A stretch of DNA of 45,437 bases. Source: a virus. Below, piece by piece: positions 1-45,437 of this stretch (positions within the stretch are counted from its first letter, which is position 1; every line of letters starts with the position of its first letter). The notes under the pieces are model-generated. The model made no database searches. It was not told the origin of the DNA and worked only from the letters and a program-made list of their open reading frames with translations. The stretch is taken from IMG/VR virus record IMGVR_UViG_3300037339_000063, positions 1-45,437 of that record; one strand, given 5' to 3'. A program made the translations under genes and the position numbers.

Positions 1-78
1 GAGAATTCAGAAGCTTACTATAACAAGCTCAAGAAAAGCGCAAGCCGCAGCATAATCAAAGGCAGCAGCGCAGTATAA
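1..78 (+). CDS. C-terminal end of an upstream protein (possibly portal), 5' truncated
   Basis: The frame is open from base 1 and ends at a TAA (76-78) that shares its last A with the ATG of the next gene. Only 25 residues are visible. They are rich in Lys, Ser and Ala, and resemble the flexible C-terminus of a structural protein. The position, upstream of scaffold and major capsid protein, is where podoviruses usually place the portal gene, so portal is a positional guess only. No motif supports it. Confidence 0.5.
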   Translation, partial: ENSEAYYNKLKKSASRSIIKGSSAV

Positions 79-230
79 TGCCCCTTGAAGATGTTCGATA
101 CAGGGTCAAAGACGGTGAAGACGGACGGAAAGTTCGTCTCGCATTTGACATTAAGACCAACGAAGTAGTAGAAGCAGTTGCTATGCCGCCAAAGAAACTT
201 AGCGCAAAAGCTAAAGCAAAGAAGAAATAG
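78..230 (+). CDS. Small basic protein of the left cassette (50 aa)
   Basis: The ATG overlaps the preceding stop (TAATG), and the TAG at 228-230 overlaps the GTG of the next gene (TAGTG), so both junctions point to translational coupling. The first ~35 residues are mixed-charge with alternating hydrophobics (MPLEDVRYRV...). The last 15 are almost pure Lys/Ala (KKLSAKAKAKKK). I do not recognise a family. The Lys/Ala tail recurs in neighbouring proteins and would suit nucleic-acid or negatively charged surface binding, which is inference. Confidence 0.6.
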   Translation: MPLEDVRYRVKDGEDGRKVRLAFDIKTNEVVEAVAMPPKKLSAKAKAKKK

Positions 231-538
231 TGAGCATTCTCGGAAGCGCAACCGGTATATTAAAGTCTAAGACAGGCGCGAATCAAGGGCGCAGCGTAGA
301 GAGTATGCCTGCCACCCTTAGTTCGTTGCAAACTACTCCAGGTACCCCGGGGGCGGCACAAACTACATCATCTTCAGCGCAACGAGCACAAAAGAGAATG
401 AAAGAAGCTCGCTTAGCTTTGAAAGCAAAGAAACAACACGCTCACGAAGTGAAAGTTGCTACTCAGGAAGCTGAGAGTAGGGATAGTAAAAGTGATTCAA
501 CCTCTGGCCGAAGGGCCGCATTAGAAAAGGCGACATAA
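230..538 (+). CDS. Low-complexity Ser/Thr/Lys-rich protein (102 aa)
   Basis: A GTG start at 230 overlaps the previous TAG, and the TAA at 536-538 overlaps the ATG of the next gene. Residues 1-50 are rich in Ser, Thr, Gly, Ala and Gln with almost no large hydrophobics. Residues 50-75 form a charged, probably helical stretch (RMKEARLALKAKKQHAHE). The C-terminus is Ser/Lys/Asp-rich. The composition suggests an intrinsically disordered protein. No family is recognised. It belongs to the coupled cassette between the upstream structural gene and the scaffold. Confidence 0.6.
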   Translation: MSILGSATGILKSKTGANQGRSVESMPATLSSLQTTPGTPGAAQTTSSSAQRAQKRMKEARLALKAKKQHAHEVKVATQEAESRDSKSDSTSGRRAALEKAT

Positions 539-645
539 TGGCAAATCGTAAAATATCTTCGAAACCGTCTACTTTAGAGACCATTAACCGAGGGCCAACT
601 CTAAAAGCCAAAGCCCACGGCGCGCTGAAAAAGGCCGGAAGGTAA
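538..645 (+). CDS. Tiny basic protein (35 aa)
   Basis: The ATG overlaps the TAA of the preceding gene, and its own TAA (643-645) overlaps the ATG of the following one. The product begins MANRKISSKPS and ends in a Lys/Ala-rich run (LKAKAHGALKKAGR). It has no acidic residue apart from one Glu and no recognisable domain. Double stop/start overlap on both sides is the main support for it being a real gene. Confidence 0.5.
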   Translation: MANRKISSKPSTLETINRGPTLKAKAHGALKKAGR

Positions 646-815
646 TGAAGGACGCATCGGATCTCAGGTCAAAGGCCAAGGATCGACGCCGTAATCGGCG
701 TGACAACGATAAGGCTAGCAGAGACGAAGATCGTTCTAAGTTAAAGAACAAGAAAGCTTACAAACGCCACGAGAAGGCTGAGTCTAAAGACGAAGCTGAT
801 AGTGAGATGGACTAA
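645..815 (+). CDS. Highly charged small protein (56 aa)
   Basis: The ATG at 645 overlaps the previous TAA, and the TAA at 813-815 lies three bases before the next ATG. More than half of the residues are Lys, Arg, Asp or Glu. The order is basic (SKAKDRRRNRRDNDK), then mixed, then an acidic C-terminus ending SEMD. No hydrophobic core is evident, so it is probably disordered or a solitary charged helix. Function is unknown. Confidence 0.55.
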   Translation: MKDASDLRSKAKDRRRNRRDNDKASRDEDRSKLKNKKAYKRHEKAESKDEADSEMD

Positions 816-818
816 ATA

Positions 819-1070
819 ATGCCTACATTAACAGAAGAGAGACAAGCACAAGAGCGGCTAGACGAAGAGGCGCGCAAAGTTCGGCGTGCCAAAAAGAACG
901 TGCCTCCCCCGGCCGAAGCGCCATCGGGTCAAGGTACGTTTCAACAGATTCTTCCGCGTTCGCCAAACCCGAAAGACCCTTCTCTTAGGCACAAGGGTAG
1001 CGCCGGACAGAAGATTCAAAGTTTCGGCCGACAAGGCAACAGCCCTTCTAAGTTCTCAGATCAGGAATAG
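819..1070 (+). CDS. Small charged/Pro-rich protein (83 aa)
   Basis: The start is the ATG three bases after the previous stop. Residues 1-28 form a predicted charged helix (EERQAQERLDEEARKVRRAK). After that comes a Pro/Gly/Ser-rich segment with FQQILPRSPNPKDP and KIQSFGRQGNSPSKFS. No known family is recognised. The overlapping frame from 886 is less likely because it lacks a coupled start and would overlap the next gene. It is one member of the disordered cassette. Confidence 0.55.
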   Translation: MPTLTEERQAQERLDEEARKVRRAKKNVPPPAEAPSGQGTFQQILPRSPNPKDPSLRHKGSAGQKIQSFGRQGNSPSKFSDQE

Positions 1071-1072
1071 TA

Positions 1073-1264
1073 ATGCCTCATAACCTGAAAGATAAATTCG
1101 CTAGCAAAGTGAAGCCCGACATAAAGCTAAAAGAAGCCGAGTTCAAAAGGAAGTTCGGGCGGGAACCGGCAACCGATTCTGAAATCGATTCAGTCTACGG
1201 TGCAGGCGCTGCAACGAAGGCGCTAGACGAAGCCTACGAGCGAATGGGGCGTAAGAAGAACTAA
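1073..1264 (+). CDS. Small charged helical protein (63 aa)
   Basis: The ATG lies two bases after the previous TAG and is preceded by AGGA at a 7-base spacing. The TAA overlaps the next ATG. The product has a basic N-terminus (HNLKDKFASKVKPDIKLKEAEFKRKFGREP) followed by a helical segment with ALDEAYERMGRKK. It looks more foldable than its neighbours, with two amphipathic helices. No family is recognised. Confidence 0.6.
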   Translation: MPHNLKDKFASKVKPDIKLKEAEFKRKFGREPATDSEIDSVYGAGAATKALDEAYERMGRKKN

Positions 1265-1578
1265 TGCCTTCCAAGGAAGAGATAAAGGGCATTCTTGATA
1301 AGCACAAGCACTTGAACTTCGTTCAGCGTGTTCTGAAGCCAGAAGGTCAGCAGACCATCAAGAATCCAGACGGTAGCGAATCTTCCCACAGCATGGCATC
1401 CGGCGATGGCAACGTATTTCCTACCGTCATAAAAGACAAGAGAAACAACCGCATGTATCGTCTTCCAGGCAAAGCCGCAGCGAAATATGCCGCCGCAACA
1501 GGCGAGCGAATCAGTTTCAAGACAGACAAAGAAGCAACAGCTTTCGGTAAAGAATACAAGAAGGTATGGGATAAATAA
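1264..1578 (+). CDS. Small conserved-looking phage domain protein (104 aa)
   Basis: The ATG overlaps the upstream TAA and the TAA overlaps the ATG of the 583-aa protein. Unlike its disordered neighbours this one looks globular. It runs HKHLNFVQRVLKPEGQQTI, then DGSESSHSMASGD, VFPTVI, a short Leu/Pro segment, AAKYAAATGERISFKT and ATAFGKEYKKVW. That order (an N-x-VQR-V start, a DG-S-T/S-H-x-MA motif, a VFPT strand, then GE-x-I-x-F and A-x-x-F-x-x-x-YK) matches a small module I recall from larger phage virion proteins, sometimes next to peptidoglycan hydrolases. The recollection is from pattern only. Its function is not known to me. Confidence 0.7.
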   Translation: MPSKEEIKGILDKHKHLNFVQRVLKPEGQQTIKNPDGSESSHSMASGDGNVFPTVIKDKRNNRMYRLPGKAAAKYAAATGERISFKTDKEATAFGKEYKKVWDK

Positions 1579-3329
1579 TGGCTACTGATCCTAAAGATAA
1601 CAAGGGTGGCGACCTAGCTGAGATCCGCGATCTACAGGGTCGTAAGGTTCCCAAGCCGACCGTAACCCAGCGCCGCAACAAGTGGACCAAAGAGGCAGAC
1701 ACTCAGGCTCTTGCACGTCAGGCACGAGAAGACGTAGATAAAACCCGTCTGGTAACCCACTCTCGGCAACTGTTTCAAGAAAAAGCAGCGAATAGCACCC
1801 CGGCACCATGGGCTAAAGAAGGTCCAGGCGGACGTGATTATAAACAAGAACGGGCCACGTCGAGGTTGACTGAACCAGACTTGCCGAAACGCAAGGCGAC
1901 GGCCAAGCTCTCCGAGAGAGCAGCCGAAGTACGAAACAAGAGGCACGCTTTCGGTCCTGGCTTACCTTTCCGAGCCGGTGACCCTAATCGCGCTAAGGCC
2001 GATCAGACACGACTCGAACACGACCGAAAAGCCGCTAACGCTTGGGCATCACAGGAACAAGCAGACATTAAATCTGGAGCCAAGAAGGTTCCACTAACCA
2101 GTAGAGAGAAAGAAATGGCAGACAAAGATCTCGCAGCAGTAAAGACAACCAACCTTTCCGATAGGGCCAAGGCGTCTAAGAATGAGAACTCACGCCAAGT
2201 CCCACGCGGTCGAGCGGGTAGTCCCCGAGCCGGAGGCGAAGGCTCAGGCGGCCAAGCCTGGAGTGCCAAAACAGATCCTTACGTTTCAGCAGCTACATCT
2301 GGAGCTGAGCCGAGTTACCACAAAGGTCCAAAGACCGCTCTCGTTCGAGACCTTGCACCGGGCGTATCGAGAGACCGCACCGCCGCCAACCTCAGAGCAG
2401 ATCGAACGTCCGGCGTTGATAAACAACTATCCTTAGGGGACAAGCATCAAAGAAAATTTATGAGCCTTATGAATGCCGCCGAGACAGGTGAGGCTCAGCA
2501 GTTCGTAGGTCAGATGAAGCCAGGCGTTGCTGCACGAACAGACGCGCACTCTATTGAAAGCTGGGCTAAGAGAGCAGACGACCACCAGGATCGTCAGATG
2601 TCCTATCCTACGAAACCAGGCGACACCTGGGGCCATACCAAGACCTACGTGAAGGATGAAGCCCCAACTACTAAAGGTAGTTATGCTAAACAGCCTGCAA
2701 TACGGCAAGTAACCCGTTCACCGGAATCACAAGCTAGAATTGAAGGTATAGTAGGTAGTGCAAGCAGTTCTATGCCAGGCAAAGATCTAGGCGAAGCGGC
2801 CCCCGGCGCATCCAAGGCCCAGGGTCTACGCGCCCGCGCTATCGCTCGAAGCGTAATGGAGAATCGCAGCGAGACAACAGATGCAGCTGCTAAGAAGGCT
2901 CGCGCTGATAAAGCATTCTCAGAGATGACCCAAGAGAAGGCACCTAATCAGTCCAAGGTAAACGCAGGCGGCCAACGATTCGCTCCTCGTATGACAGGCG
3001 ATCCTCGATTGCCCGACACTGGACAAACCAAGAGCAACATCGCTCGCCCCAACAAAGACCTAGGACGTATCTCCACTCGCCTGATCCGGGAAGCCGGAAC
3101 ACCAAGCTCGACAATCTCCGAGGCGGGAGGCGGTATTCTTAAGGCAGCGGCCATGAAAGCTCGCGGTCAGACCCCGCCCGTAGTTCGCAGACCTGGAAAG
3201 GGTAAGGGCGGCGGAGCCGGTGGAGCCCCTGACTTGATCGAAGACTTCGGTAGTCATTCAGGCTCTGCCCAAAACAGAGCTTGGGATGCAGTAGCAAGAG
3301 ACATCAAGAAAAACTTGAAGATAGATTAA
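1578..3329 (+). CDS. Large disordered basic protein (583 aa)
   Basis: The start is coupled (TAATG) to the 104-aa gene. The whole protein is low complexity: Lys, Arg, Ala, Gly, Ser, Asp and Gln dominate, long hydrophobic runs are absent, and short charged helices are separated by Gly/Pro/Ser linkers. Near the C-terminus (about 535-550) is a Gly/Lys-rich patch (RRPGKGKGGGAGGAPD), followed by DLIEDFGSHSGSAQNRAWDAVARDIKK, which could be a terminal amphipathic helix. No enzymatic motif is seen. Size and position would fit a packaged internal or accessory virion protein, but that is inference. The long open frame with coupled ends makes it a real gene. Confidence 0.8.
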   Translation: MATDPKDNKGGDLAEIRDLQGRKVPKPTVTQRRNKWTKEADTQALARQAREDVDKTRLVTHSRQLFQEKAANSTPAPWAKEGPGGRDYKQERATSRLTEPDLPKRKATAKLSERAAEVRNKRHAFGPGLPFRAGDPNRAKADQTRLEHDRKAANAWASQEQADIKSGAKKVPLTSREKEMADKDLAAVKTTNLSDRAKASKNENSRQVPRGRAGSPRAGGEGSGGQAWSAKTDPYVSAATSGAEPSYHKGPKTALVRDLAPGVSRDRTAANLRADRTSGVDKQLSLGDKHQRKFMSLMNAAETGEAQQFVGQMKPGVAARTDAHSIESWAKRADDHQDRQMSYPTKPGDTWGHTKTYVKDEAPTTKGSYAKQPAIRQVTRSPESQARIEGIVGSASSSMPGKDLGEAAPGASKAQGLRARAIARSVMENRSETTDAAAKKARADKAFSEMTQEKAPNQSKVNAGGQRFAPRMTGDPRLPDTGQTKSNIARPNKDLGRISTRLIREAGTPSSTISEAGGGILKAAAMKARGQTPPVVRRPGKGKGGGAGGAPDLIEDFGSHSGSAQNRAWDAVARDIKKNLKID

Positions 3330-3340
3330 AGGATTAAGTA

Positions 3341-3535
3341 ATGAGCGAAATGGACGAGATGCGATCGATGAATAAGAAGCCAATTGCCGAGGCGAACTCT
3401 ACCAAGACTCTCTCCGGCGGTGCGGCAGCTAAATCAAATCGATACGCAGAGAACAAGGCCCGACAAACTACGCTCCACGCCAAAGCACAGGCCCGGTCAA
3501 AAGCCGCAGCGGCGAGACGCGCAGGAGAACGATAA
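3341..3535 (+). CDS. Small Lys/Ala-rich protein, first copy of a tandem pair (64 aa)
   Basis: An AAGGA lies 8 bases before the ATG, and the TAA overlaps the ATG of the next gene. The first 30 residues (MSEMDEMRSMNKKPIAEA...) are nearly identical to the N-terminus of the adjacent 70-aa protein: 27 of 30 match, while the DNA differs mostly at third positions. The rest is Ala/Lys/Arg-rich and divergent. The synonymous differences imply an old duplication kept under protein-level selection. Function is unknown. Confidence 0.7.
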   Translation: MSEMDEMRSMNKKPIAEANSTKTLSGGAAAKSNRYAENKARQTTLHAKAQARSKAAAARRAGER

Positions 3536-3747
3536 TGAGTGAAATGGACGAGATGCGATCACAGAACAAGAAGCCAATAGCTGAGGCTAAGTCTACAAAG
3601 ACCCTATCAGGTGGAGCAGCCCCTAAAGGACCAACAGCACACCAGCTAAAAACGATGGCCGATGCAAAGACCCGCGCCGAGAATGCGTTCCGACCTTTAA
3701 GAGCCAAAGCCGAAGCGGCAGCTAAGGCCAGAGCAGGCACAAAGTAA
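3535..3747 (+). CDS. Small Lys/Ala-rich protein, second copy of a tandem pair (70 aa)
   Basis: The ATG overlaps the previous stop and has AGGAG 7 bases upstream. The conserved N-terminus contains MSEMDEMRS, NKKPIAEA and STKTLSGGAA, shared with the preceding protein. The C-terminal half is a predicted Ala/Lys/Arg helix (DAKTRAENAFRPLRAKAEAA). The conserved N-terminal part could be a docking or packaging signal and the C-terminal part a variable cargo or nucleic-acid-binding tail; this is inference. Confidence 0.7.
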   Translation: MSEMDEMRSQNKKPIAEAKSTKTLSGGAAPKGPTAHQLKTMADAKTRAENAFRPLRAKAEAAAKARAGTK

Positions 3748-4025
3748 TGGACGACGCTGAACAAGACGCCCCCCTGCCCGGTCCTCGCGGCCAACGGATG
3801 AGCCAACTTGGCATCCTTACAAAGGGCCAAAAGAAGAAGCCTGTTATCCCAGATGTTAGCACTAACGCCGAGGGTAAGCCGAATCCCGGGGATGTTGAAA
3901 AGGCTAAAGCAGCCGCCTCCCTAGGCGATAAGGCCGAAGCTCGTAAAGCGGCCATGTTAAAGACAGGTGGCGCAAATATTGTGCCAGAGGCTGACCCTAT
4001 GAAAAAGAGCCAAGCCCCACGATAA
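3747..4025 (+). CDS. Small disordered protein ending the left cassette (92 aa)
   Basis: The ATG overlaps the upstream TAA, and this is the last gene before the hairpin/terminator at 4028-4102. The N-terminus is acidic and Pro-rich (MDDAEQDAPLPGPRGQRMS). The middle is Lys/Pro-rich (KGQKKKPVIPDV), then comes an Ala/Lys helix (VEKAKAAASLGDKAEARKAAM). A faint resemblance to the tandem pair (a KKP motif followed by a Ser/Thr/Gly segment) is visible but not strong enough to claim homology. Confidence 0.65.
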   Translation: MDDAEQDAPLPGPRGQRMSQLGILTKGQKKKPVIPDVSTNAEGKPNPGDVEKAKAAASLGDKAEARKAAMLKTGGANIVPEADPMKKSQAPR

Positions 4026-4027
4026 GC

Positions 4028-4059
4028 AATACCCGCTCCCCTCCTCCTTCGCGGGTATT
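4028..4059 (+). other. Perfect 9-bp hairpin upstream of the terminator
   Basis: AATACCCGC (4028-4036) pairs with GCGGGTATT (4051-4059) around a pyrimidine-only loop. It is not followed by a T tract, so it is not itself a classical terminator. It sits directly after the stop codon of the left cassette and may protect the 3' end of the mRNA. Confidence 0.6.
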
Positions 4060-4061
4060 CA

Positions 4062-4102
4062 CCCCGTAACAGTGGTTCTCCCCTGCTGTTACGGGGTTTT
4101 TT
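4062..4102 (+). terminator. Intrinsic terminator after the small-protein cassette
   Basis: CCCCGTAACAG (4062-4072) pairs perfectly with CTGTTACGGGG (4086-4096), an 11-bp stem, followed directly by six T residues. This is a textbook Rho-independent terminator. It would separate expression of the cassette from that of scaffold and capsid. Confidence 0.85.
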
Positions 4103-4111
4103 ATTGCCTAC

Positions 4112-4141
4112 TTGCATTCTAATGATAGTTGTTGCTATACT
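4112..4141 (+). promoter_or_regulatory. Putative sigma70-type promoter for scaffold and capsid genes
   Basis: TTGCAT (4112-4117) lies 18 bases from TATACT (4136-4141), and the -10 is extended by TG at 4133-4134. It lies immediately after a strong terminator and about 110 bases before the scaffold start, so a fresh promoter is expected here. The rest of the leader (4142-4249) holds no convincing gene. Confidence 0.55.
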
Positions 4142-4249
4142 ATTAAAGAAGATGGACGTAGACTTAACTTCCGCTATATGCGTTCCGGTTCGTCCGCCGG
4201 GTAAAGATAGGTTAAAATCGGTCATTCTCCGACCGCAAAGGAGTCACAC

Positions 4250-5170
4250 ATGGGCGCAAGCATAGAAGATATCACGGCAAAGTTAGAGGCCGCAGCCGCA
4301 GATAAGACGACGGAAACGCCAACCGAAGTCGAAACGGATACAGAAGTCGTAGCAACGGACGACGCTGCCAAGGGTACTAAAAAGACCGGGGCGCAGGATA
4401 GAATCCAAGAACTAGTTGCCGCGCGTAAAGACGCGGAACGTAAGTACGAGGAACTATCAGCAAAGTTTAGTGATAAAGAATCCGAACTAAGCAAATTGAT
4501 CGACATGGTTCAGGACCGCGAGCAGGATGCTCGTGTAGTGGCCAAGATCAACGAACTGCACTCAGATCCTAAGTTCCGAGACATTGTAGAGACACTTGAT
4601 AAGGCAATCCGGGGCATTGAAGTAGAAGTTAAGGCGACGGAAAAGGCCGCAGATGCTGCACCACAACCGAACGTAGACCTTCTTAAGAATGTTCAGGCTG
4701 AGCTAGACCGAACTCGCGAAGAGGCGGCCTTCACAGCCAGGGATCAGAAGTCAGACTTGCTCCTAATGAAGTCAGACCTCGTGCTAGAGAAGCTGTTCGA
4801 ACAACTACCGGACGCAGAGTACACGGCGGAAGATCGGAAGATCCTCAATTCTGCATTGGCAGATATGATCGACTGGGACTCAATCGAAGCAACACCGGCC
4901 ACGTTGGAAGGTGAAGTAGCGAAGGGCTTTCAGAAGGCAGTGGATTGGTACGGTAATCCGAAGGGCAAAATCGCTACCGAAGCTACAGGTAATAATAAAA
5001 ATGCTACAGATGCCAAGTCTAAGGCCACTGTGGATCTATCAAAGCTCGATCTAGGCAAGATGGAAAATGTTCAAGTCGGGGGCAAAGACGTTCAACGTCC
5101 AGCCATTACTGACGACGACTTCTCCCAGCTCCTAGCAGAAGAGTTGAGACGATCGCGCGGAGGCCGCTAA
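4250..5170 (+). CDS. Capsid scaffolding protein (306 aa)
   Basis: The start has AAAGGAG about 6 bases upstream. The product is very acidic at the N-terminus (Ala/Thr/Glu/Asp, residues 1-45) and then forms a long charged coiled coil (about 50-110, RKDAERKYEELSAKFSDKES). A second helical region lies at about 140-220, and a short Arg-rich C-terminus (EELRRSRGGR) ends the protein. Size, composition, the basic C-terminal tail and the place directly before the major capsid gene are typical of podovirus scaffolds (T7 gp9 and P22 gp8 classes), which chaperone procapsid assembly and leave before or during packaging. No sequence-specific motif exists for the family. Confidence 0.8.
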   Translation: MGASIEDITAKLEAAAADKTTETPTEVETDTEVVATDDAAKGTKKTGAQDRIQELVAARKDAERKYEELSAKFSDKESELSKLIDMVQDREQDARVVAKINELHSDPKFRDIVETLDKAIRGIEVEVKATEKAADAAPQPNVDLLKNVQAELDRTREEAAFTARDQKSDLLLMKSDLVLEKLFEQLPDAEYTAEDRKILNSALADMIDWDSIEATPATLEGEVAKGFQKAVDWYGNPKGKIATEATGNNKNATDAKSKATVDLSKLDLGKMENVQVGGKDVQRPAITDDDFSQLLAEELRRSRGGR

Positions 5171-5206
5171 GGCGCTCAGGCACTGATAGTTAAGGACAAT
5201 TAAACT

Positions 5207-6415
5207 ATGCAGACATTCGCAACACTAGGCGATATGCTCCTACGGCGTTATGTGGTTGACTTCATCGGTCAGATGCAGCAGCTATCGACGCCAATTTATT
5301 CGATGCTTAAAGAGGACAGCCGCTTTACTCCATCGGGTGATGGCGCATACTTCGCAGTACGTCTCGACGGTAACGAGTCGGGTGGCGGTTGGCGCGGTAC
5401 AGACGACAACTCCCTCCCATCAGCAGGCAACGAGCGCGTCAAGCAGCACCGGGTACGCCCCAAGAAGTACTACCACGTAGTAAGCTTCTCGGGTCTAGCC
5501 GAGGCAGTTTCACGTCGCGGTGGCGAAGAGGCTTTCGCAAGCGCAATTACAGACGCAATTTCTGCGGCTGTTAAGCGTGCAGGCGCAAACTTCGAGGTCA
5601 CGTTCCTTCGCGGTGACGGTACAGGCCGCCTCACGAACTGCAACGGTGCATCCACAACTACTTCGGTAGCAGTAGATGACGCCCGCCCGTTCCGTGTCGG
5701 CCAGGTTGTTGTTTTCCTAAACAACACAACCGGTCTCAAGGTCGCAGGACCAGTCAGCGTTACAGGCCGCAGCGTTTCCGGTGGCACAATCACCGTAAGC
5801 TCAGCAGTCACAACGTCTGATGACGACGGCGTTTACATTTCGGGCGAGCAGTCAGAGGCCGCAGCTCCTTCGGAAGTAACAGCCCTTGGTCTTCCTGCTA
5901 TCATCAACAACAGCGGTACGATCTACAACCTTTCGCGGTCAACGTACCCCATCCTACAGTCGCAGGTAATTGCAGCTTCGAGCGCGTCGCTCGATGAGGC
6001 CCTCCTACGACGCCTACGCAAGCGGCTCCTAACAGAGACCGACACTGGTTCGATGGACGGCTTTGCCTTCATCAGCAACTACGACCAGTTCGATCGCTAC
6101 ACAGAGATCGCCCTTCCATTCCGCCGGTTTAACGACATGCGGTTGGAGCTAGGTGCGCAGCAAGAGCTAACGACCTTCGAGGGTCGGCCTTGGTACATTT
6201 CGTGGGCCTCAAAGCCAGACGAAGTATACATGATGCGCATGGATGCCATCGTTCGCGGTGTGGTTCGCCCACTCAGCATCGATGAGCGCGTAAACATGGC
6301 ATGGCAGCCAGGTCAGGATGCTTTCACAGTACTCATGAAGTACTACGGTGAGAACATCGCACGGCTTGTCAACCAGACAGCGAAGATCACAGGACTATCA
6401 GTACCAACGTACTAA
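5207..6415 (+). CDS. Major capsid protein, HK97-like fold (402 aa)
   Basis: AAGGA precedes the ATG. The product follows the scaffold gene and precedes a strong terminator. Residues 1-60 contain an N-terminal helix and the PIYSMLKEDSRF segment. An E-loop-like stretch with GGGWRGTDDNSLPSAG lies near 55-75. A spine-helix-like region (EEAFASAITDAISAAVKRAG) is at about 105-125. A beta-rich insertion at about 145-215 (PFRVGQVVVFLNN, then SGGTITVSSAVTTSD) looks like a small Ig-like or beta-barrel insertion. The C-terminal part (PWYISWASKPDEVYMMR through NQTAKITGL) matches the closing strands of many podovirus and siphovirus capsid proteins. Confidence 0.88.
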   Translation: MQTFATLGDMLLRRYVVDFIGQMQQLSTPIYSMLKEDSRFTPSGDGAYFAVRLDGNESGGGWRGTDDNSLPSAGNERVKQHRVRPKKYYHVVSFSGLAEAVSRRGGEEAFASAITDAISAAVKRAGANFEVTFLRGDGTGRLTNCNGASTTTSVAVDDARPFRVGQVVVFLNNTTGLKVAGPVSVTGRSVSGGTITVSSAVTTSDDDGVYISGEQSEAAAPSEVTALGLPAIINNSGTIYNLSRSTYPILQSQVIAASSASLDEALLRRLRKRLLTETDTGSMDGFAFISNYDQFDRYTEIALPFRRFNDMRLELGAQQELTTFEGRPWYISWASKPDEVYMMRMDAIVRGVVRPLSIDERVNMAWQPGQDAFTVLMKYYGENIARLVNQTAKITGLSVPTY

Positions 6416-6438
6416 TAGCTTAGTGCTCTAAACATTAA

Positions 6439-6472
6439 CCCCCTAGAGCCTTAAAAACTCTAGGGGGTTTTT
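6439..6472 (+). terminator. Intrinsic terminator after the major capsid gene
   Basis: CCCCCTAGAG (6439-6448) pairs with CTCTAGGGGG (6458-6467) around an A-rich loop and is followed by TTTTT. The next gene has its own Shine-Dalgarno site just downstream, so partial read-through would let capsid be made in excess over later proteins. Confidence 0.85.
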
Positions 6473-6489
6473 ACTTGAAAGGATATACT

Positions 6490-6675
6490 ATGGGTTTCTG
6501 GTCAAATTTATTCTCAGGTGCAGGTTCAACTCTAGGTGCGGTGGTTCTAGCAGGGCTAGTAGTCGAAGCCAAGGCCGAGATTGACAAGGGCAAACTTAAG
6601 GCCGACGAGAAAGTTATCGCCAAGGCTGGCGTCGATCTTCTCGCAGCAAGGGTTGCAGCCAAGTTAGGCAAATAA
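6490..6675 (+). CDS. Small protein with hydrophobic N-terminal half (61 aa)
   Basis: The ATG at 6490 is chosen over an in-frame TTG at 6475 because AAGGA lies 6 bases before it. Residues 1-27 contain WSNLFSGAG and a hydrophobic Gly/Ala/Val/Leu stretch (TLGAVVLAGLVVEA). The rest is a Lys/Ala/Asp amphipathic helix ending AARVAAKLGK. It could be a membrane-active or minor virion peptide. A holin role is possible but the position (just after capsid) and single hydrophobic stretch make that weak. No family is recognised. Confidence 0.65.
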   Translation: MGFWSNLFSGAGSTLGAVVLAGLVVEAKAEIDKGKLKADEKVIAKAGVDLLAARVAAKLGK

Positions 6676-6676
6676 C

Positions 6677-6708
6677 TTGACAAACGGCTAATAAGAAGCT
6701 ACTATAAT
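6677..6708 (+). promoter_or_regulatory. Putative sigma70 promoter downstream of the capsid genes
   Basis: A perfect TTGACA (6677-6682) is followed 17 bases later by TACTAT (6700-6705), overlapping a perfect TATAAT (6703-6708, 20-base spacing). It starts one base after the stop codon of the 61-aa gene and drives a ~130-base leader before the next gene. Confidence 0.65.
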
Positions 6709-6717
6709 AGTAGGAAT

Positions 6718-6746
6718 ACCCGTATAGTATTGATGAAATACTGGGT
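6718..6746 (+). other. Bulged hairpin in the mRNA leader
   Basis: ACCC (6718-6721) and AGTATT (6726-6731) pair with AATACT (6737-6742) and GGGT (6743-6746), leaving a GTAT bulge. It lies just after the promoter -10 region, so it would form at or near the 5' end of the transcript. Two further short stems (CCTC/GAGG near 6767-6778 and CTCTT/AAGAG near 6782-6794) follow before the start codon. A stabilising 5' leader is plausible. Confidence 0.45.
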
Positions 6747-6805
6747 CTTTAAAACTAGAGGAAGGGCCTCATACGAGGAATTCTCTTAAAAAGAGGTAAC
6801 ATATC

Positions 6806-7183
6806 ATGGCACGAACGATCAAGACACGCGTAAAGAGTGCGCTTCCTGGTGCTGGTTTCGACAGCTCAGGTAACGCCAAGCAAGGCAAGCGCCGGGTAAC
6901 CGGTAGTATTGCGGTCACATCCTACACAGCCGTAGGCGAGTCTCTCACAGCAGCCGATCTTGGTCTATCCACGATCGATTTCATCTCGCTAAAGCACGAA
7001 GATGAGGCAGGCGGCAAGGACGGACAGGGCGGGCGCTACGCTCGTTACTGCTTCTCGACTTCAGACTTCTACCTAGTAGAAGAGGCTGGAGTCACAGGCA
7101 AAACTGCCATCCCAACGGGCACAACCCACACTGTCTACTTCGATTCAGTAGGCGACGCCCTCGACGGCATCGAGCTAACATAA
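6806..7183 (+). CDS. Small structural protein, possible capsid decoration or head protein (125 aa)
   Basis: The start is preceded by AGAGG. The product has a basic N-terminus (ARTIKTRVKSALPG), then a beta-rich region (RRVTGSIAVTSYTAVGESLTA, LGLSTIDFISLKHEDEA, TGTTHTVYFDSVG). It lies in its own transcription unit between a promoter and a terminator, which suggests a protein needed in many copies. I recognise the ITVTSYTxxGE-LTAADLGL style from small phage head-region proteins but cannot name a family. A decoration role is inference. Confidence 0.7.
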   Translation: MARTIKTRVKSALPGAGFDSSGNAKQGKRRVTGSIAVTSYTAVGESLTAADLGLSTIDFISLKHEDEAGGKDGQGGRYARYCFSTSDFYLVEEAGVTGKTAIPTGTTHTVYFDSVGDALDGIELT

Positions 7184-7201
7184 TCTGTTAGCATAATATA
7201 T

Positions 7202-7242
7202 CCCCACCAAGAGTTTAAAACACTCTTGGTGGGGGTTTTTTT
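7202..7242 (+). terminator. Strong intrinsic terminator
   Basis: CCCCACCAAGAGT (7202-7214) pairs over all 13 bases with ACTCTTGGTGGGG (7222-7234). A further G and seven T residues follow. It isolates the 125-aa gene from the run of small genes that starts 18 bases later with its own strong ribosome site. Confidence 0.9.
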
Positions 7243-7259
7243 CAATAGGAGTACGCAAC

Positions 7260-7535
7260 ATGGCAGCAAGTATCGTCACAGAAAGCGAACTAATGACGCC
7301 TTTCAACGACAACATGTACTGTTTTTCTAAGTTCAACTACGCAACCGCTGGGGATACCGTCAAAGTTCCAGTAGGTTGCCAGTCAGCAGCAGTCCTAGTA
7401 GGTACCGGTACGGCCCCAACCACTTCAATTGCAGCGGGCGCAACCGAAGACACAGTTACTCTAACAGGTGGCACACTAGGCACCAGCCTCGTTCTCGTAA
7501 CACGGCACGGCGGCAACCCCGCTTCCGCTCGATAA
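7260..7535 (+). CDS. Small beta-rich protein, tandem paralogue 1 (91 aa)
   Basis: TAGGAG lies 8 bases before the ATG. The product reads as a single beta sandwich: a G-DTVKVPVG strand, then SAAVLVGTGT, then ATEDTVTLTGGTLGTSLVLVTRHGG. The two following genes share this plan (a D-T-x-x-V/T-P element, a central Ala/Thr strand, a TVT-L/V-x-G element and a hydrophobic last strand). Small tandem beta proteins after the capsid gene could be decoration proteins or spike/fibre tips; this is inference. Confidence 0.65.
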   Translation: MAASIVTESELMTPFNDNMYCFSKFNYATAGDTVKVPVGCQSAAVLVGTGTAPTTSIAAGATEDTVTLTGGTLGTSLVLVTRHGGNPASAR

Positions 7536-7545
7536 GGAATAAACA

Positions 7546-7827
7546 ATGGCATTACTAGTACCAGTATGGCAACAGTTTCACGATCTTCCAGACGGCGGAA
7601 TTCTTGGCGTTACGAAGGTAAAGCTTCTAACAACAAGCGATACGCTCACAGTTCCGCTCCCTTCCCACCAGACAGCAACAGCTTCTGTAGGTCGTGTGTT
7701 ACAAGGTAGCGCAGCGGCTTGTTCAGTCACACAGTCTGCGCAGACAGTAACCCTAGTCGGCACAGCCGGCAATGAAGTTATCGTTTGCACCGTTCACGCC
7801 CGCACCAACAGCAACCCAGAAGCCTAA
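7546..7827 (+). CDS. Small beta-rich protein, tandem paralogue 2 (93 aa)
   Basis: AAGGAA precedes the ATG by 7 bases. The conserved elements here are SDTLTVPLPSHQTA, then QTVTLVGTAGNEVIVCTVHA. The N-terminal segment (WQQFHDLPDGGILGVTK) differs from its neighbours. It contains two Cys. It is likely the same fold as the flanking genes, with low residue identity. Confidence 0.65.
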   Translation: MALLVPVWQQFHDLPDGGILGVTKVKLLTTSDTLTVPLPSHQTATASVGRVLQGSAAACSVTQSAQTVTLVGTAGNEVIVCTVHARTNSNPEA

Positions 7828-7845
7828 TAGCTAGGAGTATATAAC

Positions 7846-8100
7846 ATGGCAACAGTATCAAGCAGAGCACTATGCGCCCTTGGGCCAATCAAGATGGAAG
7901 TAGTCCACCTTACAGCATTGACCGACCAGGACACATTCACAACCCTAATGCAGCGGCCAGTCTTCGCCCTAACAAGCGAATTCGGTACCGATGCAAACTC
8001 AACAGCACAGTCGGCTATTTCAGGCAAGACGGTAACAGTCCACAACCCGACAACGGGCGGCGGCACCGGTATCGTAGTTGTAGCAGTATTCGGATTCTAA
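7846..8100 (+). CDS. Small beta-rich protein, tandem paralogue 3 (84 aa)
   Basis: TAGGAG lies 8 bases before the ATG. The shared elements are DQDTFTTLMQRPVFALTSEFG and SGKTVTVHNPTTGGGTGIVVVAVFGF. It ends in a strongly hydrophobic final strand, as do copies 1 and 2. There is no signal peptide or membrane segment of helix length. It is probably a structural protein of the same small family. Confidence 0.65.
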   Translation: MATVSSRALCALGPIKMEVVHLTALTDQDTFTTLMQRPVFALTSEFGTDANSTAQSAISGKTVTVHNPTTGGGTGIVVVAVFGF

Positions 8101-8129
8101 TTTAAAGTTAGAGTTCTTGGGAGAGAACA

Positions 8130-8813
8130 TTGAAGAGCCATCTGCAAAAAGCTCACCGGCCGGAGAATCTCCCTCACAAGATTCTCCTGCCGGGGCTTCA
8201 TTTACCGGCGGAGTTCATTCAGGATATTAAGGGAATTGATGAAACCCTTAATTTTGTTTGGCATCCTTTTGAAGTACTGTACGAAGATAACGTCATGAAC
8301 AGTTACACTGGGAAGGTTGATGATCCCCGGTGGTGTATCAATGAATCTTTCGGGCAGGAAAACTGGGGATACGTTCTAACATTACCTGACGGTTCTCCTA
8401 AACCGGACGAGACATGGCACATATGGCAGCTTAACATCTTGTCAGGCTGGAACCATGTCTCGAACATCGCAAGCACCGAGCCCTCGCATCTTCTCCGCAT
8501 AGTCCACAGACTGTGGAAAGAGAAAATGTACAAGGCAAGGTATGACGCATTTGAATGGAACCACAAGATGCGCCAAGATGACGAGGACCGCGCTGCCAGG
8601 CTACAAGATGCCAAGGATCAGCGGTTCCGCGACATTCAAAGCGAGAACAAATGGCTCACGCGAAAGGCAATGGAGAACCTCGAAAGAGGGATCACCGCTC
8701 CTTCACGGCCTGAGAAAGATGTTATCTCTAGTTTTGCGGGTCAAACGAACTTCACTAAAATCACAAGACCCATCACAGACAAAGAGGGCGGTCTCATTAC
8801 AGGAGACGAGTAA
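8130..8813 (+). CDS. Unknown virion-region protein (227 aa)
   Basis: The frame opens at a TTG (8130) preceded by GGGAG; no ATG fits the N-terminus better. Residues 1-110 are Trp/His/Pro-rich and globular (HKILLPGLHLPAEFIQDI, VWHPFEVLYEDNV, WGYVLTLPDG, WHIWQLNIL). Residues 120-200 form a long charged helix (RIVHRLWKEKMYKARYDAF, then DDEDRAARLQDAKDQRFRD). The stop is followed immediately by the ATG of the adaptor gene. Position suggests a head-completion or connector role. No family is recognised. Confidence 0.65.
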   Translation: MKSHLQKAHRPENLPHKILLPGLHLPAEFIQDIKGIDETLNFVWHPFEVLYEDNVMNSYTGKVDDPRWCINESFGQENWGYVLTLPDGSPKPDETWHIWQLNILSGWNHVSNIASTEPSHLLRIVHRLWKEKMYKARYDAFEWNHKMRQDDEDRAARLQDAKDQRFRDIQSENKWLTRKAMENLERGITAPSRPEKDVISSFAGQTNFTKITRPITDKEGGLITGDE

Positions 8814-9500
8814 ATGCCTAATACACTCACGCAGTTCCGGACTCAGATCCGGCGCTATCTAAAAGAGACGAACGCAAGCACCAGCTACTGGGACGCCAAC
8901 TTCGTCGATCAACTCTTCAACGCTCAGTACCGCAAGCGCGCTACTCAGCTAATCATGGCTTTCGAGGGCTGGTTTGTTAACGTCTCCGTAAGAGACATTA
9001 CAGCCGACACCGCTCGATACGCCTTCCCTGATGGCTTCCTACGTCTTCAGAAAATCGAACTCGTCCGCACTGACGGTACAACTGTGCCCATCCACCGCCA
9101 CGAGCGCCACGATTACGCTAACCCAGCAGATTCGTCAGGCTCCTCAGGTGGAGACAGCTACCTACCGAAGTATCGAATGCAGGGCAACGGCTTCATCCTA
9201 GAGCCTACTCCAACGCAGACCGTCACGAACGGACTTCAGCTAGAGTGGGCCGGTGTTCCGGCCTTACTATCAGCCGGTGGCGATCAGCTACACCCTAGCT
9301 TCCCTGAAATCTTCGAGGAGCTACTCGTAATCGATACGGTTGTTAACGCTTTCGATGCCGAAGGTGTACAAGAGTCCGGACTCGTTCGTTCCCTTCTACG
9401 CCAACGTGGCGAGATGGAAGAGAACTTCGAGCGGTTCATTGAAACCCGTACAGTAGCTCGCCAGGAGATCCAGCCCTTCATTGTCTACGAAGACGCGTAA
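8814..9500 (+). CDS. Head-tail adaptor / tail tubular protein A-like (228 aa)
   Basis: The ATG directly follows the previous TAA, and the TAA overlaps the next ATG. The N-terminus (TLTQFRTQIRRYLKET), the helix FVDQLFNAQYRKRATQLI, the F-P-DGFLRLQKIEL element and the C-terminal helices (SFPEIFEELLVIDTVVNAFD, SLLRQRGEMEENFERFI) match the mixed alpha/beta build of T7 gp11 and P22 gp4-class connector proteins, which join the portal to the tail. Size is right for gp11 (about 200 residues). The assignment is by architecture and position. Confidence 0.68.
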   Translation: MPNTLTQFRTQIRRYLKETNASTSYWDANFVDQLFNAQYRKRATQLIMAFEGWFVNVSVRDITADTARYAFPDGFLRLQKIELVRTDGTTVPIHRHERHDYANPADSSGSSGGDSYLPKYRMQGNGFILEPTPTQTVTNGLQLEWAGVPALLSAGGDQLHPSFPEIFEELLVIDTVVNAFDAEGVQESGLVRSLLRQRGEMEENFERFIETRTVARQEIQPFIVYEDA

Positions 9501-12031
9501 TGGCTGAGCGACCCAGAATACCGTTCATTGACCTGCTGAACTTCATCGGCTTGAATACGAAGTCAAGCAATGAAATCAAGCAAGACTTGTCCGTAGCTGT
9601 ATCCGATAACACGGACCTCTTCCGCGTCTATGGCGCTGTGTGCAAGCCCTACGGCTCGTCCCGCGTCTTGAATGCAGTCAAGAACAACGACTTCGGCGGT
9701 CCGGCCAAGATTTCTTGGATTGGTTTCTGGAAGGTCGCCGGTCTCAATGGACAAACAGATCGCCAAGTCCTCTGCGCCGCAGGCACAGCTCTATATACAG
9801 TAGTGAGCGGAGTCCTAACAGCTCTTACTGGTGCAGGCAAGACTATTACTGAAGCCTGGATCGAGGGCTTGTACCACCAGCACGCTATATATCGTGATCT
9901 AATGTTCATCACGAATCAAGATCCGGACCTAATCGGCCATGGGAACACGCTAGTCAAGTACGACGGTAACGAGATTACGCGATGGGGGCTGCAAGGTCCG
10001 GCTAATGAACCCAACGTGGATGTAGACATCCGAACCGTTGGTGCTACGCCCCCGGTAGGCCCTGACTCTACATGGATTCCCACTAATGGAACCGCTGTAG
10101 CAGACGCGACTACAACACGAGACGGTTACGCTATTTCGCTAACCAAGACCAGCGTGGCTACCACTAGCTGTTACATTGAACAGTGGTTACCGACAGGGGT
10201 GATTCCTAACAATTTTCACACTAATTGTTTCTCTGTTAACGTGTTTATTCCTCTTGGAGAGTTGATTAAGCTGAGTGTTTCGGCTGCTCTCCTCATCAAG
10301 ATGGTCAACACCTCACAGGTTAGTTCAGGTATTACAATCCCTGACTTTGCTTCAACACTTCTTACATGGGCTATCCCTATCGGTGAGCTGTTTGAAGGTT
10401 GGAACACAATCAACCTTGGCACATCAGATGTTTCCACTGATATTAACTTTGATAAACGTGTAGTAGTCGGCGGTACCGACAGCGTCTACAAGGGTGTCCG
10501 CCTAGGCTTTAACTCTCTCACAAACGCCACGCTACCAGCAGGTATTAGGTTCAGTCAACTACGAAGCTTTACTCGTGGTAATCTTACTTCGGCCGAAGGC
10601 GCAGCGGGCGCTGTCTTCTCAAGTGGGGCCGTCTATAGCTACAAGGTTACATTCGTAACGAAGCAGGGATTCGAGAGCAACGCTGGTCCACAAAGCGCAG
10701 ACCTAACGTTGACGGCAGGGCGCGCGGCCATCACGCTAACAGCTATCCCGGTGTCCAATGACCCCCAGGTTATCGCTAGAAAGCTCTATCGCACCGTAGG
10801 TGACGGTTCTCTTTGGATCTACCTAGATCGCATAGAGAACAACACAACTACTACATATAGCGACGTAATTGCAGACACCAGCCTCGGCGAATCGACTCCC
10901 CCCGACGCTGGCGACGTGTCCATCGACCATTCTCCTCCCCCGACCATGGGCATTATCAAGCTTTGGCGGCGCACTATGTTCGGCGCAGGCGACCCTAGCA
11001 ACCCTAACTCTGTTTACTATTCGGATGTAGACGAGGCTGAAGCATGGCCGACTCTTAACATTACAACACTTGATGCCAGGGTCACAGCCATCTACGAAGC
11101 CTATTCGGCGCTTATCATCGAAACCGAGCTAGGTAAGTGGCAAGTCACGGGAGATAACCCGGACTTTCGGTTCGACAAGATCATCACCCGCATCGGTTGC
11201 GTAGGCAGACGCGCTGCTGGAGAGACGCTCATCGAAGGATGGGCCATCGATCGTGACGGCATGAGACTCTATGACGCGAACAACCCGGTCAAGATTTCAG
11301 AGCCTATCCGCGACAAGTTCGAGGACTTCACCAAGACTTACATCGAACTATCACACTCGATGCACAGCAAGTTCAACAACGCCATCCTCATGTGCATGGC
11401 CGGGGCTACGCAATACAGCTTTAACGCCGATAACTATGTGTATCAGTTCCCAGTCGATGAAGTAGGTCAGGGATGGTGGTGGCAGCTCAAGCTACCTGCC
11501 AGCGTTAACATTCTAGACCTGGAAGAGGTAGAGGATTCGGACGGAGAGTTCCACATCTACTTTGGTGCCGACGACGGAATGATCTACGAGCTGTTCGATC
11601 GTGACTCTAAGAATTGGGCTACCGCGACCAGTTCGGAACCTATTACCACAACTATTACTACCAAGTGGCTACGCTTGGGTCAGCTAGGCGAACAGTCAGA
11701 CTTCGCCACGGGGCGAGTTTCTCCTCGTATGATCGAGATGATTACGGACGGAGATCCGTGTACATGGACTATTACGATTGAGACAGCCACCGGTCCTAAT
11801 CAGACCACGGCCACCAGCACAACTACTATTCCAATGGTCTTCGGTGACGCCAATGAACGCATGATGAGGTATCCAGTTAAGAACACGCTACAGCCCGGGG
11901 AGTATATTAGAATCAGCGCCACGCAAGCTACAGCCGATGTGGCATCACAGATTATAGCGTTGCGCTTATACTTCCACGTCCAACCGGGGCAATTCCCGAT
12001 CGAGACGGGCGACTTCAATGCGGATATCTAG
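9500..12031 (+). CDS. Large tail protein, tail tubular B / nozzle-like (843 aa)
   Basis: The start overlaps the previous stop. The protein is beta-rich throughout. Near residues 375-470 is an Ig/FN3-like segment (VYSYKVTFVTKQGFESNAGP, then IARKLYRTVGDG and a Thr-rich strand). From about 480 onward come strands common in podovirus tail tube/nozzle proteins (KLWRRTMFGAGDPSNPNSVY, ELGKWQVTGDNPDFRF, AGETLIEGWAIDRDGMRLYD). Length compares with T7 gp12 (about 790 residues), and the place after the gp11-like gene is the same. It would form the tail nozzle below the adaptor ring. Confidence 0.68.
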   Translation: MAERPRIPFIDLLNFIGLNTKSSNEIKQDLSVAVSDNTDLFRVYGAVCKPYGSSRVLNAVKNNDFGGPAKISWIGFWKVAGLNGQTDRQVLCAAGTALYTVVSGVLTALTGAGKTITEAWIEGLYHQHAIYRDLMFITNQDPDLIGHGNTLVKYDGNEITRWGLQGPANEPNVDVDIRTVGATPPVGPDSTWIPTNGTAVADATTTRDGYAISLTKTSVATTSCYIEQWLPTGVIPNNFHTNCFSVNVFIPLGELIKLSVSAALLIKMVNTSQVSSGITIPDFASTLLTWAIPIGELFEGWNTINLGTSDVSTDINFDKRVVVGGTDSVYKGVRLGFNSLTNATLPAGIRFSQLRSFTRGNLTSAEGAAGAVFSSGAVYSYKVTFVTKQGFESNAGPQSADLTLTAGRAAITLTAIPVSNDPQVIARKLYRTVGDGSLWIYLDRIENNTTTTYSDVIADTSLGESTPPDAGDVSIDHSPPPTMGIIKLWRRTMFGAGDPSNPNSVYYSDVDEAEAWPTLNITTLDARVTAIYEAYSALIIETELGKWQVTGDNPDFRFDKIITRIGCVGRRAAGETLIEGWAIDRDGMRLYDANNPVKISEPIRDKFEDFTKTYIELSHSMHSKFNNAILMCMAGATQYSFNADNYVYQFPVDEVGQGWWWQLKLPASVNILDLEEVEDSDGEFHIYFGADDGMIYELFDRDSKNWATATSSEPITTTITTKWLRLGQLGEQSDFATGRVSPRMIEMITDGDPCTWTITIETATGPNQTTATSTTTIPMVFGDANERMMRYPVKNTLQPGEYIRISATQATADVASQIIALRLYFHVQPGQFPIETGDFNADI

Positions 12032-13119
12032 TGGCCAGGTCTTCATCATACAAACAGGGACGACCACTTCAGGAAGTCCGTCTACGTAAGTGGAAGCCCG
12101 CTCGTGTTGCTCAGTTTAAGAAAGTCATTGAGCTTCTAGAGACGCAGCTAAATAAGACCATGGCCACGCAAGTAGAGCAGGGCGAACGGCGCGTCATATC
12201 TCCGAAGGTTCCCAAGGTAGTGAACGTCAAAGTTCGCTCCGGGTTTAAGAACTTCCAGTTTACCTACGACGCAGCTAAGGGCATTAAGGATCTCCTTTTC
12301 TACGAGATCCAGAACTCTACCGTCCCAAACTTCTCCGAGTATACTACATATACTATCCCACAGACAGCTCTCACATTGTCTGCCCCCTTTGAAAACCAAC
12401 CGGCCTACTTCCGAGTAAGGTGTATCAACTCTAAGTTTGAAGCCGGCCCTTGGTCTAGGATAGTTACGACCACTTCTAGATCGTTCTTCCGTATTGAGTC
12501 GTTCAACGTCGGACAGTTAGAGAATAATGACTCACCGGCAGACATAGGTCAAGGGGGTCAAACCACTGTCACAGACATAGCGGTGGCTAACTGGGACACT
12601 TGGACCGAGGTGGGGGGCATAGACTACTCACCGTCGAAGGGGCACATCTGCGTCCAGTTTCATGCGGGCGCACAAGTTAGTTGCATCAATCACTTTGACT
12701 CCACAACCGCAGTCTCCACCGATGGATTTCTTCAGTACACTAACGATATTTCAGTCAAGCTCCGGGTTAAAAGAGACGGAGTAGTTATGTCGGACGACGG
12801 CGAAATGAACGTCCACGCCTGGGGATTCCAGCGACGCGATCGCGTCAACCCCATCTTGGTCCAGGTCAATCGTTACGAACAGCAAGTATACTCTACTCTG
12901 TTTACCGCCTTTGAAGCTTACGACGGTTCAGGCCCTATAGTTACATATACCATAGAAGCTAAAGTTTTGAAAGAGACTCACGCTTCTCTGATAACCGGCG
13001 CTGATTCCTCCGGGGAATACAACCCGGAAGTGGATCCGATAACTGTCCGCGCCTATGATGACTTTGTTCGCATCCTCTGTTGCAATGTTAGCATCCTTGA
13101 AATCCTGGAGCTATCATAA
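12031..13119 (+). CDS. FN3-containing tail or fibre protein 1 (362 aa)
   Basis: A GTG start overlaps the previous TAG, and the TAA overlaps the next ATG. Residues 1-55 are basic and helical (RLRKWKPARVAQFKKVIELL). Residues ~62-150 look like a fibronectin-III domain (KVVNVKVRSGFKNFQFTYDA, FYEIQNSTVPNF, AYFRVRCINSKFEAGPWS). The C-terminal ~200 residues form a separate beta domain with many polar residues. Two following genes repeat this plan (N-terminal region, FN3, variable C-terminal domain), so it is probably one of three tail appendage proteins attached through similar N-terminal parts. Confidence 0.68.
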   Translation: MARSSSYKQGRPLQEVRLRKWKPARVAQFKKVIELLETQLNKTMATQVEQGERRVISPKVPKVVNVKVRSGFKNFQFTYDAAKGIKDLLFYEIQNSTVPNFSEYTTYTIPQTALTLSAPFENQPAYFRVRCINSKFEAGPWSRIVTTTSRSFFRIESFNVGQLENNDSPADIGQGGQTTVTDIAVANWDTWTEVGGIDYSPSKGHICVQFHAGAQVSCINHFDSTTAVSTDGFLQYTNDISVKLRVKRDGVVMSDDGEMNVHAWGFQRRDRVNPILVQVNRYEQQVYSTLFTAFEAYDGSGPIVTYTIEAKVLKETHASLITGADSSGEYNPEVDPITVRAYDDFVRILCCNVSILEILELS

Positions 13120-14726
13120 TGGCTGATAACTCCAAGATAAATCTTAGAAACAAGGCTAAGCTTTTAACAAACCTACCTCCCGGAGTTCGCAACCGCCTTG
13201 AGGCAGCGTTCGGCGAGGCAGAAGACCTCTTAGACCTTCACAACACTTCCAACATCGACTCGCAGGCCAAGCGAGTTAATCTGAATACCGTAGACGTTCC
13301 GCAAGTGACGATTACAACGAACAGCCTTGGCTTCGATATTATCTGGCCGAAGATTAAGAATCGTCGGATCACCATGTACGAAGTTCAGATAGCTACAACC
13401 GAGAACTTCGCCGCCCCGATAACGTACACCACCGTCGATAACTTCTTTGCGATCGAGGGCGCGGCAACGGTCACATATGCCAGGGTAAGAGCTGTTAAAT
13501 GGAACGGAGAAGTTAGCCGTTGGTCAGAAACTAAGACCATTTCCGTAGGCTTAAGCGCTGTCGGACCTGCTCTCTACACTAGTAACCTCGGGGACATGAC
13601 TCTATTCTATCGCAACTACCCCGGACTTGCTTTTCCGTCACCAATTGCCGAGATGAGCATTGTTCCAGCACGAAAAAGCGGTGGTATGGTGTTCTTCGGT
13701 TCGTTCGGCGTAGAGTTCTACGTCGATGGGAACGGATTCAGAGGAGATCACGGACAACTATTCTACCTTGGGGCTATAAAGAACTTAGAAGACGAAATTA
13801 AAGCCACGATAAACGGTAAGATTGTGTCTAATATATCGCAAGTCCCGTGCTTTCTCCAAGCAATAGGCGGCTTTGAACAGGGTTACGGAGGAGGTACAGC
13901 TTGGAGTCCAAAGGTTTCTCCGCCACAAGCCTCGGTATTCGGATATTCTGTAGCTTTCGGCCCTGGGTTCATGCAACATTCTGAGTTCTACGTTGCTCAG
14001 CATGGTCCTAACTACGCAGGTTCCGTCGATAAGTACAATGACCGAGTTCGGGTTTCACCTTCTGTACATGATCCTCGTTGGGGTCCACGTCAAAATCCGG
14101 CCGGTAAACGCGTGATATTCGACGGTGTACACGATACATCCGGTACCTACCAAATGTCCGCGATTTTCCCGTCGTCGCTACCGGCCGGTACTTACGAAAG
14201 AACAGATACTCTATATACTTTAAATCATAAACTACTGGTGCCAGCGCACGAAACTATAACAGGCATCGGATTAGATATATACCACACAGGTAGTTCAATT
14301 GACCTTAACTTGCCTCAGGTATATCGTATTCAATTGTATGACCCACAAACCGGTCTTCGTCCTACGATCAAAGGGGCCGGCACGGCTATACTCGGCGGCG
14401 TAGACACGTACCAGACTTACGGCGGACCGGGCGACTTGTGGGGAGAAGCCCCTGGTTTCTGGACGGCATCGAAAATAAACAGCAATAATTTCGGTGTCGA
14501 AGTTCAATACGATTTTACTAACGACGCCGCCGGTCAACAGCAGACGCAGGTTTCAATATACGGGTTAGAATTTACTATCTACACTAACAAAGGCCAAGGC
14601 AGAGAGACGGCAGATATTAAGGTGGTGTATAACCCTGCAACTCAGGACTTCTATTCTTACCCTTACAGGCGAGCTAGGGTTACGAATTGCACGCTCAACG
14701 TTTTAGAGTTCGGAGTATCACGTTAA
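13119..14726 (+). CDS. FN3-containing tail or fibre protein 2 (535 aa)
   Basis: The start and stop both overlap neighbouring genes (TAATG). Residues 1-55 contain two helices (NKAKLLTNLPPGVRNRLEAA). Residues ~65-145 are FN3-like (VPQVTITTNSLGFDIIWPKI, MYEVQIATTENFAAP, YARVRAVKWNGEVSRWSETK). The long C-terminal region is beta-rich with Gly-aromatic segments (FLQAIGGFEQGYGGGTAW, GLDIYHTGSSIDLNLPQVY), which suits a receptor-binding or fibre tip domain. The MYEVQIA element is shared with the next gene (NYEVQIA) and FYEIQ of the previous one. Confidence 0.7.
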   Translation: MADNSKINLRNKAKLLTNLPPGVRNRLEAAFGEAEDLLDLHNTSNIDSQAKRVNLNTVDVPQVTITTNSLGFDIIWPKIKNRRITMYEVQIATTENFAAPITYTTVDNFFAIEGAATVTYARVRAVKWNGEVSRWSETKTISVGLSAVGPALYTSNLGDMTLFYRNYPGLAFPSPIAEMSIVPARKSGGMVFFGSFGVEFYVDGNGFRGDHGQLFYLGAIKNLEDEIKATINGKIVSNISQVPCFLQAIGGFEQGYGGGTAWSPKVSPPQASVFGYSVAFGPGFMQHSEFYVAQHGPNYAGSVDKYNDRVRVSPSVHDPRWGPRQNPAGKRVIFDGVHDTSGTYQMSAIFPSSLPAGTYERTDTLYTLNHKLLVPAHETITGIGLDIYHTGSSIDLNLPQVYRIQLYDPQTGLRPTIKGAGTAILGGVDTYQTYGGPGDLWGEAPGFWTASKINSNNFGVEVQYDFTNDAAGQQQTQVSIYGLEFTIYTNKGQGRETADIKVVYNPATQDFYSYPYRRARVTNCTLNVLEFGVSR

Positions 14727-15754
14727 TGTCAGAGAAGATTCCAAAAAGTAGCATAGCTTCTGTAGGCGCATACATGCAGAGTCTCCAGCTCAGCGACAGA
14801 GCTGAGAAGGGCATCCTTGTGCGTGTCGGCACTGTTATAGACGGTATCATAAATGCTCAAAGAGGACACTCCAACGCCGGAGCTAGACTAGACCCTAGGA
14901 AGACTGAGAACAGCTTGAAGAAGCCACCGAAGGTAGTAGGCTCGTCGGAGAACATTTTCAACGGTGCGGCCATTACGATAGACGCTATTAAGTCTTCGTC
15001 GAATCTTTCAAACTACGAGGTTCAAATAGCTGATAACGTTGGGTTCGCTGACGCTACTACCAAGGTAACGTTTAACAAGAGCATGATTTTCAAAGGCTTA
15101 GCCGCAGGTACGACCTACTACATCCGAGTCCGAGGGCTCACCAAGACCGGTGAAGTAGGTAGTTGGACCCGGCTTGCTAACGTAGTCACTACTCCATCGG
15201 CCGAGCTGGTCAGCGCTGATGTTACCGGGCAATTGGCGGCAGACGCAGCTCAGGTACAAAGCCGGCTAATGGTTACTAATTTTGCAACCGAAGATTTCTG
15301 GATAGGGGCTAACTTTGGACTTATAGACATTGACGACGGCGGCGGCAGCGGCGGCGAAGGAGGTGCGCCCGACGCGATTAACCTACTTAACTGGATTTAT
15401 GTGTATGCCGGTATTAACTGGGTCTATACCCCTGGAGCAGAGGCTAACAAACAGATAGCGGCTCGACAGTATTACGGCGCAAATTTTACTACAGAGACAC
15501 GAAACCTTAACGACAACGGCGCGCACGCCATGCGGACAGCGCACTATCCTTCTATCGCTTTCTTCGACCTTTTTAACCCGGTCACTACCGATACGTCTGT
15601 TCGATATGGAGAAGATCTTACTACCGATGGACAGGCCGGGTGGAAGCCAGATCCGAGCATGAGTCACCCTTTTGATATTTACTTTAGAATCGACGTTAAC
15701 AACTCTTACAGTAAGTACATTCTGGTCCAGCCTGTTACGTATGTGCTTTTCTAA
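14726..15754 (+). CDS. FN3-containing tail or fibre protein 3 (342 aa)
   Basis: The ATG at 14726 overlaps the upstream TAA and is preferred to an upstream in-frame ATG at 14687 that would intrude into the previous gene. Residues 10-50 are helical. Residues ~75-160 carry the clearest FN3 domain of the trio (NYEVQIADNVGFADATTKV, AGTTYYIRVRGLTKTGEVGS). A Gly/Asp linker (DDGGGSGGEGG, near 205-215) separates it from a C-terminal beta domain with many Tyr/Asn residues. It is the last gene before a new promoter. Confidence 0.7.
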   Translation: MSEKIPKSSIASVGAYMQSLQLSDRAEKGILVRVGTVIDGIINAQRGHSNAGARLDPRKTENSLKKPPKVVGSSENIFNGAAITIDAIKSSSNLSNYEVQIADNVGFADATTKVTFNKSMIFKGLAAGTTYYIRVRGLTKTGEVGSWTRLANVVTTPSAELVSADVTGQLAADAAQVQSRLMVTNFATEDFWIGANFGLIDIDDGGGSGGEGGAPDAINLLNWIYVYAGINWVYTPGAEANKQIAARQYYGANFTTETRNLNDNGAHAMRTAHYPSIAFFDLFNPVTTDTSVRYGEDLTTDGQAGWKPDPSMSHPFDIYFRIDVNNSYSKYILVQPVTYVLF

Positions 15755-15773
15755 GCAATTACCACACATAAGT

Positions 15774-15782
15774 TGCTATAAT
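15774..15782 (+). promoter_or_regulatory. Extended -10 promoter element before the ejection-protein genes
   Basis: The TGCTATAAT at 15774-15782 is a perfect extended -10. No good -35 is present at 17 bases, as expected for an extended -10 promoter. It lies in the only gap (59 bases) between tail and internal-protein genes, and resembles the TGCTATACT at 4133-4141. Confidence 0.5.
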
Positions 15783-15813
15783 ACAATAGAACTATTAGCT
15801 TAAAGGGACACCC

Positions 15814-16977
15814 TTGGCACGTTACGGCACTGTTAAACAGCAAATGAAGGATCTCACGCTGCTGTCGGCTCAACAGCCTCAAGAGATTCGTGAGCGCCGA
15901 ACTGCCGCCGAAGGCGTTCTTGGCGCTCTCAATGCCGATATCGGCAAGGCCGGCACCTACGATCTACCTGCTGGGGTAGAAGGGACCGACCCAGGCCCTA
16001 CGCCTCCTATCGAGGGCGAGACCGGCCTCGTTTCCAAGGACGGCTATAAGTTCGCGAACTCAGGAACTGTCGCCAAGTATGACAAGCTGATTGCACAAGG
16101 TTACTCCAAAGAGGAAGCCACCGACCAACTCGGGGCACAAAAGGGGTACGTTGAAGACAGCATTTTTAAGTCTACCAAGACCGGCAGCCCTCTGACTAGC
16201 CTCGGCGGGAAGACTAAGCAACGCACAGTTCAGCTCGACAAAGACGCGGCCCTGGGCCAGATAGAGTCCAGCAGCGCCTTTCGCCAAGTCTCTCGTATGA
16301 TGGCTGAGTCGGAGCAGATGCTCGCTCGTAAGGGTCCGCTGTATGACGAGATGATGCGCAGTACTCAGCTGCCTATAATCGAGGCTTCGGCATCGGCAGC
16401 TAGGGAGAATACGGAGAACATCCGTCGCGCCATGGCGCGAGGAGGCTCAGCGCGCCGCGATGCCTTTGAAGCGATCACCAAAATTCGCTCCCAAGAGAAT
16501 CTTAACATGCAGCGTGGACAGGCATTAGCCAAAGCGCACCTCGAAATGGACCTTTGGGCACGTAATAACGCCAAAGAAGTAATGAACTTTTCCAACGGTT
16601 GGGCGACTAACCAGGCAGGTATCCGTGAGTCCTATCAATCAGCCATGGATAACGCGACCTCACTTATGTCTACGAGTTCTATCCCTTTCATTTTCGCAGG
16701 CGTACAGAAAGAACAAGAATACCGTGACGCAGCCAGCGCGCAGAGCCGTGGTAAGGTCATGAAGCAGATCAACGGTGTCCTAGGCATAGTGGGCAGCATC
16801 GCCGGAATCGTAGGCGCGGTGTACGGCGGCAAGGGACCAGGCAAGACGATAGCGGAAACGCAAGCAGTTACGGAAGGTAAGCGTGTCGGTTCAACAGGCT
16901 ATGCAGCAACAGCCCTACCGACTAGGGCCGACAACGAATCGTCTAATAACTACTTCGGCGGCGGAGGACAGAAATAA
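15814..16977 (+). CDS. Putative internal virion / DNA-ejection protein, gp14-like by position (387 aa)
   Basis: It starts at a TTG (15814) preceded by AAAGGGA; the stop overlaps the next ATG. Residues 1-110 are Gly/Thr/Lys-rich. Residues ~150-280 form long helices (FRQVSRMMAESEQMLARKGP, MEMDLWARNN-type runs). Residues ~320-340 are a Gly/Ile/Val hydrophobic segment (NGVLGIVGSIAGIVGAVYGG) of membrane-spanning length. A helical protein with one hydrophobic segment, heading a trio of growing size after the tail genes, fits T7 gp14, which inserts into the outer membrane on ejection. The assignment is by architecture and order only. Confidence 0.6.
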   Translation: MARYGTVKQQMKDLTLLSAQQPQEIRERRTAAEGVLGALNADIGKAGTYDLPAGVEGTDPGPTPPIEGETGLVSKDGYKFANSGTVAKYDKLIAQGYSKEEATDQLGAQKGYVEDSIFKSTKTGSPLTSLGGKTKQRTVQLDKDAALGQIESSSAFRQVSRMMAESEQMLARKGPLYDEMMRSTQLPIIEASASAARENTENIRRAMARGGSARRDAFEAITKIRSQENLNMQRGQALAKAHLEMDLWARNNAKEVMNFSNGWATNQAGIRESYQSAMDNATSLMSTSSIPFIFAGVQKEQEYRDAASAQSRGKVMKQINGVLGIVGSIAGIVGAVYGGKGPGKTIAETQAVTEGKRVGSTGYAATALPTRADNESSNNYFGGGGQK

Positions 16978-18500
16978 TGCCTATTCAGATGTTCGACGAC
17001 GGTCAGAAAGAATTCCTTAATACAGTCGAGAAATTCGGCGCTCAAGTAAGTGGACTCATAACGGAGCGCCTTCACAAGAAGCAGTTCGAGGACTTCTTAG
17101 CTGGCCCTTCCAAAGACTTTAAAGATACGATGCAGCAGGCCACAGACAATCTCATGGACGAGACCAACCCTGAAGGCCCGGCTCAAGGCATGTCAATGCT
17201 GAAGTCCGCACTAGAAACGTATATGGACGAAGGTGCCCGCTACGCGGACAACCCGATTATTCAAGGTAGAGTGAAGCAGGCATTTGAAATGAACATGAAG
17301 ATGCTCGACATGGAATTCAAGATGCAGAACAATCGCGAGGGTCGCGAAGAAAAAGACGCGGCGGCTGCGCATGAGAGCGAGAAGTGGGGCGTCGAGAAGG
17401 CTAATATCCAGGCTCAAACCGCAGAGCGCCTCGCCAAGGCCGGTGCATCAGGTCGAGCCAACCAAGACGCCGCACAAGGTTCGTCAATGTTCTCCGGTGC
17501 TCCAGGTTCTCTCACTATGGGAGATGAGAAAGGCCGCACTAAGGAGTTGTGGTCCCGCATTGAAGGCAGAGTTGACCGTCCGGAGAACGAAGCCGAGCGA
17601 AAGGCTGTCGATACAGGCATGGGCGAGATCCGAACTCAGGAGGCACAGAAACGACTGGCTGAAATGGTCGCGCGTGGCGAAACTCAGAAAGGCGCAGTAG
17701 ATCCTCTCACCAAGAAACCCACAGAGGAGCCTTGGGATATCTACAACAAAGAGCACCTTGATGCTGTCGCTGGAACTATCGACCCTGCCGACGTTCGCAA
17801 TCGCTACATAATGAAGAAGGCTAACGAGGAAGGCCCACAGCAGGGCTTATCCTCGCAAGCCATCGACGAAGCCTACGGTGTATTGGTTGACCCGACTAAA
17901 GCCAACGCGTTCCGCCCGCTAAAGACTCCAGTTAGTTCCGAAAACCTTGGCAAGATAATGTTTGGTATGGGTGGTTGGGACAGCCTACGCGATCCCACTA
18001 GCAAAGCGCGCCCGAAGAACCTAGATGAGGCCACGGCTCGCTTACCAGAAACACTAGACCAGGCTCGCGGTCCTATTGCGGACACCTACAAGAAGCTAGC
18101 AACCGGTGCAGTTATGATGGGCGTCAAGGTCGAAGACATTAAGACCGTTGAAGATATGAAGAAACTTATGAATCAACACGCTGCCAAACTGGCAATGGCT
18201 ATCATCGGTGACAACGCTGATTCGAGCACCCTCCCCGAAGGTATGCAGCAGAACCGTGTTGAGGCTGGTAAACTTATCTCAGCTATGACAGAGATGTACG
18301 CCGAAGAAGTATTCTTCCAAGTAACGGGAAGACGGAAGGCAGCCCCCGCAGAGGCCGCAGCTCCTGGCGTTATCCGCAAGAGTAAAGTGCCAAGCGGAAT
18401 CGACGCCGCGCTTAGCGTATTCGGCAGATCAGTAGGCGAAGGAGCCGAAGCAGCAAAAGGTGCAGGTCGGGGTCTACTCAGAAAATTCAACGGGGAGTAG
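16977..18500 (+). CDS. Putative internal virion / ejection protein, gp15-like by position (507 aa)
   Basis: The ATG overlaps the previous TAA. The product is almost entirely helical and charged (QKEFLNTVEKFGAQVSGLIT, then MKMLDMEFKMQNNREGREEK, then VDTGMGEIRTQEAQKRLAEM). It has no membrane segment and no catalytic motif. A Pro/Ala linker (RKAAPAEAAAPGVIRK) precedes a final amphipathic helix. Its place between a hydrophobic-segment protein and a >1000-residue protein mirrors T7 gp14-gp15-gp16, of which gp15 forms the middle of the ejected channel. Similarity is architectural only. Confidence 0.58.
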   Translation: MPIQMFDDGQKEFLNTVEKFGAQVSGLITERLHKKQFEDFLAGPSKDFKDTMQQATDNLMDETNPEGPAQGMSMLKSALETYMDEGARYADNPIIQGRVKQAFEMNMKMLDMEFKMQNNREGREEKDAAAAHESEKWGVEKANIQAQTAERLAKAGASGRANQDAAQGSSMFSGAPGSLTMGDEKGRTKELWSRIEGRVDRPENEAERKAVDTGMGEIRTQEAQKRLAEMVARGETQKGAVDPLTKKPTEEPWDIYNKEHLDAVAGTIDPADVRNRYIMKKANEEGPQQGLSSQAIDEAYGVLVDPTKANAFRPLKTPVSSENLGKIMFGMGGWDSLRDPTSKARPKNLDEATARLPETLDQARGPIADTYKKLATGAVMMGVKVEDIKTVEDMKKLMNQHAAKLAMAIIGDNADSSTLPEGMQQNRVEAGKLISAMTEMYAEEVFFQVTGRRKAAPAEAAAPGVIRKSKVPSGIDAALSVFGRSVGEGAEAAKGAGRGLLRKFNGE

Positions 18501-18503
18501 TAG

Positions 18504-21500
18504 ATGGCCGATTTCTTAGACGAAATGGTCACCGGCGCTAAGGCGTCGCCCGGGCTCTTGAAAGTCGCCGCTAAGATTGATGAGAACATTAAGGTTCAGG
18601 CCGGCGAATCTATCCGCTCGAACGTGGACCCCGCCGTGGTCTACCCCGATAATGACTACGACGCTCAGGCTCGTGGCATCGAAGAACACTACCATGAAGT
18701 ATCCATGGCTAAAGAGGCTCAGTTCAAGGCTGACCATCAGGTGCCACCTACTGCTAAGGTAGATGAGACTACGATGAACGGCGTCGAGATCATGCGCAAC
18801 TTCGCCAACTTCATAGCACATGATGAGATGGCCATGGTCGGTGTGGAGTGGGGCAAAGAGAAGATTAACTGGAACCTGGATGTCGCTCGCGATTTCATCG
18901 CGGACCATCCTTGGCGTGCAGGTCTAGCGGTAGCTGGTGCCAGCGGCCCCTTGTTTGCCGGTGCCAAGCGCATCGCCCGAGTAGTCAGCGGTGGCGCTGA
19001 TGCAGCTATAGATTCCGGTCGCCTTCTAGAGCGCGGTCTAATAGACAACATCGCAGACTTCGACAAGCTATCTGCCGGTGCGAAGAAGATTGTCAACGGC
19101 CAAGCAGATCGCATAGCCGACATAGCCGAGATGCAAGCAGCCATTAAGAACGGTACGGCTACCCCGATCCAGCAGATGAAGGCTTCCTTCCACTCTAGCT
19201 TCGGAAACGCGTACCTTGACGACCAAGCAATGGAGCGCATGTCTCCATACAGCACACTAAAAGAGTGGGCCAAAAGGTCAGAAGAACTTGTAGCGGGTAA
19301 GACCGTAACGAACATGCTAGACATGGCGGACAACGTTCCGACGCATGAAGGAACGTCAATCCTTCATGCCCTCAAAGATCCAAAGCAGCTCGCCGGTTTG
19401 AGCAATCAAGCTAAAGCCTTCGCTCTAGCTTACGGCGACGAAGCTCGAAACATGCAGAAGCAACTCTTAGCCGAAGGCTTCATCGACCAAGAGACAGCCG
19501 ACAAGATCGGTGATGTGTGGTTCTCCACATTGCGTACCGACACCCCTATGTTTGAAGAAGGTGCAACGACAGCCGTCCACTCTGTCATCAAGCGCCGTAC
19601 CTTAGACCCTGAGGTAGCTGGTAGCTTACGCGTCATTAATATTCCGCGCACAGGCTCAGCCAACCTTAAAGAGCGTGCCCTTGACAGTACCCAGGTCACT
19701 AGCCTAATCAAGCGCCAGCGCGCAGCCGAGGCTCTGACAGCTGACAAGCCAGAACGAGCACTAGCTCTACTGAAGCACGCCCCTGAAGAAGCGGAAGCTA
19801 TTAACCTAATCAAGTCCGGCCGGCACGACGATGCGAAAGCCCTACTCGGACGGGAAGGCTTCATCGGTAGCAACCCTAAGGACATGGTTGTCAAGAGCAT
19901 GTTGCAACAGAAGTTGCTCTTCGAGAACTTCAAGACTCTACGTGAAGTTGCTATGAACCCTAACATGACCAAGACCTTTGAAGAGGTCCAGGCCATGAGT
20001 TCTACCACACGCAAACGCATGATGAGTCTCGACCGAATGGAGAACGCATCCGTACTTCGGCGCATGGTAGCTAAGAAGATGGGCAAGACCAGCGTAGATA
20101 AGCTAGGCTATGTTCACGAGAGCATGTTCGAGGCGCTCGCAGACGTGACCAACGAGAACACAATCAGTTCTGGTATCAGCCTTCTTGAGGTCGGCACCGC
20201 CATCCTCAAGACCATGAAGACATCGGCCAACCCTTTCACCCACTTGCAGAACATCGTCGGCAACATGGTGTTCTTACACATGGCAGGCTTCAACGCGTTC
20301 AACCCTAAGAATGCCGCGCTAATCAGGACATCATGGACAGCAGCAGCCGACTGGCAGAAGGCCCGTAAGACCGGCGCGTCAGTTGCAGAGATCCGCGAGC
20401 TAGGAAAGTTGAAGTCTAATGTCAAGGGTGCAGCGGACATTGATATCGCTTCCGAGCTAATGAACCCTCTTCTATCTGGCGAGCACGGCATTCTAGATAT
20501 GTCTTCCATGGAAGCATCTGAAGGCATCCCCATGTTAGGTAAGCTAGCTCGTTCGGCAGGCGACGAGCAGATGTTAGCCAAGGGTCTAATCAAAGGCGCT
20601 CAGAAACTCACCCACTATACAGGCATCGAGAAGATGGCTGACGTTTACATGGCCGAGGACTCGTCCATGAAACTAGCCTACTACTTGCATCTTCGTACCG
20701 AGGGATTGAATCCGCTAGCCGCAGCCAACGAGGTTGCCAAGCGGCTGCCGATGTATGGAACTGTAGGCGGCGCTGTCAAGCGCGGTCGTAAGGTACTCTT
20801 CCCGTGGGCAAGCTTCCCAACTGAAGCCACGCGTATCATGAAGAACAACATGATCGATCACCCGTTCCGCACGGCAGGCTGGATGCACGCCCCTAACCTA
20901 GTACAGGCCGGTATGGCGCAGGGACCGCAGGCTTTCGGCGGCAAGGGCATGAGCTACGAGGAAGTTGAGAGTCGCAAAGAACAGAATCCAAACTGGGCGC
21001 AGAAGTTAACGAGCGTTGTCACTCCGTTCCGAGACAAGAACGACGACGTTCGCACTATGCTCATGGACTTCCTACCGATGAGCGCCATGCTACCGCCTAC
21101 CGTCTCAGAGACAGCTGACTGGCGCGAGAGTCTACCGTATGGCGCGGGCAATCCTGCACCGATCGTGACCGGCTTCGTAGATGCTCTCATGGGACGAGGC
21201 TCATTCGGTCAAGAGATTCCAGTTGATCCTAACAACCTTCTCTCTAGACCTTACAGCGTACTCACCAGTACTATTGGTATGCTTGCGCCTCCGCTTGTGC
21301 AGCGCTACCTCTTCGATCCAAACTTGCCTAACCAAGTCTACCGCGCCGGCATTGACACAGGCAACATGATCCACCCTTCAACAGGTAAGACTGGCGACTG
21401 GCTATACGATGCAGTGCTTAACAACTTCGCTGTCAAGAACTACGCCGGTTCAGCTCAGGTAGAGACTGCTAACAAGCGGTACGGCCTACGCGAATCGCAA

Positions 21501-21947
21501 ACCTACCGTGGTCGCCTTGGCAAAGAGTTCAACGCTTGGGTGTCGTCCGGCTCATCCGACAAAGCCGCTGATACACTACGCGACGTGTATCAATCTTTCC
21601 TGGGGGACACGCCTGAGAATCCAGGACTAGCACATCAGAACTACATCGACTGGGTTAAGCTTCACTCTCGCGAGATTATGAAAGACCCAGCGCTACGTGG
21701 CATCTCCAAGGAACAACTTCTAACGCAGATTTCTGCGGTAGGGGACTCTACTGCGGGCGTCATTAACGACGCACAGCAGGAGTACCTTGACCTACTGGTC
21801 CAAGGTTATCGCGGTGCCAACAGGCCAAGCCGCAAGCAAGACGGAAGTAATCCTCTAACTAGAGGTAATCGAGGAGTAGATTCCGGTCGCGGAGGTCGCG
21901 GCGTAGGCGGTGGACGTGGTGACAGTGGAAGAGGCCCGGGTAGGTAA
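18504..21947 (+). CDS. Putative large ejected internal protein with RG-rich tail (1147 aa)
   Basis: The start lies three bases after the previous stop, preceded by GGGGAG. The product is helical throughout. It has a hydrophobic stretch near 133-150 (WRAGLAVAGASGPLFAGAKR) and further amphipathic segments near 570-600. No lytic transglycosylase motif of the T7 gp16 type is visible. The last ~45 residues are a Gly/Arg-rich low-complexity tail with repeated RGG/GRG units (GGRGVGGGRGDSGRGPGR). Length and gene order suggest the gp16-class ejection protein. The RG tail could bind DNA or RNA, which is inference. Confidence 0.62.
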   Translation: MADFLDEMVTGAKASPGLLKVAAKIDENIKVQAGESIRSNVDPAVVYPDNDYDAQARGIEEHYHEVSMAKEAQFKADHQVPPTAKVDETTMNGVEIMRNFANFIAHDEMAMVGVEWGKEKINWNLDVARDFIADHPWRAGLAVAGASGPLFAGAKRIARVVSGGADAAIDSGRLLERGLIDNIADFDKLSAGAKKIVNGQADRIADIAEMQAAIKNGTATPIQQMKASFHSSFGNAYLDDQAMERMSPYSTLKEWAKRSEELVAGKTVTNMLDMADNVPTHEGTSILHALKDPKQLAGLSNQAKAFALAYGDEARNMQKQLLAEGFIDQETADKIGDVWFSTLRTDTPMFEEGATTAVHSVIKRRTLDPEVAGSLRVINIPRTGSANLKERALDSTQVTSLIKRQRAAEALTADKPERALALLKHAPEEAEAINLIKSGRHDDAKALLGREGFIGSNPKDMVVKSMLQQKLLFENFKTLREVAMNPNMTKTFEEVQAMSSTTRKRMMSLDRMENASVLRRMVAKKMGKTSVDKLGYVHESMFEALADVTNENTISSGISLLEVGTAILKTMKTSANPFTHLQNIVGNMVFLHMAGFNAFNPKNAALIRTSWTAAADWQKARKTGASVAEIRELGKLKSNVKGAADIDIASELMNPLLSGEHGILDMSSMEASEGIPMLGKLARSAGDEQMLAKGLIKGAQKLTHYTGIEKMADVYMAEDSSMKLAYYLHLRTEGLNPLAAANEVAKRLPMYGTVGGAVKRGRKVLFPWASFPTEATRIMKNNMIDHPFRTAGWMHAPNLVQAGMAQGPQAFGGKGMSYEEVESRKEQNPNWAQKLTSVVTPFRDKNDDVRTMLMDFLPMSAMLPPTVSETADWRESLPYGAGNPAPIVTGFVDALMGRGSFGQEIPVDPNNLLSRPYSVLTSTIGMLAPPLVQRYLFDPNLPNQVYRAGIDTGNMIHPSTGKTGDWLYDAVLNNFAVKNYAGSAQVETANKRYGLRESQTYRGRLGKEFNAWVSSGSSDKAADTLRDVYQSFLGDTPENPGLAHQNYIDWVKLHSREIMKDPALRGISKEQLLTQISAVGDSTAGVINDAQQEYLDLLVQGYRGANRPSRKQDGSNPLTRGNRGVDSGRGGRGVGGGRGDSGRGPGR

Positions 21948-22243
21948 TGACTAAGAAACAGTTTGCACTAATCTTTGCGCTATGGGTTATCGTGATATCG
22001 CTTATCTTCTGCACACCAGCGCGGTCAACAGAGATAGGGCAGGTACAAGCCGATGGTCTAACTTGCGAGGACTCCATCAAGGACTTAGCCGCCGCAACTA
22101 TCCGATACGATCAGCTCAAGATGATGTTCGAAGGCACTAAAGATCAACACGCACGCCTTGTGCTGCGCACGGAAGCTAGGGCTTTGGCTATCTTGAAGCA
22201 ACAGATCACAATGTGGCGAGTCGAGAACTGCCGGGACGCTTAA
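21947..22243 (+). CDS. Small secreted or membrane-anchored protein (98 aa)
   Basis: The ATG overlaps the TAA of the ejection protein. Residues 4-23 are a hydrophobic signal or anchor (FALIFALWVIVISLIFCTP) after a Lys-Lys start. Cleavage after the following Ala/Ser residues is possible; the LIFC is a poor lipobox. The mature part has two Cys (about 40 and 95) that could form a disulphide, and a helical region between them. Its position at the end of the virion block would fit a spanin-like or other envelope protein. Its stop codon overlaps the stop of the opposing gene. Confidence 0.68.
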   Translation: MTKKQFALIFALWVIVISLIFCTPARSTEIGQVQADGLTCEDSIKDLAAATIRYDQLKMMFEGTKDQHARLVLRTEARALAILKQQITMWRVENCRDA

Positions 22244-22404
22244 TCGTCCTCGTCAATAGGCTCATCGTCATCATCCGTATCTACTATAGGCTCGTCTAGC
22301 TCATCTACTTTGGGCTTACCGGGGCTCCTGTAGGCAGCATCTTGCCTACAATTCACGCACGTAAGGCCGAAGCTTGTCCAGACTCCACATTTACAACGTA
22401 TCAT
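22240..22404 (-). CDS. Zinc-ribbon microprotein with acidic tail (54 aa)
   Basis: It starts at the ATG read from 22404, inside the last codons of the glycosyltransferase gene (14-base overlap), and stops at TAA 22242-22240, sharing two bases with the stop of the plus-strand gene. The N-terminus has C4-x-C6 and C16-x2-C19 (RCKCGVWTSFGLTCVNC), a plausible zinc ribbon. The second half is extremely acidic (DTDDDDEPIDEDD). It fills the gap between the two convergent operons. Cysteine spacing and exact fit make it likely real; function is unknown. A DNA-mimic tail or transcription-factor-like role are guesses. Confidence 0.6.
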   Translation of the reverse strand: MIRCKCGVWTSFGLTCVNCRQDAAYRSPGKPKVDELDEPIVDTDDDDEPIDEDD

Positions 22405-23125
22405 GGATTAGTTTAAGTGAAGGATTTACCGGAAAGTCTTCAAATCGCTGGAGCAAAATCGGTAATTCCTTCACTACCTCTAACTGTGATAATGCTCCTC
22501 GATGGTATGTTGCCTGCTTACGACGCTCAATCCTTTTAGGGACTTCTGAGTCCTTGGAAGAGCGGTTGGTATTGTGAAAGTGGTAGCAGGTAGCGTCTGT
22601 GATTGTGAACTCACGACTTGCCTTCTGTGTAAAGGCGGCTACTTCCCCTGGGTGAGTGCCTGTCCAATACATATCGCGATGATACACGCGATGATGAGAT
22701 AACCATTCTGTTGTGCCGTAGGCTTCTGTTAAGCCTTCCACAACTTCAATGCGATTGACTACTCCATACGGGACTGTATTATTCCGGCCCTGCGTGGACT
22801 TAACTATGTTGCGCAGACCCTCTGGCTTGTACACCTCATCGGCGTCTACGATGAAGTACCACTCTGCCTCAGCTTCTGCTATCATGGAGTTACGGAACGT
22901 ACCTTGCACTACGGGCGGCACGAACGGCAACTGCCGTACAAAGAAGTCCGCCCGTTTCTTTTCCTTCTGAACGAACCAGTCAATGATATCCCGTGTACGA
23001 TCAGTGGAGCCTACGTCGTAGATAACGTACCGGCCGAAGTGCCCTGCTAAGGACTCCAACGAGTATGGCAGCCAATGTTCGTCGTTCATTGTTAGTATAA
23101 CAGGGGTCATATTATGAAGCTGCAT
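22391..23125 (-). CDS. Family 2 glycosyltransferase, GT-A fold (244 aa)
   Basis: The chosen ATG (23125) has GAGGTG at 4 bases; a second ATG at 23110 and an upstream one at 23152 are alternatives. Residues 6-40 show the nucleotide-binding GT2 start (TPVILTMNDEHWLPYSLESL, then VIYDVGSTDRT). The DxD-type metal motif is in WYFIVDADEVYKPEG. A His-rich region (WLSHHRVYHRDMYWTGTHPG) follows, as in many small GT2 proteins. It would transfer a sugar from a host nucleotide-sugar; the acceptor is unknown. It overlaps the upstream gene by 14 bases in the four-gene glycosyltransferase run. Confidence 0.85.
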   Translation of the reverse strand: MQLHNMTPVILTMNDEHWLPYSLESLAGHFGRYVIYDVGSTDRTRDIIDWFVQKEKKRADFFVRQLPFVPPVVQGTFRNSMIAEAEAEWYFIVDADEVYKPEGLRNIVKSTQGRNNTVPYGVVNRIEVVEGLTEAYGTTEWLSHHRVYHRDMYWTGTHPGEVAAFTQKASREFTITDATCYHFHNTNRSSKDSEVPKRIERRKQATYHRGALSQLEVVKELPILLQRFEDFPVNPSLKLIHDTL

Positions 23126-24065
23126 TAAGCACCTCAAGTATCTGTTCAACACGGTGGACTATCAAGTGTTTAGCCAGCACTAGCTTCCGTGCGTTGTCCG
23201 CCATAGAAATGCACCAGCCGGGGTGGGCCATTGCGAATTCCATCTTTTCCTCTAGTCCCTTGTATGAATACGCTTCGTATCCTAAGTAGTGTTCTGTTGG
23301 CTCAAAGAGACGGTCCATACCGCTCCGTGGGTCGATATCTGTAATCAGGGGCCTACCGACAGCCATAGATTCCACTACTCTTAGATTGGGACCGTCGTGC
23401 TTCTGCCCGTGGTTGAATAGGGTACGGCAGTTGTTCATAGCTTCACCTGTCCGTGGCCACTTATGTTTACCTATTCCGCCGCCTACTTGTCGAACGTCGT
23501 AGGTCCAGCCTCGCTTCTTACAAATCTCTATCATAGGGTTGCTTCGCTCAAGCCCGGTCTTCGATCCAAAGAACCCGAAATCAAACTCTGGCTCTCCCTT
23601 TACAATAGGGTAGAAGAACTCTGGGTCCGTAGCGTTAGGGCACCAGTGAGCGGAAGGGTGCCCGGCGAACAGGGTTCGTTTATCCCATACCGAAAAAAAG
23701 ACGTGATCGTAATGCGTAGACAAAGATTTATGAAGGTCAGGTTGACCGTGGGAATCAACAAACCAGACAACCTTTGGAATGTTAATTTGTATGTCACTTC
23801 GGTCAAACTGCTGGCCGAAGCTCAATCTGCCTTGTCCGTCTCTCCCGTTATCTAGTTCCATGTATAAGTCGAAGCCTTGCGGACACCATTTTGTATGAGA
23901 ACCGTAGACGTTTGTTGTCTCATGGCCTAGGGCCACGAACGCCCGATCCACACAGCGAGCGTAAGACTCTACTGCAACAGGTACGGCTCGACCCCGTTGC
24001 TTAGCAGACCCTTGCACATCTTCTACCGGGTACAAGTCCAATCTGTAACTAAGAGCTATCTTCAT
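23112..24065 (-). CDS. CgeB-like glycosyltransferase, GT-B fold (317 aa)
   Basis: The start overlaps the end of the preceding GT2 gene by four bases. The N-terminal half begins MKIALSYRLDLYPVED and carries VVWFVDSHGQPDLH and DHVFFSVWDKR. The hinge has HWCPNATDPEFFYP, typical of the CgeB / glycosyl transferases group 1 type. The C-terminal half includes FGFFGSKTGLERSNPMIEIC and the donor-binding stretch GPNLRVVESMAVGRPLITD with its conserved Glu. Such enzymes use nucleotide-sugars. The acceptor cannot be told from sequence. Confidence 0.83.
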   Translation of the reverse strand: MKIALSYRLDLYPVEDVQGSAKQRGRAVPVAVESYARCVDRAFVALGHETTNVYGSHTKWCPQGFDLYMELDNGRDGQGRLSFGQQFDRSDIQINIPKVVWFVDSHGQPDLHKSLSTHYDHVFFSVWDKRTLFAGHPSAHWCPNATDPEFFYPIVKGEPEFDFGFFGSKTGLERSNPMIEICKKRGWTYDVRQVGGGIGKHKWPRTGEAMNNCRTLFNHGQKHDGPNLRVVESMAVGRPLITDIDPRSGMDRLFEPTEHYLGYEAYSYKGLEEKMEFAMAHPGWCISMADNARKLVLAKHLIVHRVEQILEVLNAAS

Positions 24066-24823
24066 GGCAGGAAAGGTTCAATGTAAACAACAGGATTCAG
24101 TTCATTGAGAGTCTTACGAATTGCGGCATTGGCTTTAATCTCTGCCTTAACATCCTTAGGAGGACGCAACCAGCGTCCGCCAGATGTGTCGCCTAATTGT
24201 ATGAACTTGTCGGCGGCTTCCTTAATATCAATCCATTTGTTAGGATGATGCACTAGACTAGCGCCTACAACTCGATCGCTCCACTGTCCGTGAGCGTGGC
24301 CTACTCCTTTGAAATCAGGGTGGAACGCTCCTACCTTACGGATTACCATGTTGGTAAAGAACGTCAAGTCTCCGCGAGGCGTTGGTCCATAAATAGGAGT
24401 AAGTTGCAATTTATCTTTACACCATGCAGCAAAGTCAGGGACTGTTTCGTCCACGAACTTATCTTGCACACGACAAAAGTGGTGAGTGTTTGTGTGCAAA
24501 GCGAACTTCTCATACATCTCGAACCACCCAGACTCGGTAGGCACTAGGTCGTCCTCTAGAATCGTAATGAAGTCGAAGTTCCGAAGTAGGTACATCGCTC
24601 TATTTTTGTTGGCACCTACCCCTAAATTTTCTCCAGTGATGAAGGTAACGTCGGGATGGCGGCGCGATGCTTTATAGTATGTATCATCTGTGCTGCCATC
24701 ATCGCACACGATAAGGCGCGCATTTTCTGGCTTGGTGTCTAGGACAGCCTGGATAACCTGATCTATTTGATCCGCACGATTATACGTACAGATAGCAATT
24801 CCGCGACTAAACGTTGAAGACAT
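24062..24823 (-). CDS. Family 2 glycosyltransferase (253 aa)
   Basis: The start overlaps the upstream triple-domain gene by 17 bases. GT2 signatures are clear: GIAICTYNRADQIDQVIQAV at the N-terminus, LIVCDDGSTDDTYY around residue 40, and the metal-binding motif TILEDDLVP near residues 88-95. The C-terminal half (TPRGDLTFFTNMVIRKVGAF, GHAHGQWSDRV) would form the acceptor site. It is soluble, with no membrane helix. Confidence 0.87.
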   Translation of the reverse strand: MSSTFSRGIAICTYNRADQIDQVIQAVLDTKPENARLIVCDDGSTDDTYYKASRRHPDVTFITGENLGVGANKNRAMYLLRNFDFITILEDDLVPTESGWFEMYEKFALHTNTHHFCRVQDKFVDETVPDFAAWCKDKLQLTPIYGPTPRGDLTFFTNMVIRKVGAFHPDFKGVGHAHGQWSDRVVGASLVHHPNKWIDIKEAADKFIQLGDTSGGRWLRPPKDVKAEIKANAAIRKTLNELNPVVYIEPFLP

Positions 24824-27800
24824 CAGCGATTACCTTCTCAAGAGTATCAGTGAATTCTGCCGGGTTCGCCAGTTCCTTAGCAGTACTATAGCCCGCTATG
24901 GCGATCTCGCGACGACGGCTTGCGTTTAGTATAAGTTCATTGACTTTGTTTGCCAAGCCATTCAAGTCTCCGACAGGAGAAACTAGAGCGTTAACATCGT
25001 CTGCTACGTACTCGGCTCCTGTGTCCGTGAGAACACACGCCGCTAGACCTGTCATAGCTTCTAGCGCCAAACGTCCAAGACCTTCTCCGTGTGAACAGCC
25101 GAGCCAAATGTCCGTCTTGAACATGAGGTCTGCCATCTCCTGTCTGGAAGGGGACTGTACATATTCCATGCCCGGAATTTGTAGCTTCACTTCGGCAGAC
25201 GGTATTTCACCTACTCCGATTAACTTAACTTTATCTCCGTGTGCTTTCTTAATAGCCGCGAAGATATTGCCTGCGTCTTGAGAACCCTTGCTAGGGTGGG
25301 CGTGAATCAAGGTTGTGACCGTCACTTGGTCTTTTCCGATGATCCCGACGAAGCGCTTCCGCTTTATGTTCCGTTGCATGGACTCGAAGTTGTAGTGGAA
25401 CCATCCGATGCGAGTCGCTTTGACCGGCTTGTAGTTCCAGTCCGGTGCCGGGTTCTCGCATATATCTGCGAGCCACTGGCTGCTGGTGACGATGGCGTCC
25501 CACTCACAGTTTAGACCCATCTCTTCTAGAGACTTGAAGCGAGGATTGTGGCTGAGTTTGAGCATGATCTTTCGCTTAGCCTGAGGGCAGAGCTTAGAGA
25601 AATTGGGGTTAAGTGGATTGTCCGAGTTAGTAATGAGCAAATCACAAGGCGGAAGTTTGGTAGCGTCTTGGTTAAGAAGGACTATAGGCAGATCAGTGTA
25701 CCGGACTACCTCAGGATTAATGTCTGAGTAGACGGTCGCAATCGTAACGTTGTGCCCACGCTTCGCTAGCTCGTTGGCCATGGTGATGATCGTGGTAGGG
25801 CCGCCGTGTTTGCGTAGGTGAGGCGTTACTACTACGATAGTATGACGCGGCTTATCCCACATGAAGTTCTTCTTCAGACAGTCGATGAAGCGATCAACAC
25901 TGACCTTGCGGTCATGGCAGTCTATCATCGCAGTCTTGTATTGTGCCTGGCCTACTTCCTGTAGGTTCTTTGTTGTGAAGAGAACATCGAAAGCCCTCGT
26001 TGCTAGTTCCGCTGCGCTCGCGCTATTCACTATGATTGGGTCGTTCGGAGTGTACCCTTTTGGCAAGTACTCGCGGATGCCTCGGTTGTCCCAACCTAAG
26101 ACAGGGACACCACACGCTATGGCCTCAAGAATAGGCATACCGTAAGAGTGGTTTAGCGCAGGGTCTACGAACAGGTCTACTTCTGTAGTTAGCAACCGCG
26201 CCAAGCGCGTGCGCGGAAGGATACCCTGACACAGTATCTCTGGTGAGCCAGCTATCCCTGTGGCTCCTGTGGCTAGTACACGCAGTTCTTTGCCTGCTTT
26301 TCTAGCCATGCCCATTAGGCTTCGTATGAATTCCACCCCACGATCAGCACCCTTGAAAGGATACTGAGGGTTGACGGCAACCATAACTGTGAGGCGGTCG
26401 TCCCCTAAAGAGCGGTCGCCCTTGTAGAAGATATCTCGATTAACGCCCGGGTTGATGGTGGCAAGAACTTCGCCGCTAAAGTTCGGCAGAGCTTTGATCT
26501 CTTTCGTGATCCATTCCGACGTACTGATAACCGTAGGGATGAAGCCGAAGTTCCCTTCTAGCATCTTGGAGAGGGCTGCGTCTGGCACCAAGAATGGCTC
26601 GTAAGACTGAGCGTGCAGTACCGGAGTAAGCCTTGGGTTGACGGCACAGAGTTCTGCTACAACAGGCGCTAGCTCTGACGTAGCGGCTATGACTAGGCCC
26701 TCCGGGAACACTGTAGACGTAAAGCGAGCTATGAATTCTGCGGCTGAAGGGAAAACGTGTGGCGCGATGCGCAGCTCGCCAATAGCTTCACCTGGCGGCT
26801 TGTCTGGCCGAGGGATCTGCACTACTCGGGCGTCACCGCCCTTGTCGTTTATCTCGTTAACTATATCAGCTATGAGATGCATCCCACCGCAAGCCTCTAC
26901 GCTGTGGGTGACGAAACAAATGGCCGGGGTAATAACCTTATCGAGTACACTTTGTACTGCGCTACCCTTGCGGGCTTTGCGAATGGCTTCAATGTCCTTC
27001 ATGCCTATAGATTTGTTCCACGCTTGCCATGTGGGCCACGTCTGTCGAAAGCGCCCACTTGCCATCTTGCGGAAGTTCATGTGCTGCTCTTCCCCTAGAG
27101 TAGCGTAGCTTGCGCCCCTCTGGTGGAAGACGTAGGTATCGTCAGCGAGAACAGCGCGCCAACGATCGAATGTCTTGCCATCCGAATACGTGATCGTGCG
27201 CATCCAAAAGTCAGTCTCTTCGCCGAAGTTGGCGTAAGCTTCGTCTAGGTAGCCGACGTGTTTGATTAGCTCGTTGGCGAATAAGAAGCAGAACCCAGTA
27301 GGCATAATCTCCGGGTACGCGCGTGAGGTAGTCATCTCTAGTGACTTGTTCATGGCCCTATAACTATGGCCTTGGGACATGCCTACGCCGATGAGGGCCG
27401 TGTTGTTCGTCACAGGGTTGACAATCTTGTTCCGTGGGTCAGCATTGAGAGCTGTTACCATCTTGGTTAGCCAGTAAGGCGTGACTAGCACGTCGGAGTT
27501 GAGGTAACAAGTATACTTACAGGTAGCTTCAAGCGCCTTCACACCACGGTTAACCGTAGCCGCGAAGCCCCGGTTCTTTCGATTGGTGAGTAAGCTCATC
27601 GTCTGCGACGGGTACGACGCCACGATCTTCTGTAGCTCCTCGTTGGTGTGCTTATCGCTAGAGTCATCTACGATGGTCAAGTGGTATGGCCAATGAGTCT
27701 CAGCTACCACGGCGGCGATACACTCTCGAACAAGGTGCAGCGAGTTGTAGACTGGCAGGACGATGTTAACCATCTCCGACCGGTCTGTATTCTTAGTGGT

Positions 27801-28028
27801 GGCTTGAATGTGTTTATAGTAAGCTGTATTTGTAGTCGCTATGTGAGCTGAAGATTTTTGAACTTGAGGTGAATCATCTTCAACGGCTGACATACTCTCG
27901 AACTGAGCGTGGGATAGAACGTCCTTGAGGGAGTCCATCGAAAGTTCAGTCAAGGACATACGATCCTTGATGAACGAAGCTACTTCCTCCGCATCAGGAG
28001 GAGACCATTCTTTACCGCGAAATGCCAT
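24807..28028 (-). CDS. Three-domain glycosyltransferase, GT2-GT4-GT4 fusion (1073 aa)
   Basis: The start overlaps the DUF3310 stop (TAATG). Residues 1-85 are a charged linker. Residues 86-345 are a GT2 domain (VNIVLPVYNSLHLV, IVDDSSDKH, metal motif LNSDV at 176-180, GEETDFWMR near 269-277). Residues ~368-720 are a GT-B domain (AICFVTHSVEACGGMHLIAD through HSYGMPILEAIACGVPVLGW). Residues ~728-1070 are a second GT-B domain (TIVVVTPHLRKHGGPTTI through GEGLGRLALEAMTGLAACVL). The GT4 E-x7-E motif is intact in the last domain (E982/E990), but the first Glu is His627 in the middle one. It may build a short glycan with its neighbours. Confidence 0.88.
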   Translation of the reverse strand: MAFRGKEWSPPDAEEVASFIKDRMSLTELSMDSLKDVLSHAQFESMSAVEDDSPQVQKSSAHIATTNTAYYKHIQATTKNTDRSEMVNIVLPVYNSLHLVRECIAAVVAETHWPYHLTIVDDSSDKHTNEELQKIVASYPSQTMSLLTNRKNRGFAATVNRGVKALEATCKYTCYLNSDVLVTPYWLTKMVTALNADPRNKIVNPVTNNTALIGVGMSQGHSYRAMNKSLEMTTSRAYPEIMPTGFCFLFANELIKHVGYLDEAYANFGEETDFWMRTITYSDGKTFDRWRAVLADDTYVFHQRGASYATLGEEQHMNFRKMASGRFRQTWPTWQAWNKSIGMKDIEAIRKARKGSAVQSVLDKVITPAICFVTHSVEACGGMHLIADIVNEINDKGGDARVVQIPRPDKPPGEAIGELRIAPHVFPSAAEFIARFTSTVFPEGLVIAATSELAPVVAELCAVNPRLTPVLHAQSYEPFLVPDAALSKMLEGNFGFIPTVISTSEWITKEIKALPNFSGEVLATINPGVNRDIFYKGDRSLGDDRLTVMVAVNPQYPFKGADRGVEFIRSLMGMARKAGKELRVLATGATGIAGSPEILCQGILPRTRLARLLTTEVDLFVDPALNHSYGMPILEAIACGVPVLGWDNRGIREYLPKGYTPNDPIIVNSASAAELATRAFDVLFTTKNLQEVGQAQYKTAMIDCHDRKVSVDRFIDCLKKNFMWDKPRHTIVVVTPHLRKHGGPTTIITMANELAKRGHNVTIATVYSDINPEVVRYTDLPIVLLNQDATKLPPCDLLITNSDNPLNPNFSKLCPQAKRKIMLKLSHNPRFKSLEEMGLNCEWDAIVTSSQWLADICENPAPDWNYKPVKATRIGWFHYNFESMQRNIKRKRFVGIIGKDQVTVTTLIHAHPSKGSQDAGNIFAAIKKAHGDKVKLIGVGEIPSAEVKLQIPGMEYVQSPSRQEMADLMFKTDIWLGCSHGEGLGRLALEAMTGLAACVLTDTGAEYVADDVNALVSPVGDLNGLANKVNELILNASRRREIAIAGYSTAKELANPAEFTDTLEKVIADVFNV

Positions 28029-28717
28029 TATGGTTCCTGTGTCTTAAGGCGGTTGATCTCTCGGGTCAAGTACCAGAGCGCCTTCTCAAGGTCTTGGAGA
28101 AGGGCGTCCTGCTTGAAGCCTGCCCGTGAAACGTACTTGACCGTGTTGCCTAGGTGAAAGTTAAGACCCTTGGCTTCGATGAAGTCAATGGTCTCGATGC
28201 CGCCTCGTGTATAGTGCGAGGGACTATGGACTGCCGGGTTCTTGTCTGTGTCTACCCCAAGCTTCTCCAGAGCACTTCTTACCTTTGTCATATTAATTTC
28301 TGATGCACTATCTGCTGCGTTCTTCTCGTTAGCTGTCATAACCGCCTTGATGTAATCGGGGACCGCTTGGTCTGTATGGAAAGCCTTGTATTCGTTTGAG
28401 ACATGATCGAGCAACTGGCTAGAGAATCCGCCGTGCCCGTCCTTAGGTGTAGTGTTGATGATAGTATCAAGCATATGCTGTATCCCCTTAGGATAACTTT
28501 CTGGGGCGTCGTCTTCGACTTCCTTAAATACCAGGTAGCCGTCATCGAGTACGAGTACGCCCTGCGCCAGCAGGTTGTCAATGGCCGTCTCGATATCAGG
28601 GAAGGGGTACATCTTGTTCGTAAATTCCTGACCTACGAAACCTCTACCGTGCTTGTCATTCTTAGACACCCACTCTGCGATGGCGCTTTCTAGCTCTCCC
28701 ATAAACGCTACCTTCAT
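28028..28717 (-). CDS. DUF3310-domain protein (229 aa)
   Basis: The start overlaps the MazG-like gene by four bases and the stop overlaps the next ATG. The C-terminal ~65 residues are the DUF3310 signature: HSPSHYTRGGIETIDFIEAK, then LGNTVKYVSRAGFK and LQDLEKALWYLTREINRL. In phages this domain is often labelled nucleotide kinase, but a reaction is not established to my knowledge. The N-terminal part (FVGQEFTNKMYPFPDIETAI, LLAQGVLVLDDGYLVF) resembles a small winged-helix. The middle is a polar linker. The context is nucleotide metabolism. Confidence 0.82.
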   Translation of the reverse strand: MKVAFMGELESAIAEWVSKNDKHGRGFVGQEFTNKMYPFPDIETAIDNLLAQGVLVLDDGYLVFKEVEDDAPESYPKGIQHMLDTIINTTPKDGHGGFSSQLLDHVSNEYKAFHTDQAVPDYIKAVMTANEKNAADSASEINMTKVRSALEKLGVDTDKNPAVHSPSHYTRGGIETIDFIEAKGLNFHLGNTVKYVSRAGFKQDALLQDLEKALWYLTREINRLKTQEP

Positions 28718-29088
28718 ACCAGATCTCCCAGATAAGGTTCCTTATAATTTGGACCCTTCATTACCTTGCCGTCCTCGCGGTGGATCGGCTTACCTTCTGC
28801 GTCCAGCTTACTCATGTTGCTAAGGTGAATGCGCTCGATGGCCTCGTCTAGGTTCCAACCGAACGCTTCTGCTGTCCCGTAGATTACATAGGCCAGGTCG
28901 CATAGCTCCTTTAAGAAGTGCTCCTTACCTGCCGGCATCTCCCTCGCAGCCGCTAGCACCTCTCGGTACTCTTCACTAATCAAGCGCATCCTAAAAGCCA
29001 CCGACTGAATATCTGATGGGTGGGCCTTCGGGATATCGAAGGTCTCGTGGAACTCTCTAACCGCTAGTGATGCTGCGCTTGGTCTCAT
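28714..29088 (-). CDS. MazG-like nucleotide pyrophosphohydrolase (124 aa)
   Basis: The all-alpha NTP-PPase signature is visible: EE at 39-40 with E43 (LISEEYREV), then E61-x2-D64 in KELCDLAYVIYG, which together bind the catalytic magnesium ions. The C-terminal HLSNMSKLDAEGKPIHREDG and KGPNYKEPYL are typical of phage MazG / phosphoribosyl-ATP-pyrophosphatase-like proteins. It would hydrolyse (d)NTPs to monophosphates, for pool control or removal of unwanted nucleotides. Substrate is unknown. It overlaps the DUF3310 gene by ATGA. Confidence 0.87.
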   Translation of the reverse strand: MRPSAASLAVREFHETFDIPKAHPSDIQSVAFRMRLISEEYREVLAAAREMPAGKEHFLKELCDLAYVIYGTAEAFGWNLDEAIERIHLSNMSKLDAEGKPIHREDGKVMKGPNYKEPYLGDLV

Positions 29089-29111
29089 GTACTTCCCTAG
29101 TTTAGCTTATT

Positions 29112-30170
29112 TTATGGCCGAGGGCTACTCTCTGCTGCGTAGTGCCCCGTCACCTGAACGAACTCGGCCTTCCGCTGTAGCTCCTGGATAGAACGGGCAC
29201 CGCCGTAGGTCATACCGCTGCGCAAGCCGGCGAGCAACCTTTGGATGGTATCAATGGCGGGGCCGGACACAGGTGCCCAGAAGGCTTCACCCTCAGGGAC
29301 TGTGCCATCCTTCGTAGCCCCGAAGTAATCCTCTTGGAAGTCGGCGCTGGCTTGGCCACGGTACTTGGCCTCATAAGGTGCCACACTTGGGAACCCTTGG
29401 CCCGGTATGTAATGAACTACCTGTCCAGCCTTGTGCATCGACCCTCTTTTAGGAGCGGCACTCTCATTGGTCAGGGCTAGCAGCTTGCCTATCATAACCG
29501 AATCGGCACCGGCTGCCAGAGCTTTTACGATGTCGGACGATCCTCGGATTCCACCGTCAGCAATGATTGGTACAAGTAGCTTTTTCTTGACGGCCGCAAT
29601 ATCTTGAATAGCCGTAAATTGGGGAACCCCGAAGCCCGTAACTTTTCGTGTCGTGCAAGCTGCTCCAGGCCCGATCCCGACCTTAACCGCTGTGGCCCCA
29701 GCATTAACAAGATCCCTATAACCATCAGTAGTGCATACATTTCCAGCAATGACCTCTAGTTCTGTGTACTTGCTCTTAAGTTTGTCAATGGTTTCTAGCA
29801 GACGACTATCATGTCCGTGAGCGATATCAAAGCAAACTCCCCGGAGTTCAGTCTCTTCTAAGAGCTTCTCTAGTTCAACCAAGTCTCCGGTACGGATACC
29901 ACAAGAAAGAAAAGCACTAGGAAAAGCATTTATCCACGCTACCTTATTCTCGAAAGTAGTAAATCGGTGAAAGATTGGCACGCTTCCTGCGTCTACCAGT
30001 ACCTTAGCCAGGTCTGGTCCAATCACCGAGTCCATGTTGCTAGCTATGATAGGGATAGCCGCGAGGACACCAGAGGTTAACCTAGTACTAACGTCGGGAG
30101 CTGTCCTCGATTCTACGTTGTTAAACACAGGCACGAGAGCCACGTCGTCAAATGTCAGACCTTGCTTCAT
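29112..30170 (-). CDS. IMP dehydrogenase / GMP reductase family enzyme (352 aa)
   Basis: It is a TIM barrel lacking the CBS pair of cellular IMPDH. Markers: [10 protein letters not shown] at the start, [15 protein letters not shown], the catalytic loop [20 protein letters not shown] with Cys172, the phosphate site [22 protein letters not shown], and the end [20 protein letters not shown]. In IMPDH the mobile flap carries an Arg-Tyr dyad in a K-D-R-Y-F context; here the same place reads QEDYF, so Arg is replaced by Asp. That could mean GMP reductase activity, a modified substrate or altered hydrolysis. It lies with MazG-like, ThyX and NrdJ genes, so purine supply is likely. Confidence 0.85.
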
Positions 30171-30178
30171 AAAGTATA

Positions 30179-30634
30179 TTACCCCAGTTCCGACTCAAAA
30201 TCGGTTCGTCTTTTCTCATCGTAGTTTAGCACATTTTGATAGTCTTCGTGGTGCATCCAGCCTACCTTGGTTAGGAAGCCCCACTCCCTGCGGCGGCGGA
30301 AGAACATGAAGAAGGTCCACACCTTACCCTCTGTCCCAGGACGAAGCTCTACCCAATGGAACTCTTCCCCTGTCCTGAACTTAGGGCGGAAAGGTTTCCT
30401 ATCTACCGTGGTGCCGTCCGGTAGGTGCTCCAAGTAGCCCTCGGTTAGAGGGAACGAGAAGAAATTAGCCGGGTGATCGTGGGGAGTAGTATAGTCGCTG
30501 ATATGGAAGCAGTGGATGTAAGCGCTCACAAGAGGGGTACGAAATAGAACATACCTTGTTAGGTATAGCTCCCCAGGTCGGCGGTAAATGTCCATCTTGG
30601 TGAACCAGTTACGCTCGTACTTGCCTGTTTCCAT
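30179..30634 (-). CDS. Cupin-like phage protein (151 aa)
   Basis: The ATG at 30634 has GGGAG 9 bases upstream; a longer frame would run into thyX. The protein starts [20 protein letters not shown]. The core has the cupin-type metal motif in TTPHDHPANFFSFPLTEGYL (two His and a downstream Gly/Glu) and later strands WVELRPGTEGKVWTFFMFF. Small HDHP-type cupins are common in phages. The substrate is unknown. It could bind a sugar or small acid; no reaction can be claimed. Confidence 0.78.
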   Translation of the reverse strand: METGKYERNWFTKMDIYRRPGELYLTRYVLFRTPLVSAYIHCFHISDYTTPHDHPANFFSFPLTEGYLEHLPDGTTVDRKPFRPKFRTGEEFHWVELRPGTEGKVWTFFMFFRRRREWGFLTKVGWMHHEDYQNVLNYDEKRRTDFESELG

Positions 30635-30702
30635 TAGCGAATACTCCCGTCGAAGACCCCACTTAGTATGAGGATGAACACTATGAAGATGATTACTTCC
30701 AC
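30634..30702 (-). CDS. Candidate 22-residue membrane peptide
   Basis: A GTG start (30702) lies inside the end of thyX with GAGG 7 bases upstream, and the TAA (30636-30634) overlaps the ATG of the cupin gene (TAATG). The product is a hydrophobic segment ([16 protein letters not shown]) with one Glu in front and DGSIR behind. The exact fit of stop and start and the Ile/Phe-only composition are suggestive, but the frame is so short that chance is possible. Confidence 0.35.
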
Positions 30703-31370
30703 CCAAGCGCCTCGCTTGTAGATGGGAACTGGCCGCAGAAGATAGTCTTGATATCCTCGGCGATCTCCCGATGCTCAAGCTGCGTGCCCGGCTCGGTGCG
30801 AAGCTGTAGGTAATGAATCCACGATCGGGCGGTGCCGCTCATGTATAGGGTGGTGGCTGTGCCCAGGGGGAGGAGGAATCGGGCTTGCTCCTTGGCTATC
30901 CCCTTTGCCAGAGCTAAATCGTAAAGATCCACAGAATGGTTCTGAATAGTTCGTTGGGCATATTCAAACCAACCCTTATCTGCTTCCGACATGTCATCAA
31001 TACTATTCTGCCTATTTTTCACGTCCTGTCGTCGCGCCGGGTAGATCTCAAACTCTGTGGCCTTGGCGTACCGCTGGCTAAACTCTTGGAAGGAGAAGCT
31101 GCGGTGACGTAGTATCTGCTGGGCAATGGCCCGACTTGTCTTGATCTCCACGGTCATGCTCACCATCTCGAAGGGCGACCAGTGCTTGTTCTTGATAAGG
31201 TAGGCAAGTAGCTTAGGTGTGGTCTCATTGTTCATCTGACCTGCCGGGTTAGATACCCGGGCTGTATAGGCGATAAGAGGCTCAGTAGTACGAGCCTCAT
31301 ATACCTCGTCGATCATAGACCTAGTTATGGATATTAGTCGAGCTTTAGGCTCCGGGGGGTTTGTACTCAC
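30693..31370 (-). CDS. thyX: Flavin-dependent thymidylate synthase
   Basis: The family motif RHR-x7-S is present ([15 protein letters not shown]), together with the dUMP and FAD contacts in [20 protein letters not shown] and the C-terminal [20 protein letters not shown] and QLEHREIAE. It methylates dUMP to dTMP using methylenetetrahydrofolate, FAD and NADPH. The GTG at 31370 has GGAG six bases upstream and is the preferred start; an ATG four codons earlier (31382) is the alternative. Both start inside the end of nrdJ, so the two are probably co-translated. Motif residues are intact. Confidence 0.93.
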
Positions 31371-33318
31371 AGCTATCTCCATCGCAGAAAGTGGCTTCCT
31401 TGGCCTCGAAGGTTTTGAACTTCGGCTTCTTCAGTCCTGAGCATAGCTTATCGAAGGTGTCTTTGTCAATCTCTTCGTAGGGCGCTTGCTTGTACTGGTG
31501 ATCGTTGAGAGGCAAGAAGCTGACCGACTTGAGTCTAGTCTCAAACATTTCCATGGCGCGAGCAAGGTCTTTACCTTCTTCAGGTTTAACCGTGACGGTG
31601 ATAGAGACACTGTTGTCGGCCCACTCGGACTGCATTAGCGCTGCCAGTTCAAGCTGCTCCCACATTGAAACGTCTTCTTTACGTTTCTGGAAGTTAGGTT
31701 CATGGATAGGGAACTCCACTACCATCGTGTGATCTTTCTCATATACGTCTGGCTCTACACTATAGCCCGCCTCTCGCATCGTTTGCACGAGATCAGAGTT
31801 TTTCGAGATTCGAATTCGACGTACATAAAATTCCGAATGAGGATAGTGAATTCCAGGGGTCTTGCCGGGGAGCAGGGACACGGTCCCAGATGGCTTAACT
31901 GTGGTGAGTTTGATGGATTTCCGTACACAGAGCCAGTCGGAATAGACTTGATCCCAGGTCTTAAGATCGGAATAGCCCTTATCGCACCAACGAAGATGTT
32001 CTCGTAGGCCCACTTTGTTAATGTTCTCAACGATGCCACTTTGGCTAACTCCAATACGTCGGTTCTTCATCTGCACCTGATTAGTCAGGTCGCAATGCGT
32101 GGCTAATAGGGTAACAGTTTTACAATAGAGGAAAGCATACTTAAGAGTACGTAGATAGTCGTCCAAGTTACTATGGTTGCTTGGGAAAGTTTCCACGATA
32201 TTGCAGAGTTCAGCGTGGTTGAGTGTAATCTCACCACAAGGGTTAGTACCCATGACGTTGCGATCATGCTCATTACGAGGGTCTTTGAGCCGACCAAAGT
32301 GACGAGCGTTATCAAGCCACAAGTAACCAGGCTCTCCATTAACCATTGTTTGTTCAGCCAACTTGGAATAGTCATCACCGATCTCCATTGTTACACTGTT
32401 GTTTGAGGCCCAGCGGGCGAACGCCGGGTCGGCTACTTTGTCTGGCGTCTTTAGGGATAGGAACTCGGCGTCATCGGGACTGCCAAAGGCGATCTCAGCG
32501 GTGCGGCGGGTGCCTCCGGCTACCACACAGGCACCGGCAAAGTTCATAATGTCTACTATAAAGGAGCTGTCTACAGGGCTATCTGTATCTACGTAGCCCT
32601 GCATATACGCCTCTGTACGCTCCAATAGGTGGCGGAGAGGATCAGAGCCAGGGGCTATGCCTCCGAACGTCTTGATGGGGCTTCCAGCGGGTCGTATGTT
32701 ACTGTAGTCGAAGCTCTCGGGTAGGGTATTGGCCCCAACGAACGAGTCGAGTATCCTTTTAAAGGCTTCAATCCAGCCCTCTCGGCTGTCATCTACTACG
32801 TGAATGTCCTTTGTTCGGCGAGGCTTTTTAAGCCATAGCTGTCCAGCTCCCAAGGTATCGAACCCAACCCCAACACCCATCAAGCTCATGTCCATGAGCC
32901 ATGCGAAAGGGAAGCTAAGATCGTCCTTGAGGTTCTTGGTACTAATGAACCCGCAGTTGTATAGCGGGGCGGAAGACTTCTCTAGTACAAAGTCTGTACC
33001 CATGGCCCACAAGCCACGCCCGGGGGGGAGGAACTTGAAGTCCCACATCCGGCGATACATCTCTTGCGCGCTCTGTTGGGCACGTCGTTCATCCCAGGTG
33101 AGATGGTGCTGCTTACAGTGCAGCTTCTGGATGAGGAAGGTGCCTTCAACTACACGCTGAACTGTCTCCCAGAACTCTTCTGTCCGACCGTTGCCCTTGT
33201 CGCGGGCATAGCTACGCTTATAGGTGAAGTAACCGAGTGGCCCCCACGCCGGTTGCTTTCCTTTGTACTTGGAAATGAAATTATCTGTGAGCTTGAACTC
33301 TATGTCTTTGTTAATCAC
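31345..33318 (-). CDS. nrdJ: Class II (adenosylcobalamin-dependent) ribonucleotide reductase
   Basis: The 657-aa product is a monomeric RTPR-type enzyme. It starts [20 protein letters not shown], a hallmark of the group. The N-terminal redox Cys is in [12 protein letters not shown] (about C122), the radical loop is [20 protein letters not shown], and the C-terminal shuttle Cys pair is FCDGDSCEY, five residues apart. There is no separate beta subunit gene, as expected for class II. It reduces ribonucleotides to deoxyribonucleotides without oxygen dependence, but needs cobalamin from the host. The start overlaps the upstream gene (ATGA). No intein is seen. Confidence 0.93.
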
Positions 33319-33599
33319 GATGATACGATCTTTCGATTAATGTAGTTAGTTAGTTCGTCTTTAAGATCGTCAACGTGAGCCGCCAAGTGTGCCGTTAGAC
33401 ATGCCATATGGAATATGCGCCTAACGATAAGTCCGGGAGGAGGCTCTAATATAACGTAGGGGTCGTCATTTAGTTCCGCTTTGCAAATCTCACACTTAGT
33501 AGACTCTTCATAGCTAGTGCCAGCGGCAAACGCGGCAGGGTCGTATCCGTTAGCTCGGAGATACTCTGCCCACGCTTCATGGGTTATGAATGGGAACAT
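33315..33599 (-). CDS. Small protein with a likely zinc site (94 aa)
   Basis: The start abuts the stop of the metallophosphoesterase gene, and the stop overlaps nrdJ (ATGA). Residues 36-39 (CEIC) and 64-67 (HMAC) form a CxxC...HxxC pair suited to zinc binding. The N-terminus FITHEAWAEYLRANGYDP is helical and the C-terminus is a long helix (AHVDDLKDELTNYINRK). No family is recognised. Confidence 0.72.
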   Translation of the reverse strand: MFPFITHEAWAEYLRANGYDPAAFAAGTSYEESTKCEICKAELNDDPYVILEPPPGLIVRRIFHMACLTAHLAAHVDDLKDELTNYINRKIVSS

Positions 33600-34409
33600 T
33601 TATCCCTTGACTTCGGTTCCGTCCGGTAGGACTGCGTACCCGCTATTAATGTTGACGCAGTACTCAGTCCACGACCGGGTACCCACGTAGATTATAGCAA
33701 ATCCGTGAGACCATTCGCTAGGGTTGCTCGTCATGTATAGAGGTTGCAACTTGCTCAGTGTGCCCGGGTTGAAAGCTTTGATAGGAGATCCCGTCCAAGT
33801 GTCCCGGCTTACGATTGTTTGTGCCCGGTGTGTGTGCCCGAAGACGATGCTCTGGCTACGCGACTTCTCTAGATGCACGTAAGCGGCGTGCTTGCTAAAT
33901 GACCAGCCGTGTACCGCCACGAGTCCGCCCGTCCTCATGATAGGAGAAGGCTTGACTAGCTGCACGAACCCAAGGCGATCGCCAGTGGTAGGAGAATAAT
34001 GAGTATAAGAGAAGTTCTTGCGGCCAGAAGCCAGCGTGTGCTCAGGGGATATGCTAGAATATAAAGATTCCCCAACAGCACCAGCGCCCACAGCCCATCG
34101 CTCAATCCGTTCCTCATGATTCCCTCCCAGAAAGTGTGTGTGAATCTTTGTGTTCTTCTGAACACGGTCGAGCATCTTGTTGCAAGGATCGACCTCAAGC
34201 TTCTTGAAGTCGTAAGACTGGTTCTCGCTGATCTTACGCTTCGGGTGAGCCGAGAAGATAGCGCAGTCAAGAACGTCACCAAGGAACAAGGTGTAGTCAG
34301 GCTTGACTATGGCGTGAGCCTTTAGCGCGGCCTCTAGTGCTGCTTCGTCATGGTCAGGGAAGTGGATGTCTGGGAAGATGAACCAAGTCTTTGCTCTATA
34401 CTTTGCCAT
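33600..34409 (-). CDS. Calcineurin-like metallophosphoesterase (269 aa)
   Basis: All classic metal-binding motifs are present: D14-x-H16 (FPDIHFPDHD), GD45 (LFLGDVLD), GN97-H98-E (LGGNHEER), H167 (VAVHGW) and GH192-x-H194 (VFGHTHR). The remainder includes FNPGTLSKLQPLYM. It is a soluble dimetal phosphoesterase, distinct from the gp47-like nuclease of this operon. The substrate could be a nucleic acid, a cyclic nucleotide or a phosphoprotein; sequence alone does not say. It overlaps the upstream nuclease gene by 14 bases. Confidence 0.87.
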   Translation of the reverse strand: MAKYRAKTWFIFPDIHFPDHDEAALEAALKAHAIVKPDYTLFLGDVLDCAIFSAHPKRKISENQSYDFKKLEVDPCNKMLDRVQKNTKIHTHFLGGNHEERIERWAVGAGAVGESLYSSISPEHTLASGRKNFSYTHYSPTTGDRLGFVQLVKPSPIMRTGGLVAVHGWSFSKHAAYVHLEKSRSQSIVFGHTHRAQTIVSRDTWTGSPIKAFNPGTLSKLQPLYMTSNPSEWSHGFAIIYVGTRSWTEYCVNINSGYAVLPDGTEVKG

Positions 34410-34839
34410 TGTCGGAGTTCCTTACCAGTTGCTTATACCAGTCGATGAATTCGACTAGATCGAAACGGATCTCACCCTTCTCGCCACCCTCGCCTGTGGT
34501 CTGCCATACTACGGCACCGATAGTGCCTTTGGCGGCGTTGTATCTTGCTTGCTCCAGGGCTTTGTGTCCTGGATCGGCTGCGGTCTTCTTGCACTCGACC
34601 GTAACCGGGAATGCTTTGCGGGCTGCTGGACTGGCCATAATGTCAGCGCCACCGGAGCCCATCGGTCTACTTACGAGATCGCCTTCCTCCAGCCCGAACT
34701 TTTCGGTTAGTAGGGCGGCTACGTTTTGCTGCCACTTTCTTCCCTTCTGTTTTGCGCTGGCGGGGCGGATTCCTTTTCGCTTTGGCTTTGGGCTTGCTGG
34801 CTGGTGGGCGAACACGTCGTGGAAGTTTCTGCTTGGCAT
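34396..34839 (-). CDS. PD-(D/E)XK nuclease, resolvase-like (147 aa)
   Basis: AAAGG precedes the ATG. After a basic, Pro-rich N-terminus (HQPASPKPKRKGIRP) comes a helix (KWQQNVAALLTEKFGLEE), then the catalytic core: S-x-PMGSGGADIM with D66, and FPVTVECKK with E82-x-K84, followed by the LEQARYNAA helix. This D...ExK order is that of restriction-like nucleases, including archaeal-type Holliday junction resolvases. Cleaving recombination or replication intermediates would suit the operon. Its first 57 codons overlap the membrane-protein gene in another frame. Confidence 0.8.
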   Translation of the reverse strand: MPSRNFHDVFAHQPASPKPKRKGIRPASAKQKGRKWQQNVAALLTEKFGLEEGDLVSRPMGSGGADIMASPAARKAFPVTVECKKTAADPGHKALEQARYNAAKGTIGAVVWQTTGEGGEKGEIRFDLVEFIDWYKQLVRNSDNGKV

Positions 34840-35212
34840 TATTCTTTACCTTTACTGACTTTGCTGGTCGTGACATACCTATGTTTGTGTGGACTACATC
34901 TTGTAGGGCACCTAATAGTTCGGCTGGGGGGAGAGGTCGCTTTTGTTCTTCGCGTGATTCGAGTCGCTCTTCCATTGCTAGAGTTTCGTGCTCTGCCTGC
35001 CACTGAAGGTAACCTAGCACATCCACCACCATGAAAGCCAGGCCCCATACTACGATGGAACTCATGCCCATGACTAGGCCAATGCCGATCCAGCCTACTT
35101 CACCGGCAAAGCGGAACGCCCAGCCTCGGAAGTCCTTGGCTGATAGCAGTAGCATCCCTAGGAATAGGGAAGCGTAAAAGAAATGACCAAAGAAATCTAC
35201 TTTACTCATCAT
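34667..35212 (-). CDS. Membrane protein with long basic tail (181 aa)
   Basis: Residues 6-24 (DFFGHFFYASLFLGMLLLSA) and ~37-66 (VGWIGIGLVMGMSSIVVWGL, then AFMVVDVLGYL) are two membrane segments. A charged helix follows (EHETLAMEERLESREEQKRP). From about residue 113 to the end the protein is almost wholly Lys/Arg/Pro/Ala. The last 57 codons lie in the 173-base overlap with the nuclease gene, so the basic tail may be dictated partly by the other frame. The start overlaps the ClpP-like gene. It might tether DNA or replisome components to the membrane; this is inference. Confidence 0.65.
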   Translation of the reverse strand: MMSKVDFFGHFFYASLFLGMLLLSAKDFRGWAFRFAGEVGWIGIGLVMGMSSIVVWGLAFMVVDVLGYLQWQAEHETLAMEERLESREEQKRPLPPAELLGALQDVVHTNIGMSRPAKSVKVKNNAKQKLPRRVRPPASKPKAKAKRNPPRQRKTEGKKVAAKRSRPTNRKVRAGGRRSRK

Positions 35213-35888
35213 CTTCTTCCTCTGATTCGATCACTTCCTTGACGCGGGTGCGAAGCTTTTTAGTGCTGAGTACCGGCCATACGTCTGTCGTATGGATTAT
35301 AGAGTCTACGACACCGTACTCGATCATGGTGTCTGCGTTAATCCAAAGCTCTCCCTTATGCTTACTCTTGGAGAGCCACTGGGTAGCGGTGAGGTTGGTG
35401 TGCCGCTGTAGTAGCTTCCAGTATCGGTCGCTCATGAGGGACTGCAACGCAGCCTGTGCCTCGATCTCATCATCGTCCCCGCCTAACCCGACCTTGCCTT
35501 TGTGGGTCATGAACATACAGTTAGGGGTAGCAGTGCGGTGGCCCTTCTCTCCCGCCACCAAGATGAGAGCTGCGGCCGAGCAAACTTCCCCGATGGCGGC
35601 AGTATAGATAGGGGTCTTGCAAGTAGTCATGAAGTCGTAGAGGTGGAACATCGCAATGTCCTCACCGCCAGGACTGTCGATCACCATATGGATAGGTTCT
35701 AGGTAAGTCCCGGGGAATTGAACTGGGCTGGATAGGAAGCGTAGGTTCGTCAGGACCATCTCGATAACATCACACTCCCCACCAAACTCCCCCATCAGGT
35801 ATACTGCGCGGCCTTGAACGTCTATGCCTAGCTCGTGTGCCAGGAGCAGGCGTTCTGTCAGGGGATCTTTTAGTGTAGGATTATGCAT
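35202..35888 (-). CDS. ClpP-like serine protease (228 aa)
   Basis: The ClpP/crotonase fold is recognisable: EPIHMVIDSPGGEDIAMFHL (oxyanion GG), the nucleophile Ser104 in AIGEVCSAAALILVAGEKG, and the catalytic His129 in CMFMTHKGKVG. By gap-free alignment with the YGLVD end of ClpP the third residue falls on Glu180 (KGELWINADTMIEYGVVD) in place of Asp. The C-terminus is acidic (ESEEEDDE). Phage ClpP-like proteins are usually prohead proteases near capsid genes; this one sits among replication genes, so a role in processing early proteins or host factors is possible. The start overlaps the gp46-like stop. Confidence 0.85.
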   Translation of the reverse strand: MHNPTLKDPLTERLLLAHELGIDVQGRAVYLMGEFGGECDVIEMVLTNLRFLSSPVQFPGTYLEPIHMVIDSPGGEDIAMFHLYDFMTTCKTPIYTAAIGEVCSAAALILVAGEKGHRTATPNCMFMTHKGKVGLGGDDDEIEAQAALQSLMSDRYWKLLQRHTNLTATQWLSKSKHKGELWINADTMIEYGVVDSIIHTTDVWPVLSTKKLRTRVKEVIESEEEDDE

Positions 35889-37725
35889 CGTCTAGTCTCG
35901 ATACCCCGTTTTCTTTTACTACTTGAATACTGTTAGGGATCAGTGCTTTCAAGGTTTCTTCGTTGCTCACGAGCAGGATTGTTTCCTTCTTGCTCTTTAA
36001 GTAGCCGGTCAGGTAGGTAACTAGGTTCTCGGAATTCCTTGCGTCGAGCGCCATAAAAGGTTCGTCCAGAACCATGAAATAAGACGGCCCATCTACTTGC
36101 GACTCGGCAAGATCGGAGAGAGCCAGTCCAAACGCAAAATTGACGATTTGGCGTTCTCCCCCCGATAGAGCATCGTAAGTAGCTCCCCCGGTGTTAGAAT
36201 ACACGGCCACATTGAACTCTGATTTACTGTCGTTGCTCTTGAGAGTCTTGGTTGTGGAGACCTTAACTTTGATTTGGCCATTGCCCATACCCCCAAGGTG
36301 TATATTAGCTTTTGTTTCGATAAAAGGGCAAACTTGATTCAAAAATTCATTCTTAAGCTCTTTGCCGAACGCTGCCTGCCAGAACTCCAAAGCCTTGCGG
36401 TCGTTCTCGATGGCCTCCACGCGGTTCTTGTGGTGTCCTAAGGAAGACACCGCATACTTTAATGCTGTTGCGTTGGCGTTATATAGATGTTCGTATGGAT
36501 TACGTTCTAGCTCTACACTTTCTAGCTTCTGTCTTAGTATAGCTAAGTTGTCGTTGTTGCGTGTAGCCTCTAGCTGCGCAATCTCTAAGTCTACCTGGTT
36601 GAGCTTCCTACTGTTTTCAGAAGCCAAAGCCTGTTGCGCCTGAGCTTCTCGAATAGACTGCTCTAATTGGTTTAGGACTTCGGTATACTTTTTAACAGTC
36701 TTCTCGGCGTGAACGATGTCCATGCTGTCGTGTATATGTTTGCCTAGTAGGGCGTCGAACTGTTCCGGGGGCATGTTCTGCTTACAGGTAGGGCACGCAT
36801 TGTTTACTGGCTCTACTAGCTTGCGGCCTGCCACCACCCGCCACTCCCCTATAGCTTTCAGGTGGGCGTCCCGTTGATCTATTAGTATCCCTATGATAGC
36901 GTTGGTCCCTACCACCAACATGTCGGTCTCATTCTTGGTAGGTAGCGTCACCACCAGTTTTTTAAGCTCGTCTATCTTAGTGAGGACGGGATCGTTGGCC
37001 TCAAGCTTGGCGACCTCTTCTGTTAGGGAGACGATCGAAGCATCGTGCTGTCGCTCCCAGGCATCGATCGAAGTAGATAGCTCTCGCTCTTGGCGCTGGC
37101 ATTCTAGCATCTTACCATTGTGCTCTGCAACGTGGCGTTCACAACTAGACTGGACAACTTTGAGCTTCGTCAGGAAATCCTTAGTGTTATCAGCTAGTTG
37201 CGTAAGCTGTTCAAAGGGCAGTATAGTTTCTAAGAGTTCCGCTTGCGCTTTGGGCGTGAGGTCGAGGAAGTTCGCGGCCTTCCCCTGTCCAAAGAAGTCC
37301 GTCTGCAAAAAGGTTTCACGGCTTCTACCGAGGAGCCTGTCCACCATTGCTTGAGTATCTTTTTCTGTCTTGCAAGAAATATCCGTACCCGTAGCCACGT
37401 CAATAACAGTGAGTCGGTTAGGACGACGGCTCCGAACAATGCGAAACTGCTGGCCATCACCAGACTCCATATTGATGCTCCCGCTGCACGTAGCATCCTC
37501 TTCGGCAAAGCGGTTGATGACTGCATCGGCTTTGTCACCTGCGGCCGTGTTTCCGTAGAGCACCCACACGATCCCTTTGCTCGACAAGGAAGATTTTCCT
37601 GATCCATTTGCGCCCCCTTCGTCCAGGCTATGGCCTGTGACAAGTAGTAGTCCTCGCTTATCGAGGTCAAGTTCGACATCGCCAAGAGAGAACAAATTTT
37701 GTGCCTTGAAGTTTAACAGTCTCAT
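35881..37725 (-). CDS. gp46/SbcC-like recombination ATPase (614 aa)
   Basis: The Walker A is at 38-46 (GANGSGKSS). Long coiled-coil arms run from about 180 to 450 and meet at a zinc hook with CPTCKQNMP. The ABC signature is LSGGERQIVNFAFGLALSDL, and the Walker B is YFMVLDEPFMALDARNSENL with the D-loop. It pairs with the gp47/SbcD-like nuclease two genes away to resect DNA ends for recombination-dependent replication. The length is close to T4 gp46 (560 residues). The start overlaps the exonuclease stop by ATGA. Confidence 0.93.
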   Translation of the reverse strand: MRLLNFKAQNLFSLGDVELDLDKRGLLLVTGHSLDEGGANGSGKSSLSSKGIVWVLYGNTAAGDKADAVINRFAEEDATCSGSINMESGDGQQFRIVRSRRPNRLTVIDVATGTDISCKTEKDTQAMVDRLLGRSRETFLQTDFFGQGKAANFLDLTPKAQAELLETILPFEQLTQLADNTKDFLTKLKVVQSSCERHVAEHNGKMLECQRQERELSTSIDAWERQHDASIVSLTEEVAKLEANDPVLTKIDELKKLVVTLPTKNETDMLVVGTNAIIGILIDQRDAHLKAIGEWRVVAGRKLVEPVNNACPTCKQNMPPEQFDALLGKHIHDSMDIVHAEKTVKKYTEVLNQLEQSIREAQAQQALASENSRKLNQVDLEIAQLEATRNNDNLAILRQKLESVELERNPYEHLYNANATALKYAVSSLGHHKNRVEAIENDRKALEFWQAAFGKELKNEFLNQVCPFIETKANIHLGGMGNGQIKVKVSTTKTLKSNDSKSEFNVAVYSNTGGATYDALSGGERQIVNFAFGLALSDLAESQVDGPSYFMVLDEPFMALDARNSENLVTYLTGYLKSKKETILLVSNEETLKALIPNSIQVVKENGVSRLDDA

Positions 37726-38213
37726 CGTTCGCCTGCCAACATGCGCCTGAATGCTTCTGCATTTCCTATAGCATCATGCACTGGGTTGTGGTCGTGCTTA
37801 GTGATACGCAATTTCTTCCACTTGGAAGCCTTACTAAAGTCTCCGACGAGCCCAGCGTAGAAGTCACCTATGCGTCTAGCCGAGTGGCCCATAGGGTTGA
37901 AACCTAGTGAGCGCCAGAACCCATCGTTGATCCATTGCCAATCAAACGCCGGGTTGTCTGAGATGAACACGGGCGCACCGTCGCTGTTCTCTTCTATCCA
38001 CTTTAGGAAAGCAAGGAACACCGTGTAGCGAACTGCGTCTGAGCACTTCGCTTTAGGCATAGGGCAGACAGGGTTGGCTGGATCTGGTTCCGTCTTAACT
38101 AGCACCCCGTGGAAGGTTCGCATACTAGGATAGGCTACGGCTCCGAACTCAGTCAAGTCTCCGGTAGCAGGGCACCCGCCCCAAGCTTCGCAGTCTACGA
38201 ATATCAATGTCAT
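37722..38213 (-). CDS. DEDDh 3'-5' exonuclease, DnaQ/oligoribonuclease-like (163 aa)
   Basis: The Exo I motif is D7-x-E9 (LIFVDCEAWGG, then LTEFGAVAY). Exo II lies in VFISDNPAFDWQWIND (D91), and Exo III is H146-D147 in HNPVHDAIGNAEAF, giving the DEDDh set. This compact single-domain exonuclease lies between gp46-like and gp47-like genes, with ATGA overlaps at both ends. A role in trimming 3' ends during recombination or proofreading is likely; RNA substrates cannot be excluded. Confidence 0.88.
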   Translation of the reverse strand: MTLIFVDCEAWGGCPATGDLTEFGAVAYPSMRTFHGVLVKTEPDPANPVCPMPKAKCSDAVRYTVFLAFLKWIEENSDGAPVFISDNPAFDWQWINDGFWRSLGFNPMGHSARRIGDFYAGLVGDFSKASKWKKLRITKHDHNPVHDAIGNAEAFRRMLAGER

Positions 38214-39286
38214 ATTTGAGGCACACAGTAGTTGCCCTTGAGCAACCGCTCCCCTATTCCGCTGTCGTATTCTGAAATGATACCAGCCTTCTCCTTAGCT
38301 TTAGCGAAGGAGTAGATAACCTCATTCAGTGATGCTACCGTGGCTGTCGTTTTGAAGGCCGGGTTTTCTTTGTAGACGGTTTTAACTTCGCATGAGGCCG
38401 CACCGAATTGGAGAACAAGATTTGACAACTCTTCTGGGCTATAAGCGCCCGAAGAGAGTACCCGGATATAGTTTCCAACCAAGCTTGGTAGTGGATTATT
38501 TGCGCCATTGGAATCAAAGTCCTGTTCGTTTAGCGTGATGAACTTGGAAGCTTGTGACTGTATTAGATTGACCTCAGTGACCTGCTCTCCGTCTACTGTA
38601 ACGTCGAGCCATCCTCTGGGTTCTCCTTCGTCTCCCCAATTGAGTTGGACGGTGGACCCAGGAATGATGAGATTGCTTGTAACTGGTTTGAAAGAGTGGT
38701 AATGGCCACTAAAAGCCATAGCACAATTCCCAGGAATGAGAGCAGGAGTAAGGATTTCATTGAGGGTAAATCCTTTGGAGTTGACTTCGACACCGCCTAC
38801 GCCTTGATGAAAGAAGCAAAAGGATCTTCCTTCTCCGATGGAAGACAGCCATCCTCGTAGGACTCCTTCGTCTCCGGTGTAAGGGAAAAAATAGGAGTCC
38901 AGTCCTCCAATTGTTTGTACAGTTGTTGTGCCCACACCCGTGTCAATAAGCTGCCCATGGTCTGAAAGCCAAGAACAGGCATGAGATCCGCCTGTTCTAC
39001 TACTTTGGTCGTGGTTGCCGACAAGGATCGTGAGTTCGATACCGTTTTCTTTGAAGCCTTTGAACGCTTCGTGTGCAGCTTGGGCAACTTCGGCTGTGAC
39101 AGTGCTAGTGTGAAAGAGATCTCCTGTGAATACACACTGGGGGATATCCTTTTCTGTGCAGTACCGGACAATGGATTGGACGACTTCTTTTTGTTGCTCA
39201 AGGCGAGAGTTCCTTCCGTCGATAAGACGTGAGCCATACTGCCACTGATGAAGGTGCAGGTCGGAGAAGACTACAAAGTTTTTCAT
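38210..39286 (-). CDS. gp47/SbcD-like recombination nuclease (358 aa)
   Basis: The Mre11-type metallophosphoesterase motifs are in order: FSDLHLHQW (D9, H11), VFTGDLFHT (D56), LVGNHDQSS (N91, H92), CFFHQGVGG and AFSGHYHSF. Between about 250 and 358 is a smaller C-terminal domain (WLDVTVDGEQVTEVNLIQ). It forms the nuclease half of the gp46/gp47 complex. It is the first of three coupled genes in the resection module; the start overlaps the 61-aa gene by ATGA. Confidence 0.93.
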   Translation of the reverse strand: MKNFVVFSDLHLHQWQYGSRLIDGRNSRLEQQKEVVQSIVRYCTEKDIPQCVFTGDLFHTSTVTAEVAQAAHEAFKGFKENGIELTILVGNHDQSSRTGGSHACSWLSDHGQLIDTGVGTTTVQTIGGLDSYFFPYTGDEGVLRGWLSSIGEGRSFCFFHQGVGGVEVNSKGFTLNEILTPALIPGNCAMAFSGHYHSFKPVTSNLIIPGSTVQLNWGDEGEPRGWLDVTVDGEQVTEVNLIQSQASKFITLNEQDFDSNGANNPLPSLVGNYIRVLSSGAYSPEELSNLVLQFGAASCEVKTVYKENPAFKTTATVASLNEVIYSFAKAKEKAGIISEYDSGIGERLLKGNYCVPQI

Positions 39287-39468
39287 TTCTTATGGCGATC
39301 CGTGAAGACTGTGAACTGCATCATGAATACCCAAAGCTTAACTATAAGCGTAGTAGCGTCCATACCTTCCGCGTTCTCTGCTTCTATTGTATACGGTCCT
39401 ATGTAGAATCCCATATCCTCAGGGCTAAGTATTACGGACAAGGAGATTTCAAGTATCAACTGGCCCAC
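39283..39468 (-). CDS. Small protein between recombinase and nuclease genes (61 aa)
   Basis: The frame fills an otherwise empty 160-base gap and ends with an ATGA overlap on the gp47-like start, which supports coupling. It opens at a GTG (39468) inside the recombinase end, without a good ribosome site; an internal ATG at codon 19 is an alternative. The product is hydrophobic (QLILEISLSVILSPEDMGFY, then TTLIVKLWVFMMQFTVF), with a basic end (DRHKK), perhaps membrane-associated. No family is recognised. Confidence 0.5.
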   Translation of the reverse strand: MGQLILEISLSVILSPEDMGFYIGPYTIEAENAEGMDATTLIVKLWVFMMQFTVFTDRHKK

Positions 39469-40546
39469 CGTAGATTGTGATATGATTGTCGTTCGCTGCT
39501 AGACGCAAGAAGTATTTGTAGAACCCGTCTATACCTAAGACGACGCCTTCCTTGTTAGCGTAACTATCAATCAAGGCTCGCCATTCTTTCTTGGTCAACG
39601 TGGTCTGAGTCGGGATGAAGTGCCAGTTGATGTTGTTGACCCGCTCAAGAGCGCCGATGGTTTGGAAAGCCTCGAAGAGACCCTCGTATATATCAAAGCC
39701 GTTCTCTGTTAGCTCAACCTTGACAACTGGAGCGTGGGTCTTCTCTACCTTGTTCTTGATGAGGGACAGGTTGACGATCTGCCCACGGCGCTGCTTGTCT
39801 TCCTTACCCTCTGTCAAGTTTTGAACGAAGGCGAACTCCACACGGACACTGGCTAAGAACTTGATGCCGTTTCCGCCTGAGGAATCTGACTGCTTACCAA
39901 ACGCTTTGCCGATTAGGGCAGTAGAGTGGTTGATAAAGAACAGGCACACCTTGAGGTCTGCTACCTTCTTGTTGATCTTGCGGAGTCCTCGGCGAATAGC
40001 TCGGGCATCCTCACCTACACGGACTTCCAATTCCATACCGCGAGTGCTGTTGTAGCGAGTCTCTACGGCTGTTACAGAGTCTACGCAGATAGCTATTGGG
40101 CTAGCCTTTAACTTCTCGTCCTTATCATACGCCTCTAGCATCGTCTCGATCTTCTCGAAGATCTCCTCGATGTCGTTAGCTTCTGATACCAGTAGTCGCT
40201 TCACGTCGATACCGCATTGCTCTGCGCGAGCTGGATCGAACGTGCGCTCGGTGTCGATGAGGACACTGAGCCCTCCCATGCGTTGGCATTGTGCCATGGC
40301 ATGGTAGGCAGCCGTAGTCTTACCGCTGGCCGGGAGGCCAAACAACTCTACTATGCGACCCGCTGGGTAACCTGGGCGTCCCATAGAGAGGTCGAGCTGC
40401 GGGATGCGCGACGGGATGCCGAACGCTACGTGAGACGCGAGGGAAAGATCGGTGCCATAGCCTGAGGCACCGGCACCGTCTTCCCCTCCGATCTTCGCTT
40501 TGTTCAGAGCATCTAGGATGCTATTTGACTCGTCCTTAGTAGCCAT
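39449..40546 (-). CDS. RecA/UvsX-like recombinase (365 aa)
   Basis: The ATG at 40546 overlaps the TAA of the HTH gene (TAATG); the frame is open further upstream but that part is the HTH gene's shadow. Motifs: Walker A at 70-78 (GLPASGKTT), VLIDTERTFDPARAEQCGID, and Walker B PIAICVDSVTAVE. L1/L2-like stretches are near VGEDARAIRRGLRKI and GKQSDSSGGNGIKFLASVRV, followed by LIKNKVEKTHAPVVKVEL. It catalyses homologous strand exchange. Its companions here (SSB, putative mediator, gp46/gp47) suggest a UvsX-like role. Confidence 0.92.
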   Translation of the reverse strand: MATKDESNSILDALNKAKIGGEDGAGASGYGTDLSLASHVAFGIPSRIPQLDLSMGRPGYPAGRIVELFGLPASGKTTAAYHAMAQCQRMGGLSVLIDTERTFDPARAEQCGIDVKRLLVSEANDIEEIFEKIETMLEAYDKDEKLKASPIAICVDSVTAVETRYNSTRGMELEVRVGEDARAIRRGLRKINKKVADLKVCLFFINHSTALIGKAFGKQSDSSGGNGIKFLASVRVEFAFVQNLTEGKEDKQRRGQIVNLSLIKNKVEKTHAPVVKVELTENGFDIYEGLFEAFQTIGALERVNNINWHFIPTQTTLTKKEWRALIDSYANKEGVVLGIDGFYKYFLRLAANDNHITIYGGPVDT

Positions 40547-40818
40547 TAGTCCATCGGAAGTAGCACACGCACGGGCACGGCTACTGGTTCGGACACTACT
40601 ACTTCGGCTAGGTCTGGTACTGCAATCTCGACCGCCACTATCGCCTGCTTGCATACCGTACCGGGCTTGCGGATAGTACCACCGCCTGCCCGAACGTACT
40701 TCGCCATGGTAGGTACGCTGACGCCGAAGTTAGAGGCGAGGGTTTGTAGGCCCGTGCCTAGAGCATACTCGGCTGCCATTGTCTGCTTCTCATTGTCTGT
40801 GAATTTCTTGAACGTCAT
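40546..40818 (-). CDS. Helix-turn-helix protein (90 aa)
   Basis: Residues 8-45 form an HTH of the resolvase/transposase-like type (NEKQTMAAEYALGTGLQTLA, then SNFGVSVPTMAKYVRAGGG), often used for DNA binding. The C-terminal half is Val/Pro-rich with acidic patches (VAVEIAVPDLAEVVVSEPVA) and may be an oligomerisation strand set. It lies between the SSB and recombinase genes and overlaps the recombinase start. It may regulate this operon; no operator can be identified. Confidence 0.75.
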   Translation of the reverse strand: MTFKKFTDNEKQTMAAEYALGTGLQTLASNFGVSVPTMAKYVRAGGGTIRKPGTVCKQAIVAVEIAVPDLAEVVVSEPVAVPVRVLLPMD

Positions 40819-40821
40819 GGA

Positions 40822-41667
40822 TTAAGCCTTTGTCGGGAAGGTTGGAGGAGCCATAAGCACGTTGACCTTTGGTGCCGAGACTGTGAAGCCCTGCACTGTT
40901 GGTACACCCTGAGGTAGCGGAGCCGGTACTGGCGTGCCTGCTGCCCGAATGGTAGCGGGAGCCGGTACTGGCTGGGCCTGTGGTGCCGGGGCATCTGACA
41001 TGAGGGCACCGAACTCCGCAACCAAGTCATCATACGACTTCACGGGAGCGAACTGATCGAGCGCATGTAGCGTGAAGCTATCAAGGCTGAGTCCCTCTTG
41101 CTGAATCGTATCAACGATGCTCGTGCGCTGGGGTACGACCTTTACCGTATACTTGGTAGTAAGGCCCATCCCTGTCCGATCTACGTTGACGTTCATGCCT
41201 GTGTGGAAGTTGATGATATCACCGTAGCCACCACCTAGGTCTGTGTCCAGGTCGAGTAGTGCCAGCTTGACGGTCGAAGGAATCTTCATTACCTTGACCC
41301 CGTCCTTGATGGACACCTTACCGTTTGGATCACTCAACACAAGAACGTTGATGAGGAATCGTGTCGAAGCCTTGAAGCTCTTCGCTGCCTCTTCGTTGCC
41401 CTGCGCTGCTAGACCCGCACCGTGCTCACAGATAGGGCATCGGCCCGCTGAATTCTGTGAGCAAACAAAGGAACGGTTCTTCCCTTGAATGAAATGCTCT
41501 ACGACCTCATGGAACCACACGCCCTTCTCACTATAGGAAGGCATTACGCGGATCGTAGTGCGGCCACCCTTGAGTGTGAGAGCGAAGTTACGGTTCTCAC
41601 CGTCTCGGTCTGATTGTCGTGCGCGGTTTAGTGCTTCATCGTTTCGTTTGTATTCTACTAGAGCCAT
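40822..41667 (-). CDS. gp32-like single-stranded DNA-binding protein (281 aa)
   Basis: The ATG at 41667 has AAGGA 9 bases upstream; the open frame beyond it has no ribosome site. The N-terminus is basic (ALVEYKRNDEALNRARQSDR). The core shows TLKGGRTTIRVMPSYSEKGV and a zinc site, VEHFIQGKNRSFVC then GRCPICEHG (C69, C77, C80 with nearby His), as in T4 gp32. The C-terminal ~50 residues are Pro/Ala-rich with no acidic tip, unlike most SSBs. It coats ssDNA in replication and recombination. Confidence 0.85.
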   Translation of the reverse strand: MALVEYKRNDEALNRARQSDRDGENRNFALTLKGGRTTIRVMPSYSEKGVWFHEVVEHFIQGKNRSFVCSQNSAGRCPICEHGAGLAAQGNEEAAKSFKASTRFLINVLVLSDPNGKVSIKDGVKVMKIPSTVKLALLDLDTDLGGGYGDIINFHTGMNVNVDRTGMGLTTKYTVKVVPQRTSIVDTIQQEGLSLDSFTLHALDQFAPVKSYDDLVAEFGALMSDAPAPQAQPVPAPATIRAAGTPVPAPLPQGVPTVQGFTVSAPKVNVLMAPPTFPTKA

Positions 41668-41678
41668 GTTGTTATTCC

Positions 41679-42122
41679 TTACCTGTCTGCTTTCATTGAT
41701 TGATTTTCTCGGTATGCCAACGCACGCAAGCACTCGCTCTTGTGTGTCAACGCGGTCATGGACCAGCGAAGAGTCGCTGCGTCCTTCTCTGCCTGTAGTA
41801 GCGCCTGCACTACGGTCTGATATTCTTCATTGATTGTGATGGCGTGTCCCACCTTTGCTTCGGTCGCCTTGTCACCTAGTCTAGCGAATTCCGAACGAAT
41901 TTGCGAGTCAAGCACGGCGGCCAGCCTATCCTTCTCTGCGTCGAGGCGTCCCACCCGAAGTCTTGCTTCGGCTTCAAGCGTTCCGTGCTCGAAGATGATG
42001 CGCCCCATGTTGCAAAGCTCCCGGTCAAGCTCGCTCTCGTCAATGCTAAACGCCTCTGGGTTCAGCTTGACTTCGAGGAACTGTCCGTCCCTTTCAATGT
42101 ATACTGTACGTTCGTCGCTCAT
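41679..42122 (-). CDS. Coiled-coil protein, putative UvsY-like recombination mediator (147 aa)
   Basis: The ATG overlaps the polymerase stop (TAATG). After a short beta segment (RTVYIERDGQFLEVKLNPEA) the protein is helical (EAEARLRVGRLDAEKDRLAA, then ATEAKVGHAITINEEYQTVV, then AEKDAATLRWSMTALTHKSE). Size (T4 UvsY is 137 residues), helix layout with a middle Thr/Ile segment, and the place between polymerase, SSB and recombinase suggest a UvsY-like loader of recombinase on SSB-coated DNA. Sequence similarity alone is weak. Confidence 0.6.
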   Translation of the reverse strand: MSDERTVYIERDGQFLEVKLNPEAFSIDESELDRELCNMGRIIFEHGTLEAEARLRVGRLDAEKDRLAAVLDSQIRSEFARLGDKATEAKVGHAITINEEYQTVVQALLQAEKDAATLRWSMTALTHKSECLRALAYRENQSMKADR

Positions 42123-44740
42123 TAGTGTGCCGCCCTCTCTGCTTCTGCCCAGGTATTACCCCATCCACTATTGATAGGTAGAACCATTCCACCTAGCTCA
42201 GGGATTGGGCGCTGTGCAACCTTCTTGAATTCAACATCGAACCATTCCACGTACTCCTTGCGCACCCCGTAGGAGATGGAATCGTGTACGCTACAGATTA
42301 GTCTAGCAACATCTGGCCCTAATTGCAAGCCCTCTAGACCCTCACGCATCATGCTCATCGTGCGAAACGAAACTGCTCCGGCGGGGCTTTGAATCGATAC
42401 GTTAGTTGCTGATCGCTCCGCTTCGGCACGGCGATACTGTTCCTTATGATTCAGGTCTGGTATCAGGATCTCTCGCCCGAAGATCGTCACTACCTTACTA
42501 CCACGACCGCGAGCAATGTCCGGGGTCAAGCTGAGGTACTCGTCGATCTTTGGGTAGCGCATCCGATAGTTGCGCACGAGTCCGTAGGCCATCTCTTCAC
42601 CGATAAGCTTGCGCTCCTTGGTCTTAATGTCCTCGTACTCTAGTTTGGCTAGGCTCGCCCCCTCTGAACCGTAGATGATACCGAAGTTCATGGGCTTACC
42701 TATAGCGCCTCGGTTATATTCGCTGATTTCCGAAGGGTCGCACATGAGGGCAGCCGCCGCCGTGAAACGATGTACGTCACCCAAGGGATCTGAGAGGACT
42801 TGTAGGAGTTCTTCCTCTCCTGTAAGCTGAGCGAACACGCGCAGTTCGATCTGTGAGTAGTCCGCGTAGTAGTAGACAAATCCCTCTTCTTCATCGATCA
42901 TATCTCTCATGACCAGCTTGCCAGCCTTCACGTCGTCCTCTTTGGACTTCGGGATTTGGTGCAGGAAGCTACAGGTTAGGCGAGCCGAAATCGAACCGGC
43001 CATGTTGAAGTTGTACCGGATACGACCATCGGAACCTACTTCGTTCATAGCGTTGTCAACATAGGTGCTCTTGAACTTCTGCCTGTTGCGGTACTTAATG
43101 ATCTTCCTGGCTAGTGGAACGTCTTCCGGGTCTAGTTTCAGGAGGGTGTTCTTGTTGGTCGAGTACCCCTTGACAGCCTTGACGTTGAGGATCTCCTCCC
43201 CGAAACCTAGTTCCCGCAGTGCCTTGGCTACCTGATCGTGGCTGTTAGGGTTGAAGTCCGGGTTGGTGACAGTCCGGCAGTCTACCAGGATCTCTTCCAT
43301 CTCATTGTCGAAGCTGACCCCAAGGGACTTGACGTTATCAATGTTAAGGTGGTTGCCGTTGTACTCTGCCTCGGACAGCGTGTACAAGAGAGGCATCGAC
43401 TCCTCGGTGTAGAGCTTGATGAGGTTAGCCTTGCGCACAATGTCTGGGTAGTACGTGTCAAGCAGGCGATAGGTTAGCTCGGCGTCCGTTGCACCGTATG
43501 GCCACAGGATCTCGTCCGGTATGTTATCATATGTCTTAATAAGCTTTCGACCATGCCCTACGATATCTCGGACTGGACCCTCGTAGTTGCCACAGAAGAA
43601 CTCCCCATCAGCTAGCTCCTTGAGGCCGTGCGGAGGGGTAACGTCTAGTAGGTGGTGCATTATCTGGGTATCCCAGAGCCATCCCTTGACCCTGATGCCA
43701 CAGTGCCGCCTCAGGACGTTCATATCGTACTTGATGTTGTGGGCGCACTTGGCGATCGTCTCGTCCTCGAAAATCTCCTTGAGCTTGTCGTTTATCTCGG
43801 CTCGCTTGCCGTTGATCCATGTAGGCTTGAGTTTGAAGCCGAACTCTACTGTTGGATCGTGCTTATAGAAAGGAATAACCCATGTCTTTCCGATGCCACA
43901 CGAGATTTGCAGCAGAATACACGGTGAGGACATGAAATTGAGGTCCGGAGACTCCGTATCAAAGGCAAAGACACCGTGTAATTTTATAAGCTCCGTAACC
44001 TTGGCTAATTCCTCAATAGAATCAACTACTTGGAACGTTGCGTTATAAAACTTATTATCGATGATCTTTCCGTCAGCCAATAATGATCGAGCCTTGTTCA
44101 AGTCCTCCTGCATTAGGCTCTTGATCTTGACGTTACCCGTGGCAAGGAACTGCTTCGGGTGATAGACTGGCATAACGCGGAACTCTAGCTCCTCACTCCA
44201 ATGAGGGTACTTCATGTCGAACGCGGTGCCGTGGAGCTGGGTGATGCCTCCCTCGCCGTGGAGGTTGAATATCTTGAGGGCCTCTGAGCCCAGGAGGATT
44301 ACTAGGCGAGGCTCGTACTTGAATAGCTCGTACTCTAGGTGCTGGCGGCAAACTGCGTACTCACTAGCTGCCACTTTCCTGTTTGGTGGCGCACACTTAG
44401 CGTGACAAGTGATATAAGTTCTGTCCGGATCGAACTCCGAGTTAGTCAGAAGCCCTATCATTATCTCTCGTGCGTCGCCCCACAACGGGAAGCCTGCCTT
44501 GTCGCCGTCTCGGGCGGGGAAGTCGCTCACCACAAAGGTATCGAAGTTGCGTGGCTTGCTCGGGTCTCCCCGGCGACCATCAATAAGCTCGCGGAGCGAG
44601 CAACCGCTAAGCTGGGCGTTGCGGGTGTACTTCCAACCCTTCTCGCTAGTAATGTTAGGGAGCTTGCACAACGGCTTGCCGCTCTCGGCTGGGTCGCAGT
44701 TATACCATTCTTTATAGAGCGGTAGTTCTAGTTCTTCCAT
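42122..44740 (-). CDS. Family A DNA polymerase with N-terminal uracil-DNA glycosylase-like domain (872 aa)
   Basis: The ATG at 44740 is chosen; a GTG at 44752 would overlap the previous gene more. Residues ~15-220 resemble family 4 UDG: GDKAGFPLWGDAREIMIGLL, YITCHAKCAPPNRKVAASEY with Cys spacing as in the 4Fe-4S enzymes, RLVILLGSEALKIF and MPVYHPKQFLATG. The catalytic GEAPG motif is replaced by SDFPARDGD. A 3'-5' exonuclease follows (AFDTESPD, CAHNIKYDMN, YGATDAELTYRLLD). Polymerase motifs: A ADYSQIELR, B RGAIGKPMNFGIIYG, C SVHDSISYG, with Ser where Glu is usual. No 5' nuclease domain is present. It is the probable replicative polymerase. Confidence 0.92.
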   Translation of the reverse strand: MEELELPLYKEWYNCDPAESGKPLCKLPNITSEKGWKYTRNAQLSGCSLRELIDGRRGDPSKPRNFDTFVVSDFPARDGDKAGFPLWGDAREIMIGLLTNSEFDPDRTYITCHAKCAPPNRKVAASEYAVCRQHLEYELFKYEPRLVILLGSEALKIFNLHGEGGITQLHGTAFDMKYPHWSEELEFRVMPVYHPKQFLATGNVKIKSLMQEDLNKARSLLADGKIIDNKFYNATFQVVDSIEELAKVTELIKLHGVFAFDTESPDLNFMSSPCILLQISCGIGKTWVIPFYKHDPTVEFGFKLKPTWINGKRAEINDKLKEIFEDETIAKCAHNIKYDMNVLRRHCGIRVKGWLWDTQIMHHLLDVTPPHGLKELADGEFFCGNYEGPVRDIVGHGRKLIKTYDNIPDEILWPYGATDAELTYRLLDTYYPDIVRKANLIKLYTEESMPLLYTLSEAEYNGNHLNIDNVKSLGVSFDNEMEEILVDCRTVTNPDFNPNSHDQVAKALRELGFGEEILNVKAVKGYSTNKNTLLKLDPEDVPLARKIIKYRNRQKFKSTYVDNAMNEVGSDGRIRYNFNMAGSISARLTCSFLHQIPKSKEDDVKAGKLVMRDMIDEEEGFVYYYADYSQIELRVFAQLTGEEELLQVLSDPLGDVHRFTAAAALMCDPSEISEYNRGAIGKPMNFGIIYGSEGASLAKLEYEDIKTKERKLIGEEMAYGLVRNYRMRYPKIDEYLSLTPDIARGRGSKVVTIFGREILIPDLNHKEQYRRAEAERSATNVSIQSPAGAVSFRTMSMMREGLEGLQLGPDVARLICSVHDSISYGVRKEYVEWFDVEFKKVAQRPIPELGGMVLPINSGWGNTWAEAERAAH

Positions 44741-44970
44741 TGACACTCGCACCCCGCTGTTGGCAGGCTCTCGTCTAGGATAACGTCTACCCCGAAGTAA
44801 GTCACAGGTCGGCGCTCAGCTGTAGGCACTAAAGTCTTCATGATCGTCTCTGAGACCCTGATTAGCTGAGGGATATGCCTATACGTCCTGGTAAAGCGTA
44901 GGTACATGTTACCTATGAGCACCTCGGCAGTAGCCTTGGCACGCGCTACCATAATCTCTTCATCGGTCAT
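44728..44970 (-). CDS. Small unknown protein between primase and polymerase genes (80 aa)
   Basis: The ATG overlaps the primase stop (ATGA), and the end overlaps the polymerase start region. The N-terminal two-thirds is helical (EEIMVARAKATAEVLIGNMY, then TYRHIPQLIRVSETIMKTLV). The end is a short beta part (PVTYFGVDVILDESLP) with two Cys (CECQWKN). No family is recognised. Tight coupling supports a replication-related role. Confidence 0.7.
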   Translation of the reverse strand: MTDEEIMVARAKATAEVLIGNMYLRFTRTYRHIPQLIRVSETIMKTLVPTAERRPVTYFGVDVILDESLPTAGCECQWKN

Positions 44971-45437
44971 ACGTCCACCAGTGTTGTACCTAGTCTAGCT
45001 AATTCATGAGCGCGCTGCACCCATGGCACAATCTGTTCAAGTGTATGGTTGTCCGGCTGTCTGGAAATCCTGAGGAAAGACGCCGGTGTTCCCAGCTTTT
45101 GTATTCGTTCACAAGCCTTGGCTGCCCTAGACTCAGCTCCCTCATCCCACAGGAAGACTACGCTCTTGGCCTTGGATAATCGTATCAATTCGACCTGTAC
45201 CTTACTTAAGCTGCTCCCGAAGTTGGTCGTGCCATCACACTCGTTCATCAGCCAGATACCGTTGAAGGTGTTCTCTACTAGGGTTAGGCGGGGTCGTAGG
45301 CGCATCTCGTCCCAGTTAAATATGAAGTCGTTGGTCTTGGCACCAAGGCAATACTCATACTTGGGTACCCCGGCTGCCTCTAGCTCGGCGTCTTTCCACC
45401 ACGCCCGGCGACCTACGTAGTTAACCAGCTTGCCCTG
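44967..45437 (-). CDS. Primase-like protein, TOPRIM part, 5' truncated by the window edge
   Basis: The frame is open from the right edge of the window to TGA at 44967; an internal Met at 45305 is not the real start. Visible in order: GKLVNYVGRRAWWKDAELEA, KYEYCLGAKTNDFIFNWDE, then LTLVENTFNGIWL, which aligns with the LVEG-x-x-DAIAL start of a TOPRIM domain, and SVVFLWDEGAESRAAKACER, which aligns with the DxD-x-AG segment. DnaG-like primases of phages carry this domain. The Glu and the D-E-G set are partly kept. The zinc-binding part and any helicase domain lie outside the window. Confidence 0.65.
   Translation of the reverse strand, partial: QGKLVNYVGRRAWWKDAELEAAGVPKYEYCLGAKTNDFIFNWDEMRLRPRLTLVENTFNGIWLMNECDGTTNFGSSLSKVQVELIRLSKAKSVVFLWDEGAESRAAKACERIQKLGTPASFLRISRQPDNHTLEQIVPWVQRAHELARLGTTLVDV

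Follow-up and report, generated by a model that had tools for sequence, protein, structure and literature searches.

To our knowledge, the choice of cargo by phages is largely unexplained outside the T4-like phages, P1 and a few jumbo phages. In T4, the internal proteins IPI, IPII, IPIII and Alt form a diverse set whose only common element is a short sequence for targeting (PMC3012670, PMC9026906). This capsid targeting sequence is N-terminal, about ten residues long, and is cleaved off by gp21 (PMC9026906, PMC7411985). In P1, several head proteins, the Dar proteins (DarA, DarB, DdrA, DdrB, Hdf and Ulx), are loaded in morphogenesis and delivered against host defence; DarB carries an N-terminal signal, and a consensus was not found among the Dar proteins (PMC9024508). 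The ejection proteins gp7, gp16 and gp20 of P22 are virion proteins injected with the DNA of a phage having the P22-type portal (PMC8402733). Here we describe a block of small genes which seems to be comparable to these systems in several respects.

The DNA analysed, hereafter the window, comprises the 45,437 bases of an IMG/VR virus record. No near match to its first 24 kb was found among 50,697 phage records, and Rfam gave no match anywhere in it. Eleven complete ORFs (g1–g11) are arranged in a row at 78–4025 (Table 1), as stated in the original prediction. The tight coupling that had been described is also seen: the stop and start codons overlap by one base at seven of the ten junctions (six TAATG and one TAGTG), and the remaining gaps are 3, 2 and 11 bases.

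Table 1. Features of the cassette and its neighbours in the window (positions are those of the window; identities and pN/pS refer to the counterpart named, or to L035 where none is named)
Feature	Position	Strand	Remarks
Truncated upstream ORF, 3' end	1..76	+	Open frame; C-terminus resembles that of a ~400-aa L002 cassette protein (by inspection)
g1, 50 aa	78..230	+	Three-strand domain and tail; LSAKA at 198-212; family of 10 in 9 loci
g2, 102 aa	230..538	+	LALKA at 413-427; L035 counterpart, 46% identity
g3, 35 aa	538..645	+	LKAKA at 601-615; L035 positional counterpart, 37% identity
g4, 56 aa	645..815	+	LRSKA at 663-677; L035 counterpart, 66% identity, pN/pS 0.26
g5, 83 aa	819..1070	+	Near-match LRHKG at 984-998; L035 counterpart, 66% identity, pN/pS 0.34
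g6, 63 aa	1073..1264	+	Near-match LKDKF at 1085-1099; counterparts in L035 (76%) and L002 (63%)
g7, 104 aa	1264..1578	+	Relative of a small protein in N4-like Pseudomonas phages; LPGKA at 1462-1476, possibly a chance match
g8, 583 aa	1578..3329	+	Disordered; four motif matches (1908, 1962, 2154, 2826); counterparts in L035 (58%) and L002 (44%)
g9, 64 aa	3341..3535	+	N-terminus common to g10; LHAKA at 3473-3487
g10, 70 aa	3535..3747	+	N-terminus common to g9; LRAKA at 3697-3711
g11, 92 aa	3747..4025	+	LGDKA at 3921-3935; final gene of block; pN/pS 0.37
Intrinsic terminator closing the cassette	4061..4097	+	15 pairs, then TTTTTT; loop TCTCC
Scaffold-like gene, 306 aa	4250..5170	+	PHROG head scaffolding, weak, E 0.0065; location ahead of the capsid gene is conserved
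Major capsid protein, 402 aa	5207..6415	+	PHROG major head protein, E 1e-16; anchor for finding relatives

The block had been said to start at 78, between a structural gene and the scaffold. Its start was not borne out: in relatives, the small-gene block reaches back to the portal gene. The ORF at 1–76 ends in ENSEAYYNKLKKSASRSIIKGSSAV-stop, which by inspection resembles the C-terminus NELTYNALKKVASRNVIRGGS of a 397-aa cassette protein of the related locus L002. This means that the block of the window seems to extend upstream of 78. With respect to the flanks, the scaffold-like gene on the 3' side has a weak PHROG match. The "structural gene" label of the upstream neighbour is unproven. Because of the terminator behind g11, the scaffold and capsid genes probably belong to a separate unit. 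Comparable hairpins are located 120–225 bases 5' of the scaffold gene in many relatives, with CTCC(C) in the loop; their stems are paired, and the stem sequences are largely unrelated. This loop could pair with a Shine-Dalgarno-like GGAG.

The portal of L002 matches the Pfam family P22_portal (E 1e-12), and SU10_adaptor matches the window at 8814–9500 (E 9e-13). The P22-type portal, the separate scaffold, the capsid and the SU10-type adaptor are found in this order, as in a head module of the P22/SU10 type. From the portals of the relatives and the adaptor of the window, the group is therefore probably podovirus-like. In addition, the minus strand of the window encodes a family A DNA polymerase at 42122–44752, the N-terminal part of which has a uracil-DNA glycosylase domain.

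With the capsid protein as a query, 46 viral loci aligning to it and one locus in a bacterial assembly were retrieved. The comparison set consisted of 42 loci (41 and the window), and several contigs of the relatives are 119–121 kb long. In every locus with a portal match, the order was portal, 2.1–8.5 kb of small genes, scaffold and capsid; in other words, the same gene-order block, for which a search in relatives had been suggested, was found between the P22-type portal and the scaffold and capsid genes. The 477 ORFs predicted in the portal–scaffold intervals fall into 250 BLAST clusters, which indicates fast turnover; the ORFs were called mechanically, and a part of the short singletons will not be real genes.

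Among the relatives with a full block, L035 is the nearest. It has counterparts for ten of the eleven window genes, g9 and g10 sharing one, and has no g7. Duplications, losses and altered order are observed between the two blocks: g1 has two counterparts, and the MSEMDEMR protein is located elsewhere. The counterparts of g1–g6, g8, g9/g10 and g11 show 37–76% identity and pN/pS values of 0.26–0.67 at near-saturated synonymous sites; the g3 pair is under the BLAST cut-off and was matched by position and aligned directly. These values mean that the frames are selected. The absence of conserved frames in relatives had been named as an observation that would speak against the block; such frames are present, and they are under purifying selection in the L035 pairs. 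A split or frameshifted known protein was likewise rejected, since the separate frames are kept under selection in relatives. The corresponding pN/pS values were 0.14 for the portal, about 0.2 for the scaffold and 0.06–0.12 for the capsid, and selection on the cassette is thus looser.

It should be mentioned that the scaffold and capsid genes (4250–6415) show nearly no synonymous change against L035, with a pS of about 0.2 versus 0.7 elsewhere. This might be caused by recent exchange or by strong codon constraint. A recombination boundary at the scaffold was considered and dropped, because synonymous sites in the portal and in much of the genome have reached the same saturation as those of the cassette; the scaffold and capsid pair, with its low divergence, is the exception.

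All eleven cassette proteins of the window are of low hydrophobicity and lie on the disordered side of the charge-hydropathy plot, in accordance with the earlier description of them as mostly disordered. Among the relatives, 77% of the small cassette proteins are on this side, compared with 20% of the small ORFs downstream of the capsid gene. The description does not hold wholly for g1, for which AlphaFold2 gave a three-strand sheet followed by a short helix at the motif described below, at low confidence. The pI values of the eleven proteins are 9.5–11.8, and the net charge is +0.04 to +0.23 per residue. From their common N-terminus, g9 and g10 look like tandem duplicates, and g11 is the last cassette gene in 6 loci.

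Among five window cassette proteins compared with PHROG, there was a single match (E 0.053), and few known families were recognised when 106 cassette proteins of the group were scanned with Pfam and PHROG. A tblastn search against the phage records gave nothing useful except for g7; low-complexity filtering limits both kinds of search. The homologue of g7 is gp26 of the Pseudomonas phage Littlefix (41% identity), which is encoded beside an N4 gp68-like gene and does not have the motif; the match in g7 may thus be due to chance. The AlphaFold2 model of g7 was poor (mean pLDDT 60), and a partial match to g7 is located 3' of the capsid gene in L027. This arrangement of genes was not encountered in a search of open-access text, a result that speaks only weakly for its being new. 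The statement that no described family matches stands at the level of families, but not at the level of kind, since the T4 internal proteins are comparable.

The recurrence of LxxKA, which the original prediction had not noticed, was spotted in relatives, and an enumeration was used to avoid judgement by eye. All gapped triples over residue classes were counted in 151 mutually non-similar families (one representative per cluster, 30–160 aa) and compared with shuffled proteins. The top triple was Leu-x-x-[Lys/Arg]-Ala, present in 54 of the 151 families versus 15.1 expected. It was again at the top in the 126 families outside the window clade (40 versus 11 expected; z 8.7, the best z of the shuffled sets being 6.6) and in the 25 families of the window clade (14 versus 2 expected; z 9.3 for L..KA, shuffled best 6.2). 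Thus, diverse proteins are joined by one short conserved sequence, as in T4, and this result was replicated in two lineage sets. The extended form [GSP].L..[KR]A was at 28 versus 2.9 expected. The form L[RKSA].[KR]A, first noticed in one set of loci, was found in 18 of the 85 families without members there (3.2 expected; maximum of 11 in 300 shuffles).

L..[KR]A is enriched 4.0-fold in small cassette proteins and 1.0-fold in small control ORFs, namely those downstream of the capsid gene and the early genes of the window; in larger proteins, control and cassette alike, it reaches 1.5 of expectation. In the cassettes, I..[KR]A, V..[KR]A, L.[KR]A, L...[KR]A, L..A[KR] and L..[DE]A were at 0.5–1.0 of expectation. 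The motif is therefore specific for Leu and for the spacing. In the window, 9 of the 11 proteins contain it, versus 1.6 expected and a maximum of 7 in 20,000 shuffles, and g5 and g6 have the near-matches. Among orthologues, the motif residues are conserved more than the same residues elsewhere: 0.69 versus 0.52 for L, 0.78 versus 0.58 for K/R, and 0.66 versus 0.47 for A. Furthermore, on a 121-kb contig, nine small genes have the strict motif, and seven of these are located at 34.1–41.4 kb, a stretch that starts with the gene immediately preceding the portal and runs through the end of the cassette. Maps of the whole contigs G001 and G003 showed that nearly all strict matches among small genes are in the late structural region.

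In a sister lineage (L019, L020, L024, L033, L037–L043, L047 and L048), the cassette is of the same kind, but the motif is lacking or does not clearly exceed chance; the contig map of G004, from this lineage, showed strict matches without clear enrichment. A full-width profile trained on one half of the families predicted the other half weakly (16 of 85 at p<=0.05 versus 4.2 expected), and a profile built from other clades did not single out the window proteins. The full-width position weight matrix was therefore set aside as weak, and our claim is restricted to the core pattern because longer profiles do not transfer. A terminal tag was rejected, as the motif was near the termini in 21 cases versus 21.0 expected. 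Mimicry of the scaffold C-terminus was also rejected: scaffolds end in a conserved acidic-then-basic sequence without L..[KR]A there. Since distant paralogues may go unrecognised in BLAST clustering, the families should not be treated as fully independent. If the clusters were remote paralogues, retention or shuffling of a module, and not convergence, would account for the motif; it would still be the sole shared element.

Further motif-bearing small genes are located downstream of the capsid gene in L027 and L014. Those of L027, 6.2–8.1 kb past the start of the capsid gene, contain TGRLRERA, AGRLREKA and PGRLRRRA and are preceded by the partial relative of g7. The far clades are also enriched in another short pattern, T-I-G (11 families versus 1.5), seen in the cassettes of L008, L013, L031 and others.

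A cREC-like protein is encoded in the portal–scaffold interval of 26 loci (L004, L005, L008, L010–L016, L030 and others), but not in the window or its closest full relatives. The members tested match the PF20274 profile (E 4e-16 for L030, and two members matching), and the alignment of the family has conserved acidic positions, F.D and DL, corresponding to the acidic pair of the receiver fold. The PF20274 domain is predicted to process cyclic ADP-ribose-type compounds or cyclic phosphates; for 2H domains, which are functionally similar to cREC, packaging was inferred from fusion to MuF and portal domains (PMC9503650). The tested members thus share the Pfam domain with the cREC of jumbo phages, which differs in having been described in RNA-repair and NAD-related neighbourhoods and not in the portal–scaffold interval (PMC7824862, PMC9503650). 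The presence of cREC suggests that some cargo may counter nucleotide-based immunity. Because only 3 of the 26 proteins have the motif, they could be packaged otherwise or simply be expressed late. HNH/endonuclease VII genes likewise occur in the interval, and the cassettes of L003, L029 and L032 have a gene of ~340 aa with an RRXRR match (PF14239; IscB-like).

These features led us to consider the block as a head cargo module of a P22/SU10-type phage, in which the shared motif would dock the proteins into the procapsid and from which they would probably be ejected into the host. We judge the chances of this reading to be about even. A late, translation-coupled operon between the portal and the scaffold would yield many small, flexible and basic proteins, many of them sharing the short linear motif [GSP]-x-L-[RKSA]-x-[KR]-A. 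The i, i+3, i+4 spacing and the Leu and Ala residues are suited to a single turn of a helix that has a basic side; the motif probably folds into such a turn, in which Leu and Ala point the same way and Lys/Arg lies next to them. It probably docks unrelated proteins on one common partner in the procapsid, that is, the scaffold, the portal or the inner coat surface. Docking during procapsid growth would thus enclose the cargo before DNA entry. The cargo would exit with the DNA at infection, and individual proteins may counter host functions or aid DNA entry. The wider claim, that L-x-x-[KR]-A is an uncleaved internal capsid-loading code by which a large uncultured phage group packs dozens of interchangeable disordered proteins, is offered more tentatively.

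The location between the portal and the scaffold, the docking-like motif and the late operon would also be expected of assembly aids, in which the motif binds the scaffold or coat in head building, for example in size determination or placement of the portal, without delivery to the host. Packaging and assembly roles overlap in T4, since mutants of IPIII affect head shape (PMC9026906). Such factors are, however, usually conserved, whereas most cassette proteins are lineage-specific while the scaffold and coat are similar, and the cREC-like enzymes in the same interval resemble effectors. We regard assembly aids as unlikely. The original prediction had put forward packaged internal proteins, DNA-condensing peptides or injected host-takeover proteins. 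Packaged or injected proteins seem to fit best with the position, disorder, basicity, turnover and motif; condensing peptides fit less well. If Lys/Arg helices neutralised the packaged DNA, L..KA would be just the commonest short basic helix, and the high pI and the richness in Lys, Arg and Ala would be explained; lysines of T4 internal proteins do touch packaged DNA (PMC3012670). The net charge per residue is nevertheless modest and not protamine-like, and the motif requires Leu and Ala with a set spacing. A generic basic helix would not explain why no enrichment is seen when Leu is replaced by Ile or Val or when the spacing is shifted, and the proteins of the motif-poor lineage are, by eye, at least as basic. 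This explanation is improbable in our estimate.

Another possibility is that the interval is a hot spot of gene acquisition, the products being unpackaged late proteins for host takeover or counter-defence and the motif a duplication relic of common ancestry. Its lineage-specific content and the HNH/endonuclease VII, RRXRR and cREC genes are in line with this, as are the N-terminus shared by g9 and g10 and the remote paralogy that the clusters may miss. On the other hand, the motif residues are kept by selection to a greater degree than the same residues elsewhere, the motif occurs at different positions in families of different folds and lengths, and late proteins solely for host takeover would arrive too late. 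We therefore consider a hot spot of this kind quite improbable.

Regarded as head cargo, the cassette resembles the T4 internal proteins, which are likewise small, diverse and fast-changing, have mainly a short sequence in common, and are encoded by a phage whose heads are built on a scaffold core. The cassette motif differs in being internal, variable in position, different in sequence and apparently uncleaved. Packaging is established for T4, whereas for the cassette we infer it from the genes. The S78 prohead protease gave no match in the window and seven related records, some of which are fragments, in a search whose controls worked; in the S77 protease search, the controls gave no match. 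Because the motif does not have the N-terminal position, for which it was tested, the cassette was not classed as a T4-type member. If packaging is confirmed, the cassette would work like the T4 system. The Dar proteins share with the proposed cargo that several proteins are placed in the head, but they are larger, and P1, a myophage, possesses a prohead protease; P1 gave no match in the phage-wide tblastn search with several cassette proteins. The P22 ejection proteins are three specific conduit-forming proteins, to which similarity of the cassette was not found. Cassette proteins of ~300–485 aa near the portal in L002 and L035 are possible equivalents of them.

A short motif common to dozens of dissimilar families in one genomic slot provides a testable handle on cargo loading. 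If the proposed cargo role is true, many unannotated small phage genes would become predicted virion cargo, and the motif might serve as a laboratory tool for putting reporter proteins into phage heads. The portal–scaffold interval would then be a swappable cargo bay, including candidate cREC enzymes that degrade immune signals.
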